NCBI GenBank assembly: GCA_903831255.1
Contig: CAIKWZ010000055.1
Location: 1-55,911 of the forward strand
From: an uncultured Alphaproteobacteria bacterium
Lineage (GTDB): Bacteria > Pseudomonadota > Alphaproteobacteria > Caulobacterales > Hyphomonadaceae
Direction: 5' to 3'
DNA: 55,911 nucleotides
Shown here: one piece after another, positions 1 to 55,911 of the stretch
Layout of the letters: the number at the start of each line of letters is the position of its first letter
Numbering within the stretch: position 1 is the stretch's first letter
Notes under the pieces: model-generated
What the model saw: only the letters and a program-made list of their open reading frames with translations
Told to the model about the DNA's origin: nothing
The model's database searches: none
Translations under genes and position numbers: made by a program

Positions 1-2
1 GT

Positions 3-719
3 CGCGGCGATGATCATCTGCGGGTGTTTCGCGCCTCAACCGTTCCGGCCGTCCGTCATGTCTATTCGGCGCTCGCCACCGGCGGGTATGGGGCAAGCCT
101 TCTGCCCACTGGGCTTTATGTCTACCGGACGGGCGATCACCTCGGCGCCTATCCGAACAGGATCCAGCGGGGCGCGCTGCGCATCCAGAGCGATTACGCA
201 GTTCTGCGCACCGTCAGAAACCTGACCTTCGACCCCTATGAAGAGACAACCTTCTGGTCGAACGGGGCAGCGCACAACATTCATGCAGGCGGTGCGGCTG
301 AACGCTTCAGCTGCGCAGGCTGTCAGGTGATCCCCGGCGGTTATGGCGGCGCCGACCGGATGATCTCGCAGGGAGACTGGGCGCGCTTTCAGCGAGACGC
401 AGGGCTGAGGCGAGCGGATGGAAGCTTCGCGCCTGAGGGATCGCTGCCGGCATTCGACTACATGCTGCTGACAGGCGAGGAGGCGGCCCTCGCCGCCGCC
501 GCTCAGCCGGCCTTTCTGAACGGCTATCGTCGTCTGAGGCCGGGAAGCTCAGGGTCGGCGGTCACCCGACTTCAGAAACGCCTCATCACGCGACATGGGA
601 GCCGGATATCCGGACTGCGGGACGATGGACGCTTCGGCCTGATGACCTCCATGGGCGTTCTTCTTGAGTCCAAGCGCACCACGCGGGAATACGCCTCACC
701 GATCGTCATCTCCGGATAG
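3..719 (+). CDS. Secreted peptidoglycan-binding-type protein, 5' end missing
   Basis: The frame is already open at base 3, before any credible start, so this is the C-terminal part (about 238 residues) of a gene that begins left of the window. The last 60 residues (from about GYRRLRPGSSG, with the LQKRL helix and a DGRFG loop) look like a PG_binding_1 repeat, the small cell-wall-binding fold. Before it is a stretch with NIHAGG followed about ten residues later by SCAGCQVIPGG, reminiscent of the His...S-x-G-C arrangement of YkuD-type L,D-transpeptidases, though the serine position is shifted. A cell-wall hydrolase or transpeptidase-like role is inferred; the substrate is unknown. The stop at 717-719 is clear. 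Confidence 0.6.
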   Translation, partial: RGDDHLRVFRASTVPAVRHVYSALATGGYGASLLPTGLYVYRTGDHLGAYPNRIQRGALRIQSDYAVLRTVRNLTFDPYEETTFWSNGAAHNIHAGGAAERFSCAGCQVIPGGYGGADRMISQGDWARFQRDAGLRRADGSFAPEGSLPAFDYMLLTGEEAALAAAAQPAFLNGYRRLRPGSSGSAVTRLQKRLITRHGSRISGLRDDGRFGLMTSMGVLLESKRTTREYASPIVISG

Positions 720-851
720 ATAAGGCCTCAATCGCCATGCGACGCCGGATCGCGGCGCCCCGCCATGGGTCGACGTCGGCGAAAGAGACGATAAACTCAA
801 CGGTCGTTGACCTGTCCTTCTGACATCTCAACCGACCGGAGCGCCTGTCTC

Positions 852-1982
852 ATGTCCCCCTTGAATGCGGATGACGCCCGAGACGCCGCCCGGCGTCGCC
901 TGCCGCGCTTTCTCTTCGACTATGTGGATGGCGGAGCGGGCGAGGAGACGACGCTCCGCGCCAATACCTCCGACCTCTCGAACATCCGTCTGCGCCAGCG
1001 CGTCCTGCGGGATGTGGCGGATATCCGCCTTGAGACGACCGTATTCGGCGAAACGCTCGCCATGCCGGTTATCCTCGCGCCTGTGGGGCTTGCCGGCATG
1101 CTCGCCCGTCGCGGCGAGGTGCAGGCGGCGCGCGCCGCGCGCGCCGCCGGGGTCCCATTCACCCTCTCGACCGTCTCCCTGTGTCCCATCTCTGAGGTGG
1201 CCGGCGCCGTCTCGGGCGGCCTGTGGTTTCAGCTCTACGTGCTCAAGGATCGCGGCTTCATGGCTGACGCACTCGACCGGGCCAAGGCGGCCGGTGTGCG
1301 CGTTCTGGTGTTCACGGTCGATATGCCCGTCCCCGGCGCTCGCCGGCGCGATGCGCGCTCGGGCATGAGCGGCCCCAACGGACCGGCGCGGCGCCTGCTT
1401 CAGGCGTTCGGCAAACCCCGCTGGGCGATCGATGTCGGGCTCTTCGGCCGGCCGCACACCCTGGGCGGAGTTTCAGCCTATCTTGGGCGCGCTACGGGCC
1501 TCACGGACTATATCGGCTGGCTTGGCGACAATTTCGATCCCTCGATCAGCTGGAGCGATCTCGAATGGATCCGCAACAGCTGGGACGGTCCCATCATCAT
1601 CAAGGGCGTGCTCGATCCGGAGGACGCCCGTGAGGCCCGCCGCTTCGGCGCCGACGGCCTCGTCGTGTCCAACCATGGCGGTCGTCAGCTCGAAGGCGCG
1701 CTCTCGACGACCCGCGCCCTGCCCGCCATCGCCGACGCCGTCGGCTCGGACATGGTCGTCCTTGCCGATTCAGGTGTCCGCTCAGGTCTCGACGTCGTTC
1801 GGATGATGGCCCTCGGCGCGCGAGCCGTGATGATCGGGCGCGCAGCCGCCTACGCCCTGGCCGCCGGAGGCGAAGCAGGCGTGAGCGCCCTTCTCGAAAG
1901 CTTTGCCCGCGACATGAAGGCGAGCCTCGCCCTGTCGGGCGTCCGGTCGGTGGGCGATATCTCCGGTGACATCCTCGCCTGA
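852..1982 (+). CDS. lldD: L-lactate dehydrogenase (FMN-dependent, quinone/cytochrome-linked)
   Basis: This 376-residue protein is a member of the FMN-dependent alpha-hydroxy-acid dehydrogenases that oxidise L-lactate to pyruvate at the inner membrane and pass electrons to the respiratory chain. The match to the E. coli LldD sequence as I recall it is close along the whole length: [10 protein letters not shown] near the start, [50 protein letters not shown], and the active-site segment SNHGGRQ with the catalytic His at residue 275. The flavin phosphate site follows as [19 protein letters not shown] chose ATG 852 (CGGAG about ten bases upstream) over a TTG at 807. A cytochrome c lipoprotein lies 84 bases downstream and may share its electron path. 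No lldR or lldP permease is adjacent. Confidence 0.93.
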
Positions 1983-2014
1983 CCGAAGCGCATCAGGGGA
2001 GGTTCTCCATCCTT

Positions 2015-2047
2015 CCCGTTTGTGCTCAAAGCTGTCGGACAAACGGG
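2015..2047. promoter_or_regulatory. 9-bp inverted repeat between lldD and cytochrome c
   Basis: The arms CCCGTTTGT (2015-2023) and ACAAACGGG (2039-2047) are perfectly complementary with a 15-base spacer. The site lies after the lldD stop and 20 bases before the cytochrome c start. It has no T-run, so an operator or an mRNA stem that separates the two genes is more likely than an intrinsic terminator. Confidence 0.5.
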
Positions 2048-2066
2048 CCTCCGGGGAGAGATGGAG

Positions 2067-2561
2067 ATGACCAGACGAAACATGCATCTTTCGGGAGCGG
2101 TGATGATCGCGCTCGCCCTTGCCGCTTGCGGCGAAGGAGGCTCGCCGACGCCCGCCGCCGAAACGACGCAGACACAGGCGGCCGAGCCCCCAGCCCCCAC
2201 CGTTCCTGCGCTGACGCTTTCAGACCTCCCGGCACCTTACAACGAAGCCGATCTCGAACGCGGCAAGGCGGTCTTCGCCAAATGCCGCAACTGTCACTCG
2301 CTCGTGGCCGCCGAAGGCGCCCGGGTGGGACCCAACCTTCACGGCGTCTTCGAACGCCCGACCGCCTCAGCCGAAGGCTTCCGATATTCTCCCGCTCTCG
2401 CTGAATGGCCCGAGGAGACCTGGCGTCCCGACCTTCTGGAACAATGGCTTGAGAAGCCCAAGGATTTCCTTCCCGGGAGCTCGATGTTCTTCAACGGCAT
2501 CGATGACGCGGACGATCGGCGGGATGTGATCGCCTTCCTGCTCATCGAAACACGTCGCTGA
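2067..2561 (+). CDS. Lipid-anchored cytochrome c
   Basis: A 164-residue class I-like cytochrome c. The N-terminus (MTRRNMHLSGAVMIALALAAC) is a lipoprotein signal with the lipobox cysteine at residue 21, so the protein should be tethered on the periplasmic side. A Pro/Thr-rich linker follows. The haem-binding motif CRNCH is at residues 73-77, then VGPNLHGVF, and the likely axial Met at residue 140 in PGSSMFF. ATG 2067 is preferred over ATG 2061 because the GGGGAGAG ribosome site ends at 2060. It follows lldD by 84 bases on the same strand, so an electron-transfer link to lactate oxidation is a reasonable inference, not shown. Confidence 0.85.
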   Translation: MTRRNMHLSGAVMIALALAACGEGGSPTPAAETTQTQAAEPPAPTVPALTLSDLPAPYNEADLERGKAVFAKCRNCHSLVAAEGARVGPNLHGVFERPTASAEGFRYSPALAEWPEETWRPDLLEQWLEKPKDFLPGSSMFFNGIDDADDRRDVIAFLLIETRR

Positions 2562-2623
2562 GACCGGGAAAGGTCCGCAACCGCCATCGATCCGCCGCCA
2601 TCCGCAAAGAGAGGTTTGACCCC

Positions 2624-3703
2624 ATGACGATGCGCCGACTGTTCAGAGGTCTTCTTCTGGCGCCGCTCGTGTGTCTCGCCGCCGCACATGCGCAGGCGCC
2701 ATCCGGCGATCTTCGCTCAGCGCAAACCGAACGCATCGAGGCGGCAGCCCGGACCTTCATGAAGGACACCGGCATCGCGAACATGTCCTTCCTGCTGATG
2801 CGCGGAGAGACAGTCCTCATGAGACGCGATTACGGCGCCTATGATGAGACGACCGTTCTCCCTCTGGCCTCGGCGACGAAGTGGGTCACCGGCGCCATGA
2901 TCATGCGCAGCGTCGATCGCGGCGAACTCAGTCTCGACGCCAGCATCGGAGCCTACGTGTCCGGACTTCCCGGCACGCATGCAGGTCTCAGGGTAAGAGA
3001 GCTCCTCTCCTACACCGCCGGCCTCCCCTCACTGGCGGATGGAGGCGGAGACATTGCGCAGAACAAGCGCATGGCGATGGATGAAGCAGCCCGCGCGCTG
3101 GCGGTCCGCCCTCCGACGACCCCGCCTTCGACAGATTTCGCCTATGGCGGCCCCGACTTCCAGTTCCTGGGGGCGGCTCTTGAAGCGAAGACCGGCTCGA
3201 AATGGGCCTCCGTGTTTGACGAAGCCTTCGCCCGTCCCATGGGGCTGTCGCCCTTTTACTGGAGCAACCCAAAGGGACCCAATCCGCCGAACACGGTCGC
3301 CAACCCCCTTCTGCAGGCAGGCGCCGCAACGACGCTGACCGCTTATGGCCGCTTCCTGACCATGATCGCAGGAAAGGGCGTGTTCGAGGGACGGCGCTAT
3401 CTCAGCGAAGCTGCCATCCGCCGCATGGAGGAGAGCGCGACCGACGGCCTGACCCTGCGCTATGTGCCCGACGGCGCGCCGGACGGGGCGGCCTACAATC
3501 TCGCTCACTGGTGCGAGCGCCCCGCCCCGTCGGGATGCCTCATGCTGTCGAGTCCGGGCGCCTTCGGCGTCTATCCCTGGATCGATCGGCCAAACGGCCT
3601 TCACGGCGTCATCTTTGTGGAGGACCGCCTGGCGCGTATCGCTGGTGAAGCCAGAGCCTTTCGGGACGAGATGATCGCCTCCGCCCGTTCGGGCGCACAG
3701 TGA
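2624..3703 (+). CDS. Beta-lactamase-family serine hydrolase (class C / esterase EstB type)
   Basis: A 359-residue exported protein with a Sec signal peptide ending near AHA (residues 20-23). The serine nucleophile motif SATK is at residues 83-86 (S-x-x-K), followed by the family's conserved LLSYTAGLPS, and a Tyr in FAYGGPDF (about residue 174) is the likely second catalytic element. The length and motif order fit the beta-lactamase/transpeptidase-like fold that includes penicillin-binding esterases and D-aminopeptidases; most members are not resistance enzymes. GAGAGG lies about ten bases before ATG 2624. The real substrate cannot be read from sequence. Confidence 0.85.
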   Translation: MTMRRLFRGLLLAPLVCLAAAHAQAPSGDLRSAQTERIEAAARTFMKDTGIANMSFLLMRGETVLMRRDYGAYDETTVLPLASATKWVTGAMIMRSVDRGELSLDASIGAYVSGLPGTHAGLRVRELLSYTAGLPSLADGGGDIAQNKRMAMDEAARALAVRPPTTPPSTDFAYGGPDFQFLGAALEAKTGSKWASVFDEAFARPMGLSPFYWSNPKGPNPPNTVANPLLQAGAATTLTAYGRFLTMIAGKGVFEGRRYLSEAAIRRMEESATDGLTLRYVPDGAPDGAAYNLAHWCERPAPSGCLMLSSPGAFGVYPWIDRPNGLHGVIFVEDRLARIAGEARAFRDEMIASARSGAQ

Positions 3704-3907
3704 CGGACGAATTCTTCGGCAAGGCGTCGATCAGTCGACGAACGGACGATTGGCGACCTCTGCGTGCTCACGATCAGCGGACGCTCACCATGCATGAGCG
3801 ACGGCGGGGTCGGGCGCTGACCGACCGGTTCGAGACGGCGCCCTGAGACAGGCTCAGAACGCGCGCTTCATGTCGAAGGCGATGGAAACGAGGACGCCCG
3901 CCCGAGA
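3704..3907. other. Intergenic spacer with a possible barrel-protein remnant
   Basis: This 200-base gap separates two convergent genes. No intact gene, strong hairpin with a T-run or promoter was seen. On the minus strand, immediately after the aldolase stop, bases 3907-3854 read as a short tail (GVLVSIAFDMKRAF then stop) that alternates hydrophobic residues and ends in Phe, like the C-terminus of an outer-membrane beta-barrel. It has no start and could be a chance reading. Confidence 0.3.
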
Positions 3908-4693
3908 TCAGGCGTCGTAGCCGGGAAGCTCCCGATCAAGCTTGCGCAGGCATCCCGGCCAGGCGAGCTGTCCGGCGCCGCCGAACCCGCGGGCCATCTG
4001 GCCGCGGACCGTCTCGATCGCCGCATCCGGAGCGAGGCGCGCCTTGTCGCGGCCGCCGGACAGGGCGAGGACCTGCATCCGGCAGGCGCGCTCCAGATAG
4101 AAAATGCCCATCCAGCACTCCGCCGCCGTCTCCCCGACCGCCAGCGTGCCATGGTTCCAGAGGAGCATCAGCTTCTTCGATCCGAGGTCGGCGACCAGAC
4201 GCTCACGTTCGTCGAGGTCCAGGGCGATGCCCTCATAGTCATGATAGCTCAGATGCGGGAGGGCGATCAGCGCATGCTGGCTGAGCGGCAGCAGCCCCTC
4301 GTTCTGAGCCGAGACCGCCACACCCTGGTCCGTGTGGAGATGGAGCACGAACTTCGCATCCTCCCGGGCCGAGTGGATCGCCGAGTGAATGGTGAACCCC
4401 GCCGGGTTCACGAAGTAATCGGACGGCTCGACGATGTTCCCCTCGAGGTCGATCTTCACCAGCGACGAGGCGGTGATCTCCCCGAAGAACATGCCGTAGG
4501 GATTGATGAGGAAGTGATGCTCAGGTCCCGGCACCCGAGCGGAGATATGGGTGAAGATGGCGTCATCCCATCCATAGGCGGCCACAAGCCTGTAGAGAGC
4601 GGCCAGATCGACCCGGACCTTCCACTCTTCCGGGCTTACCCGCTCGCGAACCGAAGACCCTGTCGACGAGAATGCCTTAACGTCATCCGCCAT
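3908..4693 (-). CDS. Class II aldolase/adducin family protein
   Basis: A 261-residue protein of the class II aldolase/adducin N-terminal family, which uses a metal (usually Zn) bound by histidines to cleave or epimerise sugar phosphates. The metal-site histidines appear in HLHTDQG (residues 118 and 120) and in WNHGTL (about residue 181). The N-terminal part (YGWDDAIFTHISARVPG) is typical of the uncharacterised, non-sugar-specific branch of the family. ATG 4693 is preceded by GAGGGAG at good distance and is chosen over a TTG at 4708. It is divergent from nadK. The substrate is unknown. Confidence 0.85.
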   Translation of the reverse strand: MADDVKAFSSTGSSVRERVSPEEWKVRVDLAALYRLVAAYGWDDAIFTHISARVPGPEHHFLINPYGMFFGEITASSLVKIDLEGNIVEPSDYFVNPAGFTIHSAIHSAREDAKFVLHLHTDQGVAVSAQNEGLLPLSQHALIALPHLSYHDYEGIALDLDERERLVADLGSKKLMLLWNHGTLAVGETAAECWMGIFYLERACRMQVLALSGGRDKARLAPDAAIETVRGQMARGFGGAGQLAWPGCLRKLDRELPGYDA

Positions 4694-4824
4694 GAGTATC
4701 TCCCTCAACGATCCTGGTTCTGGAGGGGATAGCCCGCCGGAACCCGATGATCCTGAACCTTGAACGGATGGTCGCAGACCCGGCCCTCCAGAGCAACCCT
4801 TGCCGCAGGCGGAAGGTTCATCGG

Positions 4825-4862
4825 GACCTCAGGCCAGACACGCCCATCCAGACCCTGAGGTC
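4825..4862. promoter_or_regulatory. 9-bp inverted repeat upstream of nadK
   Basis: GACCTCAGG (4825-4833) and CCTGAGGTC (4854-4862) form perfect arms around a 20-base spacer, in the 257-base gap between the divergent aldolase-like gene and nadK. It is followed by a run of C rather than T. It could be an operator or a stem in the nadK leader. Confidence 0.35.
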
Positions 4863-4950
4863 GCCCCCCCCAAGATCCCCCAAGATAATGGATGCGGTTT
4901 GATCCCCCGTGACCTAGTGTGGAAGGCGTTTGACCTTCTGGAGCGTCCTC

Positions 4951-5724
4951 ATGGCCGCCAGCGGACTGAAAATCTATTTCACGGCGTCGGAAAAGCCCGC
5001 CGCCCGCGCGGCGCTGACCGCCATGACGCGTCGCTACGGGCAAAGCCCCCCGGAGGACGCCGACGTGATCGTCGCCCTCGGCGGCGACGGATGGATGCTC
5101 GAAGTGCTGCGCGGACGACTGGCCGATCGCAGGCCGGTCTACGGGATGCATCGCGGCACGGTGGGCTTCCTGATGAACGAGTACGCCGAGGAGGACCTGC
5201 CCGCTCGCCTCGATGCGGCGGTTCGGGTGGTCATCCATCCGCTCGAGATGGAGGCGAGAGATAACGCCGGCCAGCGCCACACGCTTCTGGCTATCAACGA
5301 GGTGTCCCTGCTTCGTCAGACCTCGCAAACGGCGCGCCTTCGTATCTCAGTCGACGGCCGGGAGCGGCTGAGCGAACTCTCGGCCGACGGCGTAATCCTC
5401 GCCACGCCCGCCGGATCGACCGCCTATAACCTGTCCGCCCACGGCCCCATCCTGCCGCTCGGCGCCAATCTGCTCGCCCTGACCCCGATCTCACCCTTCC
5501 GACCCCGACGCTGGAGAGGCGCGCTTCTGCGCCATGACGCACACGTCAGGATCGAGGTTCTCGAATCCGATCGCCGGGTGGTGGCGGCGTCTGCGGACAC
5601 CCAGGAGGTCCGTGACGTAGCGGAAGTGAACATCCGGGAAGACAGAAGTCGTCCCTTAACCATGCTTTTTGACGAAGGTCGGGCCCTGGATGAACGGATC
5701 CTTCAGGAACAGTTTTCATACTGA
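4951..5724 (+). CDS. nadK: NAD kinase
   Basis: A 257-residue cytoplasmic enzyme that phosphorylates NAD to NADP. The diagnostic GGDG phosphate-binding motif is at residues 44-47 ([10 protein letters not shown]), and the second motif, [15 protein letters not shown], is intact; both are characteristic of the PpnK family. The length matches the short alphaproteobacterial NAD kinases. ATG 4951 follows a TGGAG site; the longer frame from a TTG at 4930 is not supported. The gene stands between a divergent aldolase-like gene and an Hpt-domain gene on the same strand 66 bases downstream. Confidence 0.95.
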
Positions 5725-5790
5725 CTTGATCGAGATCAGTCGCCGACTCATAACGAGAACCATAATTCGCGCACCAACTGCAGAGATCTC

Positions 5791-6252
5791 ATGCGAGAGC
5801 CGAACTCACACGACACCGCCGCCCAGACCGATCGCAGACCGGTCATCAGCGAAGAGGCGGTGGCCCGCGCCCAGGAAGCGGTCGACCGCCTGTCTGCGCG
5901 GTTTGACGACTGGATGACGGAAGAAGTGCGCCGCATGTCCGACGCCTGGTTCGCCTGCGAAACCGCGCACGGGTCCGGTGAGACACTCGAGACGCTCCAC
6001 CGCTGCGCCCACGATCTCAAAGGCCTCGGGCCGACCTGCGGCTATCCCCTGATCGGAGAGCTGGGCGCCGAGCTCTGCCGCCTGACCGGCCCGGCGGTGC
6101 GGCGGGGCGAGATCATCTTCAAGCCGGATCTGGTGCGCGAACACGCGGAAGCCGTTCAGATCGCCCTCGCCGCCCGAATTCGCAGCAGCGAAACGCCGGA
6201 TGGATCGGCCATGCTGTCGCGCCTCGCCGCCCGGCGGACGCTGGCGCGCTGA
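5791..6252 (+). CDS. Hpt (histidine phosphotransfer) domain protein
   Basis: A 153-residue protein with a single histidine-phosphotransfer helix bundle. The phosphorylatable His is residue 74 in AHDLKGLGPTCGYPLIGELG, which matches the Hpt consensus HxxKG. No kinase or receiver domain is attached, so it should act as a relay between a hybrid kinase and a response regulator encoded elsewhere. The N-terminal 30 residues are poorly ordered in composition. It follows nadK on the same strand, but a shared role is not implied. The partner kinase is not in the window. Confidence 0.85.
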   Translation: MREPNSHDTAAQTDRRPVISEEAVARAQEAVDRLSARFDDWMTEEVRRMSDAWFACETAHGSGETLETLHRCAHDLKGLGPTCGYPLIGELGAELCRLTGPAVRRGEIIFKPDLVREHAEAVQIALAARIRSSETPDGSAMLSRLAARRTLAR

Positions 6253-6286
6253 TCGGATCAGAAAAAACCGGCACCCTGAGCGCCCG

Positions 6287-7072
6287 TCAGCTCATGACCC
6301 GTTCAATCGCTTCCTCGACCAGAGAATAGCCCGCCTCGGCCGGAATGCGCAGGATGCGCCGTCCGTCCTGATCGATAAGCTCAGGCTCGACGGTGACGAT
6401 CCGCCGCCCCCTCGCCGAGCGCTCCGCCTCTGCGACATTGGCGGCCGAGCCAAGAAGTTCGAGATTGAGGCGCGTGGGAAACATCAGCTTGGTCTCCCCC
6501 TTCAGCCTCTGCTCGAGCACCGCAGCCGGAGACACCCATCCATGGTCGATTGCTTCGCGGCCGTCATGATGGGCGACCTGAAGCTCAGGCGCGACAGCGA
6601 GGAAAAAATGTGTATCGAACCGCCGGGGCTCAAATGCCGGCGTGATCCAGTGCGCGAAGGGGGCCAGCCGATCCAGCGTCAGGCGCAGTCCCGCCTCCTT
6701 CACCATCCGTAAAAACACCGAACTGTCGGCTTCAACCTCGGGACGAAAGCGCCCCAGTCGCGCGCAGACCTCGGCGTCCGGAACCCGCCCGTCTGCCCGG
6801 TCCTCCGCCAGCAGGAGCCCCGATTCCTCAAACGTCTCGCGGGCCGCAGCGATGCGCAGCGAGCGCTCATAAGCGCTGTAGCTGCCGTCGGAAAACTCCT
6901 GCCAGGCCTCGTCCGCGTCCGCCCCGGCGACCTTGCCCCCGGGGAAAACCCAGGCGCTGGCGCCGAACGCCATGCCCGAGCTCCTGCGCACCATCAGCAC
7001 CTCAAGTTGAGGGGCGTCCCGAACCAGGAGCACCGTGGCGGCCGGCTTCGGATGAGGGGGGGCCTCGGTCAT
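6287..7072 (-). CDS. Nudix hydrolase
   Basis: A 261-residue cytoplasmic Nudix-superfamily protein. The Nudix core RETFEESGL is at residues 78-86, with the two adjacent glutamates that bind metal, preceded by the usual FPGGK strand at about residue 43. The rest, including HWITPAFEPRRFDTHFFLA, resembles the large, poorly characterised bacterial Nudix proteins related to mammalian NUDT19 (CoA or nucleotide-sugar diphosphatases). A second Nudix protein of similar length is at 45115-45891 in this window. Its substrate cannot be predicted. It is divergent from the degenerate EAL gene. Confidence 0.85.
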   Translation of the reverse strand: MTEAPPHPKPAATVLLVRDAPQLEVLMVRRSSGMAFGASAWVFPGGKVAGADADEAWQEFSDGSYSAYERSLRIAAARETFEESGLLLAEDRADGRVPDAEVCARLGRFRPEVEADSSVFLRMVKEAGLRLTLDRLAPFAHWITPAFEPRRFDTHFFLAVAPELQVAHHDGREAIDHGWVSPAAVLEQRLKGETKLMFPTRLNLELLGSAANVAEAERSARGRRIVTVEPELIDQDGRRILRIPAEAGYSLVEEAIERVMS

Positions 7073-7129
7073 TCGCTACCTCCACGGATGGGATTTGATC
7101 AAAATTCACCGATCGGCTTTGTCCGGACC

Positions 7130-7164
7130 TTCAGCCTGACGTGTTAATCACATTGCAGGCTGAA
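7130..7164. promoter_or_regulatory. 35-base dyad upstream of the degenerate EAL gene
   Basis: TTCAGCCTG (7130-7138) and CAGGCTGAA (7156-7164) are perfect 9-bp arms; the 17-base centre contains GTGTTAATCAC, itself a partial palindrome. The dyad ends 25 bases before ATG 7189 and lies in the divergent promoter region shared with the Nudix gene. This looks like a regulator binding site or a leader hairpin. Confidence 0.5.
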
Positions 7165-7188
7165 AAGACAACCGGAACGGACAAGTCC

Positions 7189-7887
7189 ATGGCAGACGTG
7201 CGCGTCCCCCATCTCAGGATCGTGCCGCGCGACCCCGCGCCGGCGCAGACGCGCAGCCCGCGCATCCGCTTCCGGCCGATCGTCCAGCTCCGCGACGGCT
7301 GCGCCTTCGGCGTCCACGCCGAGACCGAATTCAACTTCGAGGACACCTGCCGCCCGAGCGACATGTTTTCCGAAACGCCCCCGTCTGCAGCCGCCTGGCT
7401 CGGAGAGACGATCGAGCGGATCGCCCGCCTCGCCGAGCGCATGGGACAGCAGGATCGTCCCATTTCCCTGACCGCGCCGCTGGCGGCGCTGGCCGACCCC
7501 GACACCCCAATGGCCGCTGAGGCCGGCGCCCGTCGCAGCCGTCTCCTGCCCCAGGAAATCCGGATCGACTTCGCCGACGCCTCCGTCTGCGCCCTCGAGG
7601 ATCAGGGCCTCGAGCGGCTCGAGGCCGTTCACGCGCGCGGCTTCAGGATCGGCCTCGACGCCCGCCGCGGCTGGCGCACCCCCATGGGCGTGCGGGCGCG
7701 CACGATCATCGAAGCGGTGCGTCTCGATCCGGCTCTCTATCGGGACCTGGGCACGCCGGTCTCACGCCTCGAAGCGGCGTCCGCCGAAGGCGTGGCGCTG
7801 ATCGCCGAGAACGTTCACTGGCGGGATGCGGCCGAACTCGAAAAGCTGCACATCGGCTTCGCCCTCAGCCCGCGCGCAGACAGCTGA
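7189..7887 (+). CDS. Degenerate EAL-like protein
   Basis: This 232-residue protein keeps the frame of a cyclic-di-GMP phosphodiesterase EAL domain without its catalytic residues. RFRPIVQLRDGCAFGVHAETEF aligns with the opening of an EAL domain (YQPIVDLxTGxxxGxEAL), but the EAL triplet itself is replaced. Later, GFRIGLDARRGW and EAVRLDPALYRDLG match the strands that normally carry DDFGTG and KID, again lacking most catalytic and metal residues. A non-enzymatic, sensing or scaffold role is inferred. ATG 7189 is chosen over a GTG at 7141, whose leader would overlap the 7130-7164 dyad. It converges on the DUF2336 gene. Confidence 0.6.
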   Translation: MADVRVPHLRIVPRDPAPAQTRSPRIRFRPIVQLRDGCAFGVHAETEFNFEDTCRPSDMFSETPPSAAAWLGETIERIARLAERMGQQDRPISLTAPLAALADPDTPMAAEAGARRSRLLPQEIRIDFADASVCALEDQGLERLEAVHARGFRIGLDARRGWRTPMGVRARTIIEAVRLDPALYRDLGTPVSRLEAASAEGVALIAENVHWRDAAELEKLHIGFALSPRADS

Positions 7888-7899
7888 GGGCCGCCAGCC

Positions 7900-9051
7900 T
7901 CAGGCCGCGCCGGCGAAACGGCGACGGGCCCGGGCCGGATCAAGGGCGTCCAGCTTGTCGAGCAGGTAATCGAGGTCCGCTCTCGGGATAGCCTGGAACT
8001 GGGTGAGCACGCGCTCGATCATCCGCTGACGGAAGCGCTCGCGGTCGCCCGGCAGACCGTTCATGTCGGTGTTGTGATAGACATCGACCGCCATGCGGAA
8101 GGCGAGGAACATGCCGGACGGAAGCCCCGCACGCTCAAAGACCGTCTTGAGACCGAGCGCCCCTGCGTCATGGATCATGATCCATGCCTTGGAGCGCGGA
8201 ACCCCGGCCAGCTCCGCCATGGCATATTCAACGAATGTCATGTGCCCCAGACACAGGGCGCGCATGATCAGCGAAGGCGTGAGGCGGCCATTGAGATTGA
8301 GCTGCTGGGCGAACCGCTCAGGGTCAGTCGACAGCCCGGCCTGCTCGACGAGATCGAGCGTGGCGCGCTCACGCGTTCCGGTGGCGATCTCGATCGCCAG
8401 CTGCGGAGGCAGTTCATGGCGGTTCACCAGCCTGTCGAAGAGATCTCCTGTCACCAGGGTCACCAGCTTTTCCGCAACATGGGTCGGAAGCGCGCGACGC
8501 GACACCAGCGCCTCCTTGACCCCCTCATCGTCAGAGAAGCGGCGGAAAAGCGTGTCAAAGGCTGTGTCGGAGAAAGATGCGCCTTCGTTCAGCGCCGCCG
8601 CCTCGACCGCCTGCCTGTGGGCCTTGAGACAGATGACGCCGGTCAGCTCCTCGGAGAGGACGGGACGGCGCGCAATCGCGGTCTGGCGATCCGCAGAGCC
8701 TTCCTCGAGCAGCTCCACGAGGTCCTGGTCGCTGAGAGAGGGCGAGTTGGACAGGATCGGGATGGCGACCATGTCGACATCGCGCGCCAGCCGCAGTGCA
8801 AGCTCTCGCGGAAGATAGGGAGAATGACGAAGCGTCTGGGCCAGCGCGCCCCGCACGAGCTCGGCGGCGTCCGCCGCCATCATCTCGAGAATCGCCTGCG
8901 CCTTGTCGCGGTCCTGGGGAGAGAGATCGGCGGCGCCGATGCGACGACAGATCTTGCTCGCCGCCTGAGCGCGCTCTTCCGGCGTCTCACCGCGAACAAG
9001 TCGCCGGATGTCATCCTGCGTGAGAGCCGCACGCATCGTCGCAATGGTCAT
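7900..9051 (-). CDS. DUF2336 domain protein
   Basis: A roughly 383-residue, largely helical protein that I recognise as DUF2336, a family essentially restricted to alphaproteobacteria. It has HEAT-like repeated helices: segments such as ALAQTLRHSPYLPRELALRLARDVDMVAIPILSNSPSLSDQDLVELL recur with shifts along the chain. No signal peptide or catalytic motif is visible. ATG 9051 fits the family start better than ATG 9102, which has an AT-rich upstream without a ribosome site. It converges with the degenerate EAL gene 12 bases away. Function is not established. Confidence 0.75.
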   Translation of the reverse strand: MTIATMRAALTQDDIRRLVRGETPEERAQAASKICRRIGAADLSPQDRDKAQAILEMMAADAAELVRGALAQTLRHSPYLPRELALRLARDVDMVAIPILSNSPSLSDQDLVELLEEGSADRQTAIARRPVLSEELTGVICLKAHRQAVEAAALNEGASFSDTAFDTLFRRFSDDEGVKEALVSRRALPTHVAEKLVTLVTGDLFDRLVNRHELPPQLAIEIATGTRERATLDLVEQAGLSTDPERFAQQLNLNGRLTPSLIMRALCLGHMTFVEYAMAELAGVPRSKAWIMIHDAGALGLKTVFERAGLPSGMFLAFRMAVDVYHNTDMNGLPGDRERFRQRMIERVLTQFQAIPRADLDYLLDKLDALDPARARRRFAGAA

Positions 9052-9166
9052 CGTCAGCCGCCAGATTCGAGCCCCGGGTGAAGTCCCATCCTTGCCGGTC
9101 ATCGTTAATAAGTATTTACATTAATTCGTTCGGACCGCCCCGCCCGGCGGGGCCCGGAGGTGAGAG

Positions 9167-10375
9167 ATGCTTCTGAACGGCGTGAAGGTGATTGAGCACG
9201 CGACCTATTTCGCCGGTCCGGGGGCGGGAGGCATCCTCGCCGACTGGGGCGCGGAAGTGATCAAGATCGAACCGCCCGGGGGAGATCCTGTGCGCGGAAA
9301 CTTCGACACGCGGGGCTCCGGGAGAGAGCGCCTGTCGGACAATCCGGCCTTCGATGCGGACAATCGCGGCAAGCGCTCGATCGTGATCGATGCGCGTCAG
9401 GAGGCCGGACGCGAGGCGATCCGGCGACTGGCCGACGGCGCCGACGTTTTTCTGACAAATGTGCGCCCGGGCGGCATCGAGCGGTCCGGCCTCAGCTACG
9501 AGATCCTGTCGGCCCGTAATCCCCGTCTCGTTTATTGCGCCGTCACCGGCTACGGGCTCGAAGGCCCGGATGCAAACCGCCCGGGCTTCGATATCGCCTC
9601 CTTCTGGTCGCGCGCCGGGATCGCCCGACTGACCGCGCCGCGCGGCGCCGAGCTCTTTCCGATCCGGACCGCCGCCGGCGATCACACCACCTCGATCGCA
9701 GCCGTCGCCGCCATCAATGCGGCGCTGATCGAAGCGCTGAAGACAGGCCGGGGCCGCCTGGTCGACGTCTCTCTTCTGCGCACCGGCCTCTATACGATCT
9801 CGACCGACCTCGCCATTCACCTCTTCTTCGGCCGCATCGCCTCCACGCGGGCGCGGAAGGAGGCCTATAACCCGCTCTCCAATTTCTTTCGCACCCGGGA
9901 CGATTGCTGGATCTGCCTGGTTGCGCGCTCGGGAACGACCGATCTGCCCCGGATCGAGCGGGCTCTGGACCTGCCAGGCCTCTCAAGCGATCCGCGACTG
10001 GCGAGCATGGCCTCGCGGCGGGATGCGGCCCCGGAGATCACCGCCCTCTTTGACGCCGCCTTCGCGCGCTTCACCCGCGAGGAGATTGCCGAGCGCCTCG
10101 ATCGCGAAGAGCTGGCCTGGGCGCCGGCCCAGTCTCTGGCCGAGGTCGCCGAAGACCCTCAGGTGGCGGCGGCCGGCGGAATTGTGGACATGCCCTCAAA
10201 AACGCCCGGCGAGACGTTCCGCTCGCCGGCAGGACCTGCAAGATTCGTGGGCGCGGATGAAGGCCCGCGGGGACCAGCCCCGGCCCTTGGCGAACATACG
10301 CGAGAAATCCTCTCAGCAGCCGGATATTCCTCCGAAGAGATCGAGGGCCTTCTCGCTTCGGGCGCTGCGGCCTGA
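9167..10375 (+). CDS. CoA transferase family III (CaiB/BaiF type)
   Basis: A 402-residue family III CoA-transferase, which moves CoA between carboxylic acids through an aspartyl intermediate. The start MLLNGVKVIEHATYFAGPGAGGILADWGAEVIKIEPPGGDPVR is diagnostic. The likely catalytic Asp is in GPDANRPGFD at about residue 145. A strong GGAGGTGAGAG ribosome site lies just before ATG 9167. It stands alone, divergent from DUF2336 and convergent with the transglycosylase gene, so the acid substrate cannot be inferred from neighbours. An acyl-CoA dehydrogenase 1.3 kb away suggests acyl-CoA metabolism locally. Confidence 0.9.
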   Translation: MLLNGVKVIEHATYFAGPGAGGILADWGAEVIKIEPPGGDPVRGNFDTRGSGRERLSDNPAFDADNRGKRSIVIDARQEAGREAIRRLADGADVFLTNVRPGGIERSGLSYEILSARNPRLVYCAVTGYGLEGPDANRPGFDIASFWSRAGIARLTAPRGAELFPIRTAAGDHTTSIAAVAAINAALIEALKTGRGRLVDVSLLRTGLYTISTDLAIHLFFGRIASTRARKEAYNPLSNFFRTRDDCWICLVARSGTTDLPRIERALDLPGLSSDPRLASMASRRDAAPEITALFDAAFARFTREEIAERLDREELAWAPAQSLAEVAEDPQVAAAGGIVDMPSKTPGETFRSPAGPARFVGADEGPRGPAPALGEHTREILSAAGYSSEEIEGLLASGAAA

Positions 10376-10385
10376 CCGAAAGCCC

Positions 10386-11258
10386 TCAGGCCTCGTCGGA
10401 TGTCGGATCGGACTGCAGCTCGAAGAGCGCCGTCATCAACGAGGAGGCGAGCTGAGCCGACCCCATGCGCGCCGCCCATCGACCGGCCATCTCGAGGGAA
10501 GGCTCCTCCGCAGCCGCCGGACGCGGCGAGAAGCTTTCGAGGGACGCGGTAAGGATCTCTGGCCGGACGGGCGTTGAAGCCGGCGCGAGAGGTGCCGGAG
10601 CGATACGCCCGCCGTCGGCGGATGCGATCTCAACCCCGGTAAGGCGCTTGTAGAGCTGACCGGCCGTCAGCTGAACGCCGTCCTTCGAACGAAACACGTT
10701 GGCGTTCGCCAGCGCCGCCTTGGGGAACGCCTCCGAAGCCGCGCCCGGATCGCCGCGACGGGCCGCTTCGATGAGTTTGGCGGCCTCGGAGGGCCCCATG
10801 AAATGGGCCGCATAGAGCTCCTGCGAGGTCGGCGCGCGTCCGATCTTCTTGCCAAGGATGCGCGAATTCTCCCGAGCCAGCTCACCGGCCATGCGCGCGG
10901 AGAGGTCCGGATCGTGACGAAGCTCGAGAATGGCCTCGCGGCTCATGCCGGGACCGACCTCGGCGCGCCCGCCATCGGAAACGGAGACCGCCTTCGCGGC
11001 TCCCTCGACGCCGTGCTGGGCCCCATAGCGGTCGATCATCCGTAGCCAGGTCTCATTGGTGAACTGGAACAGACCGGCGGCTGAAGAGGTCGGCGCCCTG
11101 GCGGTCGGATCAAAATTGCTTTCCCGGCGGGCCGTTTTCACCAGGAAATCAAAATCCGTTCCGGTCGCCGCAGCCGCCTGGCGCAGAGCCGTCATCACGC
11201 CGGCCCGGGCGGACTGGGCGGACGCGATTGGCGCGGCAGGGGATGAGGAATCAGTCAC
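10386..11258 (-). CDS. Lytic transglycosylase (SLT) domain protein
   Basis: A 290-residue protein with an SLT-type lysozyme-like core that cleaves peptidoglycan glycan strands. The catalytic Glu is residue 46 in TARRESNFDPTARAPTSSAAGLFQFT, and the later LYAAHFMGPSEAAKLI completes the fold. The C-terminal 100 residues are Ala/Pro-rich and low in complexity. No clear signal peptide is seen at the N-terminus, which begins with MTDSSSPAAPIASAQ, as in flagellar or phage-derived transglycosylases. The start is a GTG at 11258 with AGGA upstream. Confidence 0.8.
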   Translation of the reverse strand: MTDSSSPAAPIASAQSARAGVMTALRQAAAATGTDFDFLVKTARRESNFDPTARAPTSSAAGLFQFTNETWLRMIDRYGAQHGVEGAAKAVSVSDGGRAEVGPGMSREAILELRHDPDLSARMAGELARENSRILGKKIGRAPTSQELYAAHFMGPSEAAKLIEAARRGDPGAASEAFPKAALANANVFRSKDGVQLTAGQLYKRLTGVEIASADGGRIAPAPLAPASTPVRPEILTASLESFSPRPAAAEEPSLEMAGRWAARMGSAQLASSLMTALFELQSDPTSDEA

Positions 11259-11404
11259 AAGCCGGATCCTGTCTCATGCCCCACCCTCGGGCGGAGAGAG
11301 TTATTGAAAGGTTAACAAACCCGCATCCGCGCCATGAAGACGCCCTGCCTTCCGCCGCGAATCCGGCGATAAGAGCGCTCCTCCCGCCGTCTCATGAGGC
11401 TTCC

Positions 11405-11692
11405 ATGACCGCTCCCGTCGGCTCCAAGGCCAACCCCTCCCGCTTTGATGTCTATCCGGACCTCGCTGAGGACGAACCCTATTTCGTGATCCGGGCTCAC
11501 GACCCCCTGTCGAGCGCACTGGTCGAGCTGCACGCCTATATCGGCGCCGGACAGGCCGGCGCCGCTCACAACAAGCTTGCGGAAATCATGTCCCTGACGA
11601 CTCAGAAGGCGCCGCGGCCCTCTGACTCGCCCAAATATCGCGAGACCTTCGCGATCTCGGCGGCGATGGAGAAGTGGCGCAACGACCAGTAG
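11405..11692 (+). CDS. Small conserved-looking hypothetical protein
   Basis: A 95-residue soluble protein starting at ATG 11405. The N-terminal extension back to 11228 is rejected because it runs through the opposing gene. The composition (PDLAEDEPYFVIRAHDPLSSALVELHAYIGAGQAGAAHNKLAEIM) suggests one or two amphipathic helices, without a recognisable domain. It ends with ISAAMEKWRNDQ. It lies between the transglycosylase and acyl-CoA dehydrogenase genes, both on the other strand. No function can be given; the GC-rich third positions support a real gene. Confidence 0.6.
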   Translation: MTAPVGSKANPSRFDVYPDLAEDEPYFVIRAHDPLSSALVELHAYIGAGQAGAAHNKLAEIMSLTTQKAPRPSDSPKYRETFAISAAMEKWRNDQ

Positions 11693-11713
11693 GTCGATGC
11701 GCCTGTCGCCCTC

Positions 11714-12886
11714 TCAGTAGCTCTTGGGCAGTCCGAGCACGCGCTCTGAGATGAAGTTGAGGATCATCTCACGGGAGACCGGAGCGATGCGCGCGATCAT
11801 CGCTTCGCGCATGTAGCGCTCCACATCGTACTCCCGCGCGTATCCCATGCCGCCATGCGCGAGCACCGACGCCTCGCAGGCGTTGAACCCCGCCTCGGCG
11901 CCGAGATACTTGGCGGCATTGGCTTCCGCCCCGCATTCAAGATTGAGGTCGTAGAGACGCGCAGCCTTGTAGGCGAGCAGTTCCGCCGCCGACAATTCCG
12001 CCCAGCAGCGGGCGAGAGGGTGCGCCACGCCCTGGTTCTGACCGATCGGACGCCCGAACACGACCCGCTCGCGCGCATAGGTGGTGGCGCGCTCAAGAGC
12101 GCAGAACCCAAGGCCGATCGCCTCGACCGCAAACAGCACGCGCTCAGGGTTCAGCCCCTGCATCAGATACTTGAACCCGTGGCCCTCCTCGCCGATCAGA
12201 TCCTCCTTCGGGATTTCGACGCCGTCGAAGTAGAGCATGTTGCACTCGATCGCCTTGCGTCCCATTTTCGGGATCGGCTTGGCCTCGATCCGCGTGCGGT
12301 CCATGTCGGTGTAGAACAGGGACAGGCCCAGATAGGGCTTGGAGGCTTTTTCCTTCGGCGTCGTGCGCGCGATGATGAGGATCTTGTCGGCGCGCTGGGC
12401 GCCGGTAGTCCAGATCTTTCGGCCGTTGATCACATACCCCTTCGGCGTGCGCTCCGCCTTCGTCTCCAGGCTGGAGGTGTCCAGTCCCGAATTGGGCTCG
12501 GTGACCGCAAAGCACATCTTCTGCTCGCCCGAGATGATCTTCGGCAGGTGGGTCATGCGCTGTTCGGGCGTCCCGAACTTCTCGATCGGCTTGGCGCCGA
12601 AGATGTTGAGGTGGATGGAGGAGGCGCCGGAGAAACCTGCCCCCGAGCGCGCCACCGTCTGCATCATGATCGAGGCCTCCATGAGGCCCATGCCTGAGCC
12701 TCCCACCTCTTCGGGCATGGCGATGCCGAGCCATCCGCCGTCCGCCATCGCCTTGGTGAACTCTTCCGGCCAGATTCCGGTCTCGTCCGTACGACGCCAG
12801 TACTCGGCGTCAAACTGGGCGCAGACCTTTGCGACCGCATCGCGGATCGCCTGCTGATCTTCATTCAGGGCGTCGATCTGGTGCAT
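11714..12886 (-). CDS. Acyl-CoA dehydrogenase
   Basis: A 390-residue FAD-dependent acyl-CoA dehydrogenase: an alpha-helical N-domain, the middle beta domain with CFAVTEPNSGLDTSSLETKAERTPKGYVINGRKIWTTGAQ, and the C-domain ending in AHGGMGYAREYDVERYMREAMIARIAPVSREMIL. All family landmarks are present and the length is normal. The enzyme introduces the alpha-beta double bond in acyl-CoAs and passes electrons to ETF. Substrate chain length cannot be read. It sits 40 bases before (downstream of) the flavin oxidoreductase gene on the same strand, so they may be co-transcribed. Confidence 0.92.
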   Translation of the reverse strand: MHQIDALNEDQQAIRDAVAKVCAQFDAEYWRRTDETGIWPEEFTKAMADGGWLGIAMPEEVGGSGMGLMEASIMMQTVARSGAGFSGASSIHLNIFGAKPIEKFGTPEQRMTHLPKIISGEQKMCFAVTEPNSGLDTSSLETKAERTPKGYVINGRKIWTTGAQRADKILIIARTTPKEKASKPYLGLSLFYTDMDRTRIEAKPIPKMGRKAIECNMLYFDGVEIPKEDLIGEEGHGFKYLMQGLNPERVLFAVEAIGLGFCALERATTYARERVVFGRPIGQNQGVAHPLARCWAELSAAELLAYKAARLYDLNLECGAEANAAKYLGAEAGFNACEASVLAHGGMGYAREYDVERYMREAMIARIAPVSREMILNFISERVLGLPKSY

Positions 12887-12926
12887 GGAGCTCTCCCGGG
12901 TCTGTGCTGAAAACCTTGATAGCCTC

Positions 12927-14111
12927 TCACGTCTCGGACTGCGAGTGCGACGCCATATCGCGGAGCCGGGCTCGTCGCGGCGAAAAGGCGGCCGGAATCT
13001 CCTCGCACCGCCCCTCCAGCATCAGCCGCGCCATCATCTCCCCGGTCGCCGGCGCAAGCAGCACCCCGTTCCGGTAATGCCCGAGCGCCGCATAAACCCC
13101 CGGCAGGGCCAGAGGCCCGATCACCGGGGCCCCATCCGGCGTTCCGGGACGTATCCCGGTCCAGCTCATGACCTCGGGCGTCCCTTTAAGCACGGGCAGC
13201 ACCCGCATCACCCGGGAGGCGAGCGCCTCGACGGCCTCCGGGCGGACGGACGGATCGGTTTCGCCCGGTTCGCTCGTCGACCCCACAAGGGTCCAGCGTC
13301 CCTTGGGGGCCGCATAGCCGGACCCGAAACGCACCACGCGCCGCGGAGCCGCAGGACCCGGCGCAAGGGCGAGCATATGCCCCTTCACCGGATGGAGACG
13401 CGGCGCATCAATATCAAGCATCCCCCCATCAGGACGCTCGAAGCGAACGCCCTGCAGAGAAAAGCCTGTGGCCAGAAGCACCTGATCCGCCGGGGCGCCG
13501 TCCGGAAGGAGGAACTCAGAGGCGCAGACAATGCGATCGACCCTCTGACCGAACACGAGACGAACGCCCTGCGCGCGCGCCGCCTGGGTCATCCGCCAGA
13601 CCAGACGGCCCGCGTCCGTCTGATAATCGCCCGGCAGATGGACCGCCGCGAGAAGATCGGGCGCGGCGAGCGGCTCAAACTCGAGCGTCTCTGCGCGGGT
13701 CAGTCGGCGGATGGGCACACCCCGCCGCTCGCAGGCGAAAACGAGATTCTCAAGCCCTTCCGCCTCCGCGGGCGTGGCCGCGCAGGCAATCGTTCCGGCG
13801 AGATCAAGCTCGCTCGCCCCCCCGCTCAGACGCTCAATGTCCGAAGCGAAGCCGGGCCACAGTCCGGCGGAGTGAAGAGCAAAGGACAGGAAGGCATCGC
13901 CGGCCTCGCCCCGCGCGGCCTCATAAGCAGGGGCGATCATCCCGCCCGCCCGTCCGCTGGCGCCCTCTCCGGAGGACGGGTGGCGGTCATAGACGCTCAC
14001 CACGGCGCCCTGCCGCCGCAGCGAAAGCGCACAGGCCAGCCCGATCACCCCGGCGCCGATGACGGCGATGCGAGGGCCGCTCCCGTGAGAGACAGAACCT
14101 GAAGAGATCAT
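12927..14111 (-). CDS. FAD-dependent amino-acid oxidase, glycine-oxidase (ThiO) like
   Basis: A 394-residue DAO-family flavoprotein. The dinucleotide-binding motif is at about residues 15-27 (IAVIGAGVIGLACALSLRR), GRAGGMIAPAYE follows, and the C-terminal WTGIRPGTPDGAPVIGPLALPGVYAALGHYRNGVLLAPATGEMMA is characteristic of ThiO and related deaminating oxidases. ThiO oxidises glycine to iminoglycine for thiamine thiazole synthesis, but no thiG, thiS or thiE is next to it and no TPP riboswitch was seen, so I leave the gene unnamed. ATG at 14109-14111. Confidence 0.8.
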   Translation of the reverse strand: MISSGSVSHGSGPRIAVIGAGVIGLACALSLRRQGAVVSVYDRHPSSGEGASGRAGGMIAPAYEAARGEAGDAFLSFALHSAGLWPGFASDIERLSGGASELDLAGTIACAATPAEAEGLENLVFACERRGVPIRRLTRAETLEFEPLAAPDLLAAVHLPGDYQTDAGRLVWRMTQAARAQGVRLVFGQRVDRIVCASEFLLPDGAPADQVLLATGFSLQGVRFERPDGGMLDIDAPRLHPVKGHMLALAPGPAAPRRVVRFGSGYAAPKGRWTLVGSTSEPGETDPSVRPEAVEALASRVMRVLPVLKGTPEVMSWTGIRPGTPDGAPVIGPLALPGVYAALGHYRNGVLLAPATGEMMARLMLEGRCEEIPAAFSPRRARLRDMASHSQSET

Positions 14112-14183
14112 GATCGCTGTATACGCGGGCCGCGGCGAGAGGCCACCCCCGCTGCGGGGAGACCCGGCGGCGTCGCGCGCCCG

Positions 14184-14471
14184 TCAGGATAAGCCGACGA
14201 ATGCCTCATCGCCCGCCTCAGAGACGGAGCTTCGCCGCGCGCGCCTCCAGAACATCAGAAAGCGGGCGGCATGTTCACGGTCCTGGAACACCAGCCGACG
14301 AAGGACCTCCTCTCCGGTCCGTTCGGTCAGCATCATGATATCCGGAGCGTCCCCATCATCGCCGATAAGGCCTGCATCCCGGCTCCAGCGAGCAAAGGCG
14401 TCGACCGCCTGAAACAGGAGATTCGGATCTCCCGGATCGCCGCCCCCGATCCGAACAACGACTTCAGTCAT
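14184..14471 (-). CDS. Small hypothetical protein
   Basis: A 95-residue soluble protein read from ATG 14471, which has GGAGG six bases upstream; the GTG 27 bases earlier is not needed. MTEVVVRIGGGDPGDPNLLFQAVDAFARWSRDAG begins with a beta strand and a helix, and the rest is Arg-rich (RRLVFQDREHAARFLMFWRRARRSS). No domain is recognised. It lies upstream of the flavoprotein gene on the same strand with a 72-base gap, so it may be first in that transcript. It is supported mainly by the good ribosome site and amino-acid composition. Confidence 0.5.
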   Translation of the reverse strand: MTEVVVRIGGGDPGDPNLLFQAVDAFARWSRDAGLIGDDGDAPDIMMLTERTGEEVLRRLVFQDREHAARFLMFWRRARRSSVSEAGDEAFVGLS

Positions 14472-14750
14472 CACGACCTCCACCGATGCTCCGTTCACAA
14501 ACCCGAGAACCGAATTCGCCGACGTGAGCCACTCTGGACGCCGAGCCCGGACGCCTGACGGCGCACGATCAGCGAGCAGTGCCTGACGCTGAACCCCGAT
14601 TTACCATTCGTCAATGATTGCGGTTGTTGCGGCGCACAAAAAACTGTCGACCGTTTCCCAAAGCCCACACCCGAACGGATGAGGCAGCCGCAATGGGACG
14701 ATCCGGAGCGGCGAACGGCCTGAAGCCGATCGCCCCTCCTCCTGAAATGT
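14472..14750. other. Intergenic spacer
   Basis: A 279-base gap between two minus-strand genes. It probably carries the promoter of the small gene ending at 14184 and the end of the GVGD gene transcript. On the minus strand a TTGACG-like element is visible near 14610 but no convincing partner hexamer. No hairpin with a T-run was found and no further gene is supported. Confidence 0.3.
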
Positions 14751-15416
14751 TCAGTCCAGACGGATATCAGCGTCCCCGACCCCGATAGACACATCAAAGG
14801 CTGACGCGCCAGCTCCGCGGGCGCTTCCGGTCGCCCCGACAAAACTGCGGATCCGCATCGCATCGCCTCCGCTGATGGAGGCGTCGCCCACCCCGACAGC
14901 GACATTCACACCGCCAACCTGGGCCTTCCTCGCCTTCACCTCGACATCGCCGACGCCCAGCGCGATCTCCATAGCCCCGCCCGGCGGAGCGATGTCGATA
15001 TCCCCAACGCCGAGGGCGACCGAGAGCCCGAAGGCGGCCGATCTCGGCACGCGGATGGTCCAGTCCGCCTGAAGTTTCTCGTCCTCGAGAGAGAGCTCCA
15101 GCCGGCCGCCGGAACGTTTGATCCCGATATCGACCCCGGAGAGATCCTTGCTGCGGGCGCCCCAGATGGATGCCTTGCTCCTGATCTCGACCTCAACCTC
15201 GATCTGGTCGCCCGCTCCCGGCTGGAGATCGATATCCCCGACCCCGGCCACGATTGCGAGTTCGCTCACCCCTGAGGCCGGAAGCGTGTGGCGGCGGACG
15301 ACATCCGCCCGGGCGGCCCCCGCTGCAGCCGCGGACAGGAGCAGACAGGCCGCCAGACGACGAAAGACGGCGACGGACGGAAAAGATCCTGGGGATAGCG
15401 TCGATTGAATGGGCAC
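14751..15416 (-). CDS. Secreted DUF4097-like protein with five GVGD repeats
   Basis: A 221-residue exported protein. Residues 1-37 are a Sec signal peptide (RLAACLLLSAAAAGAARA). The mature part is almost all short beta strands and contains GVGD five times, at residues 58, 136, 154, 175 and 212, each followed by alternating hydrophobic residues (GVGDIDL, GVGDIDIA, GVGDVEV, GVGDASI, GVGDADI). This is the periodic pattern of DUF4097/adhesin-type right-handed beta-solenoids, where each turn carries one repeat. The start is GTG 15416 with AAGGAG seven bases upstream. It is likely periplasmic or surface-exposed; function unknown. Confidence 0.75.
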   Translation of the reverse strand: MPIQSTLSPGSFPSVAVFRRLAACLLLSAAAAGAARADVVRRHTLPASGVSELAIVAGVGDIDLQPGAGDQIEVEVEIRSKASIWGARSKDLSGVDIGIKRSGGRLELSLEDEKLQADWTIRVPRSAAFGLSVALGVGDIDIAPPGGAMEIALGVGDVEVKARKAQVGGVNVAVGVGDASISGGDAMRIRSFVGATGSARGAGASAFDVSIGVGDADIRLD

Positions 15417-15440
15417 AGCAGTCTCCTTAAAAACTACTGT

Positions 15441-15471
15441 ATTAGATGACTAAGACACCAAATCAAGTCAA
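15441..15471 (-). promoter_or_regulatory. Candidate promoter of the GVGD gene
   Basis: Read on the minus strand, TTGACT (15471-15466) and TCTAAT (15446-15441) are separated by 19 bases, 25 bases before the GTG start. The segment is AT-rich against its surroundings, and TTAG-tcat-CTAA overlaps the second hexamer and could be an operator. Confidence 0.45.
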
Positions 15472-15623
15472 CACAAAAGTGCAGCGGCCGTTCCGCCCTC
15501 AGAAGAGACGGCATCGCCGGACAAGATTTCAGAGACCAGGGTTTGCGCAGCGCCGTCCAGAACAGGGCGACGATGAGACGATAGCGGGACCCGGAGAGAC
15601 AGCGTCCCGGAGAAACCGGATCA

Positions 15624-16847
15624 TCACTCGAACAGACTATCGATCGAGCCCTGATCGATCGCCGCCATGATGGCCTCAGCAAGTCCCTCGCCATCGGGAC
15701 CGACTTCGATCTCAGAGGTCGCCGGACGTGGCGCGCTCACCGCCGGGTCGGTCTTTTCGGCGATCCACAGATCGACGACCAGCGCTCCGCCCTCAAGCGC
15801 TTTCTTGCGGGCCTGCCAGGCGGTAAGCTCCCAGGTGAGCTCCTGGAGGAACATCGCGCCTTCCCGGCCCTCGCGCATGGCGATCGCGGCCTGCTCAAGA
15901 CGAGCCGGGATCTGCAGGAAAGCGCCCTTGACCGTCTCAAGGATCCTGTCGCTCACGACCGCGCGTCGCACCGAGCGGAAGCCCGCATGCCTGAGCATGT
16001 CCTCGATCTCGGACGCCATCACCGCCTGCGGCTCAGCCCAGGCCGAGGCGAAAGCCTCCGCCGGCGTTCGTGCGGTGGTGCGGGAGATGTCGATAATGAC
16101 CCAGCGCCCGGTCTCGGACAAAGCCCTGTAGACACGCGAGATGAGACCCGCCTTATGATCGGAGTAAGCGAAGGCGTCGCAGCTCAGGACAACGCCCATC
16201 CCGCCTTCGGGAAATGCCTTGGGGCGGTCGATGTCGCCCGCCATCGCCTCGGCCTCGGGAACCATGGCCTTGAGGGGATCCAGACAGCCGGGACGCCATT
16301 CTGACGCAAAGATCGGCCGACCAAACCTGTCGCGACACTCAGCGATAAGGGCCGGATCAGCGCCGATGAACCCGACCGCTCCGGTCTTGTCCGGAGCGCC
16401 CTCAATGGCGTCCAGAAGGTAGGAATCGAGGCTCGGAGACCCGGGTCCGTAACGTCCATCCCCCCACATCGCCGCGAGCGCCCGCAGGCGGGCTGCGGGG
16501 ATCTGGGCATCGCTCTTGGGGGCTTCGCCCCCGGCGGCGGCCGAAGCCCCACCCTTGGCCTTCCCCTTCGAAACGGCGGTCTTGGGCGCCTTAGGCGGCT
16601 TAGGCGGTTTGGCCGGTTTGGCCGGCTTGGCCGGTTTGGAAGACGCCTCAGGCGCTGGCGGACTGGAGGCCTCCGATGACGACGCCTCAGCAGGCGCCGC
16701 AGGCGCCTTGCCGGCGTCAGGATCGTCCGGGTCGTTCGAATTCGAAGACGCAGGAACGTAGGCGCGTCCATCCCACCAGGCGCCGAGGCGACCGGTAAGA
16801 TCGCCTGCGGCGATCGGAGGAAGAAGCTTTTTCACCTGCCCGAGCAT
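15624..16847 (-). CDS. Methyltransferase-like protein with Lys/Pro-rich linker
   Basis: A 407-residue cytoplasmic protein. Residues 1-32 form a short N-terminal segment with WWDGRAYVPASS; residues about 33-115 are a disordered Ala/Ser/Pro region with a repeat of KPAKPAKPAKPPKPPKAPK. From about residue 120 comes a Rossmann-like domain: LDSYLLDAIEG, GAVGFIGADPALIAECRDRFG, PEGGMGVVLSCDAFAYSDHKAGLISRVYRALSETGRWVIID, which resembles a class I SAM-dependent methyltransferase; the glycine loop is weak. A C-terminal helical segment follows. The target is unknown. The linker implies a flexible tether. Confidence 0.6.
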   Translation of the reverse strand: MLGQVKKLLPPIAAGDLTGRLGAWWDGRAYVPASSNSNDPDDPDAGKAPAAPAEASSSEASSPPAPEASSKPAKPAKPAKPPKPPKAPKTAVSKGKAKGGASAAAGGEAPKSDAQIPAARLRALAAMWGDGRYGPGSPSLDSYLLDAIEGAPDKTGAVGFIGADPALIAECRDRFGRPIFASEWRPGCLDPLKAMVPEAEAMAGDIDRPKAFPEGGMGVVLSCDAFAYSDHKAGLISRVYRALSETGRWVIIDISRTTARTPAEAFASAWAEPQAVMASEIEDMLRHAGFRSVRRAVVSDRILETVKGAFLQIPARLEQAAIAMREGREGAMFLQELTWELTAWQARKKALEGGALVVDLWIAEKTDPAVSAPRPATSEIEVGPDGEGLAEAIMAAIDQGSIDSLFE

Positions 16848-16972
16848 GACCTGGCGCGCGCGCCCCTGAAGATCAAATCAGATCCGTCTCTAATCAGGCT
16901 TGGTTAAGATACCGTCCCTTTTCAGGGCCCCATCCGCCAAAAAAGTCTCAGCCGAACGCCGCTCCGACGGAT

Positions 16973-17986
16973 TCAGCGGGCGGCCTTCGCCCGGAAGGGC
17001 AGCTCAGGCGCAGCCGAAGGAACGGGCTGGGCCGGATCTTCGAGAAACGCCAGCACGTCGCGCCAGACGTTTTCGGCCTGAAGATCATTCATCAGCATAT
17101 GCAGCCCACGGCCGTAATAGGCGGTACGGACGTGATCCGGCAGACGGCTCACGGCGCGACGAACACCCGCCTCGGGGATCACCTCATCGCGCGCTCCATA
17201 GAGCAGCAGCGTCGGAACGGCGGGCGGAAGCCCCTCGATCATCCGATCCGCCTCCTCCATGATGGACACAACCCCATAGACGCTGTCGATCCGGGTGCGC
17301 TTGAGCACAAAAGAATCGTTCCACATCTCGAGGAGCTTCTCGCGATTATCCGTAGGCGTCACGCTGACCCCGCGCGGGGGAACGACGATCCAGTCCGGCC
17401 GGATATGCGCGCTGAGCCAGAGGCTCACCCGATAGAGCCCGGGAAGCGCGCCCCATCCTCTGAGACCGGGACCGGAGAGGACCAGCCGGTCCGCCTGGGG
17501 CGGATTCGACGATGAAAACGCGGTCATGGCGACCGAAGCGCCCATGGATTCGCCGACGACGGCGATCGTAGCCTGAGGATGACGACGACGAGCCGCCTCA
17601 ACGATCGTGCGCAGATCCTTCCGGAGAGTTTCCGGATGAGCCCACACCCCAGGGCGGGGGGACCGTCCAAACCCTCTCTGGTCGTAGGCATAAACCACAA
17701 CGCCCCTGGCCGCCCACCACGGGCCGGCCGCATTAAAGGCGCCGGCGTAATCATTCATCCCATGGACCGCGACGATGACCTTCAGGGCCGCTTCATCTGT
17801 CACGCCGGGCGGACGCCAGAGAGAGAGACCCAGCCTTGCGCCGTCGAAACTCTCGAACCGGTCGGCGTAGAGGCCCGGAGATGGAGCGCTGGCAGGTCGC
17901 AGCGGCCCTTGCCGGACCGGAGCGCATCCGGCGACCAGAACCGAAACACAGATCACAATGAGCCGAACGAGCCCTGGTCCCGACAT
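16973..17986 (-). CDS. Alpha/beta hydrolase lipoprotein (monoacylglycerol lipase type)
   Basis: A 337-residue lipoprotein read from ATG 17986, with lipobox VAGC (Cys 21) in MSGPGLVRLIVICVSVLVAGC. The fold follows with an oxyanion segment AVHGMNDYAGAF, the nucleophile elbow GESMG (Ser at about 147), the acid in YGARDEVIP and the His in GLHMLMND. This is the serine-hydrolase layout of monoacylglycerol lipases and lysophospholipases (Hydrolase_4). The longer frame back to 18124 has an Arg-rich, non-signal N-terminus and is rejected. It is divergent from the peptidase gene at 18139. Confidence 0.85.
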   Translation of the reverse strand: MSGPGLVRLIVICVSVLVAGCAPVRQGPLRPASAPSPGLYADRFESFDGARLGLSLWRPPGVTDEAALKVIVAVHGMNDYAGAFNAAGPWWAARGVVVYAYDQRGFGRSPRPGVWAHPETLRKDLRTIVEAARRRHPQATIAVVGESMGASVAMTAFSSSNPPQADRLVLSGPGLRGWGALPGLYRVSLWLSAHIRPDWIVVPPRGVSVTPTDNREKLLEMWNDSFVLKRTRIDSVYGVVSIMEEADRMIEGLPPAVPTLLLYGARDEVIPEAGVRRAVSRLPDHVRTAYYGRGLHMLMNDLQAENVWRDVLAFLEDPAQPVPSAAPELPFRAKAAR

Positions 17987-18138
17987 CCTTGCCGATCTCC
18001 GCTCACGCCGAACCGTTTTATCATGTCCTGCGCAGGGCGGATGCGTCCAGAGGCGGATGCTCATCCCGAGACGAAAAGCCTTGCCGCAGGGACGCGACCC
18101 GGTAGTCTGCGCCCCTTGTCGCAACCCGGGGAAACATC

Positions 18139-19839
<1,701 letters not shown>

Positions 19840-19861
19840 CATCGCGCGACGCCTGAGCCGA

Positions 19862-21625
19862 TCACATCCGCTCAGGCGTCGAGATGCCGATCAGATCGAG
19901 CGTCCGCTCAAGCTGGTTGAGGGTCGCGAGGGTCAGAGACAGGCGGCCCGCTCGCACGACCTCATCCTTCTCCGCCAGGATCGGAGCGGCTGCGTAAAAG
20001 GCCGAGAAGGCCTGAGCCAGCTGATAGGCGTGATCGCAGAGTATATGGGGCATACGCCGTAACGCGGTCGAGGAGACAGCCTCCGCGAACCCGTCGAGAG
20101 ACAGGGCCAGCGTCCTCTCAGCTTCCAGACGGACATCGACAGGACCCGGTTCAACCCCATCCTCCCGCGCCCGCCGCACAAGCGACTTCATCCGAACCGC
20201 CGCATAGAGAAGGTAAGGCCCCGTCTTCCCCTCGAAGGAAAGGAACCGGTCGAGATCGAAGACGTAATTGGTAGTCCTGACATTCGACAGATCGGCGAAC
20301 TTAATGGCCGCGTCCGCCACGCGATCGGCGATCAGCCCGATCTCGCTCTCCGCCATGCCCTCGCCGATACCGGCCTCCTGAAGACGCACCCGAGCCGCTT
20401 CGCGCGCCTGACGGATCAGGTCATGGAGCTTGAGCACGCCTCCCTCACGCGTCTTGAAGGGCTTGCCGTCCCGCCCGTTCATAGTGCCGAAGCCGATATG
20501 CTCCAGGCGGTCGGCAGGGGTATAGCCAGCGATCTCGCTGGCCCGGAAAACCTGCTCGAAATGAAGCGCCTGTCGCTGGTCGACGACATAAAGGGTCAGA
20601 TCGGGATTGAAGGACCGGCGTCGATCGAGAATGGTTCCGAGATCCGTTGCATGATACCCGACCGCTCCGTCGCGATTGACGAGCAGGAAGGGCGGAACCT
20701 CGCGCGTATCGCTCTCCCGGGCGACACGAACGATCCACGCGCCCTCATCAAGCACCGCAATCTCGCGCCGCTTCAGATCATCTATGAGCTCCGGAATGAA
20801 CGGCTCGGCGTCGGATTCGCCTTTCCACAGATCGAATTTGACCCCGAGGTCTGCGCACTCCCGCTCGAGACCGATCCGCGTGACCTCGCAGAAGTGGCGC
20901 CAGAGCGCGCGATAACCAGGACGACCCGCCTGAAGCTCGGCGGTGGCCGTTCGCGCCGCAGCCCGCCACGTCTCATCTTCCTTCGCGCGCGCCGAAGCCT
21001 GCGGATAAAGCCGCTCGAGATCCTCCATCGTGACAGGACTGACGGACGGATAGGGACCGCTGAAGGCGGCGTCAAAATAGGGCAGATCAGGCTGCTCACG
21101 GGCCGTCTCGATGATCAGGAGTCCCATCTGAAGACCCCAGTCCCCCAGATGAACGTCGCTCACCACCGTCTCGCCCATGAAACGGAACAGACGCTGCAGG
21201 CTGTCGCCGATGATCGTCGACCGCAGATGGCCGATATGCATCGGCTTGGCGACATTCCACCCTCCGAAGTCGATCATCACACGGCGCGGCGTCGCGTGGT
21301 CCGGCGCCCCGGCGCGGGGATCCTCGAGCGTCTCGCTCACGCGCGCATTGAGCGCCCGGGCGCTCAGGCGCACATTGATGAACCCGGGGCCGGCGGTCTC
21401 TGCAGAAGCCACAAGATCGCTCGCCCGGAGGGCTGCGACCACCGCGTCGGCGATCTCGCGGGGATTGCGCCTGGCCGCCTTGGCGGCGGCCATCGCCCCG
21501 TTGCACTGAAAATCCGCAAGGTCGGGGCGATCAGATCGACGCATCGCTCCGAACCCGGGCTCGAGGCCCAGAGCGCCGAACGCGGCGCCTGCGACATCGG
21601 TCAGTTGGCCGGCAAGATCTCTCAT
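19862..21625 (-). CDS. argS: Arginyl-tRNA synthetase
   Basis: A 587-residue class I aminoacyl-tRNA synthetase that charges tRNA-Arg. HIGH is at residues 130-133 (AKPMHIGHLRSTIIGDSLQR), and the KMSKS equivalent is the degenerate GKPFKTREGG typical of ArgRS. The N-terminal Add1 domain and the C-terminal anticodon-binding domain (DALR type, ending LNQLERTLDLIGISTPERM) are both recognisable. It is downstream of a lipoprotein gene on the same strand and converges with the M28 peptidase. The long plus-strand frame opposite it is a shadow. Confidence 0.96.
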   Translation of the reverse strand: MRDLAGQLTDVAGAAFGALGLEPGFGAMRRSDRPDLADFQCNGAMAAAKAARRNPREIADAVVAALRASDLVASAETAGPGFINVRLSARALNARVSETLEDPRAGAPDHATPRRVMIDFGGWNVAKPMHIGHLRSTIIGDSLQRLFRFMGETVVSDVHLGDWGLQMGLLIIETAREQPDLPYFDAAFSGPYPSVSPVTMEDLERLYPQASARAKEDETWRAAARTATAELQAGRPGYRALWRHFCEVTRIGLERECADLGVKFDLWKGESDAEPFIPELIDDLKRREIAVLDEGAWIVRVARESDTREVPPFLLVNRDGAVGYHATDLGTILDRRRSFNPDLTLYVVDQRQALHFEQVFRASEIAGYTPADRLEHIGFGTMNGRDGKPFKTREGGVLKLHDLIRQAREAARVRLQEAGIGEGMAESEIGLIADRVADAAIKFADLSNVRTTNYVFDLDRFLSFEGKTGPYLLYAAVRMKSLVRRAREDGVEPGPVDVRLEAERTLALSLDGFAEAVSSTALRRMPHILCDHAYQLAQAFSAFYAAAPILAEKDEVVRAGRLSLTLATLNQLERTLDLIGISTPERM

Positions 21626-21674
21626 CAGGGATAGTCCCCAGCAGGGCGGCTCATTCAGGCGATTCGGACAGAGA

Positions 21675-22238
21675 CTACTGCACGTTCATCGTGAAGCGCT
21701 TGCCTGAGCGGTTGAAGGCAAGCTGTTCGGGGGTCAGCTCGAAGCCCACCAGCACCTCGAAATTGGTGCCCGAGACCGTCTCCGTGGCCCGGGGGATGAC
21801 GATACCCGAAATCGTCTCGCGATGACGGATCTCGGTCTCGCCTTTCTTCCAGCGCGCTTCGAACGAGAAACGCTCCTTGGCCAGCACCGTGCGGTCGCGA
21901 CGCGTGACCGTCACGAAGTAGTCATAGGTCCGGCGATCGCCCTCCGCCGCGGGCCCGCGGCCAAGCGCGAAATCAACCTCAAGCTCCATCGTGATCGGAT
22001 TGGGACCGACATAGCGGCAGAACCCCTGCACGCCTTCGACGATGCCCGTGAACCCGACCGTCTCATGCCGCTCGGCGCCATTGACCTCAACCAGCCTGGA
22101 AGCGTCATAAAGCGCCGCCGCCACCGGACAGGGACCGACATTCGGCCTCGAATCAAGTTGGTCGCCGAGCTGACAGGACGCGAGCCCCATCGCCAGACCG
22201 GCTCCTGCGGTCAATCTCGCCAGAAGATTGAGTGTCAC
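21675..22238 (-). CDS. Hypothetical lipoprotein
   Basis: A 187-residue lipoprotein starting at GTG 22238 (GAGAGGACA upstream); the longer frame to 22496 overlaps ispH on the other strand and is Arg-rich, so it is rejected. The lipobox is LASC with Cys at residue 22. The body is mainly beta strand (GRGPAAEGDRRTYDYFVTVTRRDRTVLAKERFSFEARWKKGETE), with no enzyme motif. It lies between argS and the divergent ispH. A cell-envelope role is inferred only from the anchor; the family is not recognised. Confidence 0.7.
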   Translation of the reverse strand: MTLNLLARLTAGAGLAMGLASCQLGDQLDSRPNVGPCPVAAALYDASRLVEVNGAERHETVGFTGIVEGVQGFCRYVGPNPITMELEVDFALGRGPAAEGDRRTYDYFVTVTRRDRTVLAKERFSFEARWKKGETEIRHRETISGIVIPRATETVSGTNFEVLVGFELTPEQLAFNRSGKRFTMNVQ

Positions 22239-22386
22239 GCGCTTGTCCTCTCGCCTCAGGCGCGGTCCGGACTTTCGCCCGGGCCGTGCGATCTGATAGA
22301 GTGCCCTGATAGCCCCGAAACGCCGACCGGCGCAACGGCGCCGCCCAGCAGAGCCCTCTCCTCCCGACCTCAGGACCCCTCCCCCC

Positions 22387-23346
22387 TTGACCGATCCCTC
22401 AGCGTCGCGCCCTCTCACCATCCTTCTGGCGGCCCCGCGGGGGTTCTGCGCCGGCGTAGACCGGGCGATCCAGATCGTTGAACAGGCGCTCCTCAAATGG
22501 GGCAGGCCCGTCTATGTGCGCCACGAGATCGTCCACAACGCCCATGTGGTGAAGCGGCTGGAGGATATGGGCGCGGTTTTTGTGGAGGAGCTCGAAGACT
22601 GTCCGGAGGATCGCCCGGTGATCTTCTCAGCCCATGGGGTCCCCCGGTCCGTGCCTGCGGAAGCCCGCCGGCGCAACATGATCTTCGTCGACGCCACCTG
22701 CCCGCTGGTCTCCAAAGTCCACATGGAAGCCCAGCGGCACGCAAGAAACGGTCTTCACACACTTCTGATCGGCCATGACGGCCATCCCGAAGTGGTTGGC
22801 ACGATGGGACAGACCGAGCCGGGGTCCATGACCCTGATCGAGACGGTCGCAGACGCCGAAGCCTTCGTTCCGGAGGATCCGACAAGGCTCGCTTACGTCA
22901 CCCAGACCACCCTTTCGGTCGACGACACCGCCGGCATCGTGGCGGCGCTCCGGCGGCGCTTTCCGAACCTCGCCGAACCCCGAAAGGACGATATCTGCTA
23001 CGCGACGACCAATCGCCAGGAAGCCGTCCGGGCGTTCGCCGCTCGCTCGGACCTCGTCCTCGTCATCGGGGCGGCGAACTCCTCGAATTCTGTTCGCCTG
23101 GTCGAAGTCGCCGAGCGTGCGGGAAGCCCTTCGGCGCGCCTGATCGCTTCGGCCGAAGACATAGACTGGTCGTGGCTCGAAGGAGTGAGCGTCCTTGGCC
23201 TGACCGCAGGCGCATCCGCGCCCGAAAGCCTCGTTCAGGGAGTGATCTCCGCATGCCGGACCCGCTTTGCGGTGTCGGTGGAGGATGTCGTCACCGCCCG
23301 GGAGGATGTGGTGTTCCGCACCCCGCGCATTCTCGAGACCCCATGA
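22387..23346 (+). CDS. ispH: 4-hydroxy-3-methylbut-2-enyl diphosphate reductase
   Basis: A 319-residue iron-sulfur enzyme for the last step of the MEP isoprenoid pathway, converting HMBPP to IPP and DMAPP. The three cluster cysteines are in GFCAGVDRA (Cys 21), [12 protein letters not shown] and [27 protein letters not shown] and IGAANSSNS are intact family motifs. The start is TTG 22387, where the protein begins [21 protein letters not shown]; no closer ATG fits. It leads into thrB, 113 bases downstream, an order common in alphaproteobacteria. Confidence 0.96.
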
Positions 23347-23459
23347 GCGCCTTGCCTTCAGCCGTCCCTCGCTCCTGAGCGGGGAAGATGCGGCCTCGGG
23401 GCGGAGCTCGTCGCCCCTCCCGCCTTGCGCCGGCGATGACGAGGCCCTAACCCTTCCCC

Positions 23460-24428
23460 ATGGCCGTCTACACCGACATCGATGATGCAACCCTCGCTGA
23501 GGCCCTTGAGGCCTACGACCTTGGCCGGCCCGTGGCGTTCAAGGGTATCGCCGAGGGCGTCGAAAACTCCAACTTCATGCTCGAGACCGAAACGGGCCGT
23601 TTCATTCTCACCCTCTTCGAGAAGCGTGTCCGTCGGGAGGACCTTCCCTTCTTCATGGGGATGATGGGCCATCTTGCGCACAAGGGATTTCCCGCGCCGC
23701 GACCCGTCGCGGCGCGTGACGGCGAGGTCATCCGAACCATCGCAGGCCGGCCGGCGGTTATCTGCACCTTTCTGAACGGCATGAGCCCCAGAAGGCCTGA
23801 CGTCGCCCAGTGCCGCATTCTGGGCGCAGGTCTCGCGCGGTTTCACGCAGCCCTTTCGGATTTCGAGGGCGTGCGGACCAATAACCTCTCCCTGTCGGCC
23901 TGGCCGACCCTGTTCGCCGGCAGGTCCGGAGAGGCCGACCGCCTCTCCAAAGGTCTCGCCGATCATATCTCTTCCGATCTCAGGGCGCTGCAGGACGCAT
24001 GGCCGGCGGACCTTCCACGGGGGGCGATCCACGCCGACCTTTTCCCGGACAACGCCTTCTTTCTCGGCGGCGAACTTTCGGGGGTCATAGACTTCTATTT
24101 CGCCTGCACGGACTTCCTCGCCTACGACATCGCCGTCTGCCTGAACGCCTGGGCCTTCGAACCCCGGGGGGAGTACAACATCACCCGCGGACGCGCCCTT
24201 CTGGCCGGCTATGAAAGTCTTCGTCCGCTCACCCCCGCCGAACGGATCGCTCTGCCCGTGCTCGCCAGGGGCGCAGCCCTTCGATTCTTTCTGACCCGCC
24301 TTGTCGACTGGGCCGAGACGCCCGCTGACGCATTGGTCAGGCCGCACAACCCGATGGACTACGCGGAACGGCTCGGCTTTCATCGCCAGGCCGAAGGTCC
24401 CGCAGATTATGGTCTCAACATCTCCTGA
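23460..24428 (+). CDS. thrB: Homoserine kinase (APH-fold, ThrB type II)
   Basis: A 322-residue kinase that phosphorylates homoserine for threonine synthesis. It belongs to the aminoglycoside-phosphotransferase fold used for ThrB in alphaproteobacteria: VENSNFMLET and ILTLFEKR (ATP site), the catalytic loop HADLFPDNAFF at about residue 195 and the metal-binding VIDFYFA shortly after. The C-terminus FLTRLVDWAETP and the tail GADYGLNIS-like end also fit. Downstream, in many relatives, rnhA follows directly; here about 3.5 kb of accessory DNA intervenes. Confidence 0.93.
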   Translation: MAVYTDIDDATLAEALEAYDLGRPVAFKGIAEGVENSNFMLETETGRFILTLFEKRVRREDLPFFMGMMGHLAHKGFPAPRPVAARDGEVIRTIAGRPAVICTFLNGMSPRRPDVAQCRILGAGLARFHAALSDFEGVRTNNLSLSAWPTLFAGRSGEADRLSKGLADHISSDLRALQDAWPADLPRGAIHADLFPDNAFFLGGELSGVIDFYFACTDFLAYDIAVCLNAWAFEPRGEYNITRGRALLAGYESLRPLTPAERIALPVLARGAALRFFLTRLVDWAETPADALVRPHNPMDYAERLGFHRQAEGPADYGLNIS

Positions 24429-24435
24429 CCGCCTG

Positions 24436-24464
24436 TCCTCTTCTTGAATTCCCCAAAAAGGCGC
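24436..24464 (+). repeat. Left-end repeat, copy 1
   Basis: Twenty-nine bases that match 26282-26310 at 24 of 29 positions by hand alignment (TCCTCTTCTkGAAyTCCCC core). It begins seven bases after the thrB stop. Confidence 0.6.
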
Positions 24465-24552
24465 ATCGCTGATTTTGCAGCGTTTTTGCGTCAGGAAACT
24501 CGCACCTTCTGTACCAGAAATGGCAGGCCGCTTCTGTACTCAGCAGGGCTGC
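24465..24552. other. Spacer at the left of unit 1
   Basis: Sequence of lower GC with two CTTCTGTAC words (24507-24515 and 24531-24539), a word also found inverted in the 138-bp repeat. No gene is supported. It lies between the end repeat and the frame-broken small ORF. Confidence 0.3.
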
Positions 24553-24823
24553 TCAGCTCGGGCGCTTTCGCTTCGATTTGCGCGGCAACGGATCATACCA
24601 ATCCTCGCGGTTCATGTCCCAAATCGCCCAGTCCCAGCCGGTATCGAAGTTCGATCGATTGACGCCGAGATTTTCCTTCGCCCACGCGAAGAGCTCAACC
24701 TTCGTTGCGGGGCTTGGGCGCGCCAGAAAGCATCAGCGTCTTCAGCCAATCCCTGCACCGCGCCGCACGCTCCACCGCAGCGGCCGCGGAGACTTTTCGC
24801 ATATCCTCTTCGTCAGCCCTCAT
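24553..24823 (-). pseudogene. Small ORF coupled to the first ATPase, broken by a frameshift
   Basis: An ATG at 24823 overlaps the stop of the first ATPase as ATGA. The frame reads MRADEEDMRKVSAAAAVERA, then CRDWLKTLMLSGAPKPRNEG and stops at 24695. A shift of one base near GAAGGTT restores a coherent second half, VELFAWAKENLGVNRSNFDT then GWDWAIWDMNREDWYDPLP, ending in a basic tail KRKRPS at 24553. That second half looks like a real, well-formed protein end (Trp-rich GWDWAI..DWYDP), so either the gene is broken by one extra G or the sequence has an error. The joined product would have about 89 residues. The family is not recognised. Confidence 0.5.
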
Positions 24824-26007
24824 CCACGCGCTCTCTCGGACAGAATTGTCGCGAGTTCTCGCAAACCTATCGCTTCAACGCCATTGCCCTTGGCGTATCG
24901 TTCGTGTCCGCCGTACACGATGTAGGCGCGCGATGGCTGCACGTCCTCCATCGCCGCGTGGAAACCCTTCTCGATCTTTGGCGCGCTTGATCGCTTGATT
25001 TCGATTGCCCAGCGCTCGCCGCCGGGCATGTCCAGTACGAGATCTAGTTCGGCGCCGGCGGACGTCCTGTAGAAGCTCGCATCCGTGCGCGGCGGCGCGA
25101 CGCTGATGAGCGTTTCGATCACATGTCCTTCCCAGCTTCCGCCAGCGACTGGGTGACCGAGGACGTCATCAAGAGTGTCGAGGCGCAGCAGCGAATGGAC
25201 CAAACCGCTATCGCGAACATAGGTCTTCGGCGACTTGGTGAGCCGCTTGCCTACGTTGGCGTGCAGCGGCTGCAACCGGCGCACCATCAGCAGGTCGACC
25301 ATAAGGTCGAGATACTTCGCGACTGTCTTGCCATCGACGGCAAGCGCGCGGGCGAGCTCCGCAGCGTTCAACAGGGCGCCCTGACGATGAGCGAGCATGG
25401 TCCAGAAGCGGCGCAGGGTCGTTGCTGGAATGCGCGGACCGAGTTGAGGAATGTCTCGCTCCAGATAGGTAGTGATGAAGGCTTCACGCCAACTGGCGCT
25501 CGCTTCGTCGGACTTGGCCAGGAAGCTGCGCGGAAAACCTCCACGCACCCAGAGCGTTTCAGCCTGAGCGGACGAGACTTCCGTTATGTCGACTGGCCCG
25601 AGCTCTAGATAGGCGATGCGTCCTGCGAGGCTTTCGCTGGACTGCTTCAGGAGTTCGATCGACGCCGAGCCCAACAGCAGGAATTGTCCCGTTTCCCGCC
25701 CGGCGCGAATGTTCTCGTCGATGATGCCCCTCAGCACCTGGAACAGCCCCGGCGCGCACTGCACCTCGTCGATTACGACAAGCCGATCGGCGCGCGCTCT
25801 CAAATAAGCGCCGGCGTCTTCAAGTTTCGCCTGATCGGCCGGATTTTCGAGATCAAGGTAGTCAGGCCGCCTCGTCCCGCCACTCACATCTCGGGCGATG
25901 GTTTGCGCCAGGGTGGACTTGCCCACTTGGCGCGGCCCAAGGAGCCCGACGGCCGGGAACTCGGCGAGGCGTTGTAGGATCAGCGGCGAAAGACGACGTG
26001 GAATCAT
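24820..26007 (-). CDS. AAA_14 / DUF4143 ATPase, first copy
   Basis: A 395-residue P-loop ATPase: Walker A GPRQVGKST at residues 24-32, Walker B LVVIDEVQ at about 76-83, then the GSASIELLK sensor region and the DUF4143 half with RRLQPLHANVGKRLTKSPKTYVRDSGL. The C-terminus carries GAELDLVLD followed by WAIEIKRS, the D...E-x-K spacing of a PD-(D/E)XK nuclease-like core. These proteins are widespread, patchily distributed and of unknown function. It differs clearly from the second copy at 26433-27653. It has lower GC than its surroundings and is on the opposite strand to thrB and rnhA. ATG 26007 sits just downstream of a dyad. Confidence 0.88.
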   Translation of the reverse strand: MIPRRLSPLILQRLAEFPAVGLLGPRQVGKSTLAQTIARDVSGGTRRPDYLDLENPADQAKLEDAGAYLRARADRLVVIDEVQCAPGLFQVLRGIIDENIRAGRETGQFLLLGSASIELLKQSSESLAGRIAYLELGPVDITEVSSAQAETLWVRGGFPRSFLAKSDEASASWREAFITTYLERDIPQLGPRIPATTLRRFWTMLAHRQGALLNAAELARALAVDGKTVAKYLDLMVDLLMVRRLQPLHANVGKRLTKSPKTYVRDSGLVHSLLRLDTLDDVLGHPVAGGSWEGHVIETLISVAPPRTDASFYRTSAGAELDLVLDMPGGERWAIEIKRSSAPKIEKGFHAAMEDVQPSRAYIVYGGHERYAKGNGVEAIGLRELATILSERARG

Positions 26008-26012
26008 CCATG

Positions 26013-26039
26013 CAATTATGGACTATTGATCCACGATTG
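26013..26039. promoter_or_regulatory. 27-base dyad at the start of the first ATPase
   Basis: Symmetric blocks CAAT (26013-26016), TGGA (26019-26022), TCCA (26030-26033) and ATTG (26036-26039) are centred on 26026, only six bases upstream of the minus-strand ATG. A repressor bound here would block the transcription start or leader, as in autoregulated genes. No similar site lies at the second ATPase. Confidence 0.45.
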
Positions 26040-26147
26040 CAAGGATGCCACGGCGCGAAATCAGCGTCCAAGCCGGAATGACACGGCGTCCATTTCGGCA
26101 TGACGCCAGCGATTGTTGTGCCCAAATTCACTTCGAGTCGCGTTTGG

Positions 26148-26285
26148 GACTCGAACTTTCCTGCACCTAAAATTTGATTAACTTTCGTTAATCTTGGTAC
26201 AGAAGTTGGGTACCGACACGACCCTTTTCCCGGCGCCCGTTTCCTTCAGTATCAAGCACTTAAAGGCGACCAATCCTGGTTTCCT
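26148..26285. repeat. 138-bp cassette-end repeat, copy A
   Basis: Matches 27778-27915 without gaps at 119 of 138 positions by hand count. Fully conserved blocks include GGGTACCGACACGACCC, ACTTAAAGGC and CCAATCCTGGTTTCCT. It contains the inverted repeat GATTAACTTTCGTTAATC (26176-26193). Its left edge, GACTCGAA (26148-26155), pairs with TTCGAGTC at 26132-26139. It lies about 140 bases upstream of the first ATPase. Confidence 0.85.
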
Positions 26286-26310
26286 CTTCTGGAACTCCCC
26301 AAGAACGTGC
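26282..26310 (+). repeat. Left-end repeat, copy 2
   Basis: Matches 24436-24464 at 24 of 29 bases and is continuous with the end of repeat copy A, so it marks the junction between the two units. Confidence 0.6.
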
Positions 26311-26432
26311 GCCGAAGTTGGCCGTACGCCAAGTGGCGGCCGAGACAACTATCCCAATGGGGCAATCCAGGCGCTCAACTTGTCCTGGATGGCCGAAACC
26401 TTCCCGATCGGTAAATCATGCCGCCTGGGGGG

Positions 26433-27653
26433 TCACGCCCACAATGATGCAATGGGGATCGCCCAGAGTCTGTCGGCGTACTGCAATCGATGTCTGCCAT
26501 CGTACAGAACCACCCCCAACGCAAACTTGTCCCTGAGAGCGCTGGAGAGTTTGCGCATAGGAGCAAAGGCTTCCGGCCTCACCGTTGAGCCGGACTTCAC
26601 CTCAATGGCGACAACCTTGCGACCCCAGTTCTCAAGAATGAAATCGATCTCTGCACCGTCATGGTCACGATAGTGGTGAATGCTGATCCTCTCGCCACTC
26701 CAGGTCGCCTGTTTCGACAGTTCGGAAAAAACGAATGTCTCGACAATTGGCCCAAGACTCACACGATCGGGACCAAGAGCCTCAGGATTGAGCTTCCGCA
26801 TCGCAGCAGCGAGACCGGCGTCAAAGAAGTGTAGCTTGGGCGCCCTGACGAGCCGCTTCAGTTCATTGCGAAACCAAGGGCGGACTCGGCGCACTAGAAA
26901 CATCTGTTCCAAAACGCCAACATGCCGGTCGACGGTCTTTCGGTCCATGCCGAGTTGCGCGCCAAGCTGCGTAAGGTTGACCATCTCGCTGCAATGCTGT
27001 GCGAGGAGCTCCACAAGCCGAGGCATGTCGCGCCGTCGGTCCAGGTTGGCGATGTCGGCGACGTCCTGCTCGATAAGCGCGGCCGCGTAGGCCTCGAACC
27101 AATCTAGGCGGCGCCCTCGACTGGTTCTCGCAACGGCCTCTGGAAACCCTCCCATCGCCACTATTCGCTGCAACTCGGTAGGTTCGAGTGCGCCGCCCTC
27201 CGGCGCCCTTCCCTCGAACACATCGGCGATGAAGCTCGATCGCCGGCCGCTGATTTCGTCGCGCGACAGCGGAAGCAACTCAAAAACCTGGATCCGTCCC
27301 GCCAGTGAGTCCTGGATCGTGGGAAGCGTACGGATATCGGCGGAGCCCGTAATGAGAAACCGACCGGGCGTCGGGTCCTCGTCCACTGCCAGCTTTATCG
27401 CCAGCATCAATTCCGGAACGCGCTGAATCTCGTCGATCACAGTCAATCCGCGCGTGCGCCTTACAAATCCTGTCGGATCGTCCGCGGCGGCCTTGAGGTT
27501 CACGGCTTCGTCGAGGCTGAGATAGGTCGCGGACTTCCCGGCGATCGACCGCGCCAAGGTCGACTTGCCGGACTGACGAGGTCCCGCGATCGCGACCACC
27601 CTTGTGTCCCTCAGGGCGTCTCGAATGGAGGCTTCGATAAATCTTGGAAACAT
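26433..27653 (-). CDS. AAA_14 / DUF4143 ATPase, second copy
   Basis: A 406-residue P-loop ATPase with Walker A GPRQSGKST (residues 24-32), Walker B LTVIDEIQ and a sensor GSADIRTLP, followed by a DUF4143 half with LFLVRRVRPWFRNELKRLVRAPKLHFFDAGL-type sequence broken into LVRRVRPW and KLHFFDAGL segments. The C-terminal GAEIDFI then AIEVKSG is the same nuclease-like core as in copy one. The two proteins align only over motifs, so they belong to different branches of the family. ATG 27653 is chosen since the frame to 27830 would translate the 138-bp repeat. Three 22-bp iterons lie immediately upstream. Confidence 0.88.
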   Translation of the reverse strand: MFPRFIEASIRDALRDTRVVAIAGPRQSGKSTLARSIAGKSATYLSLDEAVNLKAAADDPTGFVRRTRGLTVIDEIQRVPELMLAIKLAVDEDPTPGRFLITGSADIRTLPTIQDSLAGRIQVFELLPLSRDEISGRRSSFIADVFEGRAPEGGALEPTELQRIVAMGGFPEAVARTSRGRRLDWFEAYAAALIEQDVADIANLDRRRDMPRLVELLAQHCSEMVNLTQLGAQLGMDRKTVDRHVGVLEQMFLVRRVRPWFRNELKRLVRAPKLHFFDAGLAAAMRKLNPEALGPDRVSLGPIVETFVFSELSKQATWSGERISIHHYRDHDGAEIDFILENWGRKVVAIEVKSGSTVRPEAFAPMRKLSSALRDKFALGVVLYDGRHRLQYADRLWAIPIASLWA

Positions 27654-27662
27654 GGCAGGTCC

Positions 27663-27728
27663 GAAAAACGCGCGCGATACGCCTGAAAAACGGGCGTACG
27701 ATTGACGAAAAACGAGCGCGAAGCAAGG
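27663..27728. repeat. Three 22-bp iterons upstream of the second ATPase
   Basis: GAAAAACGNGCG begins at 27663, 27685 and 27707, an exact 22-base period (about two helical turns). The first copy is ten bases from the minus-strand ATG at 27653. Within it, TACGCC (27678-27683) and GGCGTA (27693-27698) also form a hairpin. The regular face-of-helix spacing suggests a protein operator array, probably for autoregulation. Confidence 0.7.
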
Positions 27729-27777
27729 GCCGCAAGGTGCGCCACTGACGACAAGTCCAGTTTGGGTCCGCCTTTCG

Positions 27778-27915
27778 GACTCGAACGTTCCTGAACGCAA
27801 AATATGATTAACTTCTGTTAATATCGGCACAGAAGCTGGGTACCGACACGACCCTTTTCCTGGCGCCTGTTTCGTGCAATCTCAAACACTTAAAGGCGGC
27901 CAATCCTGGTTTCCT
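27778..27915. repeat. 138-bp cassette-end repeat, copy B
   Basis: Counterpart of 26148-26285. It keeps the inner inverted repeat as ATTAAC-TTCT-GTTAAT (27807-27822), and its left edge pairs GTCCG (27766-27770) with CGGAC (27776-27780), a different sequence but similar structure to copy A. It ends 55 bases before the rnhA start, and the right-hand continuation differs from copy A after TTTCCT. Confidence 0.85.
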
Positions 27916-27970
27916 TCCCCTGCGCCATCGCCCCCTAGGTCGTTGAATTCATCGAAAGGCGTTGAGCAAC

Positions 27971-28411
27971 ATGATTGAGATCTGGACGGACGGCGCCTGC
28001 TCAGGGAACCCCGGACCCGGAGGATGGGGCGTACTGATCCGCGAAGGCGCGACAAGCCGTGAACTTCATGGCGGAGAGGCGGCGACCACCAACAACCGGA
28101 TGGAGCTGACGGCCGCCATATCGGCGCTTGAAAGCCTTCCCGAAGGCGCCAGCTGCATCCTCCACACCGACAGCCAGTACGTGAAGGACGGCCTCACCAA
28201 ATGGATCCGCGGCTGGAAGAAGAACGGCTGGAAGACAGCCGATCGCAAGCCGGTCAAGAACCAGGACCTCTGGGTTCGCCTCGACGCCGCCGCCCACGCC
28301 CGCCGCGTCGACTGGCGATGGGTGCGCGGACACAATGGGGACGAAGGCAATGAACGCGCCGACGCCCTCGCCCGTCTCGGATGCGAAACCATCGGCCGCG
28401 GACGATCCTGA
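27971..28411 (+). CDS. rnhA: Ribonuclease HI
   Basis: A 146-residue enzyme that degrades the RNA strand of RNA-DNA hybrids during replication and repair. The four catalytic acidic residues are visible: Asp 7 in [16 protein letters not shown], Glu 45 in NNRMELTA, Asp 67 in HTDSQYV and Asp 131 in NERADALA. The basic handle ([20 protein letters not shown]) is present, as in E. coli RnhA. ATG 27971 is preferred to TTG 27962, because the AAAGG site is too close to the latter. Its gene is normally next to thrB; here it has been separated by the insert. Confidence 0.95.
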
Positions 28412-28423
28412 CCGTGAAGCCGG

Positions 28424-28918
28424 TCAGACGCCCGGGCGACCGGCGTCCGGACGCCGGACCTTCATACGGGTGCCGTCCGCAGCGCAGATTTCCGCCGTCT
28501 CACCTGACCGGATGGGTGGGGTATCCACCTGCTCGGCAGGCCACACGCTGTCCCCGACGCGCAGACGGCCAAGCCCGTCCGCGAAGTCTCCCTCCGCGCG
28601 CCCCAGCGCGCCGACCATCGCCCCGGCGCGATCATTGAGATGCGGATAGCCGAGCGGCGGGCGCCTGACGCCCTTGAAAACCGTTCTGCCCAGGGCGACC
28701 AGCCCGGCGGAGAAAAAGGCAAACGCGGTCAGCTGGCCTGACCAGGCGTCGAGCGGCGCCGGAGCAATCAGAGTGAACAGGGCGGTGGCGAAGGCGGCGA
28801 GCCCGATCCAGAGCAGATCAAATGTCCCGACGGCGACCTCTATGGCGAGCGCAACCAGTCCAAGACCGAGCCAGTGCCAGGCGGTCATCCCGCCCAGAAA
28901 TCCAAGGACAGCGTCCAT
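28424..28918 (-). CDS. NfeD family membrane protein
   Basis: A 164-residue short NfeD protein: two or three hydrophobic helices (WHWLGLGLVALAIEVAVGTFDLLWIGLAAFATALFTLI and the following LTAFAFFSAGLVALG, described here in pieces) then a C-terminal OB-like beta domain with GRAEGDFADGLGRLRVGDSVWPAE. NfeD proteins partner SPFH/stomatin proteins in membrane microdomains. It starts three bases after the stop of the SPFH gene, so they form a two-gene operon. It converges with rnhA 13 bases away. Confidence 0.88.
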   Translation of the reverse strand: MDAVLGFLGGMTAWHWLGLGLVALAIEVAVGTFDLLWIGLAAFATALFTLIAPAPLDAWSGQLTAFAFFSAGLVALGRTVFKGVRRPPLGYPHLNDRAGAMVGALGRAEGDFADGLGRLRVGDSVWPAEQVDTPPIRSGETAEICAADGTRMKVRRPDAGRPGV

Positions 28919-28921
28919 CGC

Positions 28922-29896
28922 CTACCTCCGGGTCACAAGAGGCGAGCCGCCGTCCGCCGGCGGCGCCTCGCCCGAAGTCCGGCGCGCAGCGTCGGTGAGG
29001 GATTTAACCCCCTCGATCGCTCCGACCAGTCCGGCGAAATCCGCCGGCACGATGACCGTGCGCTGCTGGGGAGAACTGGCCAGACGCGAGAAGGCCTCCA
29101 CATATTTCAGACCCAGGAAATAGTTGAGCGCATTGACGTCGCCCTTGGCGATGGAATCGGAAACGGCCGAGGTGGCGCGGGCTTCGGCCTCAGCTGATCT
29201 CTCGCGCGCTTCCGCGTCGCGGAAAGCCGCCTCCCGGCGCCCCTCCGCTTCAAGAATCTGCGACTGCTTGAGACCCTCGGCCTTGAGAATGGCCGACTGC
29301 TTCTCTCCCTCAGCCTGAAGGATTTCGGCGCGCTTCAGTCGCTCCGCCTTCATCTGCCGGGCCATCGCCTCGGTGATGTCCGCCGGCGGGGTGAGATCCT
29401 TGATCTCGATACGCGTGACCTTGACGCCCCAGGGATGCGTCGCCGCATCGATGACGGCGAGAAGGCGGGCGTTGATGTCGTCGCGGTTCGAGAGCACCTG
29501 ATCGAGGTCCATCGATCCGACCACGGTGCGGATGTTGGTCATCGAAAGATTGGTGATGGCGCGCACCAGATCGTTGACCTCATAGGCCGCCGGAACCGGA
29601 TCAATCACCTGGGTGAACACCACCGCATCGCAGGAGACCATCGCATTGTCTCGCGTGATCACGATCTGCTGGGGAATGTCGAGCACGCTCTCCATCACGT
29701 TGATCTTGCGCCCGATGCGGTCAACGAACGGAATGATGAAGGCGAGCCCCGGACCGAGCAGACGCGTAAAACGTCCAAACTGCTCAACCGTGTACTGATA
29801 TCCCTGCGGCACGACCTTGACGGACGCCGCCAGCAGGATGATCGCCAGAACCGCAAGCAGAACCGGCACGCTGAACAAGATCGAAAGCAGACCCAT
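28922..29896 (-). CDS. SPFH/Band 7 (stomatin-like) membrane protein
   Basis: A 324-residue protein from ATG 29896 (AGGAGC upstream). An N-terminal membrane helix (LLSILFSVPVLLAVLAIILLA) is followed by the SPFH domain: VPQGYQYTVEQFGRF, LGPGLAFIIPFVDRI, and NLSMTNIRTVVGSMDLDQVLSNRDDIN. Then comes a long coiled coil with the repeat AEGEKQSAILKAEGLKQSQI, typical of QmcA/stomatin. Such proteins form oligomeric rings that organise membranes and modulate proteases. Paired with NfeD downstream. The C-terminal tail is Pro/Gly rich. Confidence 0.92.
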   Translation of the reverse strand: MGLLSILFSVPVLLAVLAIILLAASVKVVPQGYQYTVEQFGRFTRLLGPGLAFIIPFVDRIGRKINVMESVLDIPQQIVITRDNAMVSCDAVVFTQVIDPVPAAYEVNDLVRAITNLSMTNIRTVVGSMDLDQVLSNRDDINARLLAVIDAATHPWGVKVTRIEIKDLTPPADITEAMARQMKAERLKRAEILQAEGEKQSAILKAEGLKQSQILEAEGRREAAFRDAEARERSAEAEARATSAVSDSIAKGDVNALNYFLGLKYVEAFSRLASSPQQRTVIVPADFAGLVGAIEGVKSLTDAARRTSGEAPPADGGSPLVTRR

Positions 29897-30009
29897 GCGT
29901 AATGCTCCTGCGCCAGGGAGCTTCACGCTCGCACAAAGCCCCCCTCCTGTCCACGAACGCTCAGAGCGTCAGGATCAGGCGGAGGGCCCTTTGCGTATGA
30001 TCACATTGG

Positions 30010-30492
30010 TCAGATCTGGGCGAGAAGATAGTCGGCCGCCGAGACGCGGAACTCGCCGCCGCTCTCCACATTGAGCTGAGTGACGACGCCGTTTTCAACC
30101 AACATGGAATAGCGCTGCGAACGCGAGCCCATCCCGAATCCGGTTCCGTCGAGCACCAGCCCGATGGCGGCCGCGAACGCGCCATTGCCGTCGGCGAGCA
30201 TGAGAACGTCCTCGCCGACCTGCTGGTCCTTGCCCCAGGCGTTCATGACGAACACATCGTTAACCGACACACAGGCGATGGCGTCGACGCCCTTGGCGCG
30301 GAAAGCCGCCGCCTGTTCCTTGTAGCCAGGCAGGTGGCGGGCCGAACAGGTGGGCGTGAAGGCGCCCGGAACGGCGAACAGAGCGACCTTCCGGCCGGCG
30401 GTCAGTTCAGTTGTTGTAATGTCGGCCGGCTTGCCGTCCTTCATCGTCTTGAAGGCGGCCTCGGGTAACTTGTCGCCGATCTTGATGGTCAT
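30010..30492 (-). CDS. Peroxiredoxin (Prx5-type)
   Basis: A 160-residue thiol peroxidase that reduces hydroperoxides. The peroxidatic Cys 49 lies in PGAFTPTCS, which is the Prx5/1-Cys family form, and HLPGYKEQAAAFRAKGVDAIACVSVNDVFVM continues the fold. ATG 30492 has AGGAGAGA six bases away; the longer frame to 31020 would run through the YqgE gene region on the opposite strand and is rejected. It is divergent from the yqgE-like gene at 30679. A T8 tract at 30572-30579 occurs in the gap. Confidence 0.92.
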   Translation of the reverse strand: MTIKIGDKLPEAAFKTMKDGKPADITTTELTAGRKVALFAVPGAFTPTCSARHLPGYKEQAAAFRAKGVDAIACVSVNDVFVMNAWGKDQQVGEDVLMLADGNGAFAAAIGLVLDGTGFGMGSRSQRYSMLVENGVVTQLNVESGGEFRVSAADYLLAQI

Positions 30493-30678
30493 CAATCTCT
30501 CCTGAGCGGTCTTGGGTCTTGAGTGACCATCTAAGGTCTTTCGAGCGAGGTTGCGATGACCGCAGGCGTTTTTTTTGAGACGAGGGGCGCCGACGCGCTC
30601 TTGCCTGTGACGGCTCAAACCGCCACTTACTCGTGTGTCACGCAGGCGGCGACGCAGACTGTTCTCATCAGGAGGGCT

Positions 30679-31245
30679 ATGGACGTGAACCGATCTCTCG
30701 CCGGCAAGCTCTTGATCGCCCTTCCCTCTATGGGGGACGCCCGTTTCCGCCAGGCCGTGATCCTGGTCTGCACCCATAATGAAGACCACGCCATGGGTCT
30801 GGTTCTCAACAGAGCGGCCGACAACATGCGCCTCCCTGAACTGCTCGACCAGATGGGCGTCGACGGCGATCAGGCGCCCGAAGACATGCATGTCCTTCTC
30901 GGCGGCCCGGTCGGCCGCGAACGGGGATTCGTCCTCCATTCGGACGATTACGACAGCGACGGCGCCACCCTGCCCATTCTCGATGGGGTTTGCCTGACCG
31001 CCACCAAGGATATTCTCCACGCCATGGCGTCGGATAGTCCGCCGGAGCGCTACATACTCGCCCTGGGCTACGCAGGCTGGGCGGCCGGTCAGCTCGAAAC
31101 CGAACTCGCGGAGAATGTCTGGCTGGTGGGAGAAGCCGACACCGCGCTGGTCTTTGATCCGTCCCTCGACACCAAGTGGAGCCGCGCCCTCGCCCGCATC
31201 GGCGTATCCCCCGACCGTCTGCAGATGACCGGCGGCCGGGCCTGA
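30679..31245 (+). CDS. YqgE/AlgH family protein (UPF0301)
   Basis: A 188-residue protein of the DUF179 family: SLAGKLLIALPSMGDARFRQAVILVCTHNEDHAMGLVLNR, LGGPVGRERGFVLHS, and a C-terminal YAGWAAGQLETELAENVWL. The crystal-structure family has unknown function; AlgH was linked to alginate regulation in Pseudomonas. AGGAGG ends three bases before ATG 30679; GTG 30685 has a better nine-base distance, so either start is possible (two residues differ). It converges with the thioesterase gene, only three bases away. Confidence 0.88.
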   Translation: MDVNRSLAGKLLIALPSMGDARFRQAVILVCTHNEDHAMGLVLNRAADNMRLPELLDQMGVDGDQAPEDMHVLLGGPVGRERGFVLHSDDYDSDGATLPILDGVCLTATKDILHAMASDSPPERYILALGYAGWAAGQLETELAENVWLVGEADTALVFDPSLDTKWSRALARIGVSPDRLQMTGGRA

Positions 31246-31248
31246 GGA

Positions 31249-32058
31249 TCAGCCCCGAAAGGCGGCGACCTGTTCGCTGGTCGCCAGCAGCACGCCTGAG
31301 CGGGACCACAAACGAACTTCATGGTCGAAATATCCGCCTTCGCATCGGCGCGCAGAGACCTCGTTCAGCACGAAATCATGACCCGCCGCCTCCATCTCCT
31401 CCGGCGTCGCATGGAAGTGAACGCTCATCGACACGGTCGAGGACATCTGCGGTCTGCGGGTGCGGTAGAAGACACGTGGCGGAGCAAAATCCGCATAGGC
31501 GGCGAGTAAGGGCGCATCAAGCGCCCATCCGGAGACATGCCGCATCCAGAACAGCGACCGCGCCGGACCGCCTTCAGGCGCCTCGAATGGAAAAGGTGTC
31601 GCCCATCGCGCCTCGAACTGAGCTCCGAAAGGAGCATGGGCCGGGCCGCGCGGGGCCTCGAGCGCCTCGGGCGCCGGCGCCTCGGGCATGACTGAATCGG
31701 TGAAGGCGAGCCCGGGGCGACGAACCCCGAACGTCATCTGCGCATGAGCGCACACCTTGTCTCTCTGCGTCAGCTCCGCGGTGAGAAAGTCGAGACGACC
31801 GCCGGATCGCAGGAGCCGCGTCGAGATCACGATTTCTCCGTCGATGACCGCATCTGTGAAGAGGATCGTCAGACTGAGAGGAGCTCCCCTGTCTACCTCC
31901 TCCATCATCCCGGCACGCAGCAGGGCGGCGGCCGTCCAGCCCCCGAAACGTCCCCCGGAGTGCGCATAGGCGGGATCGGCTTCGCCGAGATAAACTTTGG
32001 GCGCCGCGGGAAAGAGGCGGATCGAAGAGGCGAACGCCGGGGTCACGCCCGCCACCAC
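31249..32058 (-). CDS. Acyl-CoA thioesterase (TesB-like, double hotdog)
   Basis: A 269-residue protein with two hotdog folds, as in TesB-type thioesterases: [20 protein letters not shown] in the first half, and [42 protein letters not shown] and [26 protein letters not shown] in the second. The product cleaves acyl-CoA to free acid and CoA; specificity unknown. The start is uncertain among GTG codons 32058, 32055 and 32046; the last overlaps the gatA stop as GTGA. It follows gatA on the same strand, so is probably co-transcribed. Confidence 0.85.
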
Positions 32059-33527
32059 GCCTCCGGACGGGCTTTGAAGCCCGCGCTCGCCTCGATCGCT
32101 GCAGCGGCGCGGAAGCAGGTGTCCTCATCCAGCGCCCGACCGATCACCTGAAGGCCCAGCGGCAGGCCTTCCGAGCTGAGCGCCGCAGGCACCGAGATCG
32201 CCGGCAGGCCGGCGAGATTGGCCGTCACCGTGAAAATGTCGTTGAGATACATCTCCACCGGATCGCCCGACGTCTCGCCGTAAGCGAAAGCCGCCGACGG
32301 CGTGGTCGGCGTCAGCAGGGCGTCGACGCTCTCAAAGGCCGTTTCAAAGTCCTCGAGAATGCGCGCGCGCACCCGCTGGGCGCGCAGATAGTAGGCGTCG
32401 TAATAGCCGGCCGAGAGCACATAGGTGCCGATCAGAAGTCGTCTCTGGACGTCCTGTCCGAAGCCGGCCGCGCGGGTGTGCTCATAGGTGTCGGTGAGCG
32501 AGCCCGAACCCGACACACGGGCCCCGTAGCGCATGCCGTCATAACGGGCGAGGTTGGAAGAGGCTTCCGCCGGCGCGACGATGTAATAAGCCGGCAGCGC
32601 ATATTTGGTGTGAGGAAGCGAGACATCGACGATGGTCGCCCCGGCGGCCTTCAGCCAGGCGACGCCCTGGCTCCAAAGCGCCTCGATTTCCTGAGGCATA
32701 CCCTCCACGCGGTATTCGCGCGGCACGCCGATCCTCATGCCCTTGACCGAGCGGCCGACCGAGGTCGACCAGCGCGGCACCGGAATGTGGAGACTGGTCG
32801 AATCCTTCGGATCCGTCGAACACATCGCCTCGAGCATCAGCGCAGAATCGAGAACCGTCTTGGCGAGGGGACCCGCCTGATCGAGCGAGGAGGCGAACGC
32901 GACCATACCGTATCGGCTCGCCCGTCCGTAGGTCGGCTTGATGCCGACAAGACCGGCGAACGCCGCCGGCTGGCGAATGGATCCGCCAGTGTCCGAAGCT
33001 GTGGCCGCAAGGCAGAGATCGGCCGCCACCGCAGTCGCCGACCCGCCCGAAGAGCCGCCGGCTGAAATCGGGACCGTCGATCCGCGCCGCCGCCAGGGGG
33101 AACAGGGCGGACCAAACCGGGATGTTTCATTCGACGAGCCCATAGCGAACTCGTCCATATTGAGCTTGCCGAGCATGACCGCCCCGTCCGCCCAGAGATT
33201 GGCAGTGACGGTGGACTCATAAGGCGGCGTAAACTCGCCAAGAATGGCTGAGCAGGCCGTCGTCCGCACGCCTTCGGTGCAGAACAGATCCTTCACTCCG
33301 ATGGGCGCGCCTTCAAGACGGCCGCCTTCGCCGCGAGCCAGACGGGCGTCCGCCGCATCCGCCATGGCCAGCGCCTTTTCGGGCGTCAGGGTGACATAAG
33401 CGTTCAGCTTCGGATTGGCCGCCTCGATGGCCTCGATATGAGCCTCGGTGATCTCACGGGAGGAAAAGCGTCGCGATTTCAGGCCCTCGAGAGCCGCCGC
33501 AAGGGTCAGTTGGGTCAGCTCGGTCAT
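32043..33527 (-). CDS. gatA: Glutamyl/aspartyl-tRNA amidotransferase subunit A
   Basis: A 494-residue amidase that supplies ammonia for conversion of Glu-tRNA-Gln (and Asp-tRNA-Asn) to the amides. The Ser-cisSer-Lys triad is present: Lys 79 in PIGVKDLF, the cis-Ser in SAGGSSGG (about 159) and the nucleophile Ser 183 in [20 protein letters not shown] and the late [14 protein letters not shown] are family marks. It starts at 33527, overlapping gatC by four bases. gatB is not in the window. Confidence 0.95.
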
Positions 33528-33811
33528 TCGACCACCTTGGGAACGACAAAAAATCCGTCTTCAGACCGGGGCGCATTGGCGAGAACCTTCTCGCGCATCT
33601 CCCCGTCGGTCACCTCATCGTCCCGGAGCGGCAGCGTCATCGCCACCGGCGTGGTCATCGGTTCAACCCCGGCGACATCCACCTCGTTCAGCTGCTCGAT
33701 CCAGGCCAGGATGCCGTTGAGCTCGGCCGCCAGCCCCTCAAGCCTCTGTTCGGGCACGGCGATGCGGGCCAGCCTCGCCACCTTGCGAACCGTATCTGGT
33801 TTGACGGTCAA
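33524..33811 (-). CDS. gatC: Glutamyl/aspartyl-tRNA amidotransferase subunit C
   Basis: A 95-residue GatC, the small subunit that stabilises GatAB. The sequence [44 protein letters not shown] and the C-terminal LRDDEVTDG...[17 protein letters not shown] are typical. The start is TTG (33811) with GGGGT upstream, common for this gene. The end overlaps the gatA start as ATGA, giving coupled translation. It is divergent from ruvX. Confidence 0.95.
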
Positions 33812-33923
33812 TGATCTACCCCGGCCATGCGTCGTTCCGATCCCGCGCCTCCCGCGGGAAATCTCTCTCTGCCCTAACCGCCCTCGCCTTCCACTTCAAG
33901 CGCCGGAGGTCTAAACCCCGTCC

Positions 33924-34382
33924 ATGGCCCTTCTTTCCCTCGACGCGCTTCCCGCCCACGGCGCCCTTCTGGGACTTGATCCTGGCGGACGCGCGGTCGG
34001 CGTGGCCGCCTGCGATCCCTCGCGCATGATCGCCAGCCCTCTCGCCACCCTCAGACGGGGGAAGACCCTCGCCCCCCTCCTGGACCGGCTGTTCGAACTC
34101 TATGACGAGCGACGGTGCACGGGTCTTGTCTGCGGCTGGCCGGTCAACATGGACGGAACCGAAGGCCCGCGCGCCCAGGCGGCGCGGGCCTTTGTACGGA
34201 ACATTCTCGGGCGTCGAGACATTCCGATCGCGCTCTGGGATGAGAGGTTATCCACAGCTGCGGTCGAGCGGACCCTTCTGGCCGCAGACGCCAGCCGGGC
34301 GCGCCGCGAGGAGGTAGTCGACCGGCTCGCAGCCGCCTGGATCCTTCAGGGCGCCATAGATCGCCTTGCGAGGGCCCGATGA
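33924..34382 (+). CDS. ruvX: Holliday junction resolvase-like protein RuvX (YqgF)
   Basis: A 152-residue RNase H-fold protein. The family motifs are LGLDPGGRAVGVAACD, LVCGWPVNMDG, LWDERLSTAAVERTLL and DRLAAAWILQ. RuvX/YqgF has roles in 16S rRNA maturation and possibly junction resolution. It starts at ATG 33924 and ends by overlapping the next gene as ATGA (34379-34382). It is divergent from gatC, a common neighbourhood in alphaproteobacteria. Confidence 0.92.
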   Translation: MALLSLDALPAHGALLGLDPGGRAVGVAACDPSRMIASPLATLRRGKTLAPLLDRLFELYDERRCTGLVCGWPVNMDGTEGPRAQAARAFVRNILGRRDIPIALWDERLSTAAVERTLLAADASRARREEVVDRLAAAWILQGAIDRLARAR

Positions 34383-35299
34383 CCGAAGCGATCGCCGCCC
34401 TCATTCCGGTCTTTCTGGTGATTCTGGCCGGATATGCGGCCCGCGCCTCCGGCCTCGTGCCCGAAGCGGCGTGGGGCGGGGTCAACCGTGTCGCCTACAA
34501 CATACTGGCGCCGACCTTCATGTTCGGCGAAATCATGCGCGCTGACTTAAGCCTCGACGAACTCGCCTTCACCGGCGCCACCATGGGCGGTTTTGCGGTG
34601 ATGGGCGCGCTGGGCTTTCTGCTGCTGCCGCTGACGGCGGGCGATCGACCCGCCTTCGCCAGCGCCCATCAGGGCGCGCTGCGCTGGAACACCTTCGTCA
34701 TCCTCGCCGCATCAGCCGCGATCCTCGGACCCGAAGCCTCGGCCCTGATCACCCTCATCATGGGACCGTCGATCCCCCTCGTGAATATCATCACCGTGCT
34801 CGTGCATGCGCGGTGGGGACACGCTCAGAACCCTTCCCTGCGCGGGATCGCGCGCAGCCTTCTGGTCAATCCGATCCTGATCGCCTGCGCCGCCGGGCTT
34901 CTGCTCAATCTCGCGGGCGTGCGCCTGACCGGACATATCGAGGCTCTCGGGCGGATCATCGGCAACGGCGCTCTGGGAACGACGCTCCTGTGCGTGGGAG
35001 CCGGCCTCGCCCCGGCGGCGATGCTCTCGCGTCCGGTTCTCATGGCGAGCGCCGTTCTGATGAAGCTTGTGCTGGCGCCGATCGTCTTCATCGGCCTCGG
35101 CCGCCTCGCGGGTCTTGACGGACTTCACCTCGCCTGCCTGGCCATGATCGGCGCTGCGCCCTCCCCGCCCGGCGCCTACACCCTGACCCGCGAAATGGGA
35201 GGAGATCCGCAACTGATGGCGGGCCTCATCACGGCGACAACGCTCCTCTCAGCGATCGCCATTCCCACAGCGCTCGCCCTCTCCTCGGGCCTTCCCTGA
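34379..35299 (+). CDS. AEC-family (auxin efflux carrier type) permease
   Basis: A 306-residue inner-membrane protein with about ten hydrophobic helices, with an N-terminal half (LIPVFLVILAGYAARASGLVPEAAWGGVNRVAYNILAPTFMFGE) and C-terminal half related in arrangement. The unwound helix area around APSPPGAYTLTREMGGDPQLMAGLITATTLLSAIAIP is characteristic of the bile acid:sodium symporter/AEC superfamily. Members export or import dicarboxylates, malonate or auxin-like acids; the substrate is unknown. It is coupled to ruvX by a four-base overlap. Confidence 0.87.
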   Translation: MTEAIAALIPVFLVILAGYAARASGLVPEAAWGGVNRVAYNILAPTFMFGEIMRADLSLDELAFTGATMGGFAVMGALGFLLLPLTAGDRPAFASAHQGALRWNTFVILAASAAILGPEASALITLIMGPSIPLVNIITVLVHARWGHAQNPSLRGIARSLLVNPILIACAAGLLLNLAGVRLTGHIEALGRIIGNGALGTTLLCVGAGLAPAAMLSRPVLMASAVLMKLVLAPIVFIGLGRLAGLDGLHLACLAMIGAAPSPPGAYTLTREMGGDPQLMAGLITATTLLSAIAIPTALALSSGLP

Positions 35300-35393
35300 A
35301 ATCGCGCGAGAGACCCTTAGAGGACACTTTCCCTAGAACCCAGACTGCGGCAGGCTGGAGGTCCGGGAGGAAGGGACCGCACGAGACGGTCGC

Positions 35394-35414
35394 CTCTCCC
35401 GCTGTCGGGGAGAG
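35394..35414 (+). promoter_or_regulatory. Hairpin that covers the ribosome binding site of the oxidoreductase gene
   Basis: CTCTCCC (35394-35400) pairs with GGGAGAG (35408-35414) around a 7-base loop. The 3' arm is the Shine-Dalgarno sequence (GGGGAGAG) of ATG 35420, so the stem would hide it when folded. This could provide translational control, though a strong RBS commonly pairs by chance with C-rich leaders. Confidence 0.4.
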
Positions 35415-35419
35415 AACGC

Positions 35420-36952
35420 ATGTCCGGAACGCCCACCAGGAAAACAAACGCCAAGGCGACACCTCACTCAGGCTCAGGGTCCTGGGCGACATCCCGACGG
35501 ACATTCCTGTCAGGCGCCGGGGTTGCGGGCCTCAGCGCCTTTCTGCCCCTCAGCCACGCCCAGTCCCAGCGTTCTCCAGCCTCGAGGCGCGTGAACATCG
35601 CTGCGATCGGCGCCGGCGGCATGGGAGCCGGCAACATGTCCGCCCTTGTGGGAGAGAACATCGTCGCCTTCGCCGACCCCGACCCGGAGAGGGTCAGACG
35701 CTCTCTTCTTGACCGGGACGGACGACTGCGCGCCGACCGGGAAGCGCTGAAAGACGCCTATGACAAGGCCGAGCGGTTCACCGATTATCGTCGCATGTTA
35801 GATACGCGAAAGGACATCGAGGCGGTTCTGATCGCCACGCCCGATCATCACCACGCCATCGCCGCGAAGATGGCGATGGAGCGCGGCCTGCACGTCTATG
35901 TTCAGAAGCCGCTCTCCTGGTCAGTGCGGGAGAGCCGGGTCCTTCAGGGGCTCGCGAGGGACAATCCCCGTCTTGTCACACAGATGGGCAATCAGGGTCA
36001 CTCCGGCGATGACGGCCGGCGTGTCGTGGAGCTCATCCGGGGCGGCGCCATCGGAACGGTGCGCGAAGCGCACGCGTGGACGAACCGACCCGTCTGGCCT
36101 CAGGGCGGAGGCCGACCATCGGCGCAGGCCACGCCCGCGAGCCTGGACTGGGATCTCTGGCTCGGCCCGGCCGACGTCGACTGGGGCTATCATCCGGACT
36201 ATGCGCACTTCAACTGGCGCGGATGGCTCCCCTTCGGCTCGGGCGCGCTCGGAGACATGGGCGCGCACCTTCTGGACTTTCCGGTCTGGGCGCTCGGCCT
36301 GGGGCTACCGACCCGTGTTGAGACCCGCAATTCGAGATGGGGCGGGGATACCGATCCCTGGGACAATGCGCCTCCCAAAACCCTCGAAAGCTATCCCCTC
36401 GCCAGCATGACGACCTTCGAGTTCGACGACGCCCGTCCCCATCCTGTGCGCATCACGTGGTATGACGGAGGTCTGACCCCTGCCAGACCTGCCAGCCTTC
36501 ATCCTTCCATCCGCCTGAACCCGGAAGGCGGCGTCATGTATATCGGAGACAAGGGGATCCTCATCCACGAGACCTACGGGGAAAAGCCGGTCCTGATGAG
36601 CGCCGCCGCCCTGGCCGAGTGCGCCTCGACCGAGGCGTGCGCCGGGGCGTCTCTGGAGGACGTGAACCGGGAAGAGACAGCGCGGTGGCGCGCCCTCCCG
36701 GCCTCCCTGCCGCGTATCATCGGCGGTCGCGGCGGCCACGAGATGAACTGGGTGCGGGCCATCCGGGGCGAAGAGGAGATCTCCTCCCCGTTCAGCGTCG
36801 CCGCCCCCCTCAACGAAACCATGGCCCTCGGCATGGTCGCCATGCGTGCAGGCGAGGCGATCCGCTATGACGGGCGGACCGGACGAATCACAAGCTCTCA
36901 GGCGGCCAACGCCCTGCTCGACCGGACCTATCGCAAGGGCTGGGAGCTCTGA
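35420..36952 (+). CDS. Tat-exported Gfo/Idh/MocA family oxidoreductase
   Basis: A 510-residue NAD(P)-dependent oxidoreductase with a twin-arginine signal: [23 protein letters not shown], with the paired Arg at residues 26-27. The Rossmann motif [11 protein letters not shown] follows the signal, then [29 protein letters not shown], where Lys of the (E)KP-type motif is present. The C-terminal half is the GFO_IDH_MocA_C fold with [24 protein letters not shown]. Such proteins act on sugars or inositols, usually in the periplasm when Tat-exported. It stands alone before pyrB. Confidence 0.9.
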
Positions 36953-37070
36953 ACAGGCGCGGACTGGGGCCGGGCCCGGCGGTCTGCGCGGGAGCAGGCC
37001 GTGGCGGGAGGCGAGCTTGCCGGGTCGGCCCCCTTGCGTTATGCCCCGCAAAATCATCGGTGGTCCTGAC

Positions 37071-38030
37071 ATGGCGGATCTCGCCTACGCCTTCTCGAAA
37101 CGTCACCTTCTGGGCATCGAGGGCCTTAACCGGCTCGATATCGAGGATCTCCTCAATCTCGGCGATCGCTATGTGGAGCTGAACCGCCGGCGCGTAAAAC
37201 GCGCCGACATCTTAGCAGGGCGCACCCTTCTCAACCTCTTCTTCGATAACTCGACGCGAACCCAGAGCTCCTTCGAGATCGCCGGACGCCGCCTCGGCGC
37301 CGATGTGGTCACCATGCAGGTGGCGACCTCTTCGGTGAAAAAGGGCGAGACCCTGGTCGACACCGCCATCACCCTCAACGCCATGAAGCCGGACCTTCTG
37401 GTGATCCGCCACGCCTCCTCGGGCGCCGTCAAACTCCTCTCGCGCAAAGTGGACTGCGGGGTCATCAACGCCGGAGACGGATCCCACGAGCATCCCACCC
37501 AGGCCCTTCTCGACGCCCTGACCATCCGGCGCCGTCTGGGCGATATCGGCGGACTTCGCGTGGCCATCTGCGGAGATGTTCTCCACTCGCGCGTGGCCCG
37601 CTCAAACGTCGCCCTGCTGAACATTCTGGGCGCGGAGGTTCGACTGATCGCGCCAAGAACCCTGACGCCTCCCGGCGCCGCCGGATGGGGCGCCAGCCTG
37701 TTCACCGACATGCGCAAAGGCCTCGAAGGATGCGATGTCGTGATGATGCTGAGACTTCAGCAGGAGCGCATGGACGGCGCCTACCTTCCGTCAGCGCGGG
37801 AGTTCTTCCACTTTTACGGCCTCGACGATGAGAAGCTCGCCTGCGCGAAGCCAGGAGCTCTGATCATGCATCCCGGCCCGATGAACCGCGGCGTGGAGAT
37901 AGAAAGCGGCGTCGCCGACCATAAGGACCGCTCGCTCATCACCGAACAGGTCGAAATGGGCGTGGCGATCCGGATGGCCGTCCTCGAACGTCTGGCGGCC
38001 GCAGCGCCGGTCACGGAGCCGGCGCCATGA
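37071..38030 (+). CDS. pyrB: Aspartate carbamoyltransferase catalytic subunit
   Basis: A 319-residue enzyme for the second pyrimidine step, joining carbamoyl phosphate and aspartate. The carbamoyl-phosphate loop [12 protein letters not shown], the catalytic SSVKKGETL and the [12 protein letters not shown] site are intact. ATG 37071 is used; an in-frame ATG at 37041 adds ten residues. The much longer frame starting at 36846 lies in the previous gene. The stop overlaps pyrC by four bases. The leader 36953-37070 is GC-rich, with no visible attenuator T-run. Confidence 0.95.
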
Positions 38031-39316
38031 GCGATCGCTTTGTCATATTCAACGCCCGTCTCATCGATCCGGCCTCGGGCCGCGACGAGACCGGCGGGGT
38101 GGTCGTCGAAAGCGGTCGGATTCTCGAGGCGGGGGCGCATGTGCGCCCACCCGCCAGCCCATCGCCGGCCGATCTCGACGCGCGCGGCCTGTGTCTCTCG
38201 CCAGGCCTGATCGATCTTCGCGTCAAAACCGGCGAGCCGGGAGGCGAGAACAAGGAGACGCTGGAGACCGCAAGCGCCGCGGCGGCGGCCGGAGGGGTGG
38301 CCTCCTTCGTCATGATGCCCGACACCGACCCGGTCATCGACAGCCTCGCCCTGGTCGACTTCATCACGCGACGCGCCCGCGACAGGGCGGACGTGAAGGT
38401 CTATCCGGCCGCAGGCCTTACCCTCGGACTGAAGGGCGAGCGCATGAGCGAGATCGGCCTCATGCATGAGGCCGGAGCGGTCATGTTCTCCAACGGCGAT
38501 CAGGCCGTGGAGGACGCCGGCGTGCTGCGTCGCGCGATGATGTATGCGACCGGGTTTGATGCGCTGATCGCCTCCCGGCCCGACACCCACACCCTCACCC
38601 GCGGATCGGTGATGCACAGCGGGGCATTCGCCGGTCGGCTGGGCCTTCGCGGCGCCCCGCCCGAGGCGGAATGGATCGCCCTCTCGCGCGACCTCATCCT
38701 CGCCGAGACGACCGGCGCCCGGCTGATGATCGACACCCTCTCGACAGGTCGCTCGCTCGAAGTCGTTGAACAGGCCCGGGCCCGCGGACTGAAGGTCGCC
38801 TGCTCGGCGGCCGCCTATTCGCTGGTCTTCAATGAGATCGACGTCGGGGACTATCTGACCTACTGCAAGGTCTTCCCCCCTTTCCGGCCGGAGAGCGACC
38901 GTCTCGCCCTGATCGACGGGGTGAAGCGCGGGGTCGTCGACGCCGTGGTGTCCGCCCACGATCCGCAGCCGCCGGAGGACAAACGCCTGCCGATCGCAGA
39001 CGCCGCGTTCGGGGCGGTCGGCCTCGAAACCCTGCTGAGCGCCCTGCTGGGCCTGGTCGCAGAGGGCCGGCTGACCCTGCTCGAGGCGCTTCGACCGCTG
39101 ACCTCGGGACCTGCGGACGTCCTCGGCCTGCCCCAGGGACGCCTCAGCACCGGGGCTCCGGCTGACCTGGTCCTGTTCGATCCGGACGCGCCCTGGCTCT
39201 GCCTCCGGGAGAACCTTGTGTCTCGGTCCAAGAACTCGCCCTTCGACGGCCGGCGCCTGACCGGTCGCGTGCATCGAACCTATGTGGACGGGCGTCTTAT
39301 CTTCCGCCGTGGCTGA
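38027..39316 (+). CDS. pyrC: Dihydroorotase-like subunit lacking the metal site (PyrC homologue)
   Basis: A 429-residue amidohydrolase-fold protein adjacent to and coupled with pyrB. In active dihydroorotases the first metal motif is xHxH, but here the matching segment reads [14 protein letters not shown], with Arg and Lys in place of His. The later HTSTA- and PHH-type sites read [12 protein letters not shown] and [11 protein letters not shown], again without histidines. The fold framework ([26 protein letters not shown]) is otherwise kept. This is the known non-catalytic pyrC form that complexes PyrB in alphaproteobacteria and pseudomonads; an active dihydroorotase should be elsewhere. Confidence 0.85.
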
Positions 39317-39331
39317 CACAGGAGCCGCTCC

Positions 39332-39973
39332 ATGCCGGTGATCGACCCCTCCCTCGTCCTCGCCTGCGCAGGCATGGCCGTGTTCGGCTATCTCCTCGGC
39401 TCGGTTCCGTTCGGACTGGTGATCACCCGCCTAGCGGGTCTGGGCGACATCCGCTCGATCGGATCGGGAAACATCGGGGCCACGAACGTCCTGCGCACCG
39501 GACGACGCGATCTTGCCGCCCTCACTCTTGTTCTGGACGCCGGCAAGGCCGGCCTCGCCTTCGCCGCCGGGGCGCTCGCATTCGGCTGGGGACCGGGGCT
39601 CGCGGCAGGGGCGGCGGCCTTCTTCGGGCACTGCTTCCCGGTCTGGCTGGGGTTCCGGGGCGGAAAAGGCGTGGCGACCTTTGTGGGGCTCCTCCTGGCC
39701 GCCATGTGGCCAGCGGGCCTCCTCTTCGCCGCCACCTGGCTGGCGACCGCCGGGCTGTTCCGGCGATCCTCCCTGGCCGCCCTGGTCGCAACCGCCCTCA
39801 CGCCCCTCTTTGCCGGCCTGACCGGCTATGGCTGGGCCGGCGTCCTCACCACGGCGGGCCTGGGCGTCCTTATCTTTTATCGCCACGCCGCCAACATCAG
39901 CCGGCTTCTGCGCGGGGAAGAGCCGAAATTCGGGGCTGGCAAGACAGCGCCGCCCCCCGCCTCTGACGCCTGA
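39332..39973 (+). CDS. plsY: Glycerol-3-phosphate acyltransferase
   Basis: A 213-residue inner-membrane acyl-phosphate:glycerol-3-phosphate acyltransferase, the first step in phospholipid assembly. Five hydrophobic helices and the three conserved loops are present: GSVPFGLVITRLAGLGDIRSIGSGNIGATNVLRTG, GHCFPVWLGFRGGKGVATFVG and a third segment (FYRHAANISRLLRGEEPKFG). It starts 16 bases after pyrC. In many alphaproteobacteria dprA follows; here topA comes directly after a 145-base spacer. Confidence 0.95.
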   Translation: MPVIDPSLVLACAGMAVFGYLLGSVPFGLVITRLAGLGDIRSIGSGNIGATNVLRTGRRDLAALTLVLDAGKAGLAFAAGALAFGWGPGLAAGAAAFFGHCFPVWLGFRGGKGVATFVGLLLAAMWPAGLLFAATWLATAGLFRRSSLAALVATALTPLFAGLTGYGWAGVLTTAGLGVLIFYRHAANISRLLRGEEPKFGAGKTAPPPASDA

Positions 39974-40118
39974 GCGCGCCCGCCCGGAGCGGGCCGTAAA
40001 AAGGGCTGAACCTCCCCCGGGAGGGGCGCCCCAAAAGGCGCGAATTGACATTCGGGGCGGAGGCGCCCACCTTCCCGCGCTCCAAACGCCTCCCTAAACC
40101 CGCCAGAACTGGGACAGC

Positions 40119-42821
40119 ATGCAGGTCGTCGTCGTCGAATCCCCCGGCAAGGTCCAGTCGATCAACAAGTATCTGGGACCGGGCTACAAGGTGATGGCCA
40201 GCTACGGCCATATCCGGGACCTGCCGTCGAAAGACGGATCAGTGCGTCCCGACGAAGACTTCGCCATGAGCTGGGAGGTCGACGCGCGCGCCTCCAAGCG
40301 CGTCAAGGACATCGCGGACGCGATGCGGGAGGCTGACGGCCTGATCCTCGCCACCGACCCGGACCGCGAGGGCGAGGCCATCTCCTGGCATGTCCTCGAG
40401 GCTTTGACCGCCCGCAAGGCGCTCAAGGGCAAAAGCGTCCAGCGGGTCACCTTCAACGCCATCACCAAGGCCGCCGTGACCGAGGCGATCCGTCACCCGA
40501 GGCAGATTGATCAGCAGCTTGTCGACGCCTATCTGGCGCGCCGGGCGCTCGATTATCTGGTCGGTTTCTCCCTCTCCCCCGTCCTCTGGCGCAAGCTGCC
40601 CGGATCCAGATCGGCCGGACGCGTCCAGTCGGTGGCCCTGCGTCTCATCGCTGACCGGGAGCTCGAGATCGAGATCTTCCGGCCCCAGGAATACTGGCAG
40701 GTCCGCGCCCGGCTCGGAACGCCGGGAGGACAGTTCGAAGCCCGGCTGACCGAACTGGACGGGGTCAAACTCCAGAAATTCTCGCTTGGCGACGCAGGGG
40801 CCGCAGCGTCCGCCCTGGCGGTCGTTCGCGCCTCATCCTTTAAAGTCGCCAGCTGCGAAGCCAAACCTGTCCGGCGCAACCCGCCGCCGCCCTTCACCAC
40901 CTCGACCCTCCAGCAGGAGGCGGCGCGCAAACTCGGCTTCTCGGCGAGCCGCACCATGCAGACCGCCCAGAAACTCTACGAGGGGGTAACGATCGGCGGC
41001 GAGACGGTGGGCCTCATCACCTACATGCGAACCGACGGCGTCCAGATGGCGGAAGAGGCCTACTCCGCCGCCCGCTCGACCATCGCGCGGCAGTTCGGCG
41101 ATCGATATCTGCCTGAAGCTCCGCGCCGCTACTCGTCAAAGGCGAAGAACGCGCAGGAGGCGCACGAAGCGGTCAGACCGACCGATTTCGACCGCCGTCC
41201 GTCCGACCTCTATCTCGATCCGGACATGAAGCGTCTTTACGAGCTGATCTGGAAGCGGGCTGTGGCGAGCCAGATGGAGGCCGCCGTCATCGAGCGGACC
41301 ACGGTCGATCTGATCTCCCATGACAGACGCGCCAGCCTCAGGGCCACGGGTCAGGTCATCCGCTTCGACGGCTTCCTGACGCTCTATCAGGAAGGCCATG
41401 ACGACGAGGATGATGAAGAAGGCGGGCGCCTGCCGGCTCTGGCGGCGGGAGACGCCCCCTCCCTTGAAGAGGCTTCCTCATCGCAGCACTTCACCGAACC
41501 GCCGCCGCGATACTCGGAAGCCTCCCTCGTCAAGAAACTCGAAGAGCTGGGGATCGGCCGTCCATCTACCTATGCTTCGACCCTCTCCACCCTGATCGAC
41601 AGGGAGTATGTCCGCCTCGAACAGAAGCGGTTCATTCCCGAGGATAAGGGCCGGATGGTGACCGTCTTCCTCGAAAAGTTCTTCTCACGCTATGTCGAGT
41701 ACGACTTCACGGCAGGTCTCGAGGAAAAGCTCGATCTCGTCTCGGACGGACGCCTCGCCTGGAAGGATTTTCTCCGCGAGTTCTGGACCGAGTTCAACGC
41801 AGCTCTTGGAAGCGTTTCCGAGCTCCGCATCACTCACGTCATCGACGCCCTCAATGAAGTTCTCGAGCCTCACATCTTTCCCGAGAAGATCGACGAGGCC
41901 ACAGGCGCGCCGTTGGACGCGCGCCTGTGCCCGACCTGCTCAGCGGGCCGTCTGAGTCTCAAACTCGGCCGCTTTGGCGCCTTCATCGGCTGCTCGAACT
42001 ATCCTGAGTGCCGCTACACGCGGCCCTTCGGAGTGGACCAGAAGGAAGCCGACAGCGCCGTGCCGCCTGAGGGACGCCCTCTCGGCCAGGATCCGGCGAC
42101 AGGCGCCGAGGTGAGCCTGCGATCCGGCCGCTTCGGTCCTTATGTCCAGCTCGGAGACGGTGAAAAGCCCAAACGCTCCTCCCTGCCCAAAGGCTGGTCG
42201 CCGGCCGATCTGGATCTGGAAGGCGCCCTCAAGCTTCTCTCCCTGCCGCGCGAGGTCGGTCTTCATCCGGAAGACGGCGAGCCCATTCTCGCCAATCTCG
42301 GGCGCTTCGGTCCATACGTTCAGCATCTCAAGACCTACGCCAATCTTCCCGATCCCAACGAGGTTTTCGACATCGGCCTCAACCGCGCTGTGACCCTGAT
42401 TGCGGAAAAGAGGGCTGGCGGCGGGATGCGAAGAGGTCAGGCCGCGCCCTTGCGCGAACTCGGCCTGCACACGGACGGCGAGCCCATTCGTCTCTACCAG
42501 GGACGCTTCGGCCCCTACCTGAAGCATGGAGCGGTCAACGCCAACATTCCCAGAGGCGAGGACCCCGCAGCCATCACCCTCGAGCAGGCCATCGCGATCG
42601 TGAATGTGCGGGCTATGGCGCCGCCCTCGACCAAAGCCCGAGGCAAGGGCCGCGCAGGGAAGGCTGCGCCCGCCTCGAAAGCTGAAAGCGGCGCCAAAAA
42701 GCCTGCCAAAAGCGAAGCGAAGGAGCCGAAGGCGGCAAAGACCAAAGCGAAGCCAGCCAAGGCCTCAGCCCGCAAGGCGCCCGCGGCGCGCAAGGCCGGG
42801 TCGCCGACCAAAAAGGCATGA
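40119..42821 (+). CDS. topA: DNA topoisomerase I
   Basis: A 900-residue type IA topoisomerase that relaxes negative supercoils. The Toprim domain has VVVESPGKVQSINKYLG and ATDPDREGEAISWH; the active-site Tyr is in GLITYMRTDG. A Zn ribbon of four Cys follows near CPTCSAGRLSLKLGRFGAFIGCSNYPECRY, written here in segments. Three further GRFGPY motifs (SGRFGPYVQLGDG, LGRFGPYVQH, QGRFGPYLKH) form metal-free C-terminal repeats. The last 60 residues are a Lys/Ala DNA-binding tail. The stop overlaps rnr as ATGA. TTGACA at 40045-40050 could be part of the promoter. Confidence 0.97.
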   Translation: MQVVVVESPGKVQSINKYLGPGYKVMASYGHIRDLPSKDGSVRPDEDFAMSWEVDARASKRVKDIADAMREADGLILATDPDREGEAISWHVLEALTARKALKGKSVQRVTFNAITKAAVTEAIRHPRQIDQQLVDAYLARRALDYLVGFSLSPVLWRKLPGSRSAGRVQSVALRLIADRELEIEIFRPQEYWQVRARLGTPGGQFEARLTELDGVKLQKFSLGDAGAAASALAVVRASSFKVASCEAKPVRRNPPPPFTTSTLQQEAARKLGFSASRTMQTAQKLYEGVTIGGETVGLITYMRTDGVQMAEEAYSAARSTIARQFGDRYLPEAPRRYSSKAKNAQEAHEAVRPTDFDRRPSDLYLDPDMKRLYELIWKRAVASQMEAAVIERTTVDLISHDRRASLRATGQVIRFDGFLTLYQEGHDDEDDEEGGRLPALAAGDAPSLEEASSSQHFTEPPPRYSEASLVKKLEELGIGRPSTYASTLSTLIDREYVRLEQKRFIPEDKGRMVTVFLEKFFSRYVEYDFTAGLEEKLDLVSDGRLAWKDFLREFWTEFNAALGSVSELRITHVIDALNEVLEPHIFPEKIDEATGAPLDARLCPTCSAGRLSLKLGRFGAFIGCSNYPECRYTRPFGVDQKEADSAVPPEGRPLGQDPATGAEVSLRSGRFGPYVQLGDGEKPKRSSLPKGWSPADLDLEGALKLLSLPREVGLHPEDGEPILANLGRFGPYVQHLKTYANLPDPNEVFDIGLNRAVTLIAEKRAGGGMRRGQAAPLRELGLHTDGEPIRLYQGRFGPYLKHGAVNANIPRGEDPAAITLEQAIAIVNVRAMAPPSTKARGKGRAGKAAPASKAESGAKKPAKSEAKEPKAAKTKAKPAKASARKAPAARKAGSPTKKA

Positions 42822-45118
42822 CCGAACGAGCCCCTCCTCCGGCCCCGACACGCGAGATAGTTCTCGACTATCTCGATCGCAATCCCGGCGCGGGATCGCC
42901 GCGCGAGATCGCCCGGGCGCTGCGCGTCACAGGCGATAATCGCGCGATCCTGCGAACAATCCTGTCGGAGCTGGCCGAGGAAGGACGCATCATTCGCGGA
43001 GCGGCCCGGTCCTATGAACCCGCCGACCTTCCCCCGCAGACGGGCGTGGTGCTGTTTGAACGTCTCGACGAGGACGGCCGGCTGATCGGCCGGCATGTCG
43101 GCCGCAACGGTCCTCAGGGACCCGACATTCTTGAGCTTCCCGCACGCGGTCGGGATCAGGGCCCAGCCCTGGCGCCGGGCGCTCGGGCGCTGTGCCGGAT
43201 CGAGCAGGCCCCGGACGGGGTCTGGCGCGCCCGGGTCGTACGCAGGATCGAGAACACGCCGGACACCTCGATCGTGGGCGCCTATCGCGAGAACCGCTAT
43301 GGCGGCGTCGTGGATCCGACGTCCCGCCGGGAGCGCGGCGAATATGTGATCGAGAAGCCCGACAGCCTGTCGGCGCGAGACGGCGATCTCGTCCGGGTCG
43401 AACCGAAATCCCATCGCGGCTACGGCCCGAAGCGCGGCGTCGTGACCGCCATCCTGGGTCGCGTGGACGATCCCCGTTCGGCCTCTTTGATCGCCCTTCA
43501 CACCCATGGCGTTCCCGACGAGTTCCCGCCGGAGGTCCTTGCCGAGGCGGCTGAGACGCGGCCTCTGCAGGCGCCGCGCGAGGATCTCACCAACTGTCCT
43601 CTGGTGACGATCGATCCGGACGATGCGCGTGATCATGACGATGCGGTGTTCGCCGCTCCGGACGGCTCGGGCTGGCGCATCATCGTCGCCATCGCCGATG
43701 TCGCAGCCTATGTGCGAACCGGAACGGCGCTCGACCGCGAGGCCTTTCGGCGCGGCAACTCGACCTACTTTCCGGACCGGGTTGCCCCCATGCTTCCCGA
43801 AACCCTGTCAGCCGATCTGTGTTCGCTGAAGGAAGGCGAGCTCCGCGAAACCTTAGCGGTCGAAATGCGGATCACAGCCGATGGCGTGAAAACATCCCAT
43901 CGGTTTATGAGGGCGCGTATGCGCTCGCTCGCCCGGCTGTCCTATCGCGAAGCGCAGGACGCGGCGGACGGACATCCCAGCGAGAAGACGGCGCCGCTCA
44001 TGGAGACGGTCATCAACCCTCTCTGGGCGGCCTACCGCGCCCTTGATCGGGCGCGCAAACGTCGCGAGCCGCTGGATCTGGATCTGCCGGAGCGACGCGT
44101 TCGCATCGGAGAGGATGGACGCATTCTGTCCATCACCCTGCGCGAACGCCTCGACGCTCACCGCCTGATCGAAGAATTCATGATCCAGGCCAATGTCTGC
44201 GCGTCTGAAACCCTTGAGGAGGCGCGCTCGCCTCAGATCTATCGCGTTCACGAAGAACCCTCAGGCGAGAAGCTGGGGCACCTCGCCGCCTTTCTGCCCA
44301 CGCTTGGCGTAAGCTGGGCCAAAGGACAGCCTGCGACCGGCGCGCGTTTCAATCGCCTGCTCGCTTCGGTCCGAGGCAGCGAACACGAAAGCCTCGTTCA
44401 TGAAACGGTACTTCGCAGCCAGGCTCAGGCCCGCTACTCCGATGAAAATCTCGGTCACTTCGGTCTCAACCTCGCAAAGTACGCTCACTTCACCTCGCCG
44501 ATCCGTCGTTATTCCGACCTGATCATCCACCGGGCCCTCATCCGCGCGCTCGGCCTCGGCCCGGACGGCGCCAATCAGAGCGACCTGACGCGGATGGAGG
44601 AGTATGCCGGCCACGTGACCATGACAGAACGTCGCTCGATGGCGGCCGAACGCGAAGCCAGCGATCGCTACCTTGTTCTCTTCCTGGCGGACCGCGTCGG
44701 CGCGCGGTTTTCCGGCAAGGTGGCGGGCGTGACGCGGGCGGGACTTTTCATCCGGCTCGACGAGACCGGGGCGGACGGATTTGCGCCTGCCGCGCGTCTG
44801 GGCGAGGAATACTGGGTCCACGACGAAGCGTCCTCAGCCCTCGTCGGGCGAAGGACCGAACGACGCTATGAGCTTGGGATGCCGCTGGATGTGAGACTGA
44901 TTGAAGCCATCCCCTTGACCGGAAGCCTCCTGTTCGAAGTGCTGACGGAACCAAGGCCGCCGCGACGCGAGCTGCGGCGACCTCCGCCCCACGGTCGCCC
45001 GGGGCCGGCGCGAACGCGTCCTCCCGATGGCGGCGGGCGCCCTCCCGGGATCCGCCACTCCGCTCGTAAAACTAAAGGACAGGCCAGCTACGGCAAGAAC
45101 AAGAAGCCCAAACGATGA
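42818..45118 (+). CDS. rnr: Ribonuclease R
   Basis: A 766-residue 3'-5' exoribonuclease of the RNB family that degrades structured RNA. The N-terminal cold-shock-type domains precede the RNB core, where DPDDARDHDDAVFA carries the catalytic acidic residues. Later landmarks are TYFPDRVAPMLPE, RYSDLIIHRALI and an S1 domain. A basic, Pro/Arg-rich C-terminal tail ends GKNKKPKR. It overlaps topA at its start and the Nudix gene at its end, each as ATGA, so the three are translationally coupled. Confidence 0.95.
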   Translation: MTERAPPPAPTREIVLDYLDRNPGAGSPREIARALRVTGDNRAILRTILSELAEEGRIIRGAARSYEPADLPPQTGVVLFERLDEDGRLIGRHVGRNGPQGPDILELPARGRDQGPALAPGARALCRIEQAPDGVWRARVVRRIENTPDTSIVGAYRENRYGGVVDPTSRRERGEYVIEKPDSLSARDGDLVRVEPKSHRGYGPKRGVVTAILGRVDDPRSASLIALHTHGVPDEFPPEVLAEAAETRPLQAPREDLTNCPLVTIDPDDARDHDDAVFAAPDGSGWRIIVAIADVAAYVRTGTALDREAFRRGNSTYFPDRVAPMLPETLSADLCSLKEGELRETLAVEMRITADGVKTSHRFMRARMRSLARLSYREAQDAADGHPSEKTAPLMETVINPLWAAYRALDRARKRREPLDLDLPERRVRIGEDGRILSITLRERLDAHRLIEEFMIQANVCASETLEEARSPQIYRVHEEPSGEKLGHLAAFLPTLGVSWAKGQPATGARFNRLLASVRGSEHESLVHETVLRSQAQARYSDENLGHFGLNLAKYAHFTSPIRRYSDLIIHRALIRALGLGPDGANQSDLTRMEEYAGHVTMTERRSMAAEREASDRYLVLFLADRVGARFSGKVAGVTRAGLFIRLDETGADGFAPAARLGEEYWVHDEASSALVGRRTERRYELGMPLDVRLIEAIPLTGSLLFEVLTEPRPPRRELRRPPPHGRPGPARTRPPDGGGRPPGIRHSARKTKGQASYGKNKKPKR

Positions 45119-45891
45119 CAGCCTCTGTATTCGATCCCGATCCTGATCCCGCTGAAGCCGCACGACGCCTCGCGATGCAGCGCGATCTCCTGGGAGAAGC
45201 TGACGCCATCCGGCAAGGCGCCAGCGGGCCTGGTCTCGCTCCCCGGCCGCGCGATGCGGCGACCCTCATCCTTTATCGGCTCGACGACGACCGCCCGCGG
45301 ATCCTGATGGGATGCCGGTCAAAGGGGCACGATTTCATGCCGGACAAATATGTCTTTCCCGGCGGCCGGGTCGACACGGAGGACGGTGCGGTTCCGTCCC
45401 TGACGGAACTTTCAGCTTCGGAGGAAGAGGCACTCAGAACGCAGGCCCGACGCCGACCGCGGGCATTCCCGCTGACGGCCATTCGGGAAATGTTCGAAGA
45501 GACAGGCCTGATCGTAGGGCGCAAGGCGCAGACGCCGGCGAGCTACCCTGCGTCCTGGGCCGAGTATTTCGCGTGCGAGGCAGTGCCCTGCCTTCAGGGC
45601 ATGACCTTCGTCGGACGAGCGATCACGCCTCCCATGCGCTCCAAACGCTTCGATGCGCGGTTTTTCATGGCGGATGCGCAGCAGTCTCTCATCGACGACC
45701 GCCCGCCGGTCGACGGAGCAGAGCTGGCCGACCTGCGCTGGTTCACCCTCGCTGAAGCCCTTGAACTCGATCTGCCGAATGTCACACGCTTCGTGATTTC
45801 CGAGGTCTCCGCACGGCTTGAGGGCGGCGCAGCGCTGCGTCCCTTCATGCTGAAATGGTCACGCCAGGGACATCTGCGAGAACGCCTGTAA
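45115..45891 (+). CDS. Nudix hydrolase, second copy
   Basis: A 258-residue Nudix protein with the motif REMFEETGL near residue 123-131, preceded by YVFPGGRVD. It resembles the first Nudix protein in this window in size and layout (late RFDARFFMA in place of RFDTHFFLA, and WFTLAEAL in place of WVSPAAVL), so the two are probably paralogues of the NUDT19-like branch. ATG 45115 overlaps the rnr stop. Substrate unknown. Confidence 0.87.
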   Translation: MTASVFDPDPDPAEAARRLAMQRDLLGEADAIRQGASGPGLAPRPRDAATLILYRLDDDRPRILMGCRSKGHDFMPDKYVFPGGRVDTEDGAVPSLTELSASEEEALRTQARRRPRAFPLTAIREMFEETGLIVGRKAQTPASYPASWAEYFACEAVPCLQGMTFVGRAITPPMRSKRFDARFFMADAQQSLIDDRPPVDGAELADLRWFTLAEALELDLPNVTRFVISEVSARLEGGAALRPFMLKWSRQGHLRERL

Positions 45892-45947
45892 CACGGAGCC
45901 TCCCAGGGCCGTCTCGATGCGACCCGGTGGAACCGGAGCGGAGATGA

Positions 45948-46634
45948 TCAGTCGTACTGCTTCATGTCGGTATAGTCCCCGCTGGTTCGAAGCGTTACGG
46001 TGACCGTCTGACCGCTGCGATTTCGCCAGAACCAGCCATGGCTTCCGGCGAAGGCGGCCGTCAGCTCCCCTTCCTGCCGATCGACATTCGTGCCTTTGCC
46101 GTAGCCGTGATACTTGATCCCTTCGCCGTCGCCATGAGTGTCGAAATTCACCTTAGGGCCATTGGTGAACCATTCAAATTTCGCCGTTGCGCCCTTCTCC
46201 ATGACGAGCTTGACCTCGTAGCCGTCATCCGGGGCAAGAGTAATGGTCGTCGTGTCAGCCCATGTGCTCTCCTCCGGCGCGGAAGACGCAGGCGGCGACT
46301 GAGGAGCCGAACCAGACAACGCCCCCGCTTCGACATCCATCTGCGCCTGCACGCCGGACGGGGCGACACTCGCGGACGGCTGCGCGCCACCCTGCGGCGC
46401 AGCATCCGCCCCCCCCGCATCGGCCTTTGCCTCTTCGGCAAGCTGCATCTTGATACGGCCCATTTCCGTCAGGCCGAGCAGAGAGCCAACCCCGGTTGGA
46501 TCTACGCCGTATTCGGCGGGGAGCACCGTCGTGACCAGGAGAGCGCTGGCGATGAGCGCGGCAAGACCGGTGGATTTGAGAAGCCTGCCGGTCGACGGAA
46601 GGTCTGAGGGATCAGGTCTTTCTGCATTGAACAT
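45948..46634 (-). CDS. Membrane-anchored periplasmic protein of a metal-resistance locus
   Basis: A 228-residue protein with one membrane helix near residues 21-42 (TGLAALIASALLVTTVLPAEYG) and a Gly/Ala/Pro/Ser linker, then a C-terminal beta-rich domain (WADTTTITLAPDDGYEVKLVMEKG, then ATAKFEWFTNGPKVNFDTHGD). I recall this 'transmembrane anchor protein' next to HupE/UreJ and CzcA genes. GGAGAT precedes ATG 46634, 13 bases after the HupE/UreJ stop, so they form an operon. A metal-binding or accessory role is inferred. Confidence 0.72.
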   Translation of the reverse strand: MFNAERPDPSDLPSTGRLLKSTGLAALIASALLVTTVLPAEYGVDPTGVGSLLGLTEMGRIKMQLAEEAKADAGGADAAPQGGAQPSASVAPSGVQAQMDVEAGALSGSAPQSPPASSAPEESTWADTTTITLAPDDGYEVKLVMEKGATAKFEWFTNGPKVNFDTHGDGEGIKYHGYGKGTNVDRQEGELTAAFAGSHGWFWRNRSGQTVTVTLRTSGDYTDMKQYD

Positions 46635-46647
46635 CGAATATCTCCGA

Positions 46648-47382
46648 TCAGGCGACGAAGTAGCCGACGAGCTGATAGCCCGTCAGAACAAAACCGAGGG
46701 TCATGACAACCGTGTTGGCGAAATAGGCGTGCTTCCAGAACCCTGGCGTTTTGCGCCAGAAACCCATCGCGATAAGTATGGCTCCGAGGGCGAGGAGCTG
46801 ACCAAGTTCAACGCCGATGTTGAAAGCGATGAGATTCACGATGAGGCCGTCAGGCGACATCTCGAAGTCCTGCAGCTTGGTCGCCAGACCAAACCCGTGA
46901 AAAAGGCCGAAGACCAGCGTCGCGAGTTTCGTATCCGGCTGGAAGCCGAACCAGCGCTGATAGGCGCCCATATTGTCCAGGGCTTTATAGACAACTGAAA
47001 GGCCGATGATGGCGTCGACAATGTACGAGCTGACGCTGACATTGCTAAGCACGCCGAACAGAAGCGTCGCCGAATGTCCGATGGCGAACATCGTCACATA
47101 GATGCCGATATCCTTCATTCTGTAGAGGAAAAAAATGACGCCGAACAGGAAGAGCAGATGGTCATATCCTGTCACCATGTGCTTGGCGCCAAGATAGACG
47201 AACGGCCAGAACACAATCCCGCTGGTCTCCTGAATATAACCCTTATCGCCGGCTTCCACGCCATGGGCGAAGGCAGGCTGGGAGACAACCAGAACCAGCA
47301 GCAGGGACGCGAGAAGCCATCGGTGCGCGCCAATCCAGGCGCCCGCCGGACGCAGGGACATTTTCCAGATCCCATCAGCCAT
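46648..47382 (-). CDS. HupE/UreJ-family membrane permease
   Basis: A 244-residue inner-membrane protein with seven or so helices and a signal-like N-terminus ending PAFAHG. GVEAGDKGYIQETSGIVFWP is followed by HMVTGYDHLLFLFGVIFF, FAIGHSATLLFGVLS and HGFGLATKL, the His-containing helices of the HupE/UreJ nickel/cobalt family. ATG 47382 has GGAGC upstream; ATG 47394 is an alternative. It lies downstream of czcA in the same orientation but across a 350-base gap, so it may have its own promoter. Confidence 0.85.
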   Translation of the reverse strand: MADGIWKMSLRPAGAWIGAHRWLLASLLLVLVVSQPAFAHGVEAGDKGYIQETSGIVFWPFVYLGAKHMVTGYDHLLFLFGVIFFLYRMKDIGIYVTMFAIGHSATLLFGVLSNVSVSSYIVDAIIGLSVVYKALDNMGAYQRWFGFQPDTKLATLVFGLFHGFGLATKLQDFEMSPDGLIVNLIAFNIGVELGQLLALGAILIAMGFWRKTPGFWKHAYFANTVVMTLGFVLTGYQLVGYFVA

Positions 47383-47736
47383 GTGAAGCTCCATCAATGA
47401 TCCGAAGGCGCACGCCGCCGCCTGATCCGGCGGGGTTGCGCGAGGGTCCGTCGGACGGGCGGCCCCCGCCCATCTCCTGCAGGGCGGAGACGGAAGGACG
47501 GCACGCATTATGCGTCCTCGTAACACTTCCCTTCCCCGACAGAAGATCCACGTGACCCCGCTCGCGAAGGGATCCTTGCCGAAGGCGGATCCCTATGAAC
47601 TGAATGTCGTGGGCGAACCTTACAGGATGACTGACTACCGATCGGTTTACGGGGAGACAGAAACCAAACGCCGCAACAGAGACGACAGGTGAACTGACCG
47701 CCGTCATTTCCCTGAGAACCCCGGTCCGCAGGCGCA
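47383..47736. other. 350-base gap between czcA and the HupE/UreJ gene
   Basis: I see no convincing gene. A minus-strand frame from 47737 to 47375 spans exactly this gap, overlapping both neighbours, but its codon usage (many GTT, GTA, AGT, CGA, ATA third bases) is unlike local genes. A perfect 13-bp palindrome lies at 47503-47515. This is probably the promoter and leader of the HupE/UreJ operon. Confidence 0.5.
47503..47515. promoter_or_regulatory. Palindrome upstream of the HupE/UreJ gene
   Basis: ACGCATTATGCGT is a perfect inverted repeat with a one-base centre, about 120 bases upstream of ATG 47382. It is a plausible regulator site for a metal-responsive operon. Confidence 0.45.
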
Positions 47737-50916
<3,180 letters not shown>

Positions 50917-52170
50917 TCAGTGGTCATGGCTCGCGCCCGTCTTTTCGACGTCGGCGCGGATGAGGAACGCATTATCGCTCACATAGATCTCGCCGGCGTC
51001 GATCCCGCCAAGGACCTCCGTCCACTCCGGCGACTGACGACCGAGCTCCAGCATTCGGACTTCATAGGTGTCGCCGACGCGCGCATAGACCACTGTAAAA
51101 TCCCGGAAGCGTTGCAGCGCGCGCGTCCGCACCGCCAGGGGCGCGTCATCTGACGCCACGACCACGCTACCTTCGACCGCCTGCCCGGGACGCCAGGTCA
51201 GGCCATCAGGATTAGGAAGAACGACATGCGCCACGACGGTCTGGGTCAGGAGATCCGACGTTGGCAGGATCACCTCAATCCGGGATCCGAGGGTGGTCGC
51301 ACCATCGAGGCTGGAGACCGTAACCGGCTGCCCTGCCCGCAGACGCTCGGCATCGCGCGGATAAATGAAGAACTCCGCATGAAGCCTGCGCGTATCAACC
51401 ACCACATAAAGCGGCTCAGCTCCGGCGACATCGCCCGGCGTCGCATTGCGTTCCATGACCACCCCGCTGATGGGGGCCGGTATGGCGTATGTCTGAAGAC
51501 TTTCACTAGACATGACCGTCGCGAGGGTCTGCCCCTTCTCAACACGATCGCCAATCGAACGGGTCATGGTCACAATGCGGCCCGGATACCAGGCGCGGAC
51601 CTCCGCCCGTCCTTCCGGTTGCAACTCGACCCGGCCTGTCAGCGCGACGATCTCGTCGATTGAGGCGGGACCGGTCGGCTCTACCTGAACGCCGGCTGCA
51701 TCGGCCTGGTCCCGGGCGATGGTCGTGCGGCCTTCGAAGGAATCGTAGCTCCATTCCGATGTCTTGCCGGCCCGCGTCGCGGTCACCTTCACCTGGAAGG
51801 AGTGAGGCTCGGTGACGACGCCCTTTCCCAGAAGGTAGTCTTCGCGCGGCGTAAAAGCGAACCTGTCGACCTTGTCGCCAAGCCTCAGGAGTTCAACGGA
51901 AAGCTGGATATCGCCGGGGGTCAGCGGCGTGTCATTTTCGTAAGCATAGACGTGGAATTCCGGATCGACACCATCTTCGAAAATCGTCATCTCGATAGCG
52001 AAAGGCCCATCACGAAGCATTCTCCCGCGGTGCGGACCCCGTTCATATTCGCCAGACGCTGCGGCCGCCTCTGGCTCAGCTCCGGCGACAGATCGTCTGT
52101 CACCACACCCGCCCGACATCAGGACCGACACAGCGGCCACACCAAGAATCGTCATCTTCAAGGAGTTCAT
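50917..52170 (-). CDS. RND efflux periplasmic adaptor, CzcB type
   Basis: A 417-residue lipoprotein adaptor (membrane fusion protein) that links pump and outer-membrane channel. The lipobox MSGGC gives a lipid anchor after MNSLKMTILGVAAVSVL. The body has a metal-binding N-terminal section (EYERGPHRGRMLRDGPFAIEM), barrel-sandwich strands (GRIVTMTRSIGDRVEKGQTLATV) and a beta-barrel. ATG 52170 has GAGG six bases upstream; ATG 52182, four residues longer, overlaps the TolC stop. It ends in SHDH, a possible metal ligand. Confidence 0.9.
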   Translation of the reverse strand: MNSLKMTILGVAAVSVLMSGGCGDRRSVAGAEPEAAAASGEYERGPHRGRMLRDGPFAIEMTIFEDGVDPEFHVYAYENDTPLTPGDIQLSVELLRLGDKVDRFAFTPREDYLLGKGVVTEPHSFQVKVTATRAGKTSEWSYDSFEGRTTIARDQADAAGVQVEPTGPASIDEIVALTGRVELQPEGRAEVRAWYPGRIVTMTRSIGDRVEKGQTLATVMSSESLQTYAIPAPISGVVMERNATPGDVAGAEPLYVVVDTRRLHAEFFIYPRDAERLRAGQPVTVSSLDGATTLGSRIEVILPTSDLLTQTVVAHVVLPNPDGLTWRPGQAVEGSVVVASDDAPLAVRTRALQRFRDFTVVYARVGDTYEVRMLELGRQSPEWTEVLGGIDAGEIYVSDNAFLIRADVEKTGASHDH

Positions 52171-52178
52171 GACAGACC

Positions 52179-53438
52179 TCATTGAGCTGCGCCGGCGGCA
52201 TAGCCGCCAAGCACACGTTTGAGCGCCGCCTTGGCGCGATGATGGGAGTCAAGAGCGGTATTGCGCCGGAGCTGAGCCGTCGAAAGGACCCGCTGCGCAT
52301 CAAGGACATCAAGATAGGAAAATCCGCCCTGATTGTAACCGGCCCGCGCACGCTCGACGGCCTCCTGAGCTGCCGGAATCAGACGGGCATCGATCGACGC
52401 TATCTCCCTGGCCGCGATACTCATCTGAGACCGCAGCGCCGCAGCCTCCCTCTCGACATTGCGCTCGAGAATTTGGGTCTCCAGGCGGGCCCGGGAACTG
52501 TCCGCCGAAGCTTTAGCAACCGCCGCGCCGTTATCATCATTGACGCCGAGAGGGATAGAGAAGCCGAGGACAAATGCCGCCTCGCCGCCATCCCTGAAAT
52601 AACGCAGGCCCGCCGAGACTGTCGGATCAAGCCTGGATCGGGCGCGCTCGACCGCAACACGCGCATCGGCCTCCTGCTGAGCCGCCCGCGCAGCGGCGAG
52701 CTCGGGAGCAAGCGTCATACCGCTCATCTCAAAGCTGGACACGCTGCCGAACGTAGACATATCGACCCGGAAATCGCCGCCGCCGCCCCAGAACATCGCG
52801 AGGTTGTCGCGCGCGGCGAGATCCGTCAGGCGAGCGCTTTCAACAGCAATCTCGGCTTCCGCCTCCAGAGTGTTCGAGCGGGATGCGGCCAGAAGCGGGT
52901 CGCGCGCAGCCTCAACACGCCGCGCGACAGTCGCCGCCACTTCCCTGGCCAGGGCAAGGCGCTCTTCGGCGGCCGCCAGGTCTGCCTGCGCACGCTGCGC
53001 GTTGATATAGGCGAGCTCAACATCATAAAGCAGGTCCTGCCGGGCAAGATCGCCGCTGGCGCGTATCCGCTCTCCCTGTCGGACAGCCAGCTGCGTGCGC
53101 GCCTCGCGGTCGCCGCCCCATTCGAGGGTCTGATTATATGTCAGAGTTGCTTCTGTACGATCGAGACCCTGATAAAGCCCGGTGCCCACAGCATTCTCGA
53201 CCAGGAAATCAATCGATGGGTTAGGCTTCCGATCGGCCTGTCGAACGCCTGCTTCCGCAACGTCGCGTGCCGCCTCCTCGGCCTTGAGCAGGGGCGTCCC
53301 AGTGAGCGACCTGGTAAGGGCCTCAGAGAGGCTCAGCTGCGCGCGCTCGCCAGCCGTCTGACCGTGCGCCGCCTGCCCCAGGATTAGGCACGCCGCCCAA
53401 ACAGTCCCGAAAAGGACCGCATAGTTATGAACTGACAC
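52179..53438 (-). CDS. TolC-family outer-membrane efflux protein, CzcC type
   Basis: A 419-residue TolC-type channel protein with a signal peptide ending near QAAHGQ. Its long alpha-helical barrel segments (ALTRSLTGTPLLKAEEAARDVAEAGVRQ and a related C-terminal segment with ILERNVEREAAALRSQMSIA) occur twice, as expected for this fold. GTG 53438 has AGAGGAG seven bases away. Overlap with the adaptor gene is by ATGA. It is first of the pump genes in the transcript. Confidence 0.92.
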   Translation of the reverse strand: MSVHNYAVLFGTVWAACLILGQAAHGQTAGERAQLSLSEALTRSLTGTPLLKAEEAARDVAEAGVRQADRKPNPSIDFLVENAVGTGLYQGLDRTEATLTYNQTLEWGGDREARTQLAVRQGERIRASGDLARQDLLYDVELAYINAQRAQADLAAAEERLALAREVAATVARRVEAARDPLLAASRSNTLEAEAEIAVESARLTDLAARDNLAMFWGGGGDFRVDMSTFGSVSSFEMSGMTLAPELAAARAAQQEADARVAVERARSRLDPTVSAGLRYFRDGGEAAFVLGFSIPLGVNDDNGAAVAKASADSSRARLETQILERNVEREAAALRSQMSIAAREIASIDARLIPAAQEAVERARAGYNQGGFSYLDVLDAQRVLSTAQLRRNTALDSHHRAKAALKRVLGGYAAGAAQ

Positions 53439-53497
53439 TGAAAACTCCTCTGTCGCAAACCGTCAGTGTCCGCAAGCAGGCGGACGCATTGTCTGGA

Positions 53498-53911
53498 TCA
53501 GAGAACGGAACGAGGCGGCTTCTTGAGCGGAGCAAAGAGACCAGAGACGCGAACCGTCGAGTGATCGACCAGGTTCATCACCGCCGAGGAGACCGGCTCC
53601 GGAAGGATCGGAGACCCGCTGACGGTTGTGAAGGAGGCCAACGCATGGACATGCAGTCCTCCATGCTCGGCCGGCGCCGTATCCTCTCGCAGCCCATTGT
53701 CATGATGATCATGGGCATCGTGGAGATCCGCGCTGTGATGATCGTGATGATCGTGATGATCATCAGCGACTGCATCCAATGCGACCGCATGGAGGACATA
53801 CTCTCCATGATCGTGGTGCCGATGAGCATGCGCCGGAGCGGCCGCGATGAGGCCATAGCCCGTAAAGGCAAGCGTCAGGAAAAGACCCACGAGGCGTCGA
53901 GCGAAAGACAT
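53498..53911 (-). CDS. Histidine-rich exported protein at the head of the metal operon
   Basis: A 137-residue exported protein. After a signal (MSFARRLVGLFLTLAFTGYGLIAAAPAHA), the mature start is a His/Asp cluster: HRHHDHGEY, DDHHDHHDHHSADLHDAHDHHDNG (given in pieces), with 18 or so His in 45 residues. That is a metal-binding tract suited to storing or handing over Zn, Ni or Co to the efflux complex. ATG 53911 begins MSFARR; a GTG 24 bases earlier is possible. It is 59 bases upstream of czcC-type gene and likely in one operon. Family otherwise unrecognised. Confidence 0.75.
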   Translation of the reverse strand: MSFARRLVGLFLTLAFTGYGLIAAAPAHAHRHHDHGEYVLHAVALDAVADDHHDHHDHHSADLHDAHDHHDNGLREDTAPAEHGGLHVHALASFTTVSGSPILPEPVSSAVMNLVDHSTVRVSGLFAPLKKPPRSVL

Positions 53912-53955
53912 GGTTCCGAGCGGCAAAGAAAACACAGCAGATCGATGGGCCTTCG

Positions 53956-53968
53956 ATTTAGACTAAAT
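53956..53968. promoter_or_regulatory. Palindrome upstream of the metal operon
   Basis: ATTTAG-A-CTAAAT is a perfect inverted repeat with a one-base centre, 45 bases upstream of the His-rich gene on the minus strand and AT-rich in a GC-rich setting. It is a candidate operator for the divalent-metal operon. Confidence 0.5.
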
Positions 53969-54157
53969 TGGCGGCGGCAGGAATTGTCTTCTCGCCAGGA
54001 GTGAGACGGGCCCCGACACGCTCGCATGCGGTGTCGAGAGAAAAACAGAGCAAAGAGGCAGGCTGGCCGCCTTTTGCAGATTGACGAGCCCCGCCATGAC
54101 CCTGCAGCGCCGCCCCCCCACCTGCGAGACACGGAAGGCGTGATCACATCAAGAACT

Positions 54158-54175
54158 GCGGGCGCGCACGCCCGC
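54158..54175 (+). promoter_or_regulatory. GC hairpin upstream of the hydrolase gene
   Basis: GCGGGCG (54158-54164) and CGCCCGC (54169-54175) pair around a four-base loop, about 40 bases before ATG 54215. No T-run follows, so the role is uncertain. Confidence 0.3.
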
Positions 54176-54214
54176 CCACTTCAGGAGACTTGCGGAAGAC
54201 AGGCAGCTCGATAG

Positions 54215-55513
54215 ATGTCGAACACCGGCAGAGACGTGCCCACCGATCAGATCGCTGTTGAAAGCAGGCCCCTCGTTATGTCCAAAAAAGTTAGACTGGT
54301 CGGGCTCATCGTCTTTTTGCTCGTCGGAGCAGGTCTTGGCGGATGGTTCGCAAGCGACTTTCTTACAAGACCCAAGCTGCCCTCTTACGCCAGCGGACCA
54401 AACAAGCCGGGATCGATCATATCTGCTGAGCACGTTGGTTCATATCCGCCATTCATATTGAGCATGTTGCTGTCAGCGGCCGGCGTTGAACAACACATAG
54501 CCATATCTGAACGTCCTCATCTTTATCGTATCAGATACTGGTCGCGCCTGGCTGATCGACCCATCATGCTGTCCGGACTGGTGAGTCTGCCTGAAACGAG
54601 TTCGCCCCGCGGCGTTGTTGTTTGGCTGCATGGCACCAACTACAGCCGAGCCGCTTCGGTCTCCGCGCCGAGTTTGAACGAGGGTGTCGCGCTCTCAGGA
54701 GCGTTTGCCGGAGGAGGATACATCTACATTGCCCCCGATCTGCCAGGCCTTGGTGTTTCGACACGGGCGCAGACCTACCTTCACAGCCCAAGCACCATTG
54801 ATGCCACGCTCGATCTTCTTCGTGCCGCCGAGACAATTGGGGCGGACGCAGGCAAGACCTGGCCAAATGATCTCTATGTGGCTGGATTTTCACAAGGCGG
54901 ACACGCGACCGCGGTCATATCACGGGAACTGGAAGCTCTGGATCAACCAAACTGGAACGTGCGCGCATCAGCAGCCATCGCCGGTGCGTATGACCTTCGA
55001 AACATAGCCTTTCCCTTCGCCTTGAAGGGAGGCGCAACCGGTCATGCCGTCTATCTGACGCTCCTGGCGCAGTCCTATGCGGACATGTACGGCAAGCCGG
55101 TAGACAGCCTGCTCACCCCCCAAAGCACTCAGATCTCAGATGCGTTCGTTCTCGACAAAGACACAGACGCGGCGCTCAAGAGACTTCCGGCTGATCCTCG
55201 CAGTCTGTTCAGGCCCGATTTCCTGGCGGCGTATGATGCAGGTCAGCCCCATTGGTTCCTGGAGGCCATGCAAGACAACAGCATCGCCTCATGGGCGCCG
55301 CGTTCTCCCTATCGTGCGTATTATGGCGAGGCTGACCGGGATGTGCCCCCGGAAGAATCAATTGCTTTCGCGAGGCGCGCCCAGGAGCTCGGTGGCGACG
55401 CAACTGCAATCTCGGTTGGGGCGGTGGATCATGGCGTCTCGGCGCTGGCTGCGATTCCAAAAATCCGCCAATGGTTCGATGAGATCGCAGAGACTGAAAC
55501 AGCACCTGACTGA
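54215..55513 (+). CDS. Membrane-anchored alpha/beta hydrolase (secretory-lipase-like)
   Basis: A 432-residue protein with an N-terminal membrane helix (RLVGLIVFLLVGAGLGGWFAS) and a periplasmic hydrolase domain. The nucleophile elbow is GFSQGG, the oxyanion region is WLHGTNYS, the acid is Asp in GEADRDVPP and the His is in VDHGVSAL. It most resembles secreted lipases/esterases of the LIP or cephalosporin-esterase group. An internal ATG at 54278 could be used instead. It is divergent from the metal operon and unlikely to be part of it. GC is lower than in the pyr region. Confidence 0.78.
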   Translation: MSNTGRDVPTDQIAVESRPLVMSKKVRLVGLIVFLLVGAGLGGWFASDFLTRPKLPSYASGPNKPGSIISAEHVGSYPPFILSMLLSAAGVEQHIAISERPHLYRIRYWSRLADRPIMLSGLVSLPETSSPRGVVVWLHGTNYSRAASVSAPSLNEGVALSGAFAGGGYIYIAPDLPGLGVSTRAQTYLHSPSTIDATLDLLRAAETIGADAGKTWPNDLYVAGFSQGGHATAVISRELEALDQPNWNVRASAAIAGAYDLRNIAFPFALKGGATGHAVYLTLLAQSYADMYGKPVDSLLTPQSTQISDAFVLDKDTDAALKRLPADPRSLFRPDFLAAYDAGQPHWFLEAMQDNSIASWAPRSPYRAYYGEADRDVPPEESIAFARRAQELGGDATAISVGAVDHGVSALAAIPKIRQWFDEIAETETAPD

Positions 55514-55538
55514 TCGCCCGCATGCATGGCGCTGTCCG

Positions 55539-55559
55539 AGAGCGCGCGGAGCGCTCTTT
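55539..55559 (+). terminator. Intrinsic terminator after the hydrolase gene
   Basis: AGAGCGC (55539-55545) pairs with GCGCTCT (55551-55557) around a five-base loop, followed by a short T stretch ending at 55559; it begins 26 bases after the stop at 55513. Confidence 0.55.
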
Positions 55560-55646
55560 GGTTCCCCCTGCCGCATTGCACGCTTCACAACGTGAGTAAT
55601 CCGAGGCGCGCCCACAGGACTTCGCACCCCGCACGCGACCAAGATA

Positions 55647-55814
55647 ATGGCCGCTAAGAAAAAGGGGTGCAGGCCTGTCGCGCGCCAGAAGTCAGCGACA
55701 TCAGGCCCTCGGTCTTATTGTCGGGACGCACATGTGTGCCACCAGAATGATGGCCGCCACAATGCGGCGCCCGAAACTTCCGGTCGGGTTTCACTGCGTT
55801 TGCGGGCGATATGA
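55647..55814 (+). CDS. Small ORF at the right edge, coupled to the next
   Basis: A 55-residue frame beginning MAAKKKGCRPVARQKSATSG, ending at a stop (55812-55814) that overlaps the next ATG as ATGA. It has Lys/Arg-rich ends and no known domain. The overlap is its only support, so it is doubtful. Confidence 0.25.
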   Translation: MAAKKKGCRPVARQKSATSGPRSYCRDAHVCHQNDGRHNAAPETSGRVSLRLRAI

Positions 55815-55911
55815 GCGCTCCGGGAGCGGATCAGGACCCGCAATGCATCAACCCCGAAACGGCCTGGTCACGCTGTAAAAAAGGCGGGATCGTAGAGTAT
55901 CGACCGGGCGA
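55811..55911 (+). CDS. Gene fragment running off the right edge
   Basis: Open from ATG 55811 to the window end: MSAPGADQDPQCINPETAWS then RCKKGGIVEYRPG. The Cys-containing N-terminus looks like a genuine protein beginning; it is cut off after 33 codons and the family is not recognised. Confidence 0.4.
   Translation, partial: MSAPGADQDPQCINPETAWSRCKKGGIVEYRPG

Follow-up and report, generated by a model that had tools for sequence, protein, structure and literature searches.

Analysis of a 55,911-nucleotide stretch of DNA (the window) revealed, between two housekeeping genes, a stack of two ATPase-nuclease genes that are only distantly related and lie between end sequences common to both (Table 1). 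With a probability of about two in three, this arrangement arose from an older mobile block carrying ATPase 1, located between thrB and rnhA, and from a second unit carrying ATPase 2 (unit 2), which was later inserted at the R/F end of the block with doubling of the repeat R. The older block placed there would have consisted of ATPase 1 and its palindrome, R1 and flank F; the second single-gene module would have brought ATPase 2, together with the 22-bp iterons and the left end belonging to it, into the R/F end, and its insertion would leave R in two copies around unit 2. Movement would most likely have been driven by a tRNA-type integrase supplied in trans, or by RecA-mediated recombination of a circular form at R. 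We infer this order of events at thrB-rnhA, and unit 2 is probably a self-regulated single-gene module.

Table 1. Features of the region between and including thrB and rnhA in the window
Feature	Position	Strand	Remarks
thrB-like homoserine kinase	23460..24428	+	Left neighbour; ORF; named in the preliminary description
Left end L, unit 1	24436..24464		24/29 to 26282-26310
ATPase 1, AAA_14-DUF4143, 395 aa, palindrome clade	24820..26007	-	Pfam, PADLOC, tree
Imperfect palindrome CCTTGCA...TGCATGG, predicted operator	26008..26044	-	Directly before ATG of ATPase 1; coordinates counted on sequence
Two 22-bp iteron-like repeats, GGACG kind	26065..26104	-	Coordinates counted on sequence
Hairpin TTCGAGTC-N8-GACTCGAA, tRNA T-loop-like	26132..26155		Inner edge of R1; sequence and fold
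Repeat R1	26139..26285		126/147 to R2
Left end L' of unit 2	26282..26310		Abuts R1
ATPase 2, AAA_14-DUF4143, 406 aa, ATG at 27653, iteron clade	26433..27653	-	Pfam, PADLOC, tree
Three iterons CGCNCGTTTTTC, period 22	27663..27718	-	5' of ATPase 2; coordinates counted on sequence
Hairpin matching that of R1	27760..27786		Inner edge of R2; fold
Repeat R2	27769..27915		126/147 to R1
Flank F	27916..27966		Directly adjoins R in G245; assigned to the older mobile block
rnhA	27971..28411	+	Right neighbour; ORF

The thrB-like gene had a match in all 15 genomes of the genus, and an rnhA homologue was found near thrB in seven of the 15 thrB loci examined, at a spacing of 60 bp in one and about 670-1120 bp in six. 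R1 and R2 align without gaps at 86% identity, and a 138-bp repeat pair reported in a preliminary description of this DNA proved to be the same 147-bp repeat, cut slightly shorter. R is AT-rich, the G + C content of the two copies being 47.6 and 49.0% versus 64.4%. The 24 matches between the left ends, also described there, were reproduced, and the next best place for the 29-mer on either strand of the 55.9-kb window matches at 18 bases. The three TCCT at 24436, 26282 and 27912 could be read directly in the sequence; that at 26282 is both the end of R1 and the start of L', four of the 24 matching bases being common with R. No terminal inverted repeats were seen, the unit ends holding no inverted repeat pair. 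As described earlier, inspection by eye of the listed thrB-rnhA ORFs showed no recombinase, nor an integron integrase or transposase; the Pfam search of this stretch covered the two ATPases only.

Both proteins scored over the Pfam cut-off for the AAA_14 and DUF4143 domains and matched the PADLOC model PDC-S01 (9.3e-86 for ATPase 1, 4.9e-157 for ATPase 2), a class (AAA_14-DUF4143) that we take to be COG1373. BLASTP aligned them at 28% identity over most of their length, somewhat more than the alignment at motifs alone given in the preliminary description; its shared ends do enclose two very different cargos. In the tree the two fall in separate clades, that of ATPase 1 on a branch of 1.17 with support 99/99. 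The nearest kin of ATPase 1 in the tree is 70% identical and from the same family, and that of ATPase 2 is 80% identical and from a genome of another family (G245); a broken relative of ATPase 1 in G245, 81-88% identical in pieces, was left out of the tree. Residues E320, D322, E336 and K338 of the C-terminal domain, presumably the PD-(D/E)XK motif residues, are invariant in nine proteins, and the PD-(D/E)XK strand order is followed in residues 291-395 of a weak predicted model (mean pLDDT 60; that part mostly 61-89). Sequence search of the PDB gave general P-loop matches only, and the best 50 PDB matches of a structure search (DnaA, Orc, IstB, Card1 and other ATPases and nucleases) had TM values of at most 0.27 by query length and are leads only. 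On sequence grounds both genes are PDC-S01, encoding AAA+ ATPases that end in a predicted PD-(D/E)XK nuclease, for which phage defence is a candidate role. The passages of PMC12988326 on PDC-S01 rank it fourth by frequency among the defences of prokaryotes, describe an ATPase fused to a PD-(D/E)XK member and state that validation is pending for most such defence candidates; in these passages the account contains neither start-codon operators nor single-gene mobile modules with defined ends.

In G245, F, R and ATPase 1 are contiguous without unit 2: R is joined directly to F, the sequence preceding rnhA in the window, and the block matches the window at 76.6% DNA identity over 1431 bp and 76.7% over 146 bp. 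G245 has an empty site for unit 2. The right limit of the older block lies at about 27966 and not at 27915. The preliminary description had expected an empty site restored at TCCT; the site of unit 2 is indeed empty in this other family, but the outer right boundary, placed at the TCCT at 27912, had to be given up, the sequence to about 27966 belonging to the older block. Two results from G245 count against our reading: L is absent next to its copy of ATPase 1 (best match 14/29), and its relative of ATPase 2 is flanked by neither R nor L (best L match 17/29). Over 90 columns, agreement is 80 for R1/R2, 73 for R1/G245 and 68 for R2/G245, with four-sequence patterns of 2:2:1, which is compatible both with duplication of R at insertion and with import of an old R. 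The G004 contig breaks off within ATPase 1, and the window's unit 2 and rnhA region have no match there. A search of the genus for an empty site of the G000:C15 copy yielded G000 and G004 only.

R was found in two copies in the window and in one in G245, adjoining the ATPase-1 relative, and a diverged 77-bp piece lies away from any ATPase in G004; the repeat is thus not confined to the window, which would have refuted the preliminary description, the G004 piece being the weaker instance. The complete L...R pair was seen in the window only, and L with unit 1 also in G004. A sample of 398 genomes of the order, with two candidates scored in each, yielded no third L...R unit, and neither did 105 genomes of the family. 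R was absent from the other 13 genomes of the genus, in which the best matches to F had E values of 0.006-0.6. A strict R core pattern matched one contig across 84,980 species and nothing in viral contigs, both weak negatives since the pattern missed G245; R1 had no match in plasmids and R2 none in phages, which counts against our reading. On the strict-pattern, plasmid and phage searches, R was rejected as a widespread repeat.

Other identities for R were also considered. A 19-base match in G102 was inspected and set aside as chance, and 27-bp matches in G418 and G259 comprise the hairpin alone, a palindrome of the same kind as that at the edge of R1. About 0.4 kb from the G418 match is an ORF with what reads as the start of an integrase. 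R was rejected as a tRNA: the window has no tRNA, and the T-loop-like decamer in R has no T-stem by eye. The decamer may well occur by chance (0.57 expected in 80.9 kb), and no T-loop-type motif was present in 18.4 kb of flanks from 16 plasmid or viral loci, a further point against our reading. A known RNA or attC-like element seems unlikely, Rfam giving no match up to E 1 and attC core motifs being judged by eye only.

Relatives of these genes carry signs of mobility. In Agrobacterium plasmids, a sharp-ended single-ATPase module of about 1.5 kb, in which no recombinase is annotated, was found in several contexts, its copies being 96.5-99.1% identical; at least one gene of the AAA_14-DUF4143 family moves as a single-gene unit. 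The element family suggested in the preliminary description gains from this module, but a wide family with the ends seen here was unsupported. Flanking direct repeats at E<=1e-5, a cut chosen after looking, were found for 6 of 44 ATPases, including window ATPase 2, versus 1 of 92 controls, the latter counted after dropping a control row that was a longer ORF of ATPase 2 itself; one locus tabulation gives each of the two window genes a row of its own despite the homology of R1 and R2. Other members lie between duplicated pieces that read as sdhB (157 bp), tRNA-Arg (88 bp) and a host gene end (215 bp), or adjoin tRNAs, tRNA fragments or ends reading as guaA, der or sdhB, as do small islands at tRNA genes and gene 3' ends; unlike such islands, the window site has no tRNA and no integrase was seen. 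One flanking repeat is at guaA with an integrase fragment.

At the start codon, AAA_14-DUF4143 genes often carry a repeat or palindrome of their own. Among 62 non-redundant members, direct repeats just before the start codon were found in 29, with lags of 22 (19 genes), 23 (nine) and 19 (one), and a palindrome in 18; either signal was present in 44, and the 18 with neither count against our reading. Direct repeats at p<=0.01 were found in 20 of 48 genes, versus 0/47 downstream, 0/45 far upstream and 1/60 other genes. The controls cover this 48-gene set, to which 14 plasmid genes were added later; almost none of the controls show direct repeats, and few show palindromes. Repeat thresholds were chosen after looking, inverted-repeat p-values come from 40-60 shuffles, and tree labels use looser cuts (p 0.03 direct, 0.05 inverted). 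The ATPase 2 iterons (lag 22) reach only p 0.02 for the gene alone, again a point against our reading, and a related motif lies 5' of relatives in G088, G075, G072 and G245 (L127). The ATPase 1 palindrome gave an inverted-repeat p of 0.024, the lowest possible with 40 shuffles, and fails the strict clade pattern. The 22-bp GGACG repeats 5' of ATPase 1 (lag 22, p 0.007) are of the kind typical of the other clade and may be a relic of an earlier ATPase; a similar pair is found at the same place in G245. The upstream sites are predicted to be bound by the ATPase itself and are probably autoregulatory operators.

Several other explanations of the window were weighed. The cassette of the preliminary description, a non-autonomous element bounded by L and R that a recombinase from elsewhere would excise and insert at TCCT, agrees with the same order of L and R in both units, with the joining of R to F in G245 exactly at the place of unit 2, and with the sharp-ended sister module of Agrobacterium plasmids. 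We nevertheless consider it unlikely, as the order and family samples yielded no third L...R unit (the strict-pattern, plasmid and phage searches being weaker negatives), the nearest relative of ATPase 2 is without either end, no terminal inverted repeats were seen and the outer right limit is not TCCT. That ATPase 2 inserted with a long target duplication, the 147-bp R being the target that was copied as in restriction-modification genes, is a possibility of some substance, if a doubtful one: R lies on both sides of ATPase 2 and occurs once in G245, the two window copies resemble each other more than they do the G245 copy, and the duplicated sdhB-like, tRNA-Arg and host-gene-end pieces around other members are of this pattern, but the L common to both units is left unexplained, the R copies are only 86% identical, and some of the other repeats resemble integrase attachment sites (the tRNA; guaA with the integrase fragment).

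A plain tandem duplication of one unit, after which the gene copies diverged, would account for two related genes in like order and orientation, but is hardly credible: the non-coding ends are 86% identical against 28% for the proteins, and each ATPase has closer relatives elsewhere. Simple divergence of this kind is refuted by the protein identity and the separate clades, so that the close paralogy against which the preliminary description had cautioned does not apply. It is also most improbable that R serves the two genes only as a promoter or regulatory leader that was copied to regulate both and has no part in mobility; R is upstream of both genes, AT-rich and holds conserved hairpins, but a repeat or palindrome by the ATG is already present for each gene, with unrelated DNA between that and R, and R, F and ATPase 1 form one block in G245.

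Nobusato et al. reportedly described in 2000 the insertion of restriction-modification genes with long target duplication. Such insertion is also described in PMC3031569 and PMC4978471, and the window is similar in having a defence-type gene between long direct repeats that are single where the gene is absent, and differs in the 14% divergence of the R copies and in the second end L shared by the units. The flanking repeats (R1/R2) and the single copy at the uninterrupted site (G245) are both present, and the present identity of 126/147 stands beside an expectation of near-identical copies at insertion. Integron gene cassettes are tandem single-gene units with a shared flanking element, as are the window units; unlike with them, no integrase was seen by eye among the thrB-rnhA ORFs and no attC match was found (Rfam up to E 1), and the shared element is upstream of the gene. 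Features of a classical DDE transposon were not found, there being no transposase among the ORFs by eye and no terminal inverted repeats.

With the empty site in G245, what was a curious double repeat becomes a placed insertion. The operator-like site, whose two kinds follow the protein tree, provides a DNA ligand and a reporter assay for each clade, and the sharp-ended single-gene module offers a mobility assay. A more speculative and, in our view, improbable extension is that AAA_14-DUF4143 genes are self-contained selfish modules, in which the protein would assemble on the 22-bp iterons or the palindrome of its own gene, just as replication initiators and transposition ATPases assemble on their sites, the nuclease would open the DNA, and the module would be copied into new sites. 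If this were true, one of the commonest untested 'defence' genes would be a recombinase-free mobile element, and the window would hold two of them, stacked.

The stretch between thrB and rnhA holds two AAA_14-DUF4143 genes in tandem, both encoded on the minus strand. The plus-strand order after thrB is left end L, ATPase 1, repeat R1, left end L′, ATPase 2, repeat R2 and flank F, the 51 bp preceding rnhA. R1 and R2 are identical at 126 of 147 positions, and 24 of the 29 bases of L recur in L′. The two ATPases share 28% identity. The R copies are AT-rich (G + C 47.6 and 49.0% versus 64.4% for the window), and a scan of both strands of the window found no third L-like place above 18/29. A short ORF overlapping the ATPase 1 stop ends after 42 codons; a protein-like stretch goes on in another frame, and by eye the sequence of the nearest relative, G004, looks the same.

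Features of the thrB-rnhA site and of related loci (window positions unless a locus or contig is named)
Feature	Position	Strand	Remark
L	24436-24464		left end of unit 1
Short ORF	24695-24823	minus
ATPase 1	24820-26007	minus	unit 1
GGACG-type iterons	26065-26104		two, 22 bp each
R1	26139-26285		unit 1
L′	26282-26310		left end of unit 2
ATPase 2	26433-27653	minus	unit 2
R2	27769-27915		unit 2
F	27916-27966
G245 alignment 1	24866-26287		76.6% over 1431 bp
G245 alignment 2	27825-27967		76.7% over 146 bp
ATPase 2 relative and adjoining ORF	L134 (G245:C104) 2327-2980 and 3306-4523
215-bp repeats	L076 (G000:C15) 3321-3535 and 5280-5494		89%
Palindrome	L183 (G418:C100) near 3569
Broken DUF4143 gene	G000:C43:197855-198097 and G004:C26:22440-22679

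The preliminary description took the shared ends to define a family of non-autonomous elements; this is supported in part, though not as a widespread family having these same ends. R occurs twice in its own genome. G004 has a 77-bp piece of it (78%) with no ATPase nearby, within about 250 bp absent from G000 at the corresponding place. In a sample of 398 genomes from the order, a genome of another family, G245, carries R (82% over 92 bp) beside an ATPase 1 relative. No further copy was found in 105 genomes of the family, the sole other match being 19 bases in one genome; three more genomes of the order sample matched over 21-27 bases only, two of them merely at the hairpin of the R inner edge. 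A palindrome like that of this hairpin, GTTCGAGTCC-N-GGACTCGAAC, occurs in locus L183, about 0.4 kb from an ORF reading like an integrase start.

In G245, R adjoins an ATPase 1 relative broken into three pieces in different frames (81-88% identical). From the two alignments in the table, R therefore continues straight into F there, without L′ and without ATPase 2. This is an empty site for unit 2; neither thrB nor rnhA was found within the 5.5 kb examined around this block. Across seven loci of the genus that have thrB and rnhA, F found no match better than 21 bases (E 0.006). Since R is joined to F in G245 and these loci hold no good match, F was taken as a piece of an older mobile block, and the right border that the preliminary description placed at 27915 as one that limits R only.

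We propose that the older block F-R-ATPase 1 would have come into the thrB-rnhA spacer, and that a second module with ATPase 2 would later have inserted at the R/F end, R now being double. An integrase acting in trans may have moved unit 2, RecA may have recombined a circle through R, or R may have been copied at insertion as a target duplication, and all three fit; insertion with long target duplication is described in PMC3031569 and PMC4978471. Over 90 compared R columns, R1 agrees with G245 against R2 in 7, R2 with G245 against R1 in 2, and R1 with R2 against G245 in 14; with the G004 piece as a fourth sequence the column patterns are 2:2:1. These patterns do not decide whether unit 2 arrived together with an R of its own or R was doubled when the unit went in. 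The nearest ATPase 2 relative is also in G245, on a different contig from the R/ATPase 1 block; its likeness to unit 2 is confined to the gene plus about 13 bp upstream, and neither R nor L lies beside it. It adjoins an ORF that by eye reads like a tyrosine recombinase.

Six of 44 ATPases, window ATPase 2 among them, have direct repeats on both sides within 500 bp (E<=1e-5), versus 1 of 92 controls. Agrobacterium plasmids carry a single ATPase within a module of about 1.5 kb, which is the sole sequence common to loci L171 and L174 (96.5%) and to L171 and L173 (98.8%); L171 and L172 have the left context in common and diverge at the module right end. Its left ends read GGTTC...GAGC and its constant right end (G/C)TTC(G/T)ATTC(C/T)CTTCA, and records without the module have related sequence at the site. 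A 1242-bp gene unit, beginning at the palindrome, has a 94% identical counterpart in another genus. Other ATPases adjoin duplicated ends reading as sdhB, tRNA-Arg, der, guaA or another gene (sdhB, der and guaA are names we presume from our own sequence reading; tRNA and integrase are tool results). The der-like ends surround a nucleotidyltransferase neighbouring the ATPase, and the guaA-like end comes with an integrase fragment. Of 41 rows, 6 have a tRNA within 1 kb and 8 the T-loop decamer, whereas 178 kb of background sequence contained 2 tRNAs and a single decamer; no T-loop-type motif was found in the flanks of 16 plasmid or viral loci.

Single loci add further arrangements. Another ATPase of G000, and likewise of G004, lies between 215-bp direct repeats, the first formed by the 3′ end of the ORF before it; the single ATPase of L110 (G358:C33) is flanked by a 157-bp, 93% repeat reading as the sdhB 3′ end. 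L141 (G153:C74) has two ATPases and three 105-106-bp copies of one repeat (98-99% identical, one inverted), two of which closely flank the first ATPase.

Predicted operators were sought in the 90 bp ahead of each start codon, for 48 non-redundant genes with controls. Direct repeats (p<=0.01) were present in 20 of 48, versus 0/47 downstream regions, 0/45 far upstream and 1/60 upstream regions of other genes; the lag was 22 or 23 in 24 of the 27 genes with repeats at p<=0.05. Inverted repeats (p<=0.02) were present in 14 of 48, versus 3/60 other genes and 1/47 downstream. With 14 plasmid genes added (62 in total, controls covering the 48), 29 had direct repeats at p<=0.01 (lag 22 in 19, 23 in 9, 19 in 1) and 18 inverted repeats at p<=0.03, so that 44 had either signal, 3 both and 18 neither. 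Iterons were seen again in plasmids of Collinsella, Spartinivicinus, Skermanella, Neorhizobium and Agrobacterium; Moraxella and Runella passed the palindrome test, Thermus was borderline (p 0.049), and the Prosthecochloris, Simkania, Sphingobium and Sulfitobacter genes passed neither.

A tree built from 62 proteins places ATPase 1 within a 22-row clade (branch 1.17, support 99/99) and ATPase 2 outside it, the root being unsure. Operator kind, under looser labels, tracks this tree, with 14 changes versus 26.5 in shuffles and 0 of 200 shuffles as low. Under these labels the clade of ATPase 1 comprises 19 genes of the inverted kind, 2 with neither kind and a single direct one, which is the window gene; the strict palindrome CTTGYA-N20-28-TRCAAG occurs in 14/22 of the clade versus 0/40 others and is absent before window ATPase 1. 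Window ATPase 2, taken by itself, reaches p 0.02 for direct repeats, and window ATPase 1 passes both tests because an iteron-like pair stands upstream of its palindrome. This GGACG-type pair is of the other clade's kind, with a similar pair at the equivalent place in G245, and might be left over from a former ATPase that was exchanged at the operator.

Both proteins match PADLOC PDC-S01 (9.3e-86 for ATPase 1, 4.9e-157 for ATPase 2). The P-loop and E320, D322, E336 and K338, among others, are invariant in the nine proteins compared, and these four residues fit, in our reading, a candidate PD-(D/E)XK site; confidence in the structure model is low (mean pLDDT 60), its PDB matches serving as leads only. 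A further DUF4143 gene in G000 and G004, with only short open pieces, looks broken. In the open-access papers searched, DUF4143 occurs in one, for the Thermus gene TT_P0211 (motifs AAA 14 and DUF4143), to which a table of genes that differ in plasmid-carrying cells gives a value of 6.6-fold; mentions of PF13635, PF13173 or AAA_14 came up in 12 papers, mostly unrelated as judged by title, and PDC-S01 in 3. There was no match for 22-bp upstream repeats with such ATPases and no report of such operators among these papers, which include no bioRxiv preprints and little from subscription journals. We infer that the ATPase binds its own upstream iterons or palindrome and, in the boldest of the readings for unit movement, the ATPase-nuclease may mobilise itself.
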